Source of the DNA: Hypomyces perniciosus | Taxonomy: Eukaryota; Ascomycota; Sordariomycetes; Hypocreales; Hypocreaceae | Length of the DNA: 64,000 nt | Direction: 5' to 3' | NCBI GenBank assembly: GCA_008477525.1 | Contig: SPDT01000005.1 | Location: forward strand, 3,224,001 to 3,288,000 | Shown here: one piece after another, positions 1 through 64,000 of the stretch | Position numbering within the stretch: the stretch's first letter is position 1 | How the letters are laid out: the number at the start of each line of letters is the position of its first letter | The notes under the pieces: model-generated | The model's input: only the letters and a program-made list of their open reading frames with translations | Told to the model about the DNA's origin: nothing | Database searches by the model: none | Position numbers and translations under genes: made by a program

Positions 1-1
1 G

Positions 2-3000
2 GACGGATATCCCGACATCTCCAAGCTGGTAAGAGGTTTACGGAACGTTGCTTTGTTGATAGCTGCTCCGTCTGCCTCGTCAAGTCAAGATGCATTTCGC
101 CATGCCGGCGGATTCGAATGCGTGCTCGATGTCCTCCGTGGATTCTCGGGCTATTACGACCCCAAGAAGCGGACGGAAGCCGAAATGCTGTCATTATTCA
201 AACTTCTGGGAACCTTCCTGAATGTCCTATCCGCTGCATTCCGGGATCACCCTGGAAACAAGAGATTCTTTCGATATCGAGTTGCCGGAGGTGGATGGGA
301 AGCCCTCGAGCAAATAATTGCTAGTATTGGATTGGGGGGAGCCGAACCGGATGCCTGGGTCAGCTGCCATGTCTTTGGCAAGCTCCTTGCCTTTTCGCTG
401 GATGACGAAGCCCTGGACCTTCTCTGTCAGTCCATCGCCAAGGTGTTACGCCATGAAGCAGAAGCTGGTGAGAACAGCACTATTTTCTTGGAGAATGATG
501 AAGATGATGATGCTGAAGAGCAGTGGGATCTTGTATTAGCTCGGTCTACCGAAAATATTGGTCCAAGTGTGCGTGAGGTGGTCACTGCGAGAACCACAAT
601 TCGTCACCCGGAACTGCTCAGAGCCGTCGTGAGCTTCTGGACAGCCATTCCGCGTTCAGAAAGTGGACTTTCAAGTCCTGCGTCTATAATCGTGCTAGAG
701 ACTATCTTGTGCGCGGCATCTGTCTCAACATACAATCGAGCTGCCATCCATTCTACGGGCGTTCTATCCCAATTCCTTTCCGTTGCTTTCGCACCTCAAT
801 CTACTCTGACAACCGCCGAGCATGATAGAGCACTAGCGATATGCCGATGGCTCATGACCCTCGGTGTCAATCAACCTGCCGACGTACAATTTTTGCTTTC
901 AGCCCCTGGATCTGATGCTGCCGATTTTTTCTTGGACATGACGGCCAAGAACACAGGGCCGCCTTTTTTCCAATTCGATTTGTCTCTGCACGGACACTCA
1001 TCACTCGAGCTTCCTAGTCTTGGTCGTCCGTTTCCCCCTCAATCGACAGCTGGATACACCTTCACAGCGTGGATACGGGTTGATACATTTGACCCCACTG
1101 CGCATACTACCATCTTTGGAGTCTTTGACTCTTCCCAGACCTGCTTTGTGCTCATGTACCTCGAAAGAGACACTCACAACTTCATTCTCCAGACATCTGT
1201 TGTCTCTAATAAACCTAGTGTGAGATTCAAATCAGTTACCTTCAGTGAAAAGAGATGGTATCACATCGCCATTGTTCACCGCCGACCAAAGACAATGAGT
1301 ACCAGCAAGGCATCTCTATATGTCAATGGAGAGTTTGCTGAGCAGATCCGATGCAATTACCCGCACATGCCGCCACTTTCCAACGGCAGTACCGAGACAT
1401 TCGCTTCATTCAACTCGAATCAGAATAAGACCAACCCTGTACAGGCCTTCCTTGGTACTCCGCATAACCTTTCTAACCAGAATGGACCTGGCCTCGTTTT
1501 CTCGCGATGGTCCTTGGCATCGGCACATTTGTTCGAAGATGTACTAAGCGACGATTACCTAGCAGTTCATCATGGGCTGGGTCCACGCTACCAAGGCAAC
1601 TTTCAAGACACCTTGGGAGGTTTCCAGACATACCAAGCATCTGCCATGTTGGGTCTACGCAACGAAATCGCTCACCCGGGAAAAGATGAGAATTCAGATA
1701 TTCTAAGGGCGGTCCGTGATAAGGCGAGCTCTCTCCTTCCGGAGTCAAAAATACTACTTGGAATTCTCCCATCTGCCACATTTCCCGAAAACGTGCAGTA
1801 CCTTGATACGGGTGTCCTCCGTTCACTTCCTCGTGTATCGACGCGCAATCTGTTTCGCCTCTCAAGCCAAGACGGAGCTCCGCTTGCTATCAACTGTGCA
1901 GTTCCTAGTCTCTCCGATGCACTTTTTAGGACGCAGGGGATTGCCTCCCTTCGAGGAGCCCCGATCGTGGCTGTCCCTTCGTACTTTGATGAAAATCTTT
2001 GGCGCCTCGCTGGGTTCACACCTTTGGTGCTCAAACTGTTGGAGAATGCAGCGTCTGTAGACGAGATGACCCGTTCTATCGAAATTATGTTCCACTGCAT
2101 TCGCCGGAGTTGGAGGAACAGTGAGGCTATGGAGCGGGATAATGGATACAGCATTCTGGGTATGCTCTTGCGATACAAACTTGGATATGGCTCCAATACT
2201 GGAGGTGACACACTAGTGCCTCGGCTTGCAATCTCAAATGAGGAGCGTGATAGTTTGGCGTTCCGGATTCTCAGCTTGATACTAGGATTTGTTGGATATA
2301 ACCACTCAGAGCCTATCGAGTCATTCATCATCAACCCTCTGGCATATCGCATCCTACTCATCGACCTGGATATTTGGCGCAAGTCCGGACCACGAGTTCA
2401 GGAGCTTTACTATAAGCAGTTCGTAACATTTGCCGTCAACAGTAAACACCATGATTTCAACAGTAGGAGGTTGATTCGGATGCGTAAGTAATTCCTTATC
2501 CATGACGAGTTGCTGATACTGACGGCCTCAGGAATTGTGAAACGGCTTTTGGATGCCATGAAAGGGGAAACCATCTCCGAAGAGGTTGTGCCGCAGTTTA
2601 TGAGCGCTTTCGAGGCCCTGGTTCGATCGAACCTAAGCCAAGAAGTAATGAGAAGTTTGTCGCTGTTTATTACATACGCCTTCCATCTACCGCCCTCTTC
2701 AGTACCACGAACCCCAAAACCGGTTTTGTCAATCTCAAGGTCAAGCACCCCCGGCCTAACTAAGCGAGTGGCTGCCGAGGGGAGTGGAACTAATACCCCA
2801 ATCTCTGGTATTAAAGCTGTGACGAAGAAGCAACTTGGAACAAAGGTTTTGAGTCTCTATTCCCGGATTCTTTGCGAGAAGGGCAACCTCAATCACATTA
2901 AGAAATTTGCAAGGACGGTGACGAATAAGGTGAGAACTGAAAAAAGCGTTCTAGACAAGTCCTCACGGCTAATTTTGTTACAAATGCTCCAGTGGCTACT

Positions 3001-6000
3001 CTATTTGCTAGCCGAGGATGATGCAGAAACTGTGTTCCATGGCTGCAAGATCCTCGCACGTCTGCTTGTTTCTCACGGATCAGCTTATACCTCGAAATTT
3101 GCTGGTAAATCTGGTGGCTTTACGGTCATGGCGAACCGCCTGAAAAGATTCTGGGATATGCCTTCTCTCTGGACCATTACCTTCTGCATCCTTTTCGGAC
3201 TCGACGTCGCAGATATCGATTTGAGTGGCGATTTATACAATCTCCTGGAGAAGTTCGAGAAGCGCAAAGTGGTATATCCTGATTCGTTGGTTATCATAAC
3301 GTCGATGCTGCAGCATGGCCTAAAGGAAGTCATGAAATATCAAGATGACCCGGACTCTCCAGCAACCAACGTCGCCCCATCTCAAGGCTTCCCCAAACCA
3401 ACCTTGACCTTGAATACCAGACCACGGGCAAGCTCCGTAGATCTGGCCAAAGCCCTAGACACTCGACGTACGTAAGCCTGATACTCGAGATGGATTGACT
3501 TCTCTAACTGATTCGACAGTGACATTTTCCCGCGACAGCGAGAGGGTAAGCAGCCATGCTGTGCTTCTCCAGAGAGCCATTGGACTTTTGCGGGAACTTC
3601 ATGCACGGTCTGCAGAGTTTAGAGACTTTGCTCTCAATTCAGAGTGGATTCGTCTACTACTGGCTGCCCTGTACCCGGTTATTGTCAGTGCGGACGCCGT
3701 TACTCCGGATGTAGAATTGAACTCTCGAGACTCGGCCCTGACTTTTGAGGGTGGCGACGTGATTATTCGGCCTATTGGCGGCGGCTCCGCGCCCTCCCCG
3801 ATTGTGCGTACGAGTAACATTGATCTCATACCATCGCCACAGTCAACACCACCCAAGGGGACACCTCTTCGAAGAGCCTCATCATTTGTTCTTCTCACAG
3901 CGCAGAAGGCCACTCCAGAATCAAGACATCCTGCCTCCTTTGCGCCGAGGCCGTCATCGTCCCAGCAAAAGACGATCGGTCAGGGCATTGGTGGCTCCAT
4001 CACTGATGGCATCGTAGACCTGGTCATGAGAGTGTTCATGGACCAGATTTTAGCTCGAAAAGAGTTTTCCGGATTCAGTCTTTTTGTCAAGGTGCCCCCT
4101 GGATTCCAAGAGCACCAGGCATACTTTGAGTCGCACATCCTTAAGAAAGTGATTGCTGAAACAACGAACAATATCCAAGAGAACCAAAAAGCAATATGTG
4201 AGCCTAGAGTTATCACAAACCTGGCCAGACTCTGTGTTCACCTATGCGAAGCAATGTTCGAAGGTTGGTTCATGAACGGGGCAGAAGCGATGATTGACTT
4301 CATCGGCATGCTTTTGGAATTTCTACAAAGACCAGATATTGCAAGTTTGAAAAGCGTCCGTCTATGTAGCCAGGCCATCACGACAATCCGCAGCTGCCTT
4401 CTGAGGACTATCTTGTTGAAGCTCTCCGATTTGGATGACCATCAAACAACCGAACCAGATGCCAAGGAATTCATGAACAAGCTTGCGTATTGGCAAATGT
4501 CCATCCTTGGCTGCTTCGGACCAGATGATGAATACCTCAAACTTTTCTGGTATCAACTCTACACGAAGCTTATTGATGGCAGGATGTCTACCCGGACAGC
4601 TGCAGCTAATTTCCTGCGAGTCATTCTTGTACAAAAGCCTGAAGAATCTGTGGCCGTGGTCCGTTCCTTCATGACACCGGATCAAAGGCAACTCGTCCGA
4701 GACTTCCAAAGGCTCACAGAAATGGATGACGAAACTTTTGTCATCTGGGTCGGCCAACATAGAGCGTCCCTAGACTCTCTTTTCTTTGGCAGTATGGCGA
4801 AGACATGGGAAGACTTCGTTAAATCGGAAAATAACCGAACGTTTGAGACTGCAAAGATACGCCTTTCGAAGCGCAAGGAAAAGCTGAGGGTTTGGAGTAT
4901 CGAAATGACCAACATGGATAAAATACTCCTCAATCATGAAATCGGTAACAGCGCCTGGATGAAGAGTATATACAACACGGAATACTTCAGATACCAGCGT
5001 TTGATGCAGGACCAACAGGATGATTTGGCATTCCTTACCGCAACCTATAGAAAGATGGAGCGAGATCTGCGGCGACCTGGTGCTGTGTTCAGTGAATCCG
5101 TGACGCCAAAGTGGAAGCTGGATCGAACAGAGGGGCGCAACCGTATGCGACTGCGGCTGCTTCCAGACTCTTCTGGAAACGAAGAGAAATACCGACCAAA
5201 ACCAAAGGGAAGCCAGACATCGACCACACCGTCCCGAGCCAGCACAGCGTCTTCCACTACCGCCCTAAGCCCTGCAGAGCCACCAACGACTCCTGCCAAG
5301 GTGACAACGCAAGCCAACATCAACCTGGACGGTACCACGAATAGAGCATCTCTTCGTGCCGAGCCGGAGTCAACATCGGATCAGAATGATGCCGGATTCG
5401 CTGCCGAAGACGATTTCGAACTTGTTGATGACCCGAATGAGCATAATGAAGGTGATGAGAACTTCGAGGACAAGAACCGCAAAGTTATGCGACGCTTAGA
5501 ACAGGGCGAACAAGTGCAGGCGGCGTACAATATTTCTCGTGTCACTGGTCTCGAGGCATGCGAAGGTCTCCTCATTGTTGGAAAAGATGCGCTCTACATG
5601 ATGGACAACGTGTTTCAGTGTGCGAATGGGGAAATTGTAAACGTGTGGCAAGCTCCGCCTAATGAGCGCGACCCGTTTACTCAAGTCGTCACTGGTGCGA
5701 AGACCTTGGAGAAGCGACAGAATGCTGGTAATAGAGAACAGGAGTCAAGACATTGGAGATGGCAAGACGTGATCAGCATTTCTAAGCGTCGATTCCTCTT
5801 CCGAGATGTCGCAATCGAGGTGTTCTTCACCGACGGACGGAGTTACTTGTTAACAGCAATTAGCACTGCGGTCAGAGATGTTCTCTTTGCAAAGATGCTT
5901 GGCAAGGCACCCCATACCAACGCAGCACATGCGCTACCGAACCCAGAGGACGCTTGGAGGCTAGAGATGCTTAAGGGATTCGAAGAGTCCCCACAAGGCT

Positions 6001-8016
6001 TGGGGTCTAGGTTGGGAACTTTGTTCAACTCGTCGCCCTGGAATGTGATCATGAAGCGATGGCAAAGAGGCGAGATCTCCAACTTCCATTATCTCATGAT
6101 GGTGAATACTATGGCTGGTCGGACTTTCAACGATCTCACACAGTACCCTGTCTTTCCGTGGATCCTTGCCGACTACACCAGTGAAGATCTTGATTTGGAA
6201 GATCCTGCAACGTTTCGGGACCTGTCGAAGCCGATGGGTGCTCAGACTCCCAATCGTATCCCGGGCTTCATTGAGACCTACAACGCGCTCCGGGAGATCA
6301 ACCAGACGCCGTTCCATTATGGCACACACTACTCATCTGCCATGATTGTATCGTCATACCTTATACGCCTGCCACCGTTTGTACAATCCTATTTACTAGT
6401 GCAAGGCGAGAGCTTCGACCATGCGGACCGCTTGTTCCAGTCAATCGCGGACGCTTGGGACTCAGCATCCAGCAAGAACAAGACTGATGTCAGGGAGCTC
6501 ATTCCCGAGTTTTTCTGCCTTCCAGAGTTCCTGACAAACATCAATGGCTACGACTTTGGCCGCCGCCAGAAGGATGGCGTTCAGGTCAACAATGTCATTC
6601 TCCCTCCCTGGGCAAAAAGTGACCCGAAGATTTTCATCGCCAAGCACCGTGAGGCACTCGAAAGCCCATATGTCAGTGAAAACCTGCATAAATGGATCGA
6701 TCTTGTGTTTGGATACAAACAACGAGGCGAGGCATCGGTTGAGAACCTCAACGTATTCCATCACCTCTCGTACGCCGGAGCGATTGACCTGGATCAAATA
6801 ACTGATGTCAACGAGCGAGCCATCACGGCTGGAGTCATTCACAATTTTGGCCAGACACCACATCAGGTGTTTCAAAAGCCCCATCCGCCACGCGAACATC
6901 TCAAGTCCCCTATTCGCAGACTTGACACTGGTGTATTTTCCCTATCGTGCCTCCCTAACCCTCTATTAGGTGCGCAACTATCCTGATCTGTCTCTTGCTG
7001 TTTTGTTGAAACTAACTGGAAGTAGAGAGTCATGAGCGAGTGTCATCCCTTATATATGCCCCGAAACTGGACCGCCTGCTTTGCGCTTCTCCGTTCCGAC
7101 TAAACTTCCCTCCCTATGACAAGCTTTTAGAATGGGGCTATGCCGATAGTAGCATTCGCTTCTTCTTTGCTGACAACCGCAAGGTACGATTACACTAGCT
7201 CTATTGATTGTGATTCAATGTGCTGACAATCCCTAGCCTGCTGGTTTGTTCGAGAACCTTCATATTGGTCAAATCTCGTGTGCATGTTTCTCTGACTCCA
7301 AAACGTTGATTCTTGCTGGAGAGGATTGTGTGGTTTCAGTTTACGCTGTGCATACATCTCCGGGAAAGCCAGTCGACCTCGTACCGAAGTCGAGCTTGTT
7401 TGGCCATAAGACACCAGTCACGGCTATTGCTGTGAGCAAAGTGTTCAGTACGTTTGTGACGGCCTCCTCCGATGGACAAACCTTCCTGTGGGACCTCAAC
7501 CAGCTCTCCTTCATTCGCAAGCTCCCACTTGTGCGTCATGTGGAGTGTGCGCAAATCAATAACGTATCGGGAGAAATCATGCTGTGTTCGGGGCCCAACG
7601 TCGTGCTGTATACACTTAACGGTGCTCTTATTCTGGACCAGAAAGTGTGTGCCGAGCAGGATGACTATGTTCACTCATGTGCCTTTTACGAAGGCGCTGG
7701 AAACGAGTGGCTGGAAAACTACGTTATTTTCACGGGGCACCGTGGAGGTATCGTCAACGTGTGGCGCAAGAGTGTGATAGGGGGGAAATGGACGCTGGAG
7801 TTGTTGAGACGACTGGATCATATCGACTACAGGAGCGAAAAGGGGGAGAAACACAGCGGCGGGCATGACCTGCATCAATCCGATGCCGACTTGCCTCTAT
7901 ACAGGAGACGACGATGGGCGTGTGGTAAGCTCTCAAGCCTCTCATTCAGCCCCTGCGTTTGGATGTCACTAACGGGAATGCAGTATGAGTGGAACTTCGC
8001 GGGCAGAGATAGGTAG
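2..8016 (+). CDS. BEACH-WD40 protein, Bph1/LYST/neurobeachin-like (5' partial)
   Basis: Large cytosolic scaffold of the BEACH family, which acts in vesicle/endosomal trafficking and membrane fusion (yeast Bph1). The frame is open at the left edge, so the N-terminus lies outside the window. Exons inferred from GT-AG sites and frame: <2-2483, 2532-3467, 3520-6969, 7026-7183, 7237-7924, 7984-8016; introns 48-59 bp. In the translated fragment (about 2,580 residues): armadillo-like N-terminal part; concanavalin-like lectin domain about residues 320-490 ('GYTFTAWIRVD', 'RWYHIAIVH'); PH-like BEACH-associated domain about 1790-1930 ('DALYMMDNVF'); BEACH domain about 1975-2270 ('GEISNFHYLMMVN', 'YPVFPWILADY', 'HYGTHYSS', 'LPEFF'-like 'IPEFFCLPEFL', 'NVFHHLSYAG'); then WD40 repeats ending 'TGDDDGRV|YEWNF'. 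Exon 5 needs a one-base shift near 7838-7849 to join its two WD40 parts (see findings). Family identity is certain; intron borders are inferred. Confidence 0.93.
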
Positions 8017-8454
8017 AGTCTAAGTCTCCCACGCCGGACATCGGTGAGGATTACCTACCGAAGCATGTCGCAATAACGAAGAGGATGAATTCTGTCTGGA
8101 GCATATGCCTCGGGGAAGACGACCTCGAGTAATGACGCTTTATGATTAAGAGTCTGAATGGTGTATAGATTTTGGCGCGCTAAAAAGTTTGGACAAGATA
8201 TATGTAGCCGGCGGGTAGGGGTTTGGATGGGATGGATGGTACGGAGTAGAAAGCATTGCAATATTTTACGTCAATTGTCAGATTGGACTTGATGCCCTCA
8301 TCCTCTCTAGTGATCCTCTTCTGCCCCTGGTCATAAAATAACGCCGTGATTGTGTACAAGAATTTTCTCCTGTAGATCTGAATCTGCTTCTCCCTGATGC
8401 CTCGAGGCAGATCCAGATCGAAGCCAAGTTGCGCCTTATATCCCACCCAACTAT
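8017..8454. other. Intergenic, convergent 3' ends
   Basis: About 440 bp between the stop of the BEACH gene and the stop of the minus-strand complex I gene. It probably holds both 3' UTRs. It contains one TACGGAGTA motif at 8240-8248. I see no further gene. Confidence 0.6.
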
Positions 8455-8818
8455 TTACTCGTCATCGTAGCCGGTCAATTGCTTCCGGGGGCCAGCAGGA
8501 ACTATGTAGCCGGTTCGGTTAGCTTTCTCCATCATTTAAATACCCGCAAGCAACCTCTCTCTCCCTCTCTCTCTCTACTCTCCCCTCTCCTCTCTGTCCA
8601 CCGAGTTCGAGATTTGGGACAGACATACCGGGATACGTCACAGGAATCGGCGCAGGGTCGATGTCGCCGAGCATATGACGGATCGGCGGAACAATAGGCA
8701 TCAGCGCCGGGCCCGCGCCGCCGATGATGACGGACCAGAAGAGCGCGGGACGTTCGCGGGCTGCCCAGCGGCAGTACTTCAAGGGCGTGGACCAGAAGAG
8801 CGGCGCGGCGGCGGACAT
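8455..8818 (-). CDS. NADH:ubiquinone oxidoreductase 9.5 kDa subunit (complex I accessory subunit, NI9M type)
   Basis: Small accessory subunit of mitochondrial respiratory complex I, like the Neurospora 9.5 kDa subunit. Two exons on the minus strand: 8629-8818 (ATG at 8818, 63 codons plus one base) and 8455-8501 (ends with TAA); intron 8502-8628, donor GTATGT, acceptor CATAG. The product is 78 residues. It begins 'MSAAAPLFWSTPLKYCRWAA', has a hydrophobic segment about residues 26-45 (single membrane span), then 'PPIRHMLGD' and 'PIPVTYP', and ends 'GPRKQLTGYDDE', which fits the conserved 'TYP-(V/I)P-x-GPR-x-x-x-GYDD' tail of this family. The intron carries a CT-rich run at about 8551-8590. It is divergent from wbp1, sharing a 400-bp promoter region. 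Recognition is from remembered family features; the splice that restores the tail gives strong support. Confidence 0.88.
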
Positions 8819-9220
8819 TGTGGAGGACCTGCTGTGGTGTCAATTGGAGAGCTATCGCACGCTGAGCTTCGTTCGGAAGGGAGGGGGTTATCAGCGCACT
8901 CTGGTTCCAGGGCCGGGGTTTGGAGGTTGAGGAATGTCTGTCAAAGATGCGGCGATAGAGCCAGTGAGTATTAAGTGATGAGGTCCATTCAATGGCTCGC
9001 TGAAGCTTCGGAAAAACCAAGGCACAAGTGGGCCGTTGTGTACCTCCAAGAGTGACGGACTTGCCCCACAGCTGAGTGGGCTTTTGGGCGAGGCTACGTA
9101 TACGTATCCCCAAGTCGCTAGCCAGCCAGGCCAGGCCAAGCTCCCACCTCCCATAAGCTCTCAGAGCTCCCACGACCTTCACGAATCTCTCTGTCTGTCC
9201 ACTTCTTCACGCTCTTCAAG
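8819..9220. promoter_or_regulatory. Shared divergent promoter region between the complex I subunit and wbp1
   Basis: About 400 bp between two divergently oriented start codons. It must hold both 5' UTRs and promoters. The stretch just before the wbp1 ATG is pyrimidine-rich (about 9155-9216). No TATA box or binding site was recognised with confidence. Confidence 0.5.
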
Positions 9221-10783
9221 ATGTGGTCGCTTCGGAGTGTGGTTGCCTTCGCTTTTGCGGCTGCCGTGTCGGCGGTGAGCACTACGGGCAATCGCTTGCT
9301 TGTGGTGCTGGACGATGTGGCCGCGAAGGATGTCTATGGGCAGTTTCTGGGCGATCTTGCTGGTATGTTGGAGCTGTGGTTTGAATTTACGAATTGATGG
9401 TGATTTCGGGAGCGGCAACTGACTTAGGATCATAGCGCGAGGCTATGATATTTCGTACGAAACGCCCCGAAGCACAGACTTGACGCTGTTTCATCTGGGA
9501 GAGAGGAAATACGACCATCTGCTCTTCCTGCCGGCCAAGGTCAAAGGTGCGCAAGATTCATGAGTTTGGTTGCGGATATCAATTGACAAATGCTAGGCCT
9601 GGGTCCCAACTTGACGCCAAATCTACTCGTTGACTTCGTCAATGCCAAGGGCAACATCCTCCTCGCGCTGTCATCAACAGTCCCAGCGTCCACCTCTCTC
9701 GTTGCGCTCCTGTCTGAGCTCGACATTGCCCTCCCAGCTGAACGGACAGGCACCGTTGTCGATCACTTCAACTACGATTCCATCTCCGCCGCTGAGACAC
9801 ACGATGTCCTCGTCCTTGATGCCCCGTCCAATGTCCGCCCTGGTCTGAAGACCTACTTTGAGCTCCCCGACTCCGTCCTGGCCTTCCCTCGTGCTGTCGG
9901 CCACACTCTTGGCTCTGGACCGTTGTTGGCCCCCATTGTTCGCGCCCCCAACACTGCGTACAGCTACAGCCCTAAGGAGCAGGCTGATGTCGTCGATCCG
10001 GATGATCTGTTCGCCGCGGGCAAGCAGCTGGCGCTTGTGTCGGCGGTGCAGGCGCGCAACTCGGCGCGTGTGACGATTCTCGGCTCCGCAGAGATGCTGC
10101 AGGATAAGTGGCTGGATGCCCAGGTCTCGAGGCCTGGCGAGAAGAAGGTCAAGACTGGAAACAAGGAGTTTACTCGTAGACTGGCTGGTTGGACGTTCCA
10201 GGAGATTGGCGTTCTGCGAGTCAACAAGATTGAGCATCAGCTGCAGGGTGATGACGAGACGAACCCTGGCATCTACCGTGTCAAGAACGATGTCGTGAGT
10301 ACCTTATTCTACTTCCCCTGCCAATGTACTCTGAATGCTAATTACTAATGTCGACAGTCTTACTCCATCTCCCTGTCCGAGTACAGCTGGGACAAATGGG
10401 TTCCCTTCACCCTCCCCCAAGATGATTCCCTACAGCTCGAGTTCTCCATGCTCTCGCCCTTCCACCGCCTCAATCTCGTCCCCACACTGACCACTGACGA
10501 AGCCACCGTCTATGGCGTCAGCTTCACCCTGCCCGACCAACACGGCATCTTCAACTTCAAGGTCAACTATAAGCGCTCCTTCCTGACCAACATTGATGAG
10601 AAGAACACTGTCAGTGTGCGCCACATGGCCCACGACGAGTGGCCGCGCAGTTACGTCATTTCCGGTGCTTGGCCCTGGATTTCAGGTATTGGCGCCACCG
10701 TCTCGGGCTTTGTTGGGTTTTGCGCGATATGGATGTACAGCAAGCCCGTGGGCAAGGTCGCCCCTGGCAAGAAGAACAAATAA
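9221..10783 (+). CDS. wbp1: Oligosaccharyltransferase subunit Wbp1/OST48
   Basis: Essential subunit of the ER oligosaccharyltransferase complex, which transfers the lipid-linked glycan to Asn-X-Ser/Thr of nascent proteins. Four exons: 9221-9362, 9436-9546, 9597-10294, 10358-10783; introns 73, 50 and 63 bp, all GT-AG with matching phases. The product is 458 residues, the usual length. It has a signal peptide about residues 1-18 ('FAFAAAVSA'), then the luminal domain starting 'NRLLVVLDD', the conserved 'ARGYDISY' and 'KVKGLGPNLTPNLL' segments, a C-terminal luminal part ('KVNYKRSFL'), one membrane span near the C-terminus ('GIGATVSGFVGFCAIWMY') and a terminal dilysine KKXX retrieval signal ('KKNK'). 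Type I topology and the KKXX tail are hallmarks of this subunit. The start follows from the signal peptide. Confidence 0.95.
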
Positions 10784-13700
10784 ACGGCATGAACATTTGG
10801 AGGAGAAAGCATCATCAGGGGCGGGTGGTTTGTTGTTGAATTTTATTGTACGATTTGGCCGGCTGTGTTCTGGGAATGGGCACATGGGAAAATGCCGGTG
10901 GGATGAAATGATCTTTACGTGTAGAGTAGGCACCACGAAAAGCGGAATGATAGATTTTCGTCTTGAATGGCATGCTGATCAATTCTTAACCATGGTCTAA
11001 CTGCACTGATGATCGATCACCAAGGATACACTAAGTCTATTCACCCCCTTTCTTCTAATGTTGTGTCTTCGCCACTTGGCTCACCCCCTTCCCCCCCCTT
11101 ATCGAAATTCCAAAACAGATGAAACATGTGCATTTTGCCCTCAGATTAGCTCTCTTAGGTTCTCAACGGCAACCCGCGGCCCGGACCAAAGGTCCTCTCT
11201 CAACCAACGAGTGGAAGAGACTTGTATCGCCGCTGCTGTCTGCAAATTTGGCTTTTTGGTCATTCAATCATCACCGGGTGCACGTTATTTTTCTCCGCTG
11301 AAAAATGACCCCATCCTTCTCCCCTTCTTCCTTCCCACCCCGACACTGATGAATACTCTCCCTCTAGTGAGCTCAGCCTGCTCCGATTGAAAACTATATG
11401 AAATGAAATCTCATGAGCTTCTCTCAGAAAAGAGAGGTGGCTTCTTCAATGTGCGAGTTGTCGGTCATTGCGGCTATAAAATGAGCATTGACAGAAAAAA
11501 AGTAACATCAGGAGAGGGGATGAAAGAAAGGGGAAGGGGAGGGCGCTTGCTCAGATCTCTGTTCTTAGAAGAGTAAGTCCTCTGACTGGATGGCGGGTTC
11601 TTCGTTAGAAGATCCCTTAATCCGACCCAGGCATCTTTAGCTCGGTGATTGTTCATCATCATAGCAAGCGGAACAGAAAAGACTTGAGGAAAGGAGAATC
11701 GGGGAGGAGATAGGGTTGGGAGAACAGTCAGTTGGCCAAATGCTGGAAATGCTGGTCTGGGACTTGGGAATGATGGGTGAAGTCATCAACCTAGAGTTAG
11801 TGAGTATCCTCGCTTGCAACGTCAGACACTGGACTGGAGTTGGGGTCATGGGCTTCATGAGTAGTGAGCAAGCACGAGTGAGGAGAAGGATGTATAGCAA
11901 AACAAACGTCAAAGGAAACAGTGAGCCGATTTCCGCACGAGGGATAGCAATTTTGATCCAAGGGGCACCTGGCGAGGCTGCAAAGGTAGCATAGTATCAC
12001 AAGGTGGGATACAGCGAAACAAGGGAAAGAGGGCGAAAGCGAGTGATGGAGGTTCTGGATCTCGCAGATGGAATGGAGGGCCTGGGAATGGATGCCATAT
12101 GGAGGAGGGGAACAGCAGCTTGTTGAAGAGCTGAAGGAGTTTGTTGAGAATTTGGAACGACGAAAGTTTGGGAGAAAACCAGCTGGAAGAGATGGAGAGA
12201 TCACCTGGATGGTTCGGTGGAGTTGTGGGCAGCTTTGCCAGAGCTCGAGGGGAACAAGCCAAAAACACAGGGAGCCATGTGAGTTCACCCCGAAATCCGT
12301 GGAAGTTGGTCTGGAAGTTGGTCTGGAAGTTGGTCTGGACACTGGTCTGGACGCCGGTCTGGAGGTTGGCTTCGGCGTTGGCTTGGAGGTTGGCCTGGAA
12401 GTTGGGTTGATGAATCCAGTCGTGGGAGTTCACGTTGGCAGAGGTGAAGGGTGCTGTCACAGAGACGCGAAGGGTGACGCGCCTAAATCTAGGCCCATGC
12501 AACTAAGGGGGCTGTTAATTTTCTATGGATACAGCGATAAAAGTTTACTGTGTATGCTTTATCTGAACACTGTGTGCACGTGACTGTATTCACCCGCCCC
12601 GGCCTCTCCCACCTGGCATGCCATAATAATGAGCAACGAAGCCGGGGAAAACATGAGAGTGGACATGATGTAAATACTAATGGAGCTGAAATCCCGTATA
12701 TAATCACCCGTATCCCTTTTCCAGATCCGAAGCAAATGATGATGTACGAGATATGCCACGAATGAAAAGTCGGGGAAGAAACATAGTCGCTTAGTCTTGG
12801 GAGAGGCGTGATGATAACATTTAGAGGACCTGTAACATCAACCAACCGGCCTCCATGGACGTTCATATCTATAGAGGCTTACCATCTGATGCCGAGACTA
12901 AAAGTGTTCGATCGCGTGAAAAGTCACCCTCCAGATTTGGATTGTAGCATCGCATAGTCCTGTTGTCAGCAGTTCTGGGTTGGGAGAGAAGGGATGGCTT
13001 ATGAGGGAAACAACTTTATTCACAATCCCGCCGTGGTCTTCTGGAGTTTTTAAACAAGATTTCCGGTCCCTTGAAATAGTAGGGATGTTTTTGATGACTT
13101 GGGAATATCTCCTTCAAAGTATTCCATGAGTATATCTCCGTGTATTGTTGAGCAGCACATATACTTCTTTACCATGAACGAGGTATGCAGTCATGCTAGC
13201 ACATTGTTGGGTTGGGTCACCAGCATGAATATGACACTGACTCTCCTACAATGGAAGACCCAATAAGAGGCCATATCGAACATCCACAGAATACAAGCGT
13301 CAATTACGTGCTGGCCAATTTCTAGCCGTGAGACTCTAGGATGATCAAGTTCACATATGTCTTGTTTCGGGTTGTTATCCCTTAAGAGTACACTTTGATA
13401 GCAGACCCAAGATGAGTTCCTCGAACTAATCGTTTCAAAACCTTGTCGGGTAGGCCTATGAGGGGAAAATTGTTGGTGGATTGTTACCTCATCTTGTCCT
13501 GGGGGTGGATTAACCTCACAGGCAGATTTGCCTGATGACTTTAACTAGAACTGCCAACAGAGTAATCGTACGGACAAGACCTAGCCACTACCGAACACAT
13601 TAGACGTCAAATTGATGGGAGCAATAGTTCTGTGGTGGTAGATTGCAGGCCTGTGGATCGACAACAGATTTGACTGCATCGTGTTTCTTCTCCAGTTGCA

Positions 13701-14008
13701 GTGATCGTGAGGCGTCAATCGATACGGAGAATATTGGTGAATGGAAGTGTCGTGGGGAAAAAAGGCAATGGAGGTGTGGATAAGGAGCCGCCACAGGGAT
13801 AATCCTGGTTGTGATCTGTGGCTTAAAATGTGGCTAGTAATAATCTCCCAGCCACATTCGAACTCCAGACAAGGCTGCAGAAAAGCCCCAACAAGCAAGC
13901 TGAACGAAACAAGACGACACAACACAACAAGCGAGAGGCGGAAGGTGTGCAGCCACTCCCTCAAAAGATCCCGTTTCAGTACTTCAAGTTTATCCGAATC
14001 TCCTCAAA
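10784..14008. other. 3.2-kb intergenic region without a convincing protein gene
   Basis: Long stretch between wbp1 and isy1. It has pyrimidine-rich patches (about 11,050-11,100 and 11,310-11,370), several poorly supported ORFs of 60-200 codons without family features, and the 12-bp tandem repeat listed separately. It could hold long UTRs or a non-coding transcript. No tRNA-like cloverleaf was noticed. Confidence 0.5.
12297..12415. repeat. 12-bp tandem repeat (GGTCTGGAAGTT-type), about 9-10 imperfect copies
   Basis: Direct reading shows consecutive units GGTCTGGAAGTT, then degenerate ones (GGTCTGGACACT, GGTCTGGACGCC, GGTCTGGAGGTT, GGCTTCGGCGTT, GGCTTGGAGGTT, GGCCTGGAAGTT). The period is a multiple of three, so on the minus strand it is read as a tetrapeptide N/S-F/V-Q-T/A inside an open frame of 197 codons (11909-12502). 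That frame is otherwise unlike known proteins. Confidence 0.85.
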
Positions 14009-14799
14009 ATGGTCAGTTCTATACGAGTAACGCAGCTTCTGCTAGCTGTGCTAATTCTTCCTCTTAGGCTCGAAACTCGGAAAAGGCCCAGTCTATGCTC
14101 TTTCGCTTCCGCGAAGCACAAGCAGCAGACCTGGGCATTATCGATGCCGGACGCACACGCCGCCCCAAGATAATCACAGAGGTCGACTCCATCCCGTCCT
14201 GCGAGAGATGGCGTGGCCAGGTTCTCAAAGAGATCTCCCGCAAGGTCTCTCGGATCCAGGACCCCGTGTTGAGCGACTACCAGATCCGCGATCTCAATGA
14301 TGAAATCAACAAGCTGATGCGCGAGAAGCACATGTGGGAGGTGCAAATACGGAATTTAGGCGGGCCAAACTACATGAGAGGAGGCGGCAAGATGTACGAC
14401 GAGCAGGGAAGGGAAATACCCGGTGGAGGCAAAGGCTACAAATATTTCGGAAGAGCACGGGACCTTCCAGGTGTGAAGGAGCTATTCGAAGCAGCAAAGG
14501 CCAAAGGGCCAGACGAGAAACCGTTGGAAGAGAGCAAGGAACTGAGAAAGATGGTGGACGCGGCGTACTACGGCTACGCACCCAACGAGGAGGACGATGC
14601 GCTTTTGAGATATGAGGCGGAAAAGGAACGTCAAGCTGTTGAAAATCTGCTCAAGACAGGACCACAAGACCTTCCCGAGGGCTGGGAACCGTTACCCGGG
14701 GACACTGGAGATGGTCAGGGCTGGGTATTACCAACGCTTGAGGAGGTCCAGGAGGAATTGATTGAGAGGAGGAGACGGAAACTGCTGGATCAGCTTTGA
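14009..14799 (+). CDS. isy1: Pre-mRNA splicing factor Isy1
   Basis: Isy1 is a component of the Prp19-associated (NineTeen) complex in the catalytically active spliceosome. The first coding exon is only the ATG (14009-14011), followed by a 56-bp intron 14012-14067 (donor GTCAGT, acceptor CTTAG) and exon 14068-14799. The product is 244 residues and starts 'MARNSEKAQSMLFRFREAQA', the diagnostic Isy1 N-terminus; the ATG exon is required to give it. Further motifs are 'CERWRGQVLKEISRKVSRIQ', 'DYQIRDLNDEINKLMREK', 'QIRNLGGPNY', 'KGYKYFGRARDLPGVKELF' and the C-terminal 'LPTLEEVQEELIERRRRKLL'. The middle has a variable acidic linker. The length is slightly shorter than the relatives I recall. Neighbours give no functional link. 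Confidence 0.95.
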
Positions 14800-16955
14800 C
14801 TATGGGCCACAACTTTTCGAGTCGGGGCTGGTGAACACACACATATGGATGGGGGAAAGTGAGATGCTGGACAACTAAGGGATAACTGGGACGCCAATCA
14901 TCGACGACTAACAACGTCAACTTCCCTGGGGGCAATTCCAAGAGAGAATGCACCCTGTTCAGGAATGAAATATAAGCTGAATGGTCCATCCATCAAGACT
15001 GGCCAGGAAAATCTCCTTGCCAAACGAAAGAGGTTGGGTTCGCCAGTGGAGCACGTCGCTGGCGAGACTCTCGATAGAGCAGCATGCGGTATGCTGAAGA
15101 AACCGGGCTGCTCAGTGGAAAGCCAATTGGGAGGAGACGAGTTCTGTTGATCGAGCCCACATCTGAGCACACTCGAGGTTCACTCTCTGGCGTGGCTTGC
15201 GAAAAGTTTCGAAGGATCTCTGGCTGGGTCCAATCCTTGGGCTGTTTCTTTCATGAATTACTACTGCTACTGGAGAAAGCTCTAGGTCAGCTTGGCAATT
15301 GTCTAGGATGCTGTGACGACTTTGAGCAAGCACTCTTAATCTTGCACATCTGGATTTGGATGGATAGGCGTCTGTCTTACTTCACATGGAGAATGGAACG
15401 TGTAATACTATCTGGATATGGGGTGGAGGATATGCGCCGACATGGCGGTGTGACAGCAGCATTACTTACATTACATACCTTGCCGAGGAGCTCCATGCAG
15501 TTACTCGTAGCTTTTTTTTTTTCCACGCGCAGGTTCGCTTCCATGATGTCTTGTGCTACTCGTACTCCGTATCAGTACTATTCAGCTGAGACAGCGGGAA
15601 CGGACGGCAGTTGTCCAGTGTCCTTCACTGCACTAATACATAATAGCACCTGGAGGGGTTTCCGTGTGATGGCGGCGCTTTGAAGCTGAGCTCGATCAGG
15701 TCGCATCAAAGGCCCGTGGACTCGCACCTCACAAAGTCATGGGAAATGTCAACTGACGAAACGCCATGACCTTGCATTACTAGTTTCAGGGGCGCCTGAC
15801 AGCGCTAGATCGCACATGGCAGCGTGTTTCAAACGGCTATGCAAGGATTAGTAGACAGAGGGTTGCATAGGTACTGTCAGTGTCAGTCCCCTGATATCGC
15901 CATACGGGTACTGTTGTTATGCGTCCAGCATCAGAGCTGAATTTTGCTCATGTCCACGATATTAATCGATTCACCGGAGGAGAGATTACTTACGCACAGA
16001 GTATTATAACCTTGTGTCAAGTTCTTGGCTTCGACGTTGGCTGAGAACCGCAGATCGTCATCACGGTCCCGGGCTTCTGGGGCTCCCAAACGGTATAGCG
16101 TTACTGGACCGGCCGCTGTGGAGAGGCCTAAGAGACCCCCCTACGAGTAGGCTTTTTCTCCTCTCAGGGCTCTCAGGGACCCCCTGGCCTGCCAATAGCG
16201 TCAACTGAGAGACGGCTTCATTAACTTCATTTGGTCTCAGCCCTTTTTTTTAAACATTAACAAATTGCGACACGCGATGCTACGATCCACCTGCCGCCCC
16301 TGGCTAGAGCTCCTCCTCCTCGTACTGCGCGCGCCAATTCGTGTTCTATGCGGAAGAGAGAGGGACTTGAAGGAAAAAAAAAGGCCGAGGAGGTACGGAG
16401 CAGTATTTCTTGCTACTACTGCTAGCGGTACTCTATCATACCCAGTAATAGTAGTGCTCCGTACGGAGTATTACTATCCCGCAATACCTATAGTCAGGCT
16501 CCTTGCCTAACTCTTCTTATCTCTCGAGGCTTTCTGTCTGTCTGTCTTCCCCTCGACGACGACTGCCCCTCGTTCTCCCTGCCATGTTTGTTTGTGTCGA
16601 GCCGGACACGTCCACTCCTTTCCTGCGGATTCTCTTGACTTGAAGTCGTCGACTCGACTGCACTCCGGCGGATTTTCGCTACCATCTGGACGAATTCTTC
16701 CCATTAAGCCATTGGCCATTGTTGACGCAACTTGCGGTCGAAGGCGCCCTTTGGAAGTGGGAACAGAGAACCTCAGCATTTCTGACGATTGTACGGAGTA
16801 TATAGATCGCCGTTTTGTTTACTCCATATTGCCTGGGCGACAGCTTTCGATTTAACACCCCTCCGGCCAGATTGGCAGCCAGCGCGCATTGTGTACAGAG
16901 TCATAGCCAGCCAGCTGGCCATTCTGAGAATACGAAAAAACCATTCGTTCTCTAT
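14800..16955. other. 2.1-kb intergenic region with repeated TACTCCGTA-type motifs
   Basis: Region between isy1 and the proline-rich gene. It holds TACTCCGTA at 15563-15571, TACGGAG at 16394-16400, a palindrome CTCCGTACGGAG at 16457-16468 inside a longer imperfect palindrome, and TACGGAGTA at 16792-16800. A 199-codon open frame at 15084-15683 has no recognisable features. A pyrimidine-rich stretch (about 16,505-16,625) probably belongs to the promoter and leader of the next gene. Confidence 0.5.
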
Positions 16956-17023
16956 GTAAGTTTCACTGATATTGAACTAGTGAACTGCCATTGTGGAAGC
17001 TCAAATGCTAACGGAAAACGCAG
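16956..17023 (+). other. 5'-UTR intron of the proline-rich gene
   Basis: Donor GTAAGT at 16956, a perfect branch site TGCTAAC near 17006-17012 and acceptor CGCAG ending at 17023, only 25 bp before the ATG at 17049. All three signals fit well, so a spliced leader exon upstream is likely. Its transcription start is not visible. Confidence 0.7.
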
Positions 17024-17048
17024 CTTGGCCGCACATATCCGGCCCAAG

Positions 17049-19311
17049 ATGGTTTCTATATTCGGCCTCAGGTTTGGAGGCGACAAGAAGAAGTCACCGT
17101 AAGAAACCAGAAGACTCGCTTTTCAGACTGCCACCGCGGTTCACTAACGTAGCAAAACTTAGGAGCAAGCAACCCGACAAGAAGCCAGCGCCCCAACAGC
17201 AGCAGCAACAATGGAACCACACTGATCAGGCCCAGTCTGGCAAGGGCCAAATCTTTGCGCACGAATTATCTCGACCTGAACGACCGCCCTCGCGACCCGG
17301 TACTTCGCATTCCACGACGTCGCGCAACACCAATTGGCGCACCACTTTCAAGGATATGAAGGCAACGTCGTCCATGGTCGATCTCTCGGCAACAATGCGT
17401 CGACCCAGTACGGGCAGCCTACGCCAGCCCATGGGAGAGGCTAGTGGTGCGAAGCCATGGATGAGGTCTACTGCTGGTTCGGTGAGTCTGGCGACGCCGG
17501 ATAGTAATGCGCCACGAGTAGGGACACCGGGAAGGCCTACAGGAGCTCAGAAGGAATGGGTGAACCCTCTGGACGTGCATTTTGGCAAGGACCCTGCCAG
17601 CGCTGCTAGACCTGGGACTCCGAGCGGAGCAAACGGGAAAGCACTCAAGAGCCCCCTGGGTCAGATTGAATTTGGTGTCCGAAGAGAGCAGGATCACGAG
17701 GACGCTGACTTTGGTGAACCTGGTCCTGACGTAGGAATTGGAGGGGGCGGGTATCCATCACCACCACGGTCTATTGAGGGCGGAGAGCAACGACCTCCAT
17801 TCTCCCCGAATGGCTTCAGTAGCCGAAAGAATACATCCGACACCCTTGGAACCGTTGACAAATTCGGCCCTGCGCCGCTTCCCAGCCCATCTCCATCTGG
17901 CCCCAGTACAAATGATGAGCGATGGGAGCCACCTGTCATCCGGAATGTGCAAGCCAAGCGGGATACGTTGACGTTCCTCTCCCCACGCAGACGCAGCTTC
18001 GCCATGGCGATTGAGGAGGCGGATAGAGAGAGGCACAGGCTACAGCAGCACCCGGTGGAAGGGTTTGCGGGCAATTTTTCCGACTTCGACTTTGGAGACA
18101 GCGTCGCGAAGCCTGCTGCGCCGTTTGTGACCCCTATATTCACGAGTCCTGTTGGTACGTTGGGCATAGAGTTAGTGCAAAGCCCAATTCAGATGACGGA
18201 ACCGAATCCGTTTAAGGAGGATGAGGCAGGTGGCAAGAATCGAGACATGAGCGATCTCAGCGAAACCGTTGACACGAAATCACCACAGCAGCAGCAGCAG
18301 CATCAGGTGCCACAACAATTTCAACACAGTTCGCAGCTATCTATGGAAGGACCATCTGGAACCACCTGGCCGTCTCCTTCAAGAGGAGCCCCAATCCCGA
18401 CGCTAAAGGAAGCGCCTCGACAGGACATTCAAAGCCCTCCTGCTCCAGTCGAGGTAAATCAAGAGCCTGGCACTAGTCCCTTTGGACATGCTCCGCCCAA
18501 GGGCTTCAATTCGCGGATGACATCTGACGCCCGTGCTCGTGGGCCTCCCCAGCCTCTACGTCCTGCAGCGCTGTCTGGTCTGGCACCCCGAGTTGACAGC
18601 ATAACGCATAGTCCCCGGAGCCCGTATGGCCCGCCTGCTACAGAGAACAGCTATATCCGCACTGGTGAGGCCCCTCGGCCACCACTAGATCGGCCACCGC
18701 TGGATCGGCCATTGCCAGATCGACCACTGCCAGAGCGACCTCTGCCAAGCCCCTTTGTCTCCAAAACACCACTGGAGGGTGAGTTTCCTGTTATGAAGGG
18801 ACTTCCCAGAGGACGACAGCCACCTCGCTCGCCTACGGAAGAACAAGGAGGTCACTCCCTACCCTCATGGGGTGGTGTGGGCTTCGACCGCTCTGAGCCA
18901 CGACACTCCGCGATCCCAGCGCCGCTCACACCCTCAAAGCGGCAACCAAATTCGCCCACTTGGACATCCACGCCCACTACTGCGACGGCTCCACGCATTC
19001 CTAGTCCCACTTTCCCATCCCTTGAGATTGCTATCTCAGGCACGAGCGGGGAATTCGCCAAGACCTTTGATATATCGTACGACCTCCCTCTTCCTCATCC
19101 GTCACCCATGTTGAGCGAATTCTCCGCCTTCAATCCCAGAAGCCCTAGCATACTGGGAAGCCCTATGCGCGTCGAGGCCAAAAAAGCTCCGCCACGACCA
19201 GCACCAGTTACTCTGCCGCCGTTATTCCAAAAGGATAAGAGCCCGTTGATACCAGACGGGACAAACCCGTCTATGAGGTCGAATATGGAGGTCCACTCCG
19301 ATTTCATCTAA
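17049..19311 (+). CDS. Disordered proline/serine-rich fungal protein of unknown function
   Basis: Two coding exons: 17049-17098 and 17163-19311; intron 17099-17162 (GTAAGA...TTAG). The product is 732 residues. It starts 'MVSIFGLRFGGDKKKSP', a short basic conserved-looking N-terminus that fixes the start: the longer upstream open frame has no better ATG and would ignore the intron. The rest is low complexity: a Gln run near residue 30, a second Gln/His-rich run near residues 390-400, and a short repeat of the form P-L-D/P-R-P near residues 520-545, with many SP/TP sites that suggest phospho-regulation. No catalytic domain, membrane span or signal peptide is visible. I do not recognise a function; a scaffold or signalling adaptor is possible but unproven. 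It runs convergently towards the CysA-type gene. Confidence 0.8.
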
Positions 19312-19804
19312 ACTCCTTTTCTCTATTTCTTCGTTTTTCTCTATTGTATTTTTAAATAACGACGAAGGCAGCTTAGCAGCCGATGATGCGGAGTAAAGGA
19401 ATCGGACTGGTTTATCCCAAAAGAAAGGAGATCTTGCCGAACACTCGTTTGTACGCTTGTACATATGTTTTATTCCTTTGTGTATTCTCTTGTTTGAGTC
19501 TTTGTAGAATGGATGGGGGCTGCACTAGGTATAGGTTGTGGGTGAGGATCTTGTAAAAATACAGCATTGGGCGGTAAAAATGATGTGATAGTTTTGTACA
19601 ATTAATCAAGAAATTGCACATGCTTTATTGGAAGAGGCAGACCACAGTATAATTATTCACGTCACACGCAGAGATTTTATTGTGGCCTTTAAAGCTGACA
19701 TCATAAATAACTACCATTTTATATCAGGCCTCTTTTTCTCTCCCCAAATCACAAATCATCATACTCTAAATACTGTCGGAAATGGAGGGCCCAACTCACA
19801 GCCC
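19312..19804. other. Convergent intergenic region
   Basis: About 490 bp between two stop codons facing each other. It is AT-rich and probably contains both 3' UTRs and polyadenylation sites. I see no gene. Confidence 0.6.
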
Positions 19805-21418
19805 TCAGTTCAAGAACAGCTTCAAGTTCCCGCCCACATTCTTCAAATCCAACAAAAAGGTATCATGTCCAAACAAACTCGTCTCCTCGCTCAACTCCAC
19901 ATGAGTCACATTCCTATTCCCCCCTAAGCGCAACGACTCAGCGATTTCTCTTTGCTGCCACGCGGGGAACAAGATATCGCTCGCCACGCCCATGACCAGC
20001 GTGGGGATATCGCGCACGGGCGATAGCCCTAGGACTAGATCGGCGGGAGGACGTGAGGATCCGGGGACCTGGGGCTCTCCTGGCGTGTCGATTTGGGACT
20101 CGGGTTGTTCTTCGTAGGGCTCCGTGGGTAGGGTAAGACTGCATTGCAAGTCCTGGGGGGTAAGTGTCCCCAAGGCGATGTCTTTCTCGCGCGAGGATCG
20201 CCGGGTGAGAGAGGATAATTGGTTCTCGCGGCCGAGGTCAAAAAGGTCCATTGCTTTGCTCACGTAGAGCAAGCTGTTCGGATCGTAGTTGAGACACCAC
20301 TTCTCACCCGCATGATCCAAATACGTCTCAATCAAGAAATCTGGACACAGCGCCGGCGGCTTGCTCGAGTCGGCTCTTCTTCTACCGAACCGCTGCTCCC
20401 ACTCTGGTCCCGAGCGGTACGTCACGGTAGCAATCTCCCGTGCAAGCTTCATCCCTGCGTGCGGAGGAACCTTGCCGTAGTAGAACCCGCGGTTCCAGTT
20501 TGGATCCATCATGAGGACCTGGCGCTGGGTGTGTCTCATGGCGATGCTGTAGGGATGACTCCTTGCGCAGCCGCTGATGGTGGCGATGCGACCTACGCGC
20601 GATGGGAACAGAACGCCTGCGGCGAGGGATTGCATGCCGCCCATGCTGGATCCGACGCTGGCGTAGAGCTTTTCCACGCCGAGGTGGTCCAGGAGACGGA
20701 ACTGGGCGCGCACCATGTCCTCCATGGTCAGGATGGGGAAACGCGTGGCGTAGCGCTCGCCGTTGCCTGGGTCGATGCTGCCCGGACCAGTTGAGCCGTA
20801 GCAACCGCCGATGACGTTGGTGCAGATGATGTGATACTTGTCTGTGTCTAGCGGAGCTCCGGGGCCGATGAACTTCTCCCACCAGCCTGGCGCGGGATTG
20901 CTCTCCGTAGAGTGGGCATGCGACGACGCAGAAAGGCCAGTGTGGAGGAGAATGACGTTGGATTTGTCGCCGTTCATCTGACCCCAGGATTCGTAGGCAA
21001 TGTTGAATTCCGGGAGGATGCCGCCCCAGTCGAGAAGAAAGGGTTTTTTGCAGTGGTAATGGAGTGTCTCGCCGGATGTGTATGACGGCTCCGGGCCGCT
21101 GCTTGAACCGGGGGAGCCGGAGCCGGTAGCAGTAGCGGCGCCGAGTTTAGCGGACCTGCTCTCCATGGCGTCTAGACAAGGGAAGGCCATTGCTGGGTTT
21201 GAAGCAGCTCCGGACTTGCGGGCAGCGGAGGAGTGGAACTGATGATGCCGTGCTGCGGCGCCATGGTGATGGCTCCGGCTCCGGTCTCGGGTCTGGGAAT
21301 AGGATTGTAGGAGGAGCGCAGCACTGCGACTTGAAGAAGAAGAAGATGGTGATGATAATGATGATATCGCATTGGGCAGCCGACGAGCTGCGGCCTTTAG
21401 AGGCCTTTGCGACCTCAT
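19805..21418 (-). CDS. cysA: Mitochondrial homoserine/serine O-acyltransferase, CysA type
   Basis: Alpha/beta-hydrolase-fold acyltransferase of the MetX/homoserine O-acetyltransferase superfamily; it acylates serine or homoserine on the way to cysteine/methionine. Single exon, 537 residues. The N-terminal 75 residues are rich in Arg, Ser and Ala with few acids, a likely mitochondrial presequence. Catalytic features: oxyanion/substrate segment '[14 protein letters not shown]' (about 204-217), nucleophile Ser258 in 'GSSMGG', Asp in '[11 protein letters not shown]' and His in '[10 protein letters not shown]' near the C-terminus. The '[14 protein letters not shown]' form resembles the A. nidulans CysA (serine O-acetyltransferase) and fungal/bacterial serine acyltransferases more than classical Met2. 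Substrate and acyl donor (acetyl- versus succinyl-CoA) remain inferred. A low-complexity insert lies before '[18 protein letters not shown]'. Confidence 0.88.
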
Positions 21419-22646
21419 GATGAATGTGTTTTAAGTGAAGTGAAGTGAAGTGAAGTTGTTAGGAGCCGGGCTGTCGGATGAGGTTTGTAAGCCAAAGCCG
21501 GACTGTCGGCCTGTGGCTCCTCTCGCACACCATTTCACGTGTTTTGGAATTCCACCATAGGAAATCTGCCGGTTTCCAACGATTCAACATGACAACCTCA
21601 TCTATTGAACGAGGCTCTTATTTTCCAGCGGCTAATCTAACGTGAGATGTCACGCCATATTCTTAATGTTAATAACACATGCTCCGCATATAGAACACGT
21701 CACGCTCAAACAAGCCAGGGAGTAATTCCACGAATACGAAGTAGAGTCTGCCTCTTTCACTTCACACATGCCTGCACACATGTTCGCTTCCCTGACAGCT
21801 GTGCGCGAACCATGCCGGCTATGCGAACGAACCATGTAAGCGGCCAGGCAGGTCTAGGCAGCCTCGCGCATGAAGACATTGTATCTCGTAATCGTATTTT
21901 GGGCTCGGCGCCTGATATGTCCCTCGCGTGTGTTTATTGGCCTCTTGAGGGTACAATTATAAGCGATGTCAGGTCGTAATTATGGCCTCATGGACGGCCG
22001 TCGAGATCTCAGGCAATGTGAGTTTGTTGGCAAGCGATTGGAGGATTGATTCTTTGTAAGAACCAACATGCATAGGGCTGTCAACGACTGCAAAAGTTCC
22101 ACATCTAGAAGGGGATGAACGCCTCGAGGCGAACACGGCGCTTCAACCGAAAGGGGGTATTGACTGGTGCATGGGCATGGGCAGAGTGCTGCCTAGGTGT
22201 AGCAACAGGGGTGGTTTTTTCAAGGGCAGGTCAACTGTCATGAAGATGGAATTGGAAAGGAAAAGAAATCAGTCCCAATATTCAGTGTCATGTATCGGAG
22301 GAATGTTGTTTTGTTCTGTCTGTAGCAGTTTCTCTTCATTTCGAATAAAGGCCATGGTCCGTAACAGTGTCTTTTTGTAAATGCCTACCTAGGTAGTAAT
22401 AATAATTGTGGTTGGTTATAGGCAGACCTGTACTTCGAACAGAGTATTAGGTAAGGTACCTCTCTAAGTGGTAATATACGCGACGCGGCGCGTTTCATCG
22501 GAAGTTAATGGACCGACGTCACCGCTCGTCCCAAATCCAACATGTAAACAAACAAATCGAAACAACACTCCTTTCCCACATTGACAACATCTGGTATCGA
22601 AACTCTTTTGACCACGTATGGCGTCTCTTTTCGTCAGAGTCCCGAG
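21419..22646. promoter_or_regulatory. Divergent intergenic region, promoter of the CysA-type gene
   Basis: 1.2 kb between two divergent starts. Immediately upstream of the CysA-type ATG is a short tandem AAGTG run (21433-21455, about 4.5 copies). Nothing else was recognised. Small open frames of up to about 110 codons here lack family features. Confidence 0.5.
21433..21455. repeat. AAGTG microsatellite in the leader/promoter of the CysA-type gene
   Basis: Four and a half consecutive copies of the 5-bp unit AAGTG, starting about 15 bp from the start codon on the transcribed side, so it is likely inside the 5' UTR. Confidence 0.8.
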
Positions 22647-23764
22647 ATGTCGTTATCATGGGATACCCCGCGTGAGAGGCCGCTTCGAATCAAGCGCAAG
22701 GCCTTCTGGAAAATCGTCAAATCCCTGCCTCGGCCACATCCAGACCCCCAGCTAGAATGGCACCTCCAGCTCTATGACCAGTATACCAGGCTGAAGCGGC
22801 GTCTTGAGAAACTCTGGAATGTCCCTCTCCTTGCCGACAGCGATCTCAAGGCTCTGAATGTCGTGCGTGGTGCCGAGTTTAACGTTGACGAATCCGATCC
22901 GCTTGACATGGAACCAAGATTTTTTTTGCCCCATGCGGCCAGCTTAGCCGAACAACGTGCTCAGTTGTTTTTGAAGAGGGGAGAAAAGTGGCCGCAGCCA
23001 ATTTGTGACGACGAATACTATTACAGTGCTGGGAGACGACTGCCAGAATCATCTTGCGTGGGCAGATACTGCGATGCAGTTTGGGGGTTGGTGGAGTGGG
23101 AAGAATACATCCCACATCAACGATGGATCCCTTCACGAGGCGAATATCACTCATTTGGCGTATGCGGCTTATATCATTCCATAAAACAACCTGATAGCAT
23201 CAAGCAAGATCCAGCAGTGCCCCATGTTATGATGGGCCTTTCAGACAGTATTATACCCGATGATAGAATTCTGCGAAGCGAGCTACTCATGGCTGCGGTA
23301 TTTCTAAGATCAAGGTTGGCTACTTGCGGCTGGCCTAGGCACCATACTTTCCCCGTAAGCGACATAACCTTGCGCTGCCATTTACCATTGTATCTAATTC
23401 ATAACAGATGTTGGTGTTGAGCTTCCATGAGGGCGGCGCCCGTATTCTCCAGGTCCATGCCGTCAATGGGCAACTGCATGTACGAGTGTCTCGTCGGTTA
23501 AATCTTCTCAGCGATGAGAATTCGGTCCCTGCAGATGCGAAGATTTTGTTCCGGTGGATATTCGCTAAAGCCATAGGTCATACTCACTTCTCCAATATAC
23601 CCAGAAGCCTTACTACGAAAGAGGAGGGTTACTACCAAAATCGAGACCCCGGAGCATCATCAATGTTGAAGATCGAGACGATGGCTGAAATAGATGTGCA
23701 GCGAGTACCGAGTGATGCTATGGCAACTAGCCACGATGAAAGGATTTGCTTCACAATTTCTTGA
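22647..23764 (+). CDS. Hypothetical protein, 354 residues, unrecognised
   Basis: Two exons: 22647-23354 and 23408-23764; intron 23355-23407 (GTAAGC...ACAG, phase 0). The first ATG in the frame, 'MSLSWDTPRERPLRIKRK', is taken as start; the frame is open upstream to about 22,581, so an extra 5' exon cannot be excluded. Visible: a basic N-terminus, an Arg/Lys-rich helical stretch ('YTRLKRRLEKLW'), a Trp/Tyr-rich middle ('AVWGLVEWEEYIPHQRW'), and a C-terminal half with 'HTFP|MLVLSFHEGGARILQ', a beta-rich pattern seen in many uncharacterised, poorly conserved Eurotiales proteins. No catalytic motif, signal peptide or membrane span. Function unknown. Confidence 0.7.
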
Positions 23765-24486
23765 AACAAATGAATTGGGCGTATGCCAGATGTTTGGTAT
23801 CTTCAGATTTTGTTGGCGCTTAGATTTAGCACTTCTACATCTCCTGCTGTAGAAATGGCACTGTTGGACATTTGGTAGCTGCCACTCCACGCACAAGACC
23901 ACCCCATTCATTGGACCAGACCTCATCTCTTGGTCATGGATGAGATATTACGCCTTGCCATCAACCTGATGCAAGGCCAGCGGCAACTCTAGAGTCATCG
24001 CAAACCAATAGGTACACATCCATTGGACGATGCAGGGCTTGTAAACTGTCGCAAGGCGTCAGTTGTTACAGCAGCCAGCAATCAAATACTTGGCGACAAC
24101 ATCATTTCCATTAATAGGCCAGAACACTGTGTTGTCCTATATTGCGAGGTAAACTGGGCGGTTTGTTGGAAGTTCACGATTGGTGGAATCTCAGGCCTTT
24201 TCTTGGGTGGACCCTTTTATGCGTGTTGGTCGACCCCTGGTTGCCAACTCACGCTCACATCTACGCGCCGGTTGCCTTGTCGCGCCTGACCACGCAGCCC
24301 GTTTCAGGCTATCACTCTATCACTCTATCACTCCTGATGGTGAGGCTTCGCGGCGCTTCCCAATTGGGACTCTGCGGGAAGACTCGAAGTATTTAACGTG
24401 GAGATGTATGCTGTCCTTTCAGCAAACCAAGCTCCTCGTTCTTCATCAACAGTATCATTCAGTACAGCTCGAAACCACCGACGCCA
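23765..24486. other. Intergenic region
   Basis: 720 bp between two rightward genes. A short triplication of ATCACTCT(AT) at about 24,310-24,333 precedes the next start. No gene was recognised. Confidence 0.5.
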
Positions 24487-26201
24487 ATGACTCCAGCACC
24501 AATCGCTACCATGCTCCGTCCTGGTGCTCTTCCAGTGACCAAACAGCAGTGGGAAAAGGATGCGGGCAGAAGTGAGCTGCAAGTTTCCGATAATCTCTTG
24601 TACAAGTTGCCTCAGCTGGGATCGGGATCCAAGCTGGAATTCGAAAACTGGCTTCGGCTTAGAGTTCTTTGGAAGGTAAAAGATCGTCACCGCCCAACTC
24701 ACGCCGATATCTTCGGCAATGGCCACGACGATATGGCGAAGACATCCGAAACTGATCTGAAATCCCTACCTTGGTATGATGCGCTTCAAAAAGACAGCGA
24801 GTCCCCCAAGGATTGGCATGGCCTGTCGGACTGGAAGGAGTCCGTTCTCTCGCTCAAACGGCGCGCCGTAATCTTGGAGGAGGAGATGGATGCCAAGGGA
24901 CAGTCAACCCAAGCGCCACCAGTCTGGGAGGACTTGGTTAGAGCCATCATTGAGCCTGACCCCAGCCTCGTCATCAGGAGTCAACAAGCATCATCGGCTT
25001 CTCAGGGAAGCCGGAAGTCTTCAGGTGACAGCCAGCACGGGGTACAATACGACAGTCACGATGAGGGTTCAGACAGGGGTTCAGACAGGGGTTCAATCAC
25101 CTCAGGGAACTCAGGGAACTCAGGGAACTCAGGGAAGCTCGGGGAGCTCATACCAGGAGGTTCTAAACGCCATGGTACAGACACGGCCCCCAGGAGAAGA
25201 TGAGGTAAACACCTCATTCCTTTCCCTTCTTCGGGGCCTATGCATCCATTATGACAAGGTGTATGGCAAAATTCGCTGGTCTCCTTACCGCAAAGCCTTT
25301 TCCGTCACTCAACCCAAGGGCGCAGCCGACGTTAAGCTCATTGCTGCGATAACGGATGGCTATCTGCAGTTAATTCAGCCCAGCAAGCTTGATGAAGATT
25401 TGCCCTAGCCTTGCCATCATAGAAGTGAAGGCTAGGCGGCGTGACAAGGCAACTTTCAGAAACATACAAATGCAAGAAGGCGCAGAGATGGCAGCTTGGA
25501 TTAGCACTCAGCCTGAGTCAGGGAGACTGCGGGGATCATCAGACAACTCTTTTCGGTACGTTTCTTCACGTTTTGTTATTGCTGGTGTCGCCTATTATTG
25601 CTGGTGTCGCCTGCTATTGCCGGTGTTGCCAGGAATAGCTAGTATTACTGAGAGGTAGACTAATGCTTCGTTTAGACGAATTCTTTTATCTCAAGACTTT
25701 GACCACGTATATATCACAATCGCTGAATACGATACGAAGTATATCGAATATATCACTGGCAAAAAGTCAATCACACCAGCCTAGGAACCGCCAGCATCGC
25801 CAACGCCAAGTCGCTTTTCAACCGCATCTTCAGTGTCCGCGAATGTACCCAAGGGTAAGGGAATGGATCACCAGCCAAGATCGTCAGGCCAAAGTGTCGA
25901 GTTGGCTATCCGCAAGACAAGGCAGGGGGCGAGCTCTAACAAGGCTTCCCGTGCGGAAAAAACTCCTAGCCCTGATCCTGCTCCTGATCGACGCACTCCA
26001 CCGGGTGCTCCGACTAAGGCTAGGGATGATGATGATGATGAGGACTTGAACCAGCCATTTGAGCCGGCGTTCTTGACGATGACTCAGTACAAGCCGTTTG
26101 ATGTCACCAATAGGCAGCACATGGAAGAGCTGATGGTTCTCCTTCTGTCTTTGATGCGGGAGCTCCACAACCCACATCAGCTCTTGACCATGCAGAAATA
26201 A
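24487..26201 (+). pseudogene. Decayed PD-(D/E)XK nuclease-like fungal gene
   Basis: Frames must be changed twice and one stop ignored to read a whole protein. Segment 1, from ATG 24487 to about 25,090, has 'NLLYKLPQLGSGSKLEFENW' and 'VWEDLVRAIIEPDPSL'. The frame then moves in a repeat-rich linker (9-bp GGGAACTCA units, 25,105-25,140) to segment 2 with 'VNTSFLSLLRGLC' and 'AITDGYL', ending at TAG 25,406. Segment 3 (from about 25,400, frame shifted by one) gives 'LAIIEVKARRRD' and 'IQMQEGAEMAAWI'. A probable intron at about 25,557-25,675 (GTACGT...TTAG) leads to 'RILLSQDFDHVYITIAEYD'. An in-frame TAG at 25,782 precedes an acidic tail ending 'TMTQYKPFDVTNRQHMEEL'. The Asp...Glu-x-Lys pattern ('TDG', 'IIEVKA') is the PD-(D/E)XK signature of a fungal nuclease-like family. 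Unannotated introns or sequence errors could explain part of the damage. Confidence 0.65.
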
Positions 26202-27792
26202 TCCGCCCGAGAGATGTAACGAAGCAGCAAGGAAAGCGACAGGGGGGGCTTTTGATGGTCTTGTGTTGGGGCTACAAGCCCTTTGGGATTGGGGATGGAT
26301 TATCTTGAGGTATCGCAGGTGCACGGAGAGGATATCTTACTCTTGTCTTATAGGGCTCTTGCCTTATAGGGCATATCCCACGAAGTTGCATTTTGAACTT
26401 TGACTTTATGTATTGAGCACCCTCGTTTGAAGAAGTTGTAGCTAATCACCACCTATTGCGAAGCATGTGAATTCCCGTAGCTTTCATTTGAGATCCATGT
26501 TCTCCGTCTTGTCTGGGCAATGTCATCTGCCCTTGGTAATTCGTTGCTAGAGAGCGACGATCCGTGCCTACACACTTAAACATAGGCAAAGCTGAAAGAG
26601 TAAGATAATACTACTCCGTACTTAGACTGAGATTCAAACATGGTTTGTTCTCGAGACTAGCCAAATACTATTAGCTGACGCTGCCGTTAGGTCAACCAAA
26701 ACAAACCTGGCGGATAGACTTAATTGTTTTGTACCTCGATCTACTATATATATATGTTTCTACATAATTGTTTGGCCACCGAGGCCTAGTGACTAGTGAC
26801 GAGTCAGTGGCAAGACAGGTGAACATTGGTGACAAATCGGCGTAACGTCTAGAAACGATTTAGACTTGAAAGAACTCGTAAGCATTACTGTAATAGGGAA
26901 GTACCAACAGGTTAAAGGAGTTGTGTGGCAAAGAGTTTCTCTGGTCCCAGATATACCCCTAGGTAGGTATATGATAAATCGATCAATTAACAGATACGAG
27001 AAAAAAACCACGGATAAAACCACCCCAACTCAAACCCGGTTGAAGTGACTGTAATCCATATTGCCAGGAGCGGCAACGGCGCTTTCACCTATTCCGTTCC
27101 TTCTGAGCTGACAGTGACATCACATCTAATTGGGGCCGCGTTAGGCTCATTATGCTTGATTAAATGAAGAGTAAGACGACCTTTAGGACTAAGGATTAGG
27201 TGATTGAACCCTGTTCACTTCGTATTGAGGTTCAATGCCGTTTAATTGATGGAAGAAATGTGATATATTAGACAGGCCTACAGATAGGCAGAACGCTGTG
27301 CATGTCATTGTGGGATATCCATACTAATCAGATGTGAATACCTCCTGAAACAAAAGAACCCAATATCTAACGAGATATCCAGAGTCACATTCGATAAAGG
27401 GAGGACATAGGATTAAGACCCTTGCATCTGCCCAAGGGGTCTCCTGGACTGGCTCTGTGACAGTAAAATGTTTCAAGGATGATTGGATGGATAGTCGGTA
27501 AAATATGCCGTGCCCTGCAAATAAGGCAATAGCCTAAATGACACCAGTGATCATCTAATCATCTAATGGTCATTGCCTTTCTTCTTTTTCTTTACACTGC
27601 CGGCATAGCCGACACCCACCTCTAGTCTAGAGGGGGGAAGGGGGGGGGGGGAGATATCCAACTGTTAAACCGCACCCATTGAAATTCCCACGATATATTG
27701 AAAGGATAAGGGTCGGATTTCTCTTCACCAGGAACATATTCATTTTTCATTCTTTTTTTCACTAAGCTATACAACACGCCCAGTCAGCAACC
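26202..27792. other. 1.6-kb intergenic region upstream of the P450 gene
   Basis: AT-leaning stretch with no convincing gene. It contains TACTCCGTA at 26612-26620, a TATATATA run near 26,745, and a 12-G homopolymer at 27640-27651 about 140 bp before the P450 start. Pyrimidine-rich sequence with TTTTTTT near 27,750-27,760 probably belongs to the P450 promoter. Confidence 0.5.
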
Positions 27793-29668
27793 ATGCTCTC
27801 GGAGGCCATTATTGAGATTCCCAAGGCGTCCTATAAGTCCTTGGCAGGATGGGTTGTTGTGGCGATTCTCAGTATTCCTATCTTGACTTATTTGCAATCA
27901 CTCTTCCGATACATTCTCTCCCAAGCCATCAAAAATGGGAGCCAAACGCCACCCCAGATCCCCTATTTCCTCCCCTTTATTGGGAATGCGTTCAGCATGT
28001 TGACCAATACGGAAAAGTTCCTCCTCAAGCACCAGTGAGTTATAGATATCCATAAACTCTCATGGATGATCAACTCCTAAATAAATTTACCCCCTTCAGA
28101 AAAAAGTTCGGCGCAGTGCCTTTTCAACTCCGACTCGGTCCAAAACGCATGACCTATGTCTCCCACGGTGAAGAAATACGGACGCTTTTTGCTCGATCCC
28201 ATGAGCTGCTCAGCACACCACTTCTTCTCAGTGCCCTTCTCAAGTTCTTCGGCATGCCTCAGGAGGACATTAATATGTTCGAGGATGACAAGTCAGGATA
28301 TCTACCCACACCAGCCCCAGGGTTCGAGAACATGGACCCGAACAAGCGTGTCAACTACGGCCAGCGAAAGGAGTTTCTCACATTCCTCCAAGGTCGTCAA
28401 CTCGAAAAGATAGGCGAAAACTTCTCCCACAGCCTTATTCGCCTCTTTGAGGCGGACACAATGATAACAACAGACGATTGGACTTATGTTCCTGATCTTT
28501 ATGATTTCATGAGGCGGCGATTGTTCCGCGCTTCAGTGGACACCATTTACGGCGAGGCCCTTTTCTCTCTCTGTCCCACACTCTATGAAGATTTCTGGAC
28601 GTACGAGAGCAATATTCGTCCCTTGGTCCAAGGATTTCCCCGTTGGTTAGCGCCGAAAGCCTACCAATCTCTTGATAGGATGCATGACAACCTAAAGCTG
28701 TGGGGGGAGTATTTGGAGCAACGGGTTGATTGGGATGCGGATGATAGTGATGTCGATTACAACCCCCTTTTTGGCTCACCCTTGATTCAAGCCATGCAAC
28801 GAAGATGGCGGGCCACTGGGATGACAGAGACGGGAAAGGCGGCGAATGCCCTTGGACTCTTAATAGCGTAAGTTGCCCTCTTGCTTTTCTGTCACATTTC
28901 TTATATCTTGGCTAACGACGTTGCTATAGGTCTAACGCGAATGAGGTCCCCGCTGTAATCTGGTCTCTCCTGGAAATCATCCTCTCAAAGGACACTACAA
29001 ACCGTGTCCTCACTGAGATATCCGCTGCCTTCGATGCCGGATCTGCAATTCCTGATCCCACACAGCTGTCGTCCAGCCCGCTGCTGACTTCAATCTTCAT
29101 GGAAACAATGCGAGTTCGCTCTCCTGGATCTGTCGTTCGCGTATGCACAACCGACAACCTCCCATTTGGCCGCTGGGTCTTGCCCAAAGACTCGCTGGTT
29201 ATGGCGACCACTTGGCTAGCTGGCCGGGACGAGACGTTTTGGAATGTAGGACAACGCCTTCCAAACGGCCAATTTGAGCACCCTCTCGATGGCTTCTGGC
29301 CAGAGCGCTTCCTCTCTTACCCAGATGACCCGACTAGCGGACCCATTCGCAAGCATGGGGATTACACATCGGCTGTCAAGAATCGTAAGCGTACGTCAGA
29401 GGATGACAAACGGGCGACTGTAGTCACCTCGGGATTGAGCAACCACTACTTCCCCTTCGGCGGAGGGCCTGCTATGTGCCCTGGTCGAAGTTTTGCCAAA
29501 CACGAAGTCGTGACTAGTATAGCTTTGACTCTGAGGATGTTTGAGATTGAGCTTGTGGATCATGAGGACGCCGGGAAGACGAGGTCTGATATGACAAGAT
29601 TTCCGTTTGGGTCACTTGCCTTTGATCGCAAAGTTCCAATTCGGATAAGACGGAGGAAGCTCGATTGA
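27793..29668 (+). CDS. Cytochrome P450, CYP7/CYP8-like fungal class
   Basis: Membrane-anchored haem-thiolate oxidase. Three exons: 27793-28034, 28100-28867, 28930-29668; introns 65 and 62 bp (GTGAGT...TCAG, GTAAGT...ATAG). The product is 582 residues, longer than the usual 500-530. An N-terminal membrane anchor lies about residues 16-45, followed by a proline-rich hinge ('PPQIPYFLPFIG'). The ExxR motif is 'ETMR' about 394 ('FMETMRVRSPG'); the haem-binding loop is 'FPFGGGPAMCPGR' with the thiolate Cys about 519. The I-helix reads 'IASNANEVPAVIWSL', lacking the usual acid/alcohol pair and resembling CYP7/CYP8 enzymes, where Asn replaces Thr. An insert 'KNRKRTSEDDK' sits before the haem loop. 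No other biosynthetic gene is adjacent, so the substrate is unknown. Confidence 0.9.
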
Positions 29669-30943
29669 CGGGTTTCATATTGTATATAATTAAGCTTCCG
29701 TGTTTATAGATTTATTGTATTCCTGTGTGCGGTACTGCAGCCAACATACCATTGTGTACATTTTACTGTCTAGTCACTGTGCTTGAGGCTTGGGTATAGT
29801 CCTCGTCTATTGTATCATTATGTGTATCCGGGTCTTATGGCCGAAAGTACTGTTATGAAGTCCTCGGCTAAAGAGGAATGACAAAAAGTCCATACATTCA
29901 CTGTACTTATGAAGAGTTCGCCTTAGATGTTGTTTCGCCACCAGGCCGGGTAATTTGACAGGGAGATACACGATATTGATGACATAAAAGCCCAACAGAT
30001 GCTTAGCCTAAGATATTCCTTGTCTCTCGTCCAATGCCAGAAGTCAAGCCAATATGTCTGGTCCATACCACTTTTGGTTCCCTTACATGATGTTGGGTGA
30101 GCTTGGAAGAAATACGCGTTTCACTAATCAAGAAGTCGCTTAACAGCGGCCGCGAGATACCTGTGAGCATGTCATGAGGCCTGGCGACTGACAACCAACA
30201 GGTACTCAAAGGTCCTCCACAATCGAGCTTTGTCGGAAGCATGTAAGACCTATGTTGATGCTCCCCGGCAGATATTGGTAAGGAATCAAGAAATCCTGGG
30301 GCTTTTTAGGCTCATATATTATATCGTATACTCTCACTTGCCGAGCAGTTCAGAGACCCGACGTTGAAGATTAACAATCTGGAGTTGCCAAACCATCGAA
30401 TATGTCAAGGAAAAGGTAGTGTTGAAGGAAGTGAGGGGGTGACTCTCTCAACTGGCAACAGGTCCGCACATACACACCCAACAGCAAAAAAGGTTCAAAA
30501 GACAACAAAGAAAGCATACAACAGCCGGTGTTCGCTGGTGGTTACCCACCTAACTACTAATCTACCTTTTATTGGCTTAATTATGGGAGAGCGGACGGGG
30601 AACCTATTATAGTTATCGAACTTCCCTGAGGCTTTGCCGGCCTGGCCCTCTATTGTCTGTTTAGGCCGGCCGCCGTTTCCTATAGACTGGATAAGCCCCG
30701 TCTATATTTCTATCACTGTTTGTCTGGCCTCCGATATTAAAGCGCTGTAAATAAACTGTACCCCTCTTTTAACTTTAAGAGCGCTGGGATAGAGGCTGGA
30801 TAAAGGTACTATACCCCCCTTTTAACTCTTTATTTTAATGAGACGAGAAGCGCGCCTCTTCCTGTATATACTGGTACCTTTTTATATAATTTGCAATATT
30901 CCTTATAGCCTTTGCCCTCTTTAAATAATAGTGCTATAGAATA
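29669..30943. other. Transition zone from gene DNA to the AT-rich repeat block
   Basis: No gene recognised. Composition is ordinary to about 30,600; GC-rich islands (GGCCGGCC near 30,664-30,671) are then followed from about 30,750 by increasing loss of CA/TG dinucleotides. The first identifiable repeat boundary is the (GTTT)n tail of an antisense LINE at 30,944. Confidence 0.6.
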
Positions 30944-33900
30944 GTTTGTTTGTTTGTTTGTTTATTTTATTATTTGCATCCACTAAATAAGCTAGTTATA
31001 TAAATCTTTATCTAGGCAATAGGATATTAAGAGCTAGTAGTTTAGGCTACTGTTTACTAAATGCTAATTTATAATGGAAAGAGGGTTAATTGTAAAGTAT
31101 TAGTCTAATTTGGTTAAAAGGGGGCTATATAGATTTATCTCCTTTATTAGTTTCTAGAAATCCTTGCTTCTTAAAGGTTTAAGTAAATATAAAAGGGGGG
31201 TCTTTTTAATAGGATATCTAGTAAAAAGGGTTTAACTATTTTATATTCTGTAAAGTGACTTTATTCCTTAGGTTTATTATACCTGCAGATAAATCTTGCA
31301 TTGCGTCTAAAGCGCTTATAGTATTTTTAAAAGTTACTATATTTTAACCTTTCTGCTAGTAAGCTATATAAAATTAAGTATAAGAGTTTTAGTTTTAAAG
31401 GGGACTTTAAGGCTTTAAATCTTTGATATTTATAGTATTTTAAAGTTTTATTAAACTATTTTTATTTTTATACTTTAATAATCCTTTCTTTCATTTATCT
31501 TTTAATATATATAATTATTACTTAATTCTATAAAATAATAAAGAAAGCAGCGCTTTATTTCATAAATTAATTTATTTATTTATTGCCTATAATATCCTTA
31601 CATTTAGGTATTTATAAAATATAACTTATATAAAAGAGGATATTTTATATTAATGTCTAAAAGTATATATATATTCTTTAAATAAAAGGGGGAGGTTTAT
31701 TAAATCGTATATTAACTACTATTAAATTATTAAAAAAACAGCTTTTTAAATTAAATAATTTTCTTTTATATATTTTAGTACTAGCTTCATAGCTTTTAAA
31801 CTAGCCTATAGTTTAATATTATATATTTTAATATTATTTAAATAATTAATTATACTTTAACTTAAATTTCCTTTAATTTATAATCTATTAAAGTATATTA
31901 TAATTATAAAGGGAAGAAGGGACTTTAATATTTTCAAATATTCTTTTACTGCTATTCTTTTGCCTTTACTTTTTAAATTTAATCTAGGGATTATATAAAG
32001 GGACCTTTTAATAAAGAGTATAAGTTTAATAGTTTTGCTAAGTAAGGCAGTAATGTATCAAAGTTTAATTTATAGTCTTTAAAAGGGGATTTTTTATTAA
32101 TATATTAATTAACTAAATAGTTTCAATTTAGTCTCATAAACCTTACTATATATTTAATGTAAATTCAAGTTAAAGTAATATTAGCTAAAGGAATCCTAGA
32201 TTCCCTATATAAAATAAGTATATAGGTAGTTTTTTAAGCTAGAAAGACTGCCTTTACTGCAGTTTTAAAGACTTTATTTATTTTATTTCTTAACCTAATA
32301 ACCTTTATATTTATTTATTTAATTAAATTACTTTATAATTAATATTTATACCTAAACTATTATACTTTTAGATTATATAAAGTAATAGGTAAAATATAGG
32401 CTTCTACTGTTTATAATATTACTTTAAAGGGTACCCCCTTTTATATTTTATTAAATAATTTAAAAACATTAATGGTTTTATATACTTTATTAATAAAAGT
32501 CTTTATATATTTTTTAAAAGAAAGCGTAAAGTTAAAGTAAACTTTTAGTTATTTAATATTTAAGCTAGGATTAATTAGCTTGCCTTTTATTATAACCCCT
32601 TTATTATAGACTTATCCCTTTATATAATAAAAATATATTAGTTTAGCTTTATTATAATTAAAAGACATTATATTTTTTACTTTTTATTTTAATTTTTTAT
32701 TAAACATTTATTTTATAAATATAGCTATTTCTTTAATAGTTTTACTTATAGTAAACATAATAATATTATTTATATATTTAAAGTATAAATAATAACTTTT
32801 AAGTTAAAGGATTAACCTAAAGTATAGTATTAATATAATAAAAGAGATAAAGGAGCTTTAAAAGTATTAAGGTTATAAGTAAATAGTGATTAATAGACTG
32901 GAAGCTTTAAAGCTCTCTTAATATTATATAAGCCGGAATATATATATAAAAGTAACTATAGTTTTTACAGATATAAAACTTTAAAGATTAATAAACTATT
33001 ACTATTATATTTAACTATTAATTTCTAGTTTATTATTTATTTATTAATATTTATTTTCCTTTTAAATAACTACTTTTTAATTTCTTTTATTTTTCTTTAA
33101 AGTTATAGGCTTTTATTTAATTTATTTATTTTAAAAAAGGTTTTTATATATTAATCTTTTATTAGTTTTAATTAAAGTAAAAAAACTATTAGAAATAAAA
33201 ATATTTAAAGTAATAAATAATTAATTTACTTTGAATAAAACGATTATATTTTAAAATATAAAATTTTTTAAATAAACTTTTTTTTAAATTATTAATGAAA
33301 CTTTTTAAATAATATTTTATTTAAAAAAAGAAATTTAATATTTATATTTAATAAATAAATAATAAATAATAACTATATTTGAAAAAATATTTCAATATTC
33401 TTTTTTAAAAAAAAGACTTTTTTAAACCTTTAAAAATTAAAGTTTTATATTTATTATATATTGTTAATTTAAAAATTTTATAAAAGTAATTAAAATAAAA
33501 TCTAAATTTAAACCTTTTATTATTATTAACAAATAATTTATAAAATTATTTATATTATTTTTTATTAAAAAGAATATTTAATAATAATAAATTCATTATT
33601 TAATAAAGAATTTATTAATAATTTAGAAATAATAATAATTTAATTTAATATTATAAAATAACTTTATAAATTTTTTATTAATATTAAACTATTAAATAAA
33701 GTTCTTAATTATTTCTTTTTAATTTAAAATTATAAAAAGTAAGTTTTTAAAATAATCTTTTATAGTTTAAATTTTATATATTTTTATAATACTTTTCCTT
33801 TATAATATATAAAGTATAGATAAAAAGGGAAGAAAGGAAAGGAAAGGAAGGAAGGAAAGGGACAATAAACTATTTACATATATTACTTTATAATATATAA

Positions 33901-36100
33901 ATAAATATTTTATTATAAAATCTTTATAAGTTAATAAAAGTTAATTTATTAATATAATTATTAAAGTCTTTATATATATTTATATTAATACTATAAATAG
34001 CTTTTAATAAAGATTTTAATTATATACAATATAAAAATATTAAATTTATTAATTAATAAAAATTATATTAAAATTATGTTATCAATATTTTAAAAACTTA
34101 AATAATTCAAGTATTTAAAAATTTAAGAAAATAAAAAAATATATTTAATTTAATAATTTTTAAAAATATAACTTTTATTATTAAAAATAATAACTTTTAT
34201 TATAAAACTTTATATTAAACTTTTAATTATATAACATATAATAAAAAATATTATATCATTAAAAAATCTAATAATTTCATTTAATTATATTTTATTAATA
34301 ATATATAAATTTTATTTAATCTTAATAATAATATTTATATTGTTTTTTTACAATAGAAATTTAATCCAAAAGTGTATTATTAACTTTAAAATTTAAATTT
34401 TTTTTTTCAAATATTTTTCTTATCGTTTATAGCTATATAAATATATTGATAAACATAATTAATAATTAAAGAATAAAAATAAAAATTAAATTTAATACTT
34501 TAAAAAATTAATTATTTTTTAATTTACTTTTTTATTTAAACGACTTTCGTACTTTTAATAAACTTTATTTTATAAAAAGTAGAAAGGTTTTTTGTAATTA
34601 AAATTTAATACTTTTATACTTTTTTAATAATTTAAAAAAAATATATATATAAAAAAATTATAAAGTTATTCATAAAAAAAAGTATTATTTTAATATTACT
34701 TTAAATTAAAAAATAAAACTATATGCTATAAAAAAGAGAATATTGTATAGATTCTTAAAGTATATATTATAATGATATTTTATAATAAAATAAAGAATAA
34801 AAGCTTAATTTAAATTAAATTTAAACTAAAGTTAAATATAAAATATTAAATATTTATTAATTTTATTTTAATCATTTAATTCTTTTAAGCTATAATTCCT
34901 TTAACCTATAAAAATATAAAGTTAAACAAATAAACTATTAAAAATCTTATTTTTTAAGCTTTTATATAACTGTATAATAAGTTTAAATATATATTTAAAG
35001 TTTAAGATAATTAAATATAAAAGGGAGGTAGTTTTGAAATAAAACTAAGTAAAGTATTAATCTTTATACTTTAATAACTTTTTTAATATTTAATTTTTAA
35101 TTATATAATATATATTATTTTACTTTTTTATTTTTAATGCTATTATATAATGTTTTATATTAGTTATATAACTTTTACTAATCCATTATAATTGCTGTTA
35201 CCAATAAGCTACCTTACCTTAACCCTTTTTAGTTACTTTTACTATACTATTTGCTTATAACCTTAGTAAGTTTTTATAAATGGGAAAAGAGAGAAATATA
35301 CTAAAGGCCTTTAAATTAAATAAAGTATTAAAAGTAATAAAGAGGTTATTTAAAAAGGGATGAGTTTAGAGATTAAGAGAGAAAGAAAATACTATAATAT
35401 AAATATTTAAGTTAAGTTTCTATAAAAGTATAAAACTACTTTATATAATATAAAATATAAAAAGATACTTTTATATATAAAGTATAATAAGGTTTAAAGC
35501 TAGGAAACCTTATTTTATATATAATATATATATATCTATATATATATAGAAAAACAGCTAAACTTTAAAGAAATATTGGATATAATTAAAACTAACTTAA
35601 GCCGCCTTTAAAGCCAGTATATTAATACTTTTAGATTCTATATTAAAATAATACTAGATTCTTAATAATATTCTAAGAATTAAAATACCTTTATAGCTAA
35701 ATAAAGTGACCTTTATAGTTAAGTTAAATATAGACGAAATACGTAAAAATTAAAGAATATAGTATAACTTATATATATACCTATAAGTTATATAGTTGGC
35801 TGGCAGATATTTATAAATTTTAAAGGAATTCCTAATACAAATAAAAGACTAAAGAAATAACAATAACATTAATTCTTAAATTATATAATCCTATTATATA
35901 TTATTATATTCCTAAATTTTATACTATTTTATAACCTATATATTTAGTTATTAATCCTTTATATTCTTTAATAATAGAGATAAAGATATTATTATATATT
36001 GTTCTTATATTTTTTCCTCTTTAAGTACAGAGCTTATAACTTAACTATATCTAAGTGTTTCTTGATTAATATTAGCTAGATTGTTATAAAGTAGATAATT
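30944..36100 (-). mobile_element. RIP-degraded Tad/I-like LINE (antisense), 3' end at the left
   Basis: The left border is a (GTTT)n run (30944-30964), i.e. a CAAA-type tail on the element's own strand. The following 800 bp align by eye, base pattern for base pattern, with the reverse complement of the 3' end of the LINE at 55,360-56,162: the shared stretches include 'CTAGTTATATAAATC', 'ATTAGTTTCT', 'GGATATCTAG', 'TTTAATATATATAATTAT' and 'TTTATTGCCTATAAT'. Beyond about 31,760 it continues where the other copy is interrupted by an LTR. From about 33,000 to 35,000 composition is so AT-rich that no coding trace remains, so the right border is a guess. No intact ORF survives. Confidence 0.6.
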
Positions 36101-36109
36101 TTATTATTT

Positions 36110-36215
36110 TCTCTGTTTGAATAAACTTGTTGAAATACAGCCAATAAGTTGCAAAATATGCCTTGCTTTTAGCGAAGGCGTCTTCACTTTTACAGTTTGG
36201 TTTAACAAAACTAAA
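36110..36215. other. Short patch with normal CA/TG content inside the RIP block
   Basis: About 100 bp with intact CA and TG dinucleotides (for example 'ACAGCCAATAAGTTGCAAAA', 'GCGAAGGCGTCTTC') between heavily depleted sequence. No coding or repeat identity was recognised; borders are approximate. Confidence 0.45.
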
Positions 36216-36838
36216 TAATCTAAAGAGATAAAGAGAGAGGGGCTAAGGTAGTTAATATAGTAAAGGGGTTTATTATAGCCCCTATAAGTAAAGAGAGAGT
36301 AGTTATTATACCTTATTTATTAATCGTAAGTATAGGGGTTATAAAAGCTAAGGTACTAGCTATATTAAGTAATCTATACTCTTTAGGTAGGTTTTTATAT
36401 AGCTATAGAATATTTAAATAGCTTAAATCTAGGTTTAACTTTATAGTTAAAGGCAATTATCTAGTCCTAGGTAGTAAGGTTATAGGTATTATATTTAGAG
36501 ATTTTAGTAAAGGTAAAAGGATATTTAATATTAGCTTTAAACTAGGTTTTTTATATTACTAAAGATAAAATATCAAAATATTTATTTATAATTTAATAAG
36601 TTTTAAAAATATTTAATATAATAAAAGTATATTAAGTTATAGCTTCTTTAACTTTAAAGCTATATTTAATACAATAATATTTTTAAAAGCTATTTATTCT
36701 TTATTAAATATTATTATCCTTAGACTTAACTCTAAAGTTAAATAAAGTTTTATAAAGAGTTTTAGTAGTCTTATTAAAGACCTTAGATCTTGTAGCTTAA
36801 ATAATATCTTTTTTAATAAAATAAAGTATAATATTAGT

Positions 36839-37055
36839 TATTAAAAGGAGGGCTAAAAAGTAAGGATTTCAGTGTATTTGGGTAACCTTCCTATTTTGGC
36901 TAGACCCGGAATTAGGCCCGACGCTAGGACCGAGTTCCCGGAGGAACTTCGGTATAAGTCAGGAAATTTCTGTTATCTTTAACGATAACAATTAAGCTAG
37001 GACTAGCTACCCCGCCTACCCTAGACTTAATATAATGGCCATAATAGCTATTATA
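36839..37055 (+). repeat. Copia B LTR fragment (5' portion)
   Basis: Begins TATTAAAAGGAGGGC (TG start mutated to TA) and follows the first 215 or so bases of the LTR at 57,092-57,672, including the 'TTAACGATAACAATTAAGC' and 'TACCCCGCCTACCCTAGACT' segments. It then leaves the alignment near 'GCTATTATAAAA'. The 3' 360 bp are missing, so it is a truncated relic. Confidence 0.85.
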
Positions 37056-37967
37056 AAATATTATAAGGCAACTTCCCTTTTATAACACTAGGTCTTGGCA
37101 CCTTGTGTTAATGTTTTTGTATATAATACTATTAATACATTAATAATACACTAAAACCTCTGCTTACAATAGCTTTAAAGCCTGCGAGTAGCGGTTCCTT
37201 TAATTAAAGAACGTATATACCTAGGAAACTATAACAGAAAGCAAGGAATATTATCCTTATAGGGGCAGAAATAGAACTCTATATCGACACTATTACTACT
37301 AAGCCTAGCATTAAGCTGGGGGAAGGCCAGTATATCGAAATACATTTAAGCTTAGAGTTTAACACTAATAGTAACTGTAATTCTTTAGTAATTAATTTAC
37401 TAAGTTCCCTTTTAGTCTCTTTTATGTAATTAAATACTAGAATTAATACTTTTAAAGCCCTGGAAAGTATTAAAGCTAATAGCTAGGCTTTATTTAAAGA
37501 CTATATAGCTGTTTTTTATATAGTCTATAAAATATTTAATAACGCTATAGTATAGTTTTTAGCAGGAAAAAGATATAATATCGCTACTTAAATAACCTAA
37601 AGCTTTATTAATTACTATATTAATAATAATATTACCGCTAAACTATAACTTAAAGCTATTTAAAACTTTTTTATTAGTAAACTATATATTAGCCTTTTAC
37701 TTAATACATTATACTAGATATACCTTTAAGTATATACTTTTATAGCTTTTAAAGTATATTAAATAGGAATCCCTTTAATTAGCATTAAAGAAAACCTATA
37801 TATCTTTATTAAATTAGACTTAAGATTAATAGTATAATAATATAAAGTATATTATATTTATATAATAGTTATAAGAATTATTAAATAGGGATTTAAAGTA
37901 GTCTTTTAAATATTACTAATAAAAATAAAATAATTAATAACTTTAATTAATTAAAAGATTAAATAAT
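37056..37967. other. AT-rich remnant left of copia A
   Basis: RIP-degraded sequence. It may be the left part of the LINE that continues after copia A at 45,059, because copia A inserted into it. A Glu/Ile-rich coding-like pattern near 37,260-37,350 is not assignable. The unusual hairpin arms AACAC...GTGTT at about 37,085-37,110 are noted. Confidence 0.4.
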
Positions 37968-37972
37968 AGCTT

Positions 37973-38238
37973 TGTTAGGTTAAGTAGGCCGGGGCCCTAC
38001 TGCTTATTAGCGCTAGGGAGCTCTTATCTGTTATGTAAGCAGATACAAGCTAATACATACATTGCATAAACGATATATTAAACTATATAGGCGCTTATAA
38101 AGCGCCTGCACACAGCTTTTTCTTTATATTAGCTATATATATATATAGCGAGGCTATTATAGTATATTCTCTTTTATAGAATTAAGCTTTATTTCCTATC
38201 TCTTTATACTTTATGTAGCTATACTGCACTCCGCTACA
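37973..38238 (+). repeat. 5' LTR of copia A
   Basis: 266 bp, from TGTTAGGTTAAG to CCGCTACA. It differs from the clean copy at 52,592-52,855 almost only by C-to-T and G-to-A changes at CA/TG sites, as expected of RIP. Confidence 0.93.
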
Positions 38239-38255
38239 GTTATAAGCCTAGGTAA
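38239..38255 (+). other. Primer-binding site of copia A
   Basis: Sequence GTTATAAGCCTAGG directly after the 5' LTR. It matches the site of copia B (57,673). Both resemble the complement of the anticodon arm of initiator tRNA-Met (GGTTATGAGCC), with the TG of the original mutated to TA. Confidence 0.6.
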
Positions 38256-41200
38256 TAACTATTAAAGTTACTAAAAACTTTTACTTTAATATTATATCTC
38301 TTTTTATACCCTTTACCCTTGCCTTTAAGCTGCTAAAGCTATTTTTTATAATAAATAGCGTAAAAGATATCGCTTTTATAAAGCTGGAATTAATAGTTTA
38401 GTAAATTAAATAGATTACTGTTTTAATTAACTATATAACTACTATTAAAGTCTAGAATAAAATTAATTTTAATCTCTTTAATTAATTAAATAACTATTTC
38501 TTTACTATTAGGCTATTTACTTTAATAGAAGTAAAAGAGTATATAATATAAGAGTTTAGTTTTAATGCCTTTATAGCAGATATCTTTATTTACTATAATA
38601 GTATACTTTAAGAGCACTAGTTTAATATTACCTTAAATAAAGAGAAAAGGAAGGCTAGCAATATAATTTTAAATTAAATTTAAAAGATAGTTAACTTTAA
38701 TATCTATACTTTAATCTTAATAGACTTTAAAGCTGCGGCCTTAGCCTTTACTGCTATTAAAGCAGCCTATAATAATAATAAAAACTTTAATATTAAATTT
38801 ACTATTCGCTAAATTATTAGGAAGTGTAAAGATTAATTAGCTTTTCGCAAAGATATAATATATAAAGAAATACACTTATCCTATTAATATATACTGCATA
38901 AAGTAAAGTATAGGAATATTAAGCTAGAAGTATAGTATATTTACTAGGCGTATATTTATATAAGTGCAGTAAAGTATAAACTTCTAAAGGTTATAGGAAC
39001 AGCTTTTTAAATAGCTTTCCTTAAAGCTATTAGAGTATACTTTACCCTAAACTTTATTACCTATTACTTATACTATATAAATAGCTTAATTAAAAGCAGT
39101 AAAATAAATAAAATCTTCTCTTTTAATTAACTTGGACAGCTTTTTTTAAATACTTTAAAGAATACAGAAAACTATATTTATAACTTTTATATAATACTTA
39201 ATAACCGCTTAGATAACGCGTTAAGTAATAATAATATACGCTTAAAGCCTAGTAAAGAGTGCCTTTATAGAGTTAAAAGGTATACTTAGCCTTTAAATAA
39301 CTGCAGTAAAGTATATACTGTATTTATTAAAAAGCTTAATAAAAAAGGGAAATATACTTTTACGCTTAAATAAGCTATAGAAATTTACACGCGCTTATAA
39401 AAAAATAAATAGCAGGTTACCTACAAAAAGCTTAATAAAAAAGGTATTAACTTTACTGCCTTAGTATAAAGAGAAATAGCTTTAATTATTATAGCTGCTT
39501 TAATCTCTTTAAACCTAATTAATAAAAAAGATATAAGCTTTACAGTATATTTAATAAATATATTAATATACACTAATATGCAAAATATACTTTACTGCCT
39601 CTTTTAAAATACTCTTTTTAATATATATAAAGCTATTTATTTTATAAATAATAGGAATTACTTTATTCCCAGTTCCTTTATCTTAAATATAGAAAAAGAC
39701 TATATTAAAGTAGGAAAAGCTAGCTATTAAATTATTAAAAAAGGTTAGCGTTTAATAAAGGATACTCTCTATAATCTATATTAAAAGATAGCGCGCTTTA
39801 TTAAGCTTTTAAATATAGCTATAGTTAAAGGATTTTATATTAATATTATATTTTTATTAAAGCTTTAAAAAGTAAAGATTTAGCTAATAAAGTATAATAA
39901 TATACTTTACACTAATATAGCGAAATTAAATATTATTATAAAGAAGGTAAAGTATAAGTATAATTTTCTATTTCTTTAATATAAACCTTTATTGCTTTAT
40001 ATTACCTTTATCTTTAAATATACTATATTAAGCAGTTTAATAGCTCTTTTTATACTTTTTAACGTAGACTATAGCATTTATATAGTATTAAGAAGTAGGA
40101 AAAGACTAATATATAATCCCTTAATACTATAATATAACGTAAAATAGCTTTAGCATCTATAATTAAAATATTTAGGCCTAAAAGCGCTTAGAGTATTTGT
40201 AAAGAATGCGAGGAAGATATATATTAAAGGAACTATATATATAAATTATAAGGCTTATACTTTTATATACGCAAAACAGGTTATCTCTCGCAGACTATCT
40301 AATAAATAAGCGCTAAAACTATTTTTTAAAGTATACTAGAATCTTTAAAATTATCCTTAAAGCTATAATAAAGATAACTGGCTTTTAGTATTTAAAGAAG
40401 AATATACTATATAGTTATATATACGCCCTTTATTAAATAAAAAACAGGAAATTATTTTTAATACTCTTTTTAACTTTTATAAATATAATAAAGATACAAT
40501 ATAATATCTTTATATACTTTTTTAAGTAAAATAATAAAAAAGCTATAATTGCAGTTAAAAGCTTATTATACTTCTAGATCTAGGCTAATATAAAGGGTAT
40601 TATTTTAGAGTTTACCCTTTCCTATATATATAAACTAAATAGCGCGTTAAAATAGGCAGGTTAAAAAGTTATAAATAAATCGATTAAAATACTAGAAACT
40701 GCAGGTCTTTTAACCGATTTATAGCTAAAGAGTATAAGAGCTGTAGCGTATATTATTAATATAAGTCCTATATGCAGCTTTAATATAATATTACCTATTA
40801 ATAAATTAAAGTAATAGTTCTGCGACTTTACGCCCCTTCCAATAAAGGAGCCTTCTATAGACTTATAGCTAGATTAAAGCAGTCTTTATATATATAGCTA
40901 CTGCGCTTATATACTTAATAGAAACTATAAAGCTAGCTAAAAAAAAGAGAATTTAAAACTAAACTTAAAGGGCTAATTAAATATTTTATTAACTATACTA
41001 TAAATAATATATATTGCATTTAATTACCCTGCTTAGCGAAAGTAATTATTATAAAGAATATATAGTTTAATAAAATTAGCTTTTTTAATAGTAATAAAGA
41101 GATTGCAGATAAGCTATTTATAGCTAAATTAAATAAACTGTTTAATAAAGTTAAAAAAGATAAGCTAAGATTTAAACTCTTTTTAATATATATTCCTGCA

Positions 41201-44200
41201 GTAAAGAATACCTTTATAGGTAATATAAAAGAAAAAAATATACCTTTAAAGGTAATAGAGGTATAAAGCATTAAAGACAGCTTAATAAATACTTTAAGTA
41301 AACTACTAGCGCACCTAAAAAGACCTCTTAATCTTTAAATATTAAAAGCTACTTTAAAATAGTTAATCTTTATAGATAATATTAGCGCGCTAATAAGAAC
41401 CTTAAGCAATACTTTTATAAACAATTTACTTTTCTCTATAAAAAGGGATATAATAAAAAAACAGCCTTATATATTAAAGGTATATAATTTAATAAAGGAG
41501 GATAGTCTATTAAAGCTAAAAGCAGACTAATATATAAAAGACTTACCTATTTTTATAAAAAAAGAGTAGACCTTTAAAGAAATACTAGCTAATAATCCTT
41601 TAAGCAGTAAAGCAGTAGCTAATACTTATAGGAGCTTAAGACTTTAAAGGAAATAACCCGCGAAAAAGGCTAATAAATATTTCTTAATATATAAGATTAA
41701 AATATATACTTTAAATACTGCTCTTAAAGATAATAAACCCAGTATATACTTAATAATCACTAGGCTTTTTAGTTTAATATTATATTAACTGCTGCCTAAT
41801 TAATAAAAGCTAATAAGCAATAAATTAAAAAGCGCGGAAATAGTATTTACTGTTTTTAATATAGTAATAGACTATAAATCTTCCTCCTAGAAAAGTATAG
41901 CTTTTAATAAACTAACTATTTACTAAAAGGATTTAATAAAACCGCTAAAAGACTAAAAAAAGCTTATAAAATACTTATTTAAAAATAAGTTTAAGTAAAC
42001 TATATATAATAAGATTAATTCTTTATATATAAAAGGAACCTAGTAAAAGATATTATATTTAAAGGCGATAATAAAGCTATTACTAGTATATTAGGTTTTT
42101 ACTCATAAATTTAACTAAAATAGAAATTTAAAATACTATAAAGCTTATTTTATAGTTTACAGGGATTTATAAAAGTATTTTACTATAAAGAGTATATATA
42201 CAGCTATATTAACAGTATATTTTTTCTATATACTTATTACTTTTATAGTAAAATTTAACTTTAAGTTAAAGCAGTATAATATTAAAAATACTTTTTTTAA
42301 TGCCTTAAAGGATAAAAACTTAAAACTAGTTATATATAAGCTCTTTAAGGGTTTTAAGCAGCTGAATATTTATTTAAAGCTTATAAAAGCTTTATATAGC
42401 TTAAAAGACTTATTAAAGCTATAGTTTAATAAATTATCTTTAACCTTAAGGCAATATAGGTTAATCTTAAACTTTAAAAAGCCTTGTCTCTTCTATAATA
42501 AAGCTTGGAAAATCTTTATTATATTCTATATAGATAATATTATAGTTGTATATTATTATAATAATAAAGCTCTTTATATTAAACTACTAAACGCTTTAAA
42601 AGCGAAGTATAAACTTTATAATAAAGGAAGTATATAGTGGTTTTTAAGGATTAAAATTACCTGCAACTATATAGAGTATAAGATATACCTTTCCTATAAG
42701 ATTTATTTTAAGAAAATTGCAAAACAATTCAGGCTTAATAAAGGAATATAGCTTCCTATAATTCCAATACCTGCTATAAAGCTCTAGAAGAGTATATCGC
42801 AAGCATTAAAAGTAACTATTAAAATATATTAAGAGAAAGTAAGATTAGTGCTCTATACAGCTATTATAATAAGGCCTAATATAGCTTACAGCGCCTTAGC
42901 TTTATTATAGTTTTTAATTAACTTTAGTAAGGAGCATTTTAAAGCAGTTAACTAGCTAATCCGCTATTTATATATATAGCATTTCCTAGCTTTTTAATAT
43001 AAAAGGCGCAGGGAAATATAGGTTTTAATTACTTTAAGTAAGACTTCCTTTACTAATAATATAAATACTTAGAGATTATTTTAAAAGTATTTTATTATAC
43101 TTTTTTTAGGCTTTATCTTATAGAATATAATGCGCTAAAGCACTATTAGTATATCTATAATAGAAGCTAAGCTGCTTGCCTTTACTTAAATAGTAAAGGA
43201 GGCTATAAGTTTGCATTGCTTTTTCTAAAAGATAAAATTTAACCTTAGCGCTAATTGGAATATTAATTATAATAATTAACTAACTATATATCTTATAATT
43301 AAGGAAAGTATATAAATTAATATTTACCTACATTATATTAATATATAAAATATATAGCTTTAGTAAAAATACTAGAAAGGATTGTTTATATTTTTTTATT
43401 TTTCTATTAATTTTATACCTACTAATAAGTTTATTAAAGCCCTTTTACAGCAGCGCTTTAAGCACTTTAAAGCATTATTAAACTTAACAGATATATAATT
43501 ACTGGAATAGAATATATAAAAATACAGGAAACCAGTTAATTTTAGCCTATAGGCTATATACTATAAGGGGTATATTTTATTACTGCAATAACTATTTTCT
43601 AAAAGCTTTTTAACCTTTATATGCCTGCGCGCAAAAGGCATTATTATTATTATTACTGCTGCCTAAAGCAGTAGCCTTTTTAAAGTAAACTGAGTTTTCC
43701 TCCTTTAATAAGTTAAATTAAAGGTATAATGCCTTTTTATACCGGGTTGCTATTTAATTATATAAGCTTATAAGCATATAAAAAAAAAGTATATTTACTT
43801 AATTATCCTCTTTACTTACAGCTTAAAAGAGCCAGTATATAATTAGTATAAACACTAAACAACTATAAAGTATATAATTAAATAAAGTAATACAGGCAAA
43901 TTAAAAAGGAGTTTACTAAAGGGTATATTAGTAATTACTATTAAAGTAAACAGTATACCGCTAAGAGCAGGTAATAGAAATATATTAAAAGAAGTCTCTT
44001 TTACTAGTAATTGCTAACTTTAAATAACCTTTATAAAAAAGGGATAATAGTATAGCAGTAAAGGCAGCAGCAGTAGTAAAGGCAGAGGCAGAGGCAGCTA
44101 TAAGAGCAGCTGCAGTAAAAGTAATTATAAAAGCAGCTACTAGAGCAGCAGCAGCAGTAATAGGGGTAAGGGCTAAAATAAAAGCAGTAACTGCCTTAAT

Positions 44201-44787
44201 AGTAAAGCGCGCTTTATAAGCAGCTGTAATAGCAGCAGTATAGCGCGCGTTAAAAGCGGCAAGAGCTGCAGTATCCTTTAACCAGGCCAGACTAGCTAGC
44301 GCAAAAGTAAAAGCTACCTTTAAAGGGCAACTATAACTACGCTTCACTAATAAAGTATTCTTCTTCTGCAATTTCACTATTAGCTAATAAATACATAGCG
44401 CAAAAGGAATTAGTTAAAAGTATAATATTTATAGTAAGAGCTATACTGCTATTACTATTAATGTTAATAATAATAATATTAATAATTAAAGAAAAAGAGC
44501 GAGGAATAAGGCTAGGGGGCAGCTAATATACCTATTCTAGCTATTTAGGACTAATTTACCTGCTTAAGAGCTTTATTATTTAACTTTTTATTATTATAAA
44601 ATAATAATAGCTATAGCGCTTATATTCTTTTTACTTTTATAGTAGAATATTAATATATATTTATAATAAAGAGCTTTTAATTAAGTAAAAGAGGCTTTAA
44701 AAGTGTAGCTAGTTAATTATAATATTATAGATAGGCTAGAGTAGCAGTTAATAAAGTATTAGGAATAGCTTTATTAACTAGGGGGTA

Positions 44788-45053
44788 TATTGGGTTAAGT
44801 AGGCTAGGGCCTTACCGCTTATTAGCGCTAGGGAGCTTTTATCTATTATATAAGCAGATATAAGCTAATATATATATTATATAAGCGATATATTAAACTA
44901 TGCAGGCGCTTATAAAGCGCCTGTATACAGCTTTTTCTTTATGTTAGCTATGTATATATATAGCGAGGCCATTATAGCATATTCTCTTTTATAGAATCAA
45001 GCTTTGTTTCCTATCTCTCTATGCTCTATATAGCTGTACCGCGCTCCGCCATA
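44788..45053 (+). repeat. 3' LTR of copia A
   Basis: 266 bp, starting TATTGGGTTAAG (the TG start is now TA) and ending CCGCCATA. It is the same length as the 5' LTR but carries a different set of transitions. Confidence 0.93.
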
Positions 45054-45058
45054 AGCTT

Positions 45059-48000
45059 TTTAATAGAGAAAATAAAATTAATGCTTATTTAGGCACTATA
45101 AAAGTTAAGGCAGCTTAATAATAGTTTATATATATAGTTTTAGGCTACTTAAAGAAAATTATAAGCTTTTTTAATAATATAAAAATAGACTTCTTTAAAG
45201 CTACTAAATTAAAAGTAAAGATATAAACTAGCCGAGATTTAGTTAATATTTAGTTTTTAAAATAACTATATAAAGATTAATGAAGGAAAATAATGTTACT
45301 CTCTTTCCTTAAACTATTTAATAAAAGATTTACTTTTTTTAGCGTTAATAAAATAGTAAAACTAATATAAAAGATTAACCTTTTAATAAAATATAAGAAC
45401 TGCTAGGATTTTTACCTTCAATAAATATATAAAAAGAAACCTAAATACTGCTATTACAGTAGCTTTAAATATAAAATATAAGTTTACCTATTAAATATTT
45501 AATATATTAACTATTTAAGACTATATAAGGCTATATATTAATAGTATTTAACTAAACCTTTTTATAGTTCTAGAAAGCTAGTATACCTTTTAAATATAAA
45601 ACTATAAAAAGTATAGTAATAAAAGGTAAAGATTTTTAAATAGATTTACCTTTTAGCCTTTAAGCCCTTAAACTTTACTTAAAATATAATAGCTATTAGC
45701 CCCTTTTTATTACTATATATAACTATAATAAAAAGGCTATTATAGTTTTAAGTAATAGGAAAAAAGTAATATTTAAAGATAGTAACTTTTAGTAATTTAA
45801 ATAAATATTAAAAGATTAAACTTAAATTGCAGAAATAATAAAACCTAAAGGATATTTTAGGCTAATATTAGTAAAGTAGAGCTAGTATATAATACTGCCT
45901 TTACCTTTATAGTTAAAAAGGGCTATAATATTATTATAATATAAAAACTATATATTAATATTATTTAAAAAGGCTGCTGCTATATAATATTATATAAAGA
46001 ATTTTAAACTGTTTTTTTAGTAATAACCTAAATTAATTATAGTATTTAACCTTAAGTTTTTATATATATAAAAAGGGGAGTAGGGATTTTAATTAAATAG
46101 CTATTTATTAAAACTACTTAGGATTTATTATAAGTCTATATTAATAGAATTATAACTATTAACTTTTATAGAGAATATAGTATATATAATATTTTTATAA
46201 TTTTATTTATATAGCTAATTACTGGAAACTATTTAATAGCAAGAGATTTTAATGTAATATACTTTTTATAGTAGGCAGTTAATAATTAAAATTAAAGTAT
46301 ATTAGTAGTTAACTAGGCCTTTAAAGTTAACCTTTTTCTTTTTAACCTTTTAAATACTTTAATATATATATTTAATAATATAATTAACCTAGCATTTTTA
46401 AATATCCTATTAATAAAAGCTATATTAAAAAAATACCTATTTACTAGCTTTAACTATATTATATTAAATATTATAATCTTAGCCTTAATCTATTATTTAA
46501 TGCCTTTTAAAGGATTAAAGGTTAAAGGAGATAATAATAAAGACTACTTTTTAGTATTAATTAAAAAAAAGACTTAGCTTTTCCCTTTTATTTAACTAAT
46601 AATAATAGCTATAAACTAAGCAGCTAAGGCTTTGCTATTACTTTTTTATAAATTAACTAAAATAATAAGCTAACTATTAAATTATTTACCTTTTTAACTA
46701 TAATAGGGTGCTAAATATAAAGAGAGCTATTAAACTTTCTTAGCTATTAAAAAAACTGCAGCTATACTATTAAATACCTATTTTTATAATACTAGGAAAT
46801 CTTTTAAAAAGATAGTTAAAAATATTAAAAAAGTATATTAATAAAATATTATTAATACTGCTAAAGAGAGTAAAGATATTTTTTATATAGTTTACTAGGT
46901 AAAGTTATTATTAATCTTTTAACTACTGCTATTATAGATTAGCGATTAAATTATTACTTTTTAAAAAAAAAGGGTTATTGCCTTTTGCAATACTATACTT
47001 AAAAGATATATAATAGTTAACGATATTAAAGACTTATAGTCCCTAATTAATTAATAATAATAAATTAAACTCATTTTAATAGTTTTACTAAATAAAGCAG
47101 CAGTAGCTATAATATATATAGGAAATATATCTTTAAGTATTAATAATATTATAATAAACCTTTTATAGCTTTGCTAGCTAATAATTAAAGAATATATTTA
47201 CTTTTTTTATAAGACCTGCTTTAAAATTAGGCATTATTCATTGGCTTTTAAGTTAACTGAAATAGTAATAATCCTTAAATTAAAGAAAAGAAATCTATTA
47301 TCCCTAAAAGCTTAAAGGCTAATCTTTTTCCTTTTTTACCTAAATAAAAGACTTAAACACTTTATTATATAAAGAATTATATATACCGCAATTATATAGT
47401 AAATATTATATACTAAATAAGCTAGCGCTTTCCTAAAAAGATTTAATATTAATTTAGTTATAGCTTTAATCTATAAAGTTAAACTGCCTTTTTATAATAG
47501 TAAAATAATTACTTTTATGATAGCTAATATTTAAAGGGCTTTTAATATAATCCTTGCTAATAAATTAACCCTTTAACTATAAGAATAAAGCTAGCTTAAT
47601 TATATAGCGAGATAGGCCTTTTTATTTATAATAAATTATAAAGTTTAAGTAAAACTATAAGAAATAATAATTTAACTATTCTCTTTAAGCTATAGCCTCT
47701 TTTAAAAATTACTAGTATCTTTAATCCTTTTCCTGCTTTATATAGCTTTAATATATTATTTATTTACTGCCTACACTTAACTTTAAACAGTAACTATTAA
47801 ATAATCCCTTTTTAGTAAACTATAAAGGTTTAACTATATAGATAATATAGTGTTTCTATTTATTAGTAACTCCTTTAATTAAATAGCAGCTTAGGCTATA
47901 GCTATAGTTTAAAACCTTTAATAAGAAAGTCAAGATAATATAATATTATTTAATCTTAAAAAAATAAAAGTAATATACTTTTCGAGATACTGTATATAAA

Positions 48001-49548
48001 ATAACCTACTAGTAATATATAATAATATTAAAAAAATAACACTAAAGAAAAGGGTAATTAAATAGCTAGGTATTTTCTTTAATTAAAAGCTTAGCTTTAA
48101 GATATATATTAGAAAATAAGCTATAAAGGCCTATATAGTAATAAATATGTTATATAGTATTTTAAACTTTATTTAAAGGGCTACTTTATATTTTATACAC
48201 TAAATAATTTATATATATATAAAATTAATACTTTACTATAGATTTAAAGTATAATATAAAGGCCTAGATATATATAAAATACAATATCTTTTTAGCTATA
48301 TAGCTATAGTCTTTAAAATAGCTATAAAGGCTATTTTCCCTATATAAAGGATAACTTTTATATTAATTTTATATAAAGAGAGTAAGATCCTTTTAATAAT
48401 ATAGCTGTTTAATACTTAAAAGCTTTAATTTACTATTAAACTATTATTATTAAATAACTAATATCCTTTTACCTATAGGATTAATTAAATTAATATATAT
48501 AGATAAACTATAGTTATACTTATAATAAAGTTATGGTAAACTATATAATTTACTAGGAGTTATTTAAAACTAGCCTTTTTTTTAAATTAATTAGAATTTA
48601 AAACCTTTATTTCGGCAGTAAAGTTAAAGCTGTTAAAGAGTTTAATAACTGGATAGCTATAGTGGCTCTTTAAGATATAATAGTATTTATAGACAGCTTA
48701 TACCTTATTATAAAAGCTGTTAGCTATAGCTTTTTAATATAGCGAGATAGTAAAGAGGTTTTAATAGGATTTAGCCGATTTAGCTTAATAAAAGTATTTA
48801 ATAGCGAGGCGGCTAAGGCTTTAGAAAGACTTAAAGCTGCTTTAGCTAATAATAATAATATAAAGGATATTACTGTCTATCTAGATAATATAGCTGTAAT
48901 ATACTATCTAAAGGGTATACCTTTAGATTTATTATAATAAATCTTTATTGAATTTTAAAGATTAAAGAGTATATATAAAGGAAATATATATATTTAATAA
49001 TACTTTAACTATTAAAGGATATAAGGCAATAAAGCTATAGACTAGTTAGTGAACTTAAGCTATAAATAACTAAAACTATTTAATGCAATATTTATATTTA
49101 CTTTCCTTTAATAGGAAGTTAAGGCAAGATTAAGGATTAGCTTTAAAAGCTAATAGAAAGAGAATATACCTAATATATATTAACCTTTTAAGCTAACAGT
49201 AGACTTAAAATTCCTTAAAGAACTAATAATCCTATAAAAGAGAACTTTATTATTTATTAACTGCTAAATCCTATTATAAAGACTTTATAGAATATTATAA
49301 GTGCTTTTAATATAAAGATATATTAATAACCTGCAGTTATAGTAGAAAAAAAGTATATAACTATATCTTTTATTACAGAAAGATTAGTAAGATATAATAA
49401 TAAAGATTAGCCCCTTTAATCTATAAACTAACCTTTTATTTATTAAGGTCTGGCTATAATTACTTCCTTTAAATAGTGCAGGCCTTTAGCTTTTTTATTA
49501 AAATATACCTGCACTATTAAAAAGCTTAATTAATTCTAATATTAATCT
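45059..49548 (+). mobile_element. RIP-degraded Tad/I-like LINE
   Basis: Conceptual reading through stops gives a zinc-knuckle ORF1 trace (about 45,390-45,500), endonuclease-like sequence (about 46,000-46,600), a reverse transcriptase box 'YIDNIVF' (about 47,838), RNase H with 'FIDSLY' and 'EAAKALERLKAA' (about 48,680-48,850) and 'VYLDNIAVIYYLK' (about 48,873), then a Cys-rich tail (about 49,330). This order, ORF1 / EN-RT-RNase H-zinc finger, defines the Tad1/I group. The left end is interrupted by copia A; the right end abuts the copia B LTR at 49,554. No intact ORF. Confidence 0.75.
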
Positions 49549-49553
49549 TAATC

Positions 49554-50133
49554 TGTTAAAATAACAAGGTTATACTAAACCTTATTTAAGTGCAGCTTCT
49601 AGGAAGGTGTACCCAACGCAGCAATAAGGAAACGACTAAGAGTCTAGTTGGGTTAACAATGGATAAACAATTGAATTGTAACTGAACTAATAGCTAGAAA
49701 GCTATAGAATATCTAGTAATATGCGGCTGGTGTAGAAGTGATTGTATAAACAATAGCTTTGTCTTCTACAATAGTCCTCCAACCTAATAATAGGTGTATG
49801 GTGGCAGAATTGGGTTTGTGGCTGCATTCCTATTTTCCGTAAAATTTATTTGTATGTAAAATCGGTCAAATCGACTCACGGCCATATAAACGGGAAACCA
49901 TTTTGGTCAGATTTTTCACAATAGCCATTATACCCATTATATTAAGTCTAGGGTAGGCGGGGTAGCTGATCCTAGCTTAATTGTTATCGTTAAGGATAAC
50001 AGAAATTTCCTGACTTACACCGAAGTTCCTCCGGAACTTAGTCTTAGCGTCGGGCCTAATTCCAGGTCTAGCTAGAATAGGAAGGTTACCCAATTACACA
50101 GAAATCCTTGCTTTTTAGCCCTCCTTTTTAACA
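49554..50133 (-). repeat. 3' LTR of copia B
   Basis: 580 bp with inverted ends TGTTAAAA...TTTTAACA. Adjacent on its 5' side (minus strand) is the purine-rich tract AGAGGGAG. It aligns over its whole length with the LTRs at 54,772 and 57,092. Confidence 0.93.
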
Positions 50134-51785
50134 CTCCCTCTAGAATAGATACTATCCTATATGACTTTAAAGTAAATATAGGATCTAGATATAGGAAAGT
50201 AACTAAAACATAAAAAATAAAAAGGATAGCTAATATAGCTAAAGATAAAATAATAAAGATAGCTAATAGCTATAAAATAGCTAATAGCTATAAAAAGGGT
50301 AAGAACCTTAAGTATATACCTTAGGTAAAATTTTGAGATTAAGGAGACTTATAAAATTCCTTAATTTTAGACCTAGAAAAGGCTTAGTAAGCCCATCAGT
50401 AACCATTTTACTGGTTTCCAGATAGCTGACTATAATAACGCTATTTTTAACCTGTTCCCTAATATAATTAAACTGCAATAGAGTATGTTTTGTTCGATTA
50501 TGAAGGGTAGGGTTATTTGAGGTAGAAATAGCACCTTTATTGTCATTAAGTAAAGAGATTGGCTGTCTAATTGGTCAATCTACCTCTTTATATAGGCCAA
50601 TAAGCCACTAAATCTCCCTAGTAGCTTCTATAAGAGCTATAAACTCTGCTTCTAGCGTAAAAAAACAAATAGTTAAGCCCCTTTTTAATTTCCAGCTAAT
50701 TAGCCTATTAGCAACTATAATAATATAGCTATAAGTCGATTTACTTAATTCTTTATCCCCAGTAAAATCACTATCGCAATAACTAATAGGTATAGGACTA
50801 GATTTTTTAGTATATTGAATAGCTAGATCCTAAATACTATTTAAATACTGTAATAGGTTACGGGCTGCGTTTAAGTGCTCTTTATAAGGGCCTTGAAATT
50901 GTCTAGCTAGCCACTAGACTAGAAAGCTAGTATTTACTTAAATATAAATTACTAAATAGATAATAGTACTAATAATAGCTTGAAAAAGCTTGGTATTAGC
51001 TTTATCTAGTTTAGTTGTAGTTTTATTAGCTAAAATAGAGGGCTGCAGGGGTAATTAGATAGGCTTAGAGTTTTAAAGGTTAAAAAACTTTATAGCTTCA
51101 GTAATATACTATTTCTGGGAAAGCTAAAAAAGGCCTCTTTTTCTATCCCTAACTATTTAAACCCCTAAAAAGAAAAAGGCAGGGCCTTTATCTTCTATAG
51201 CATAGACTTTATTAAAAGCTAGCTTTAGCTAGGCTATAGCTTCTTTATCTGCTCTAATAAAAAGACAGTTATCTATATAAGTGACAATAAAAATACTATT
51301 ATTTAAATTATAGAGAATAGCAGAGTTAGAAATTAAAGGATTATATTTTAGTTTATTTCCTAAGGCTTGTAAAGCCTGTTGCCATTCTCTGGGGGAGTGT
51401 TTCAGGCCGTAAAGAGCTTTCTGTAACTGAATAACCTAATCTATGTCAGGGTTATAACCCAGCTTTCTAAAAATAGACTTAATCTTAGAGGAAGCTTGAC
51501 TGGCATAGTCTTTAAATTCTTTAAGGAAGTTGAGGAAGATAGTTTCTTTAAGTATCCTGTTAAGGAATGCACTAATAAAGTCGATTTGTTCGATTTCCCA
51601 GTTATAGATAGTGGCTAGGGCTAATAGGAGCCGCCAAGTAGAAGGAACAGCCGTTAAGGCGAACGTTTAGTTGAAATCTATTCCTTTTAGTTGTTGGAAG
51701 CCCCTAGTAACTAGCCTAGCTTTAAATTTAACTTTTAAAAGGTAAAGTTAAGCTTTATATTAAAAACTAATAATAAAGAAACTAA
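49554..51785 (-). mobile_element. 3' half of Ty1/copia 'B' (RT C-part, RNase H, PPT, 3' LTR), inverted
   Basis: On the minus strand: reverse transcriptase from 'FKARLVTRGFQQ' (about 51,750), 'KALYGLKHSPREW' (about 51,400), 'TYIDN' box (about 51,280), RNase H 'CDSDFTGDKE' (about 50,770), 'LEAEFIALIEA' (about 50,650), 'NDNKGAIS' (about 50,550) and 'VTDGLTKPF' (about 50,390), polypurine tract 'AGAGGGAG' and the LTR. The part upstream of 'FKARLV' is missing here but present at 57,673-61,432. Its outer flank TAATC (49549-49553) is the reverse complement of the flank of the 5' half. It is less RIP-mutated than copia A. Confidence 0.88.
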
Positions 51786-52591
51786 ATAGAAAATCCTTGC
51801 CTTAAGCCTAACTATAAAGGCCAGCAGCTTAAAAATCAAGGAAGTATATATATAAAGGAGTTTTTTTATATAAGGTATTTTTAAATACTATACTGACACT
51901 TTAAGCACCTTCTTTATTAATGCGTTAATTTTAATTAAGGCTTAAGGGAGCGCTAGGTCTAAAAAACCTTTAGTCTTTTACTAGAAGGCCCTTTTTAATA
52001 AAACTATTAATACCTGCTATTACTTTATCTCTTTTAAAAAGGAAGTTAGGACAGGCTTTAAACTCTTTAACTGCTTAGCCTTAGCAGAGCTTTAGACTTA
52101 AAAGGTATAGGTAACCTAATATAATAAATGCCTTGGCTTTTATAACCTTTAAAGATATACTAGAACTATATAATATAAAAAGTGCAGTAAGCCTGCCTTT
52201 TAATACACTAATAAAGATAAAAACTATAATAACTTTATTCAATATATTAACTGCCTTAAACTTTACTAGTCTAATACTTTAAACTACTATATATACTTAA
52301 CTATTAAAGATAATGTAAAAGCGTATACTATTAAAGAATAATGTAAAAGCATTAAAGAATTTAAGATTTAGTAATTTTAAAAAAAGAACCCTGCCCCTTT
52401 TACCTTTAAGCCTAAAACCAGTGCGCTTGAAGGAGGAGCTTTTTAGGCTACTTTAGCCAAATCTTTTACTACTCCCGCTTTTAAGGCCTAGATTTAAAGA
52501 CCCCTCCCTTTAAGCAGGACAGCACCCTTTACCCCTATAATAAAGCCCCTTTAAAATAAAATTGACTTAATAAATATCCTTAATAGCTTAT

Positions 52592-52855
52592 TGTTGGGTT
52601 GAGTAGGCCGGGGCCCTACCGCTTATCAGCGCTAGGAAGCTCTTATCTACTATGTAAGCAGATACAAGCTGACACACACATCGCATAAGCGATGTGTCAG
52701 ACTATGCAGGCGCTTACAGCGCCTGCACACAGCTTTTTCTTTGTGTTAGCTATGTGTATATATAGTGAGGCCACTACGGCATATTCTCTTTCATAGAATC
52801 AAGCTTCGTTTCCCATCTCTCTATGCTCCATATAGCTGTGCCGCGCTCCGCCACA
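52592..52855 (+). repeat. Solo LTR of copia A family, nearly free of RIP
   Basis: 264 bp, TGTTGGGTTGAG to CCGCCACA, flanked by the perfect target duplication CTTAT (52587-52591 and 52856-52860). It keeps CA-rich stretches such as GACACACACATCGC that are TA in the copies at 37,973 and 44,788. Contains two adjacent hairpins (52669-52700 and 52706-52726). Confidence 0.95.
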
Positions 52856-53748
52856 CTTATTAAAAGAAAGCTTACTAGCCTGCTCTATAATAAAGGTTAC
52901 TGATTTTAATAACTTTATAAATAATGCCTTAAAGGAATCCCTTAAAAGAGATAAACCCTATAAATTTAATCTATAAACAATAAACCTTAGTAAAACTGCT
53001 AAAAAAACTCTGGCCTAAAAATCTTTTAAGCTAATATAAAAAAATAAAAATAGTATTATAATATAGCCCTTTTATTAGCCTAAAAAGACAGCTTTAATAT
53101 TACATTTATCCAAAAGCTATAAATTTACTAGGATACTATAATATTTAAAAGATAAATAAAATCTTACTTTAGCTTTTAAGTATTTAACCTATTTAACAAT
53201 TAAAAGGAGACTAGACCTTTTATTTTTATTTATATTAGAAAATTACTAAATCTACTATATTAATAACTCTTGCCTTTAAAACTAAAAAGCGACTATATCT
53301 GCTAAATGGAAGTCTATGGCTATATTATTATTAATGTCTACTGTAAGGCTTCCTTTAATACTATAATAGAAACCCTTAAAAGGTAAGGTTAGCCCCTTTT
53401 AAACTTAATTATTATAAGAGACTTTAATATATTATACTAGATATAATAACTAGGCCAAGTCCTAGACACTATAGGCAATAGACTAGCTAAATAGGCGGAT
53501 AGATATAACCTAATCCCTGCCTTTATAAACGCCTTTATAAAGGATTCTAGAAAATATATTAACCTTGTTTTTGTTAACTGCCTTATATTAATAACGATTA
53601 TAAAAAACCTAGATATAGGCTTAAACTACTATACAGTTACTACTTTGCTTTTAAGCCTTATTAGGCTAATAGCTAATGCAGGAAAGAAATATATCCCTTT
53701 TAAGAGTTTATAAAAGTTTAGCCAGCTAATATATATATATGCCTAGTT

Positions 53749-54151
53749 TGTCGAGAGGGAATTGGCACTCTAAAACACATACACAACACACACATACACC
53801 CACACACAACGACTGGTATCGAGCGCGGGAACCGCGCTCCTGACAGAACCACGAAGCGGCGATTGAGTAATGTAGGGGCTAAAAAGATACTGCGGATCAT
53901 TTGATCATAATGCCGGCAGCCAAAAGCAACCAACGGTTACCTTCATACGCCTCAGCGACTGTGTTCTCACAGGTAGGGTTATATGTTGAAGGGGAAAGAA
54001 GGTTGTTGTTTATTAAACTAGGTCTATCTGTATATCTTTATACTCCCGTGCTTTCCTAATCCAGTAGCTGCTTAAATAAGCAGCCAACCTTTCTCGGGTA
54101 AACTAACAAGAAAAAATGCTGGTGCATTGGGCATATCAGTTACCCCCGACA
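53749..54151 (-). repeat. Solo LTR-like insertion (gypsy-type ends TGTCG...CGACA), free of RIP
   Basis: 403 bp of ordinary composition inside the LINE. Ends TGTCG/CGACA extend to an 11-bp perfect inverted repeat CTAGTTTGTCG/CGACAAACTAG. On the minus strand it begins TGTCGGGGGTAACTGATATG, has a TATA-like AGTATAAAGATA, and ends CCCTCTCGACA, which fits an LTR promoter/terminator layout. It retains a long CA-rich run (53,776-53,813), the prime RIP target, so it escaped RIP. The exact target duplication is ambiguous (CTAG on both sides). Confidence 0.7.
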
Positions 54152-54771
54152 AACTAGCTCCTCCTAGAAGTAAATATAACTAATCTAACTAAAGGAGACC
54201 TAGACGCGGCCATATAAGCACTTTAAAGACTCTTTGCAGACTATATATAGTCGGCAGGCAAAAAGAGATAATAAAGCAGATATAGCGCCCTTTAATAGGA
54301 TAAAGACTGCCAGATAGCCTACTTAGCCTATATTATAGCACCCTTTAAGACTAATAAATAGATTAAGGCAAAAAAGATACTATATAATGCAGTTAGATAT
54401 AAAAAACGCAATCACTAAGATAAAATTATAGCTAAAGCTAGCCTAGGCAAGGGCATCTAATAGATAGCTAAATAGCATAAAGCTATAAACTAATTCTAAC
54501 CCCCCCTCCTAATAAATAGCAGTAAGAGTATCTTAAACCTTAGGGAGTAAACAGCCTTCTTTAAAAAACATTTACTGCAATAAAAAAAAGTAGAAAAAAA
54601 TATTAAAAACCTATAAAAACCTTAAATATTAAAGAACCTTTAAACACTATAAAATAAGACAGTTATTAAAAAAAAGGCAAAAAAGGCTATCATTAAAGTA
54701 GGGAATACTATACCTAGCGCAGACAGTACATCAGTTACCCTTCTATATTATATATAGCCTACTATTAAAGA

Positions 54772-55352
54772 TATTAAAATAACAAGGTTATACTAAACCT
54801 CATTTAAGTGCAGCTTCTAGGAAGGTGCACCCAACGCAGTAATAAGGAAATGACTGAGAGTCTAGTTAGGTTAATAATGGATAAACAATTGAATTGTAAA
54901 CGATCTAATAGCTAGAAGCTATAGAATATCTAGTGTATATGCAGCTAGTATAGAAGTAAATTGTATAAACAATAGCTTTGTCTTCTATAATAGTCCTCCG
55001 ACTAGATAATAGGAATACGGCGGCAGAATTGGGTTCGTGGCCCCGTTCCTATTTTCCGCAAAATTCATTTATATAGGAAATCGGCCAAATCGACTCACGG
55101 CCATATAAACAGGAAACCATTTTGGTTAGATTTTTCACAATAGCCATTGTGGCTATTGTATTGAGTCTAGGGTAGGCGGGGTAGCTGGTCCTAGCTCAAT
55201 TGTTATCGTTGAAGATAACAGAAATTTCCTGACTTACACCGAAGTTCTTCTGGAACTTAGTCCTAGCGTCGGGCCTAATTCCAGGTCTAGCCAGAATAGG
55301 AAGGTTACCCAAATACACTAAAATCCTTACTTTTTAGCCCTCCTTTTTAACA
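54772..55352 (-). repeat. Solo LTR of copia B at a deletion junction
   Basis: 581 bp, minus orientation, ends TATTAAAA...TTTTTAACA. The flanks AAAGA (left) and GATTT (right) do not match, and the LINE reverse transcriptase core that should surround it is missing. Confidence 0.9.
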
Positions 55353-56380
55353 GATTTAAATAGCCTTCCTTTTCCTAAATAACTTATTAGTTATTAACAG
55401 GTTATTTAGTAAGCCCCCCCTATCTATATAAAGAGTGTATATATATTTCCAGAAACTAGTATAAAGTATCTTGCCTTATAAAACCTTTATTTTATAGGTT
55501 TTAGGATATAAGGACATTATAGGCAATAAATAGGCTAACTGTTTAGCTAAATAAAGCGCAGCTTTCCCTACTGCGCTATAGAATTAGGCTATAATTATAT
55601 ATATTAAAAGATAGATTAAAAAAGAAGTTATAAAGGTAAAGGAGTGGGATTAGCTTAATAAAACCCTGGAAAGCTATAAACAGTAAACATTTAGGGCCTT
55701 AGCCTCCCCCCCAGAACTTAAACTCCTATGCCTTATCCTCTACAGGCTCTTAGCGGAAAGATCAGGATATAGGGACTTTTAGGAATACTATAAATACTTT
55801 AAATACAATAAAAAGTCTATCTGTAAGTGCAGCAAACCAAAGAGGCAAAGCCACTTTATAGAATACAGAATAGTTAAGCCCTTCCTTCTAGATATCCCCT
55901 TAAAAGAGACCCCCCTCTTTTACCTATTTAGACCTACAGGTAACAAGGCCTTCCAGAAACTAATAGAGGAAGCGGACCCTTATAGCCTTCCCTTAGTAGA
56001 AATAAATTAACACTACCTAGATTAACCCTTTTTCCTTTATAAATTAAAATTTAGCGAATAGTAGTGCAAGCCGCTGGCTCCTAATATCCTATTACCTATA
56101 AGGGATTTATATAACTAGTTTACTTAATGCACGTAAATAATAAAACAAACAAATAAACAAACTCTAGCCTTAATACCCTCTTAACCTTTTAAATAAAAAA
56201 CTTCAAACTTCCTTAAACTCCCTTATACTTTAAATATTAACTAGACTAGTATTATTACTATACCTTTAACTTTAAGGAAGAGAGTATATTTAATATTTAA
56301 TAAAAAGTAGTACTTTAACTAGCCTTATTAGAAAAAGGTATTTTTATCTCTTTATCTATCTCTTTATATACTAATATTTA

Positions 56381-56752
56381 AATAATAAGGTTATACTAAA
56401 CCTTATTTATATATAGCTTCTAGGAAGCTGTATATAATGCAGTAATAAGGAAACAACTAAGAGTCTAGTTAGGTTAACAATAGATAAACAATTGAATTGT
56501 AACTAAACTAATAGCTAGAAAGCTATAGAATATCTAGTAATATACAGCTAGTGTAAAAGTGATTATATAAATAATAGCTTTATTTTTTACAATAGTCCTC
56601 CGACTAAATAATAAGTATATAGCGGCAGAATTAGGTTTATGGCCGCATTCCTATTTTCCGCAAAATTTATTTATATAGGAAATCGGCCAAATCGACTTAT
56701 AGCTATATAAACAGGAAACCATTTTAGTTAGATTTTTTATAATAGCCGATAA
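56381..56752 (-). repeat. Truncated, older copia B LTR
   Basis: Aligns with the first 370 or so plus-strand bases of the LTR at 49,554 (for example 'GATAAACAATTGAATTGTAA', 'GGAAATCGGCCAAATCGAC') with more TA substitutions. It stops at an (AAT)n run (about 56,753-56,771). Confidence 0.85.
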
Positions 56753-57091
56753 TAATAATAATAATAATAATATCCTATTAATATCCTATAGCAAAGGCCA
56801 CTAATCCCAGTAAAGTAAAAGGATATACTATACTAGGTTTAACTATAATATTACTAATATATATATAAGCTCCCCTATATAGCATTTTATCGCCTTAATA
56901 GGTATAGTCTTCCAGCTCCTCTCCTATTAGCAGGTTAAAGAGACGCGCAAGTCTCGCGTAATATATTAAATAACTAAGGTTAGCCTTAGCTAAAGGGTTA
57001 GCCTTTATCGATTTATAGGCGACTTAGTATTAAGCCGTAAATAAATCTTTTAAAGGATAAAAGAGAAATAAAAGAAAGAATTAAAAGATTA
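56753..57091. other. AT-rich spacer with (AAT)n run
   Basis: An (AAT)n microsatellite followed by unassigned degraded sequence up to the 5' LTR of copia B. Its last five bases, GATTA (57087-57091), are the presumed target duplication of copia B. Confidence 0.5.
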
Positions 57092-57672
57092 TGTTAAAAA
57101 GGAGGGCTAAAAAGCAAGGATTTCTGTGTAATTGGGTAACCTTCCTATTCTAGCTAGACCTGGAATTAGGCCCGATGCTAGGACCGAGTTCCGGAGGAAC
57201 TTCGGTGTAAGTCAGGAAATTTCTGTTATCTTTAACGATAACAATTAAGCTAGGATCAGCTACCCCGCCTACCCTAGACTTAATATAATGGGTATAATGG
57301 CTATTGTGAAAAATCTGACCAAAATGGTTTCCCGTTTATATGGCCGTGAGTCGATTTGACCGATTTTATATACAAATAAATTTTGCGGAAAATAGGAATG
57401 CGGCCACAAACCCAATTCTGCCACCGCACACCTATTATTAGGTCAGAGGACTATTATAGAAGACAAAGCTATTGTTCATACAATTCACTTCTACACCAGC
57501 CGCACATACACTAGATATTCTATAGCTTCTAGCTATTAGATCGTTTACAATTCAATTGTTTATCTATTATTAACCCAACTAGACTCTTAGTCGTTTCCTT
57601 ATTGCTGCGTTGGGTACACCTTCCTAGAAGCTGCACTTAAATGAGGTTCAGTATAACCTTGTTATTTTAATA
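57092..57672 (+). repeat. 5' LTR of copia B
   Basis: 581 bp, TGTTAAAAAGGAGGGC to TTATTTTAATA (the terminal CA is now TA). Left flank GATTA. Confidence 0.93.
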
Positions 57673-57689
57673 GGTTATAAGCCTGGGAG
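57673..57689 (+). other. Primer-binding site of copia B
   Basis: GGTTATAAGCCTGGGAG, directly after the LTR. It is compatible with priming by the anticodon arm of initiator tRNA-Met, as in Drosophila copia and Ty5, if one G-to-A change at TG is allowed. Confidence 0.65.
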
Positions 57690-60600
57690 AGTTTTCCTTG
57701 GGTCTCTATTAGTGGATTTTTCTAGTGGTTACAGCACTTCCCCTAGCGCTACTACAGCACTTATAGCGGGTTTTTACAGTACTTATCCTAGTGCTTATAT
57801 CAGCATTCTTGGATTTTGGCTACCAGAAGCTATTCCTAGGCTTCTACTGTAAATACTGTTACAGTTATAGTAATACTACTTATATTACATTTTCTATATA
57901 CTATATAGTATATTCCCTATTTTTATAGGATATAGGTCTGACATTAGCAGTATAAGTCGACCTATTAGGGCTCCTAGCAGCCCTATTTCCTCAATTAAGG
58001 ATAATAGCTCTCCCCAGCAGCAAAGGGATTTATTTATTCAGGTGCAGAATATAGAATAAGAGCTTCAGGTATAGAGGGCTCTGACTAAGACAGTAAAGGC
58101 ATAGTTAAAGGGTTAGAATAACACTATAACTTAGTTATTTAATACTCTAGCTAGCCTAGCTGCTGCTATATTAAAGCTTTAATAATAGACTACTAGTCTA
58201 ATATAAGTTGACCCTATAGCCCTTATTTTAGTGCTAATATAGGCTTTTACTCCTATTCCTATACTAGTCCAAGTTCTATTTATATCTATTCCCTAACCCT
58301 AAACTACTATTTCTACTTTAAATAGTAGTTTTATTAAAAAGGCATTAAAAAAAGTCTATAGCTTTCCAGAAAGCTATAAGCTAGTAGGCCGTGATAATTT
58401 TAATTAGTGGAAACAGTCTTTAAGTATTATATTAAAGGCTATAGATTATTATGCTTTTATAGAAAATCCTATAATTACTAATTCTTTATCTGATTTAGAA
58501 CAGGCCCTATTATTTATGCTAATTAAGGATAGCTTAACAGCTATTCCTGCTGTATTTATTGCTTGGATTCAAAGCCTAAAAGAAGTATTTTTAGCATTAA
58601 AGAGATAATATAGCTACTTTAATACTTTATAGAGAGATTCCCTTTATAGGGAATTTCATTTATTAAATTATAGTAATTATAAAAGATTTTTGGCTAAATT
58701 TAATGCCACTTTTAACAGTTTATTAGCTAAGCTAGCCATTTTAAAGGTTAATATTAATATACTAGACCAAGTAAATCAATATTTAAATGCCTTAGAAAAG
58801 ACTTTTCCTTAATGGGCTAAATGAATTAAAGGAACTATTAAATCTAATAAAGCTATTAGGCAATCTACTAAAGGTTTTAACATTCAGTTTCTTATAGCAG
58901 ATATATTAGAAGAAACTAAGAATCTATCTTCTACTGTATATAAAGTTAATAAAGCCTTAGGGCTTTTTAAATCCCTTAATTAAAAGCCAGCTTTTAATTC
59001 CTAAAAGAGGAATAGAAATCAAAAGAATTAAGGAAATCAAAAGAATTAAAAGAATCAACAAAACCAGAAGTAAGCTATAGATAATTCTGCTTTTACTAGT
59101 ATATATTATCTAGCTACTAGAGGGCATAGCTCAGAAGAGCTATTAAAAGAGTCTTCTATTAAATCTATTAATAGTTTAAATAGTAATCTAGATCTTCTAT
59201 AAGCCCTAAACGCTAAAAAAGGCAAAAAACCTTTTAAGCCTTCTAAATCTTTTAAAAAACCTAAACCCCCTAGACTTCCTATTTAGGATAGTCTATTATA
59301 TAATACTGGATCTATAGTTTATATAGTTAATTCTAGGAAATAGTTTACAGACTATAGACCTAATAACAGGGAATTAGGCGTTGTTTATATTGGCGGGGGT
59401 CTTATTACATTTAAGGGAATAGGTATAGCCACTTTTAATATCCTTAATAAGGATAATAACTATAAAAAGATAATATTACTAAATACCCTCTTTTACCTAT
59501 AGCTAAATGTTAACCTTATCAGTAGTTTAAGGCACTATTAAGCTGGAGGATATATTTAATATAATACTCTTTTTACTAAATTAATATAGCCAATAAGGCT
59601 TCTAAATCCCTTAAAATATAGTTTTTTCCTTACTATTAAAGGATATACTATACTATACAGCTATATAAATAGCTATAGAGCTTATAGCTCTATATAGGTT
59701 TAAATTCCTGCTATTAGTAAAGAAAAGGCTAAGGAATATATAGCTATTCCAGAAGTAACAGCTTCGAAAAAACAACTAACAAGATCTAGTCCTAGGCTTA
59801 TTAAAAAGAATAATCCTAAGGGAAAGGATCTCTCTAAACTCCCTAAAACCCCAGGCTAAGTAGAGGATCAGGGGCCCTGTATGCCCCTATTGCCTGAGGA
59901 AATAGGGGGGAATAAGCCTATAGAGGATACCCTCGTGGAGGAAAGGCCCTGTATGCCTAGGGAATCCTCTATTACTGAAGATCTAGAGGTTATTAAGCCA
60001 ATTAAACCAAAGGGAGATACTATTACTAATAGTACTAGCTACAAGCTGCTGAAGCTAGCCCTCTTATAGCATAAAAGACTAGGTTATATTAGCTTAAGTC
60101 TACTGAAGAAGACGGCTAAAATAACTACTGGAATTCTTAACTTTAATTCTATTAAAGAGACTAAATTCCACTGCCTAGCGTATAATAAGGGAAAAGCTAT
60201 TAAGAGGCTTCATTTAAAGTTAATTCCTAATCCACTAGCCTCTCTAGATCGTCTAAAAGCTAATACTTTCTCTATAAAGCCAGTGCCTTATAATAAAGCC
60301 CCTATTGGTCTTTTAATTATTAATAGAAAATCAAGATATAGGTGGCTATTCCTTTTAAGAGATCGTAGTGGACCCACCCTTCTAGCTACTATATAAGGCT
60401 TTATAAATAGCCTGAAAACGCAGTATAACCGGTATCTTAAGGAATTTTATTATAATGGCGGAAAGGAAATTAATTAGGAACTTTAGACCTGGTTCTTTTC
60501 CTTAGGAATTACATATTCCTATAGTAGCCTTTACATTTATGAACAGAATGGTTTAATAGAACGCTTTATTAGAGTTTTATTAAATAGGCTATAGGCTACT

Positions 60601-61432
60601 ATTATAGCGGCTAACTTGCTACTATATCTCTAGAATTTTATTATTACTGCAGTTCTTAAATTAGTTAACTATACAGCCATTACTAATAGAGACTCTACCC
60701 TTTATTAAGAATTATATAAAGACCTAAACCTTAATAAAGATTATAAGCCTAATCTGTAAAGATATAGGATTATTAGCTTTTATTGTAAAGTATTCGTTCT
60801 GCAAGAACGAAAGGCTAAGGGCTATAAATTAGCCCCTAGGACTGAAACTGGGAGACTGCTAGCAGTTTTAGGTAGTAATACCTATTTTATTTATATTCCA
60901 ATTAAATATATAGTCTTTAAATTATTAACTATAAAGCTGTATAAAGATAAGATTCCTAAACTTTAAATCCTAGAGCCTACTATAAGTTAGGATAATAAGG
61001 AATTAAAGGGAGAAATAGAGCTAGATTTATTAGATTAAATGATTCCTAGCTTTTAGGATATTAATCCCTTACTCCTTAACCTTATTCCAGAGGGAATACC
61101 CACTGCTATTCCCCTTATTTTTACACCAGTTATATAAGACTCTGCTGTTATAGAGGATCTAATAGATATAGATATATCCCACTTTCTCTATAATAGCGTT
61201 AGAAAGCTAGCCTTTCCAGCTACTGCAGCACAAGACCCTTAAACGCTTAAGCAAGTACTTTATAGTCCTAATAAAACTAAGTGGCTAGCAGCGATTTATA
61301 GCGAATTTAACCAGCTAGTCAAACAATATACCTTTACTTTTATTAAGCGTAATAGTATTGTTAAAGGCAGGAATCCTATTACTAGTCGATTAGTTTTAAA
61401 GACTAAAAAAGACTAGAATAATAGAATAGTAA

Positions 61433-62640
61433 ATAATATTTTTATTCTTAAACTTTCCAATTTTAATAATTTCCTGCCTAGCCTTAATAGCAGTAATCTT
61501 CCTCTAGCTATAGTTTAAAGGGACTTAAAGAAAGATTTTATTATTAGGTTTTTTAAAAGTTATATTTTATTTAATTATATTATTTTTTATAATAAAAGCT
61601 AGCCTTTTATTATTCTATAAAGTAAATTTATTTTCTTTTCCTATTAAAAGATTTTTATTTATGCCTTTAACTATAATTATAGCCTATATAACTCGCTTTA
61701 AGCTATTAGTCGCTAGCAAAGCGCCTAGGTTAGTTTAAGTTAAAGGGTAGGGTTTAGTTTATTATTGCTTATTATTTTAATAGGTTTTTTTACTGACTGG
61801 CTATATAGTTATTAGTTAGGCTAAAGGGGGATTCCTGCTTAACTTCTTAAAGTCTGTAAGGGCCTTTAAAGAAAGGAGGCCTTTAAAAGCGTTAATAAGC
61901 GCTTTATTTGCCTGCAGGGCAGCTAAAAGATAGTATTTTCTTTAATATTTAGCTAGGCAGTTATCAATAGCTTAGGTTACTGAGAATAAAACTTCCTGTC
62001 TAGCTTTCTAAATTGCATTAATTTCTTTAATCTGCGCGAAGATTTTATAAGCTGCAGTAGACTGCTTGCTGTTATTAAAGGCGGGTGCTTTTATCGGCCT
62101 ACTTTAAAGGGAGGAAAAGAGGCCTTCCTGGGTCCCTTTTAGGAAGAGAGAGACGTTGGGTCTTATATTAGAGCCGAAATTAAGTCTAGGGATATCAGTT
62201 TCGATGCATTTGTTATCGATATAGCGTTTCTTAGGCGTAAGCGGGAAGACTATAGTCCCTCTTTATCCCAGGAGCGAAAGAGTGCCCTCCTTCTCAAGTC
62301 GCTAGACTGCTGCCTGCCCGGCAGCAGTAAGGTTTAGTTATCCCTAGTTCGCTTAGAGTCTAATAGTATTTGCTATCTTTCTCTAAGTGCCTAGGAGGGG
62401 CGAGGGAGCGTTATTGAGCTTGTTTTTCTTGATAGCTAGTTAAGAGGTTGTGAATTTTAGTGAGTAGGCACCTAAAAGGTGGGGTACCTATAGGTGTAGG
62501 AGGGAAGCTTGATTAAGGCTAGAGTAGCTACTAACCTAGAGTCTATTATAACTGTATGCTGCGAGGCGATTAAGAACTAGTTATAAGGTGCTTTACTTAG
62601 TAAGATAAGCAAGGTAGGTAAGGATGGGCTACTCTATAGC
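61433..62640 (-). mobile_element. Degraded repeat, possibly the displaced 5' part of the LINE
   Basis: AT-rich to about 62,000, then mixed. Reading the minus strand gives coding-like but stop-broken stretches (for example 'YIDNKCIETDIPRLNFGSN' about 62,170-62,225 and 'IKEINAI' about 62,010-62,030). If the inferred inversion is correct, this would be the upstream part of the LINE now at 51,786-56,162. The identity itself is weak. Confidence 0.35.
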
Positions 62641-63491
62641 TTGGGGTGTCAGTAGATGAAAGAGGGAAGTTATCGGTTTTGCGTTTTGTTTTGCCAGTGT
62701 ATTGAGTTGAGTCAGTACGATTTTCTGAGTTCTAGATTTTCTGTGTGCCCGATACTGCCGGCAATGGAGTCTCTGTAGCACTGATCATGTGTGAGTTTGG
62801 AGATTCCCTTAGTGCCGAACTCAATCGCACGATCTATGCCTGATAACCAATCGCTGAAATGGAAGCTCTCTCAAGTGGCAGAGCCTAGAACTTTAACTGC
62901 ACAGGGTTAAGCCCTCCTTAATTTTTTCTATCAGGGAGTCGCTTTATCATGGAGCTTAGTTAATGCTGTCTATCACGATTACGTGTAATCAACGCAAGCG
63001 GAAGCCCATGATGGGTGTGAAGGCTGGCCATAGTGCCGAACTCTCAATCGCACTAATATGTTAGACCACTTGAGATGGAAGCTCTTAAATATGGCATGGT
63101 TCCAATATGACAGGCCGCCGGCTGAATTCCCCGTGCGACACGATGACCATCGCACTTCGCACTGTTACTCGCTAGTACTGTGCGAACCTCTAGCTCTACC
63201 ACGTTACGGAGAACGAAGTAATAGTGCTGCTGGTAATCGAAATGGCTGCATCTTGTGATCAGCTTTATCCCGGCCAGACCGAACAGAGATAACAGTGCGG
63301 TCGGTCTGGGTTTTTTTCACGTTAGTTACGCAAGGGCTGAGGTATTCATTCATATATCGGCATGCCACTTCATACAGCTGCACTGTGCGAGAAAAATACC
63401 TGAACTTCGGTTTCCTCTTTATTCCCCTTATACGTCACCAAGGAGGGGATATACTTCCGCATGCGACCCATTGCTCGCGGCGAGCGGCAGA
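62641..63491. other. Non-RIP intergenic DNA with a short imperfect duplication
   Basis: Normal composition returns here. Two related segments, 62811-62881 and 63031-63097, share TAGTGCCGAACTC, CAATCGCA and ATGGAAGCTCT in the same order. No gene was recognised. Confidence 0.6.
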
Positions 63492-63814
63492 ATGTTAAGT
63501 AACATCTTAAGTCTAGTAATAGGCACAGAGCCGCCCCCGCTGGGGGTAACACCAAACTTTGACAATCGACCCTATAGCGCACTGCGAACCGCCAATCTTG
63601 TCGTCACTATCGTTTATATGTCCCTTGGCACTATCTTCTTTCTAATTCGGGCATATGTTAGGCTTGTCATTAGCTTAAAGTTTTTTGCTGAGGATTGTAA
63701 ATGCCTGGAATATCTGAAGCTGATGGTTAGACTTTGTGAACCTTATGTGATGCTAATAATAGATATTTATCCTATTTAGGGCTATGTGTAATAGCATGGA
63801 TATGCTGTGTTTGA
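63492..63814 (+). pseudogene. N-terminal piece of a fungal rhodopsin/SAT4-like integral membrane protein gene
   Basis: Exon 63492-63696 encodes 'TEPPPLGVTPNF' followed by a first membrane span ('LVVTIVYMSLGTIFFLIRAY') and 'VISLKFFAEDC', the typical N-terminus of PTH11-related seven-span proteins ('PPxGVxPNF', 'RxYxR', 'DD(W/Y)'). Splicing at GTAAAT 63697 to TTAG 63779 changes the end to 'AEDWLCVIAWICCV', the expected second span, but a TGA follows at 63812-63814. Sequence beyond is AT-rich with further stops. It is therefore either a broken relic or a gene with damaged exon 2. The role of the family (receptor-like membrane proteins) is known only in part. Confidence 0.6.
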
Positions 63815-64000
63815 GGTCGGATTCTTAACTGGATTTTTTGCTAATTAAAACAAGCATTATTCGTCTCGTATCTTACTACAATTTTAATAAATAGGTCCTA
63901 ACTTAAGTCCCATTTTGATATACTAGTACTAGAATAGAGGTTAAATGCTTTATTATAGAGAAGGCTACTATACTTAGGATATAATAGCAGAGGAGTATAT
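63815..64000. other. AT-rich right edge
   Basis: The last 185 bp are again AT-rich with many stops in the frame of the preceding gene fragment. Nothing identifiable. Confidence 0.4.

What the first reader, a model, noticed from the sequence alone, without database searches (positions are those of the whole stretch)
49549..61432. One copia element cut in two by a 9.6-kb inversion, proven by matching target duplication
The minus-strand half (49,554-51,785) begins in reverse transcriptase at 'FKARLVTRGF' and ends in a 3' LTR with a polypurine tract. The plus-strand half (57,092-61,432) has the 5' LTR, PBS, gag, integrase and RT up to 'NNRIV', i.e. exactly the missing part. The outer flank of the 3' LTR is TAATC (49549-49553) and that of the 5' LTR is GATTA (57087-57091), its reverse complement. 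Re-inverting about 51,786-61,432 makes a single minus-strand element of about 6.57 kb with direct TAATC duplications on both sides. Neither half has a second LTR of its own. The LINE and its nested LTRs ride inside the inversion.
Basis: partly seen in the sequence, partly recalled or inferred. Interest (0 to 1): 0.82.

Follow-up and report, generated by a model that had tools for sequence, protein, structure and literature searches.

The report
Small inversion splitting two fungal retrotransposons
In a mutated, gene-poor stretch of a fungal genome, about 9.7 kb of DNA was flipped around, cutting two neighbouring dead mobile elements in half; the event is unusually well documented but is an ordinary kind of rearrangement.

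Summary
The copia halves are 49554-51733 (minus) and 57092-61430 (plus), not ending at 51785/61432. Other copies of the element run straight across the split (35 of 36 loci searched, 32 distinct junctions). A second element, LINE-like, is cut at the same two points: its 5' 1.08 kb lies OUTSIDE the flipped segment at 61428-62511, the rest inside from 51731. Copies of it also run across the join (18 of 20). Both target duplications are split as predicted: TAATC/GATTA for copia, and a 14-bp ACTCTAGCCTTAAT for the LINE. The repeat in which the copia sits exists unoccupied elsewhere: of 27 copies with both flanks adjacent, 25 overlap by exactly the 5-bp target. The flipped segment is 51734-61427 (9,694 bp). 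Both junctions share only 3 bp (AGT/ACT), and nothing is lost or gained. The best mechanism is two double-strand breaks rejoined by end joining in a RIP-degraded AT-rich island of a probably hypocrealean fungus, not ectopic recombination between LTRs. Misassembly is unlikely but cannot be excluded without reads. It is an ordinary event with exceptionally clean evidence.

The parts
48553..49553 (+). Left flank: part of a RIP-degraded repeat ('X'), interrupted by the copia insertion; its last 5 bp are the target duplication TAATC (49549-49553)
   Evidence: 41 other matches in a capped list, 26 of them reaching position 1000 or 1001 (49552-49553)
49554..50133 (-). 3' LTR of the copia-type element (580 bp)
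   Evidence: Self-match to 57092-57672; LTR comparison
49554..51733 (-). 3' part of the copia-type element: RT from just before the KARLVTRG motif (51731-51733 shared microhomology), RNase H region (by position), polypurine tract, 3' LTR
   Evidence: 36 of 47 other matches end at 2188 = 51736; junction sequences; RVT_2 matches to two pieces
51731..51733 (.). Left inversion junction: crossover inside ACT (AGT on minus strand), the 3 bp shared by copia and LINE
51731..56160 (+). 3' part of the LINE-like element (now plus strand), with nested insertions at 52592-52855, 53747-54153 and 54772-55352
   Evidence: right end set by the target duplication
56161..56174 (+). Target duplication ACTCTAGCCTTAAT at the LINE 3' end
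56768..57091 (-). Right flank of the copia insertion: continuation of repeat X; its outer 5 bp are GATTA (57087-57091)
   Evidence: 39 other matches in a capped list; 27 adjacent to left-flank matches, 25 with a 5-bp overlap
57092..57672 (+). 5' LTR of the copia-type element (581 bp)
57092..61430 (+). 5' part of the copia-type element: 5' LTR, gag and integrase regions (by position), start of RT up to NNRIV
   Evidence: 31 of 54 other matches end at 4347 = 61433, most of the rest being LTR-only or truncated pieces; junctions
61428..61430 (.). Right inversion junction: crossover inside AGT
61428..62511 (-). 5' part of the LINE-like element, left outside the inversion
   Evidence: 40 other matches, most spanning positions 25-35 to about 1112; joined to the 3' part in other copies
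62512..62525 (-). Target duplication ACTCTAGCCTTAAT at the LINE 5' end (reverse complement on the plus strand)
   Evidence: the 14-mer occurs in the window only here and at 56161
51734..61427 (.). The inverted segment (9,694 bp, plus or minus the 3-bp microhomology at each end)

Best explanation
A copia-type LTR retrotransposon had inserted (minus strand) in a repeat, and a LINE-like element (minus strand) lay just to its right, at the edge of a RIP-degraded AT-rich island. Two double-strand breaks, one in the copia RT region and one about 1.08 kb into the LINE, released a 9,694-bp segment that was rejoined in the opposite direction. End joining used or tolerated 3 bp of microhomology (AGT) at both junctions, without loss or gain of sequence. 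The result is two split elements, each with one half on either strand. Shown: a single inversion with these breakpoints explains all four features (both bodies, both target duplications). Inferred: that breakage and end joining did it, and that it happened in the organism and not in the assembly.
For: Copia body continuous across the join in 35 of 36 loci, 32 distinct junctions, and in one more copy. LINE body continuous in 18 of 20 copies. Unoccupied target: 25 of 27 copies of repeat X with both flanks adjacent overlap by exactly 5 bp. 14-bp LINE target duplication in the predicted inverted arrangement, unique to those two places in the window. The two LTRs are reciprocal best matches, 95.9%, against a between-element mean of 90.9%. 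Junctions show 3 bp in common and no extra bases.
Against: No reads and no sister strain could be examined; the genome tool says it holds no relatives. The count of transversions plus indels between the two LTRs (5) is not extreme: 84 of 544 between-element pairs are as low. Three bp of microhomology in AT-rich DNA is weak evidence on the repair pathway. The continuity counts come from capped lists of the best-scoring copies.
Confidence: 0.9

Rival explanations
1. Assembly error: the segment was placed in the wrong orientation by the assembler.
For: The region is full of repeats, and the two LTRs form inverted repeats. No reads were available.
Against: The breakpoints are not in the LTRs or any long repeat shared by the two elements but at single points in unrelated sequences sharing 3 bp. 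A false flip would be expected to switch inside long inverted repeats, not twice at such points.
Confidence: 0.05
2. Ectopic recombination between inverted repeats (LTRs or whole elements), as in Drosophila Galileo inversions.
For: Four LTR copies of the family lie within 8.1 kb, in both orientations in the inferred pre-inversion order. The same genome shows what looks like such an event elsewhere: exchanged duplications of two opposed copia copies on C5.
Against: That mechanism leaves chimeric whole elements at both breakpoints with exchanged duplications. Here the junctions join copia RT to the LINE, with no homology beyond 3 bp.
Confidence: 0.01
3. Replication-based template switching (FoSTeS/MMBIR) with two strand switches at microhomology.
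For: Both junctions have 3-bp microhomology; nearby inverted LTRs could fold back.
Against: No duplication, deletion or inserted template at either junction. Two switches would have to land reciprocally to the base, which a two-break inversion gives without further assumptions.
Confidence: 0.08
4. Two independently truncated copia copies that happen to lie in opposite orientation.
For: Broken copies are present in the genome.
Against: Requires complementary break points to the base, the same target site in repeat X, and the same coincidence in the LINE.
Confidence: 0.002

Closest known systems
Simple two-break inversion repaired by non-homologous or microhomology end joining
   Same: Reciprocal junctions, no long homology, no net loss
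   Different: Only the location is special: both breaks fall inside transposable elements, so their structure records the pre-inversion order
Transposon-mediated inversion by ectopic recombination (Galileo, Drosophila buzzatii 2z3; passages of PMC2775673 seen)
   Same: Target duplications and element structure at breakpoints used to reconstruct the event
   Different: There two chimeric copies in opposite orientation flank the inversion with exchanged duplications. Here each of two unrelated elements is cut once and no homologous copies were recombined
Twin-priming 5' inversion of LINE insertions (recalled, no call)
   Same: A LINE whose 5' part is inverted relative to its 3' part
   Different: Here about 5.3 kb of other DNA, most of it half a copia element, lies between the LINE parts, and the copia is split at the same points

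Membership tests
Simple two-break inversion | Both junctions reciprocal: re-inversion restores both ancestral sequences | tested here: met
Simple two-break inversion | No long homology at the breakpoints | tested here: met
   3 bp only
Simple two-break inversion | Real in the organism (reads, other strains) | not testable with these tools
   no reads; genome reported as having no relatives
Inversion by ectopic recombination between elements | Two homologous copies in opposite orientation at the breakpoints, with exchanged duplications | tested here: not met
   junctions join copia RT to LINE
Ty1/copia LTR retrotransposon | LTRs with 5-bp target duplication | tested here: met
   TAATC/GATTA; 5-bp unoccupied target; exact 5-bp duplications in 9 of 17 other elements with both LTRs read
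Ty1/copia LTR retrotransposon | Copia-type reverse transcriptase (RVT_2) | tested here: met
   Two of the six stop-free copia pieces tried, both from the 3' half: E 9.1e-8 (above the cut-off) and 4e-6 (below it); the other four gave no RT or RNase H match
Ty1/copia LTR retrotransposon | Integrase upstream of RT | tested here: inconclusive
   5' half gives only a sub-threshold GAG-pre-integrase match, E 0.015
LINE (non-LTR retrotransposon) | Variable-length target duplication, A-rich 3' tail, no LTR | tested here: met
   14-bp duplication directly after an A-rich 3' end
LINE (non-LTR retrotransposon) | Endonuclease and RVT_1 domains | tested here: inconclusive
   Three short stop-free pieces gave no Pfam match to a LINE domain; one had a weak, sub-threshold match to an unrelated phage family. 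About 1.64 kb of this copy is missing (coordinates)

The most novel reading that the evidence does not exclude
Before the flip (inferred order) the copia 5' LTR and two other LTRs of the family beside and inside the LINE were inverted repeats, the nearest pair 324 bp apart. By arithmetic on the coordinates, pairing between them would bring the copia and LINE break points to within about 0.7-0.9 kb of each other and could have favoured the inversion. That would mean nested, inverted LTRs drive small inversions in RIP-degraded islands without themselves being the breakpoints.
Probability: 0.1. Interest if true: 0.45.

Novelty: new member of a known kind. Interest (0 to 1): 0.3.

Why it matters
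Small inversions inside repeat islands are hard to see because there is no gene order to compare. Here two elements, two target duplications and an unoccupied target elsewhere in the genome reconstruct the event to within 3 bp from a single assembly. The same logic (element halves on opposite strands plus split or exchanged target duplications) could be run genome-wide to count such inversions and their junction types in RIP-degraded compartments; a second, different-type candidate turned up on C5 merely from the 17 elements read here. No ORF of 220 aa or more lies in or beside the flipped segment, so no host gene was seen to be affected.

Tried and rejected
LTR divergence as a proof of common origin: transversions plus indels do not separate this pair from unrelated pairs (5; 84 of 544 between-element pairs are as low). 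Total identity does better (5 of 544). I use it only as support, because RIP adds transitions to every copy.

Searching the genome with 56000-57091 for the right flank failed because LTR matches filled the list. The search limited to 56769-57091 worked.

One match that appeared to extend 35 bases beyond the left breakpoint, which would have spoken against a breakpoint there, was fetched and is an ordinary continuous copy.

Pfam on stop-free pieces of the LINE gave no LINE domain.

Host identity: one intact host protein (window 19805-21418) matches best a protein of Stylonectria norvegica (82% over 92%), then Ilyonectria, Mariannaea and other fungi that I recall as Hypocreales. The species was not identified.

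Papers: in five searches no listed title or abstract start reports this event; no search by locus was possible because the species is unknown. I saw passages of PMC2775673, the outline and abstract of PMC6861252, and listings only for the others.
Full report
WHERE IT IS. The window is a stretch of contig C22 of a 44.0-Mb, 23-contig genome. A host protein in the GC-balanced part matches best one of Stylonectria norvegica (82% over 92%) and other fungi that I recall as Hypocreales, so the host is a filamentous ascomycete; the species is unknown. From about 31 kb the window turns AT-rich. Dinucleotide ratios there are those of repeat-induced point mutation (RIP): TA/AT 1.46 and (CA+TG)/(AC+GT) 0.40 in 32-49 kb, against 0.65 and 1.29 in the gene region. 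The finding lies at the right edge of this island.

THE COPIA-TYPE ELEMENT. The minus-strand piece starts with an LTR at 49554 and the plus-strand piece with an LTR at 57092. Searching the genome with each piece gave 47 other matches for the left piece and 54 for the right, counting fragments, in lists that score only the best candidates. Of these, 36 of 47 end at 51736 and 31 of 54 at 61433; the rest are mostly truncated or LTR-only pieces. One match seemed to run 35 bases past 51736; fetched, it is a copy continuous across the join. I searched 36 fetched loci of other copies (all of L001-L038 except the two that are the window itself) with the last 200 bp of each piece separately. In 35 of 36 the two pieces follow each other in one orientation with a 9-bp overlap, part of it fortuitous. 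L037 is the exception: the second piece was not found there. One locus has two junctions and four pairs of loci show the same element, so there are 32 distinct junctions. Reading the sequences side by side, the true shared stretch is 3 bp, AGT: this element reads T-AGT-T there (other copies have AGTT or AGTA) and the LINE, in the same direction, reads A-AGT-A. The reading frame NNRIV-KFKARLVTRG has no gap. Length of the two parts together: 6,516 bp. Of six stop-free copia pieces tried, two from the left part match RVT_2 (E 9.1e-8 and 4e-6; only the first passes the Pfam cut-off); the right part gives only a sub-threshold GAG-pre-integrase match.

A SECOND ELEMENT IS CUT AT THE SAME POINTS. In 18 of 20 other copies fetched around that place the two stretches are contiguous: 17 with the 6-bp overlap that includes ACT, and one with a trimmed alignment but visibly continuous sequence. 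In the remaining two, the downstream stretch was not found at the cut-off used. So the LINE is not a passenger: its first 1,084 bp stayed outside and the rest was flipped.

TARGET DUPLICATIONS. LINE: directly before its 5' end (62512-62525, reverse strand) and directly after its A-rich 3' end (56161-56174) stands the same 14-mer ACTCTAGCCTTAAT, found nowhere else in the window. The two copies stand in opposite orientation, exactly as expected after the inversion.

THE UNOCCUPIED TARGET. The left flank of the copia (48553-49553) is part of a repeat with 41 other matches. The DNA outside the 5' LTR (56769-57091, reverse strand) has 39 other matches; both lists are capped. Comparing the two lists, 27 matches are neighbours on the same strand, and in 25 of them the left flank and the right flank overlap by exactly 5 bp; the other two, with alignments ending short, project to 6 and 11. 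This is the target site before insertion, with one copy of TAATC, and it shows that the two flanks, now 7.5 kb apart and in opposite orientation, come from one site.

LTR COMPARISON. The two LTRs are 95.9% identical and each is the other's closest among the 37 LTRs aligned (17 other elements with both LTRs, plus three from the window). Between-element mean identity is 90.9%, and 5 of 544 between-element pairs reach the same value. Transversions plus indels (5) are less telling: 84 of 544 between-element pairs are as low, and 13 of 17 within-element pairs. This is support, not proof.

MECHANISM. One inversion of 51734-61427 (9,694 bp) accounts for all of this. The junctions have 3 bp in common and no added or lost bases. 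There is no long homology at the breakpoints, so recombination between LTRs or whole elements, the mechanism shown for Galileo in Drosophila (passages of PMC2775673), does not fit here, although a candidate for that other mechanism exists in the same genome (next paragraph). Two breaks rejoined by end joining is the simplest account; replication template switching cannot be fully excluded. The inversion is younger than both insertions, because it cut both. Whether it came before or after RIP could not be told.

A CONTRASTING CASE FOUND WHILE CHECKING. Of the 17 other elements with both LTRs read, 9 have exact 5-bp duplications. Two of the remaining eight carry each other's: on C5, the plus-strand element at 2088851-2095473 has TATTT before its 5' LTR and ACTAT after its 3' LTR, and the minus-strand element at 2099992-2106531 has ACTAT and TATTT (inner flanks re-read in L075 and L076). 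The 5' LTR of the minus-strand element and the 3' LTR of the plus-strand one differ by 1 transversion and no indel, against 4 transversions and 2 indels between the two LTRs of either element; the other cross pair has 3 transversions and no indel. By total identity the picture is less clean: one of the four LTRs is closer to an unrelated copy. This is the exchanged-duplication signature of an inversion of the roughly 4.5 kb between them by recombination between the two elements. It was not followed further.

LIMITS. No reads and no relative were available. A false flip by an assembler would be expected to switch inside long inverted repeats, not twice at a 3-bp identity in unrelated sequence, so I put misassembly at about 5%.

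VERDICT. It is a well-documented small inversion in a repeat island, a new instance of a known kind.

Noticed in passing
G000 C5:2088851-2095473 (+) and C5:2099992-2106531 (-); loci L031/L069 and L014/L062, L075, L076: Two copia copies of the family in opposite orientation, 4.5 kb apart, carry exchanged target duplications (TATTT...ACTAT and ACTAT...TATTT), and the crosswise LTR pairs fit better by transversions and indels (1+0 and 3+0) than the pairs within each element (4+2 and 4+2). Looks like a second small inversion, made by ectopic recombination.
   Followed up: partly
54772-55352: A solo LTR of the same copia family sits in the LINE without a target duplication (AAAGA versus GATTT), and about 1.64 kb of LINE that other copies have at that place is missing (coordinates). 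This looks like a deletion by recombination between LTRs of two nested elements.
   Followed up: partly
52592-52855: A 264-bp insertion in the LINE with TG...CA ends and CTTAT on both sides, GC 0.485 and little RIP signature; probably a solo LTR or a very small LTR element, short enough to escape RIP.
   Followed up: partly
53747-54153: A 407-bp insertion in the LINE with inverted ends CTAGTTTGTCG...CGACAAACTAG, GC 0.455, without a strong RIP signature; looks like a MITE.
   Followed up: partly
56375-56767: A truncated LTR of the same family (83-86% identity to the other three), inverted relative to the 5' LTR at 57092 and 324 bp from it, ending in an AAT-type simple repeat.
   Followed up: no
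L016 positions 1500/1501 (G000 C23:3034677/3034678): The inner part of one copia copy in minus orientation ends exactly where the 5' LTR of another begins. Probably a nested insertion.
   Followed up: no
L018/L066, L013/L061, L027/L073: Three further copia copies have quite different 5-mers outside their two LTRs, so more recombinant or rearranged copies may exist; two others (L036, C5d) differ by one RIP-like transition and L033 by one transversion.
   Followed up: no
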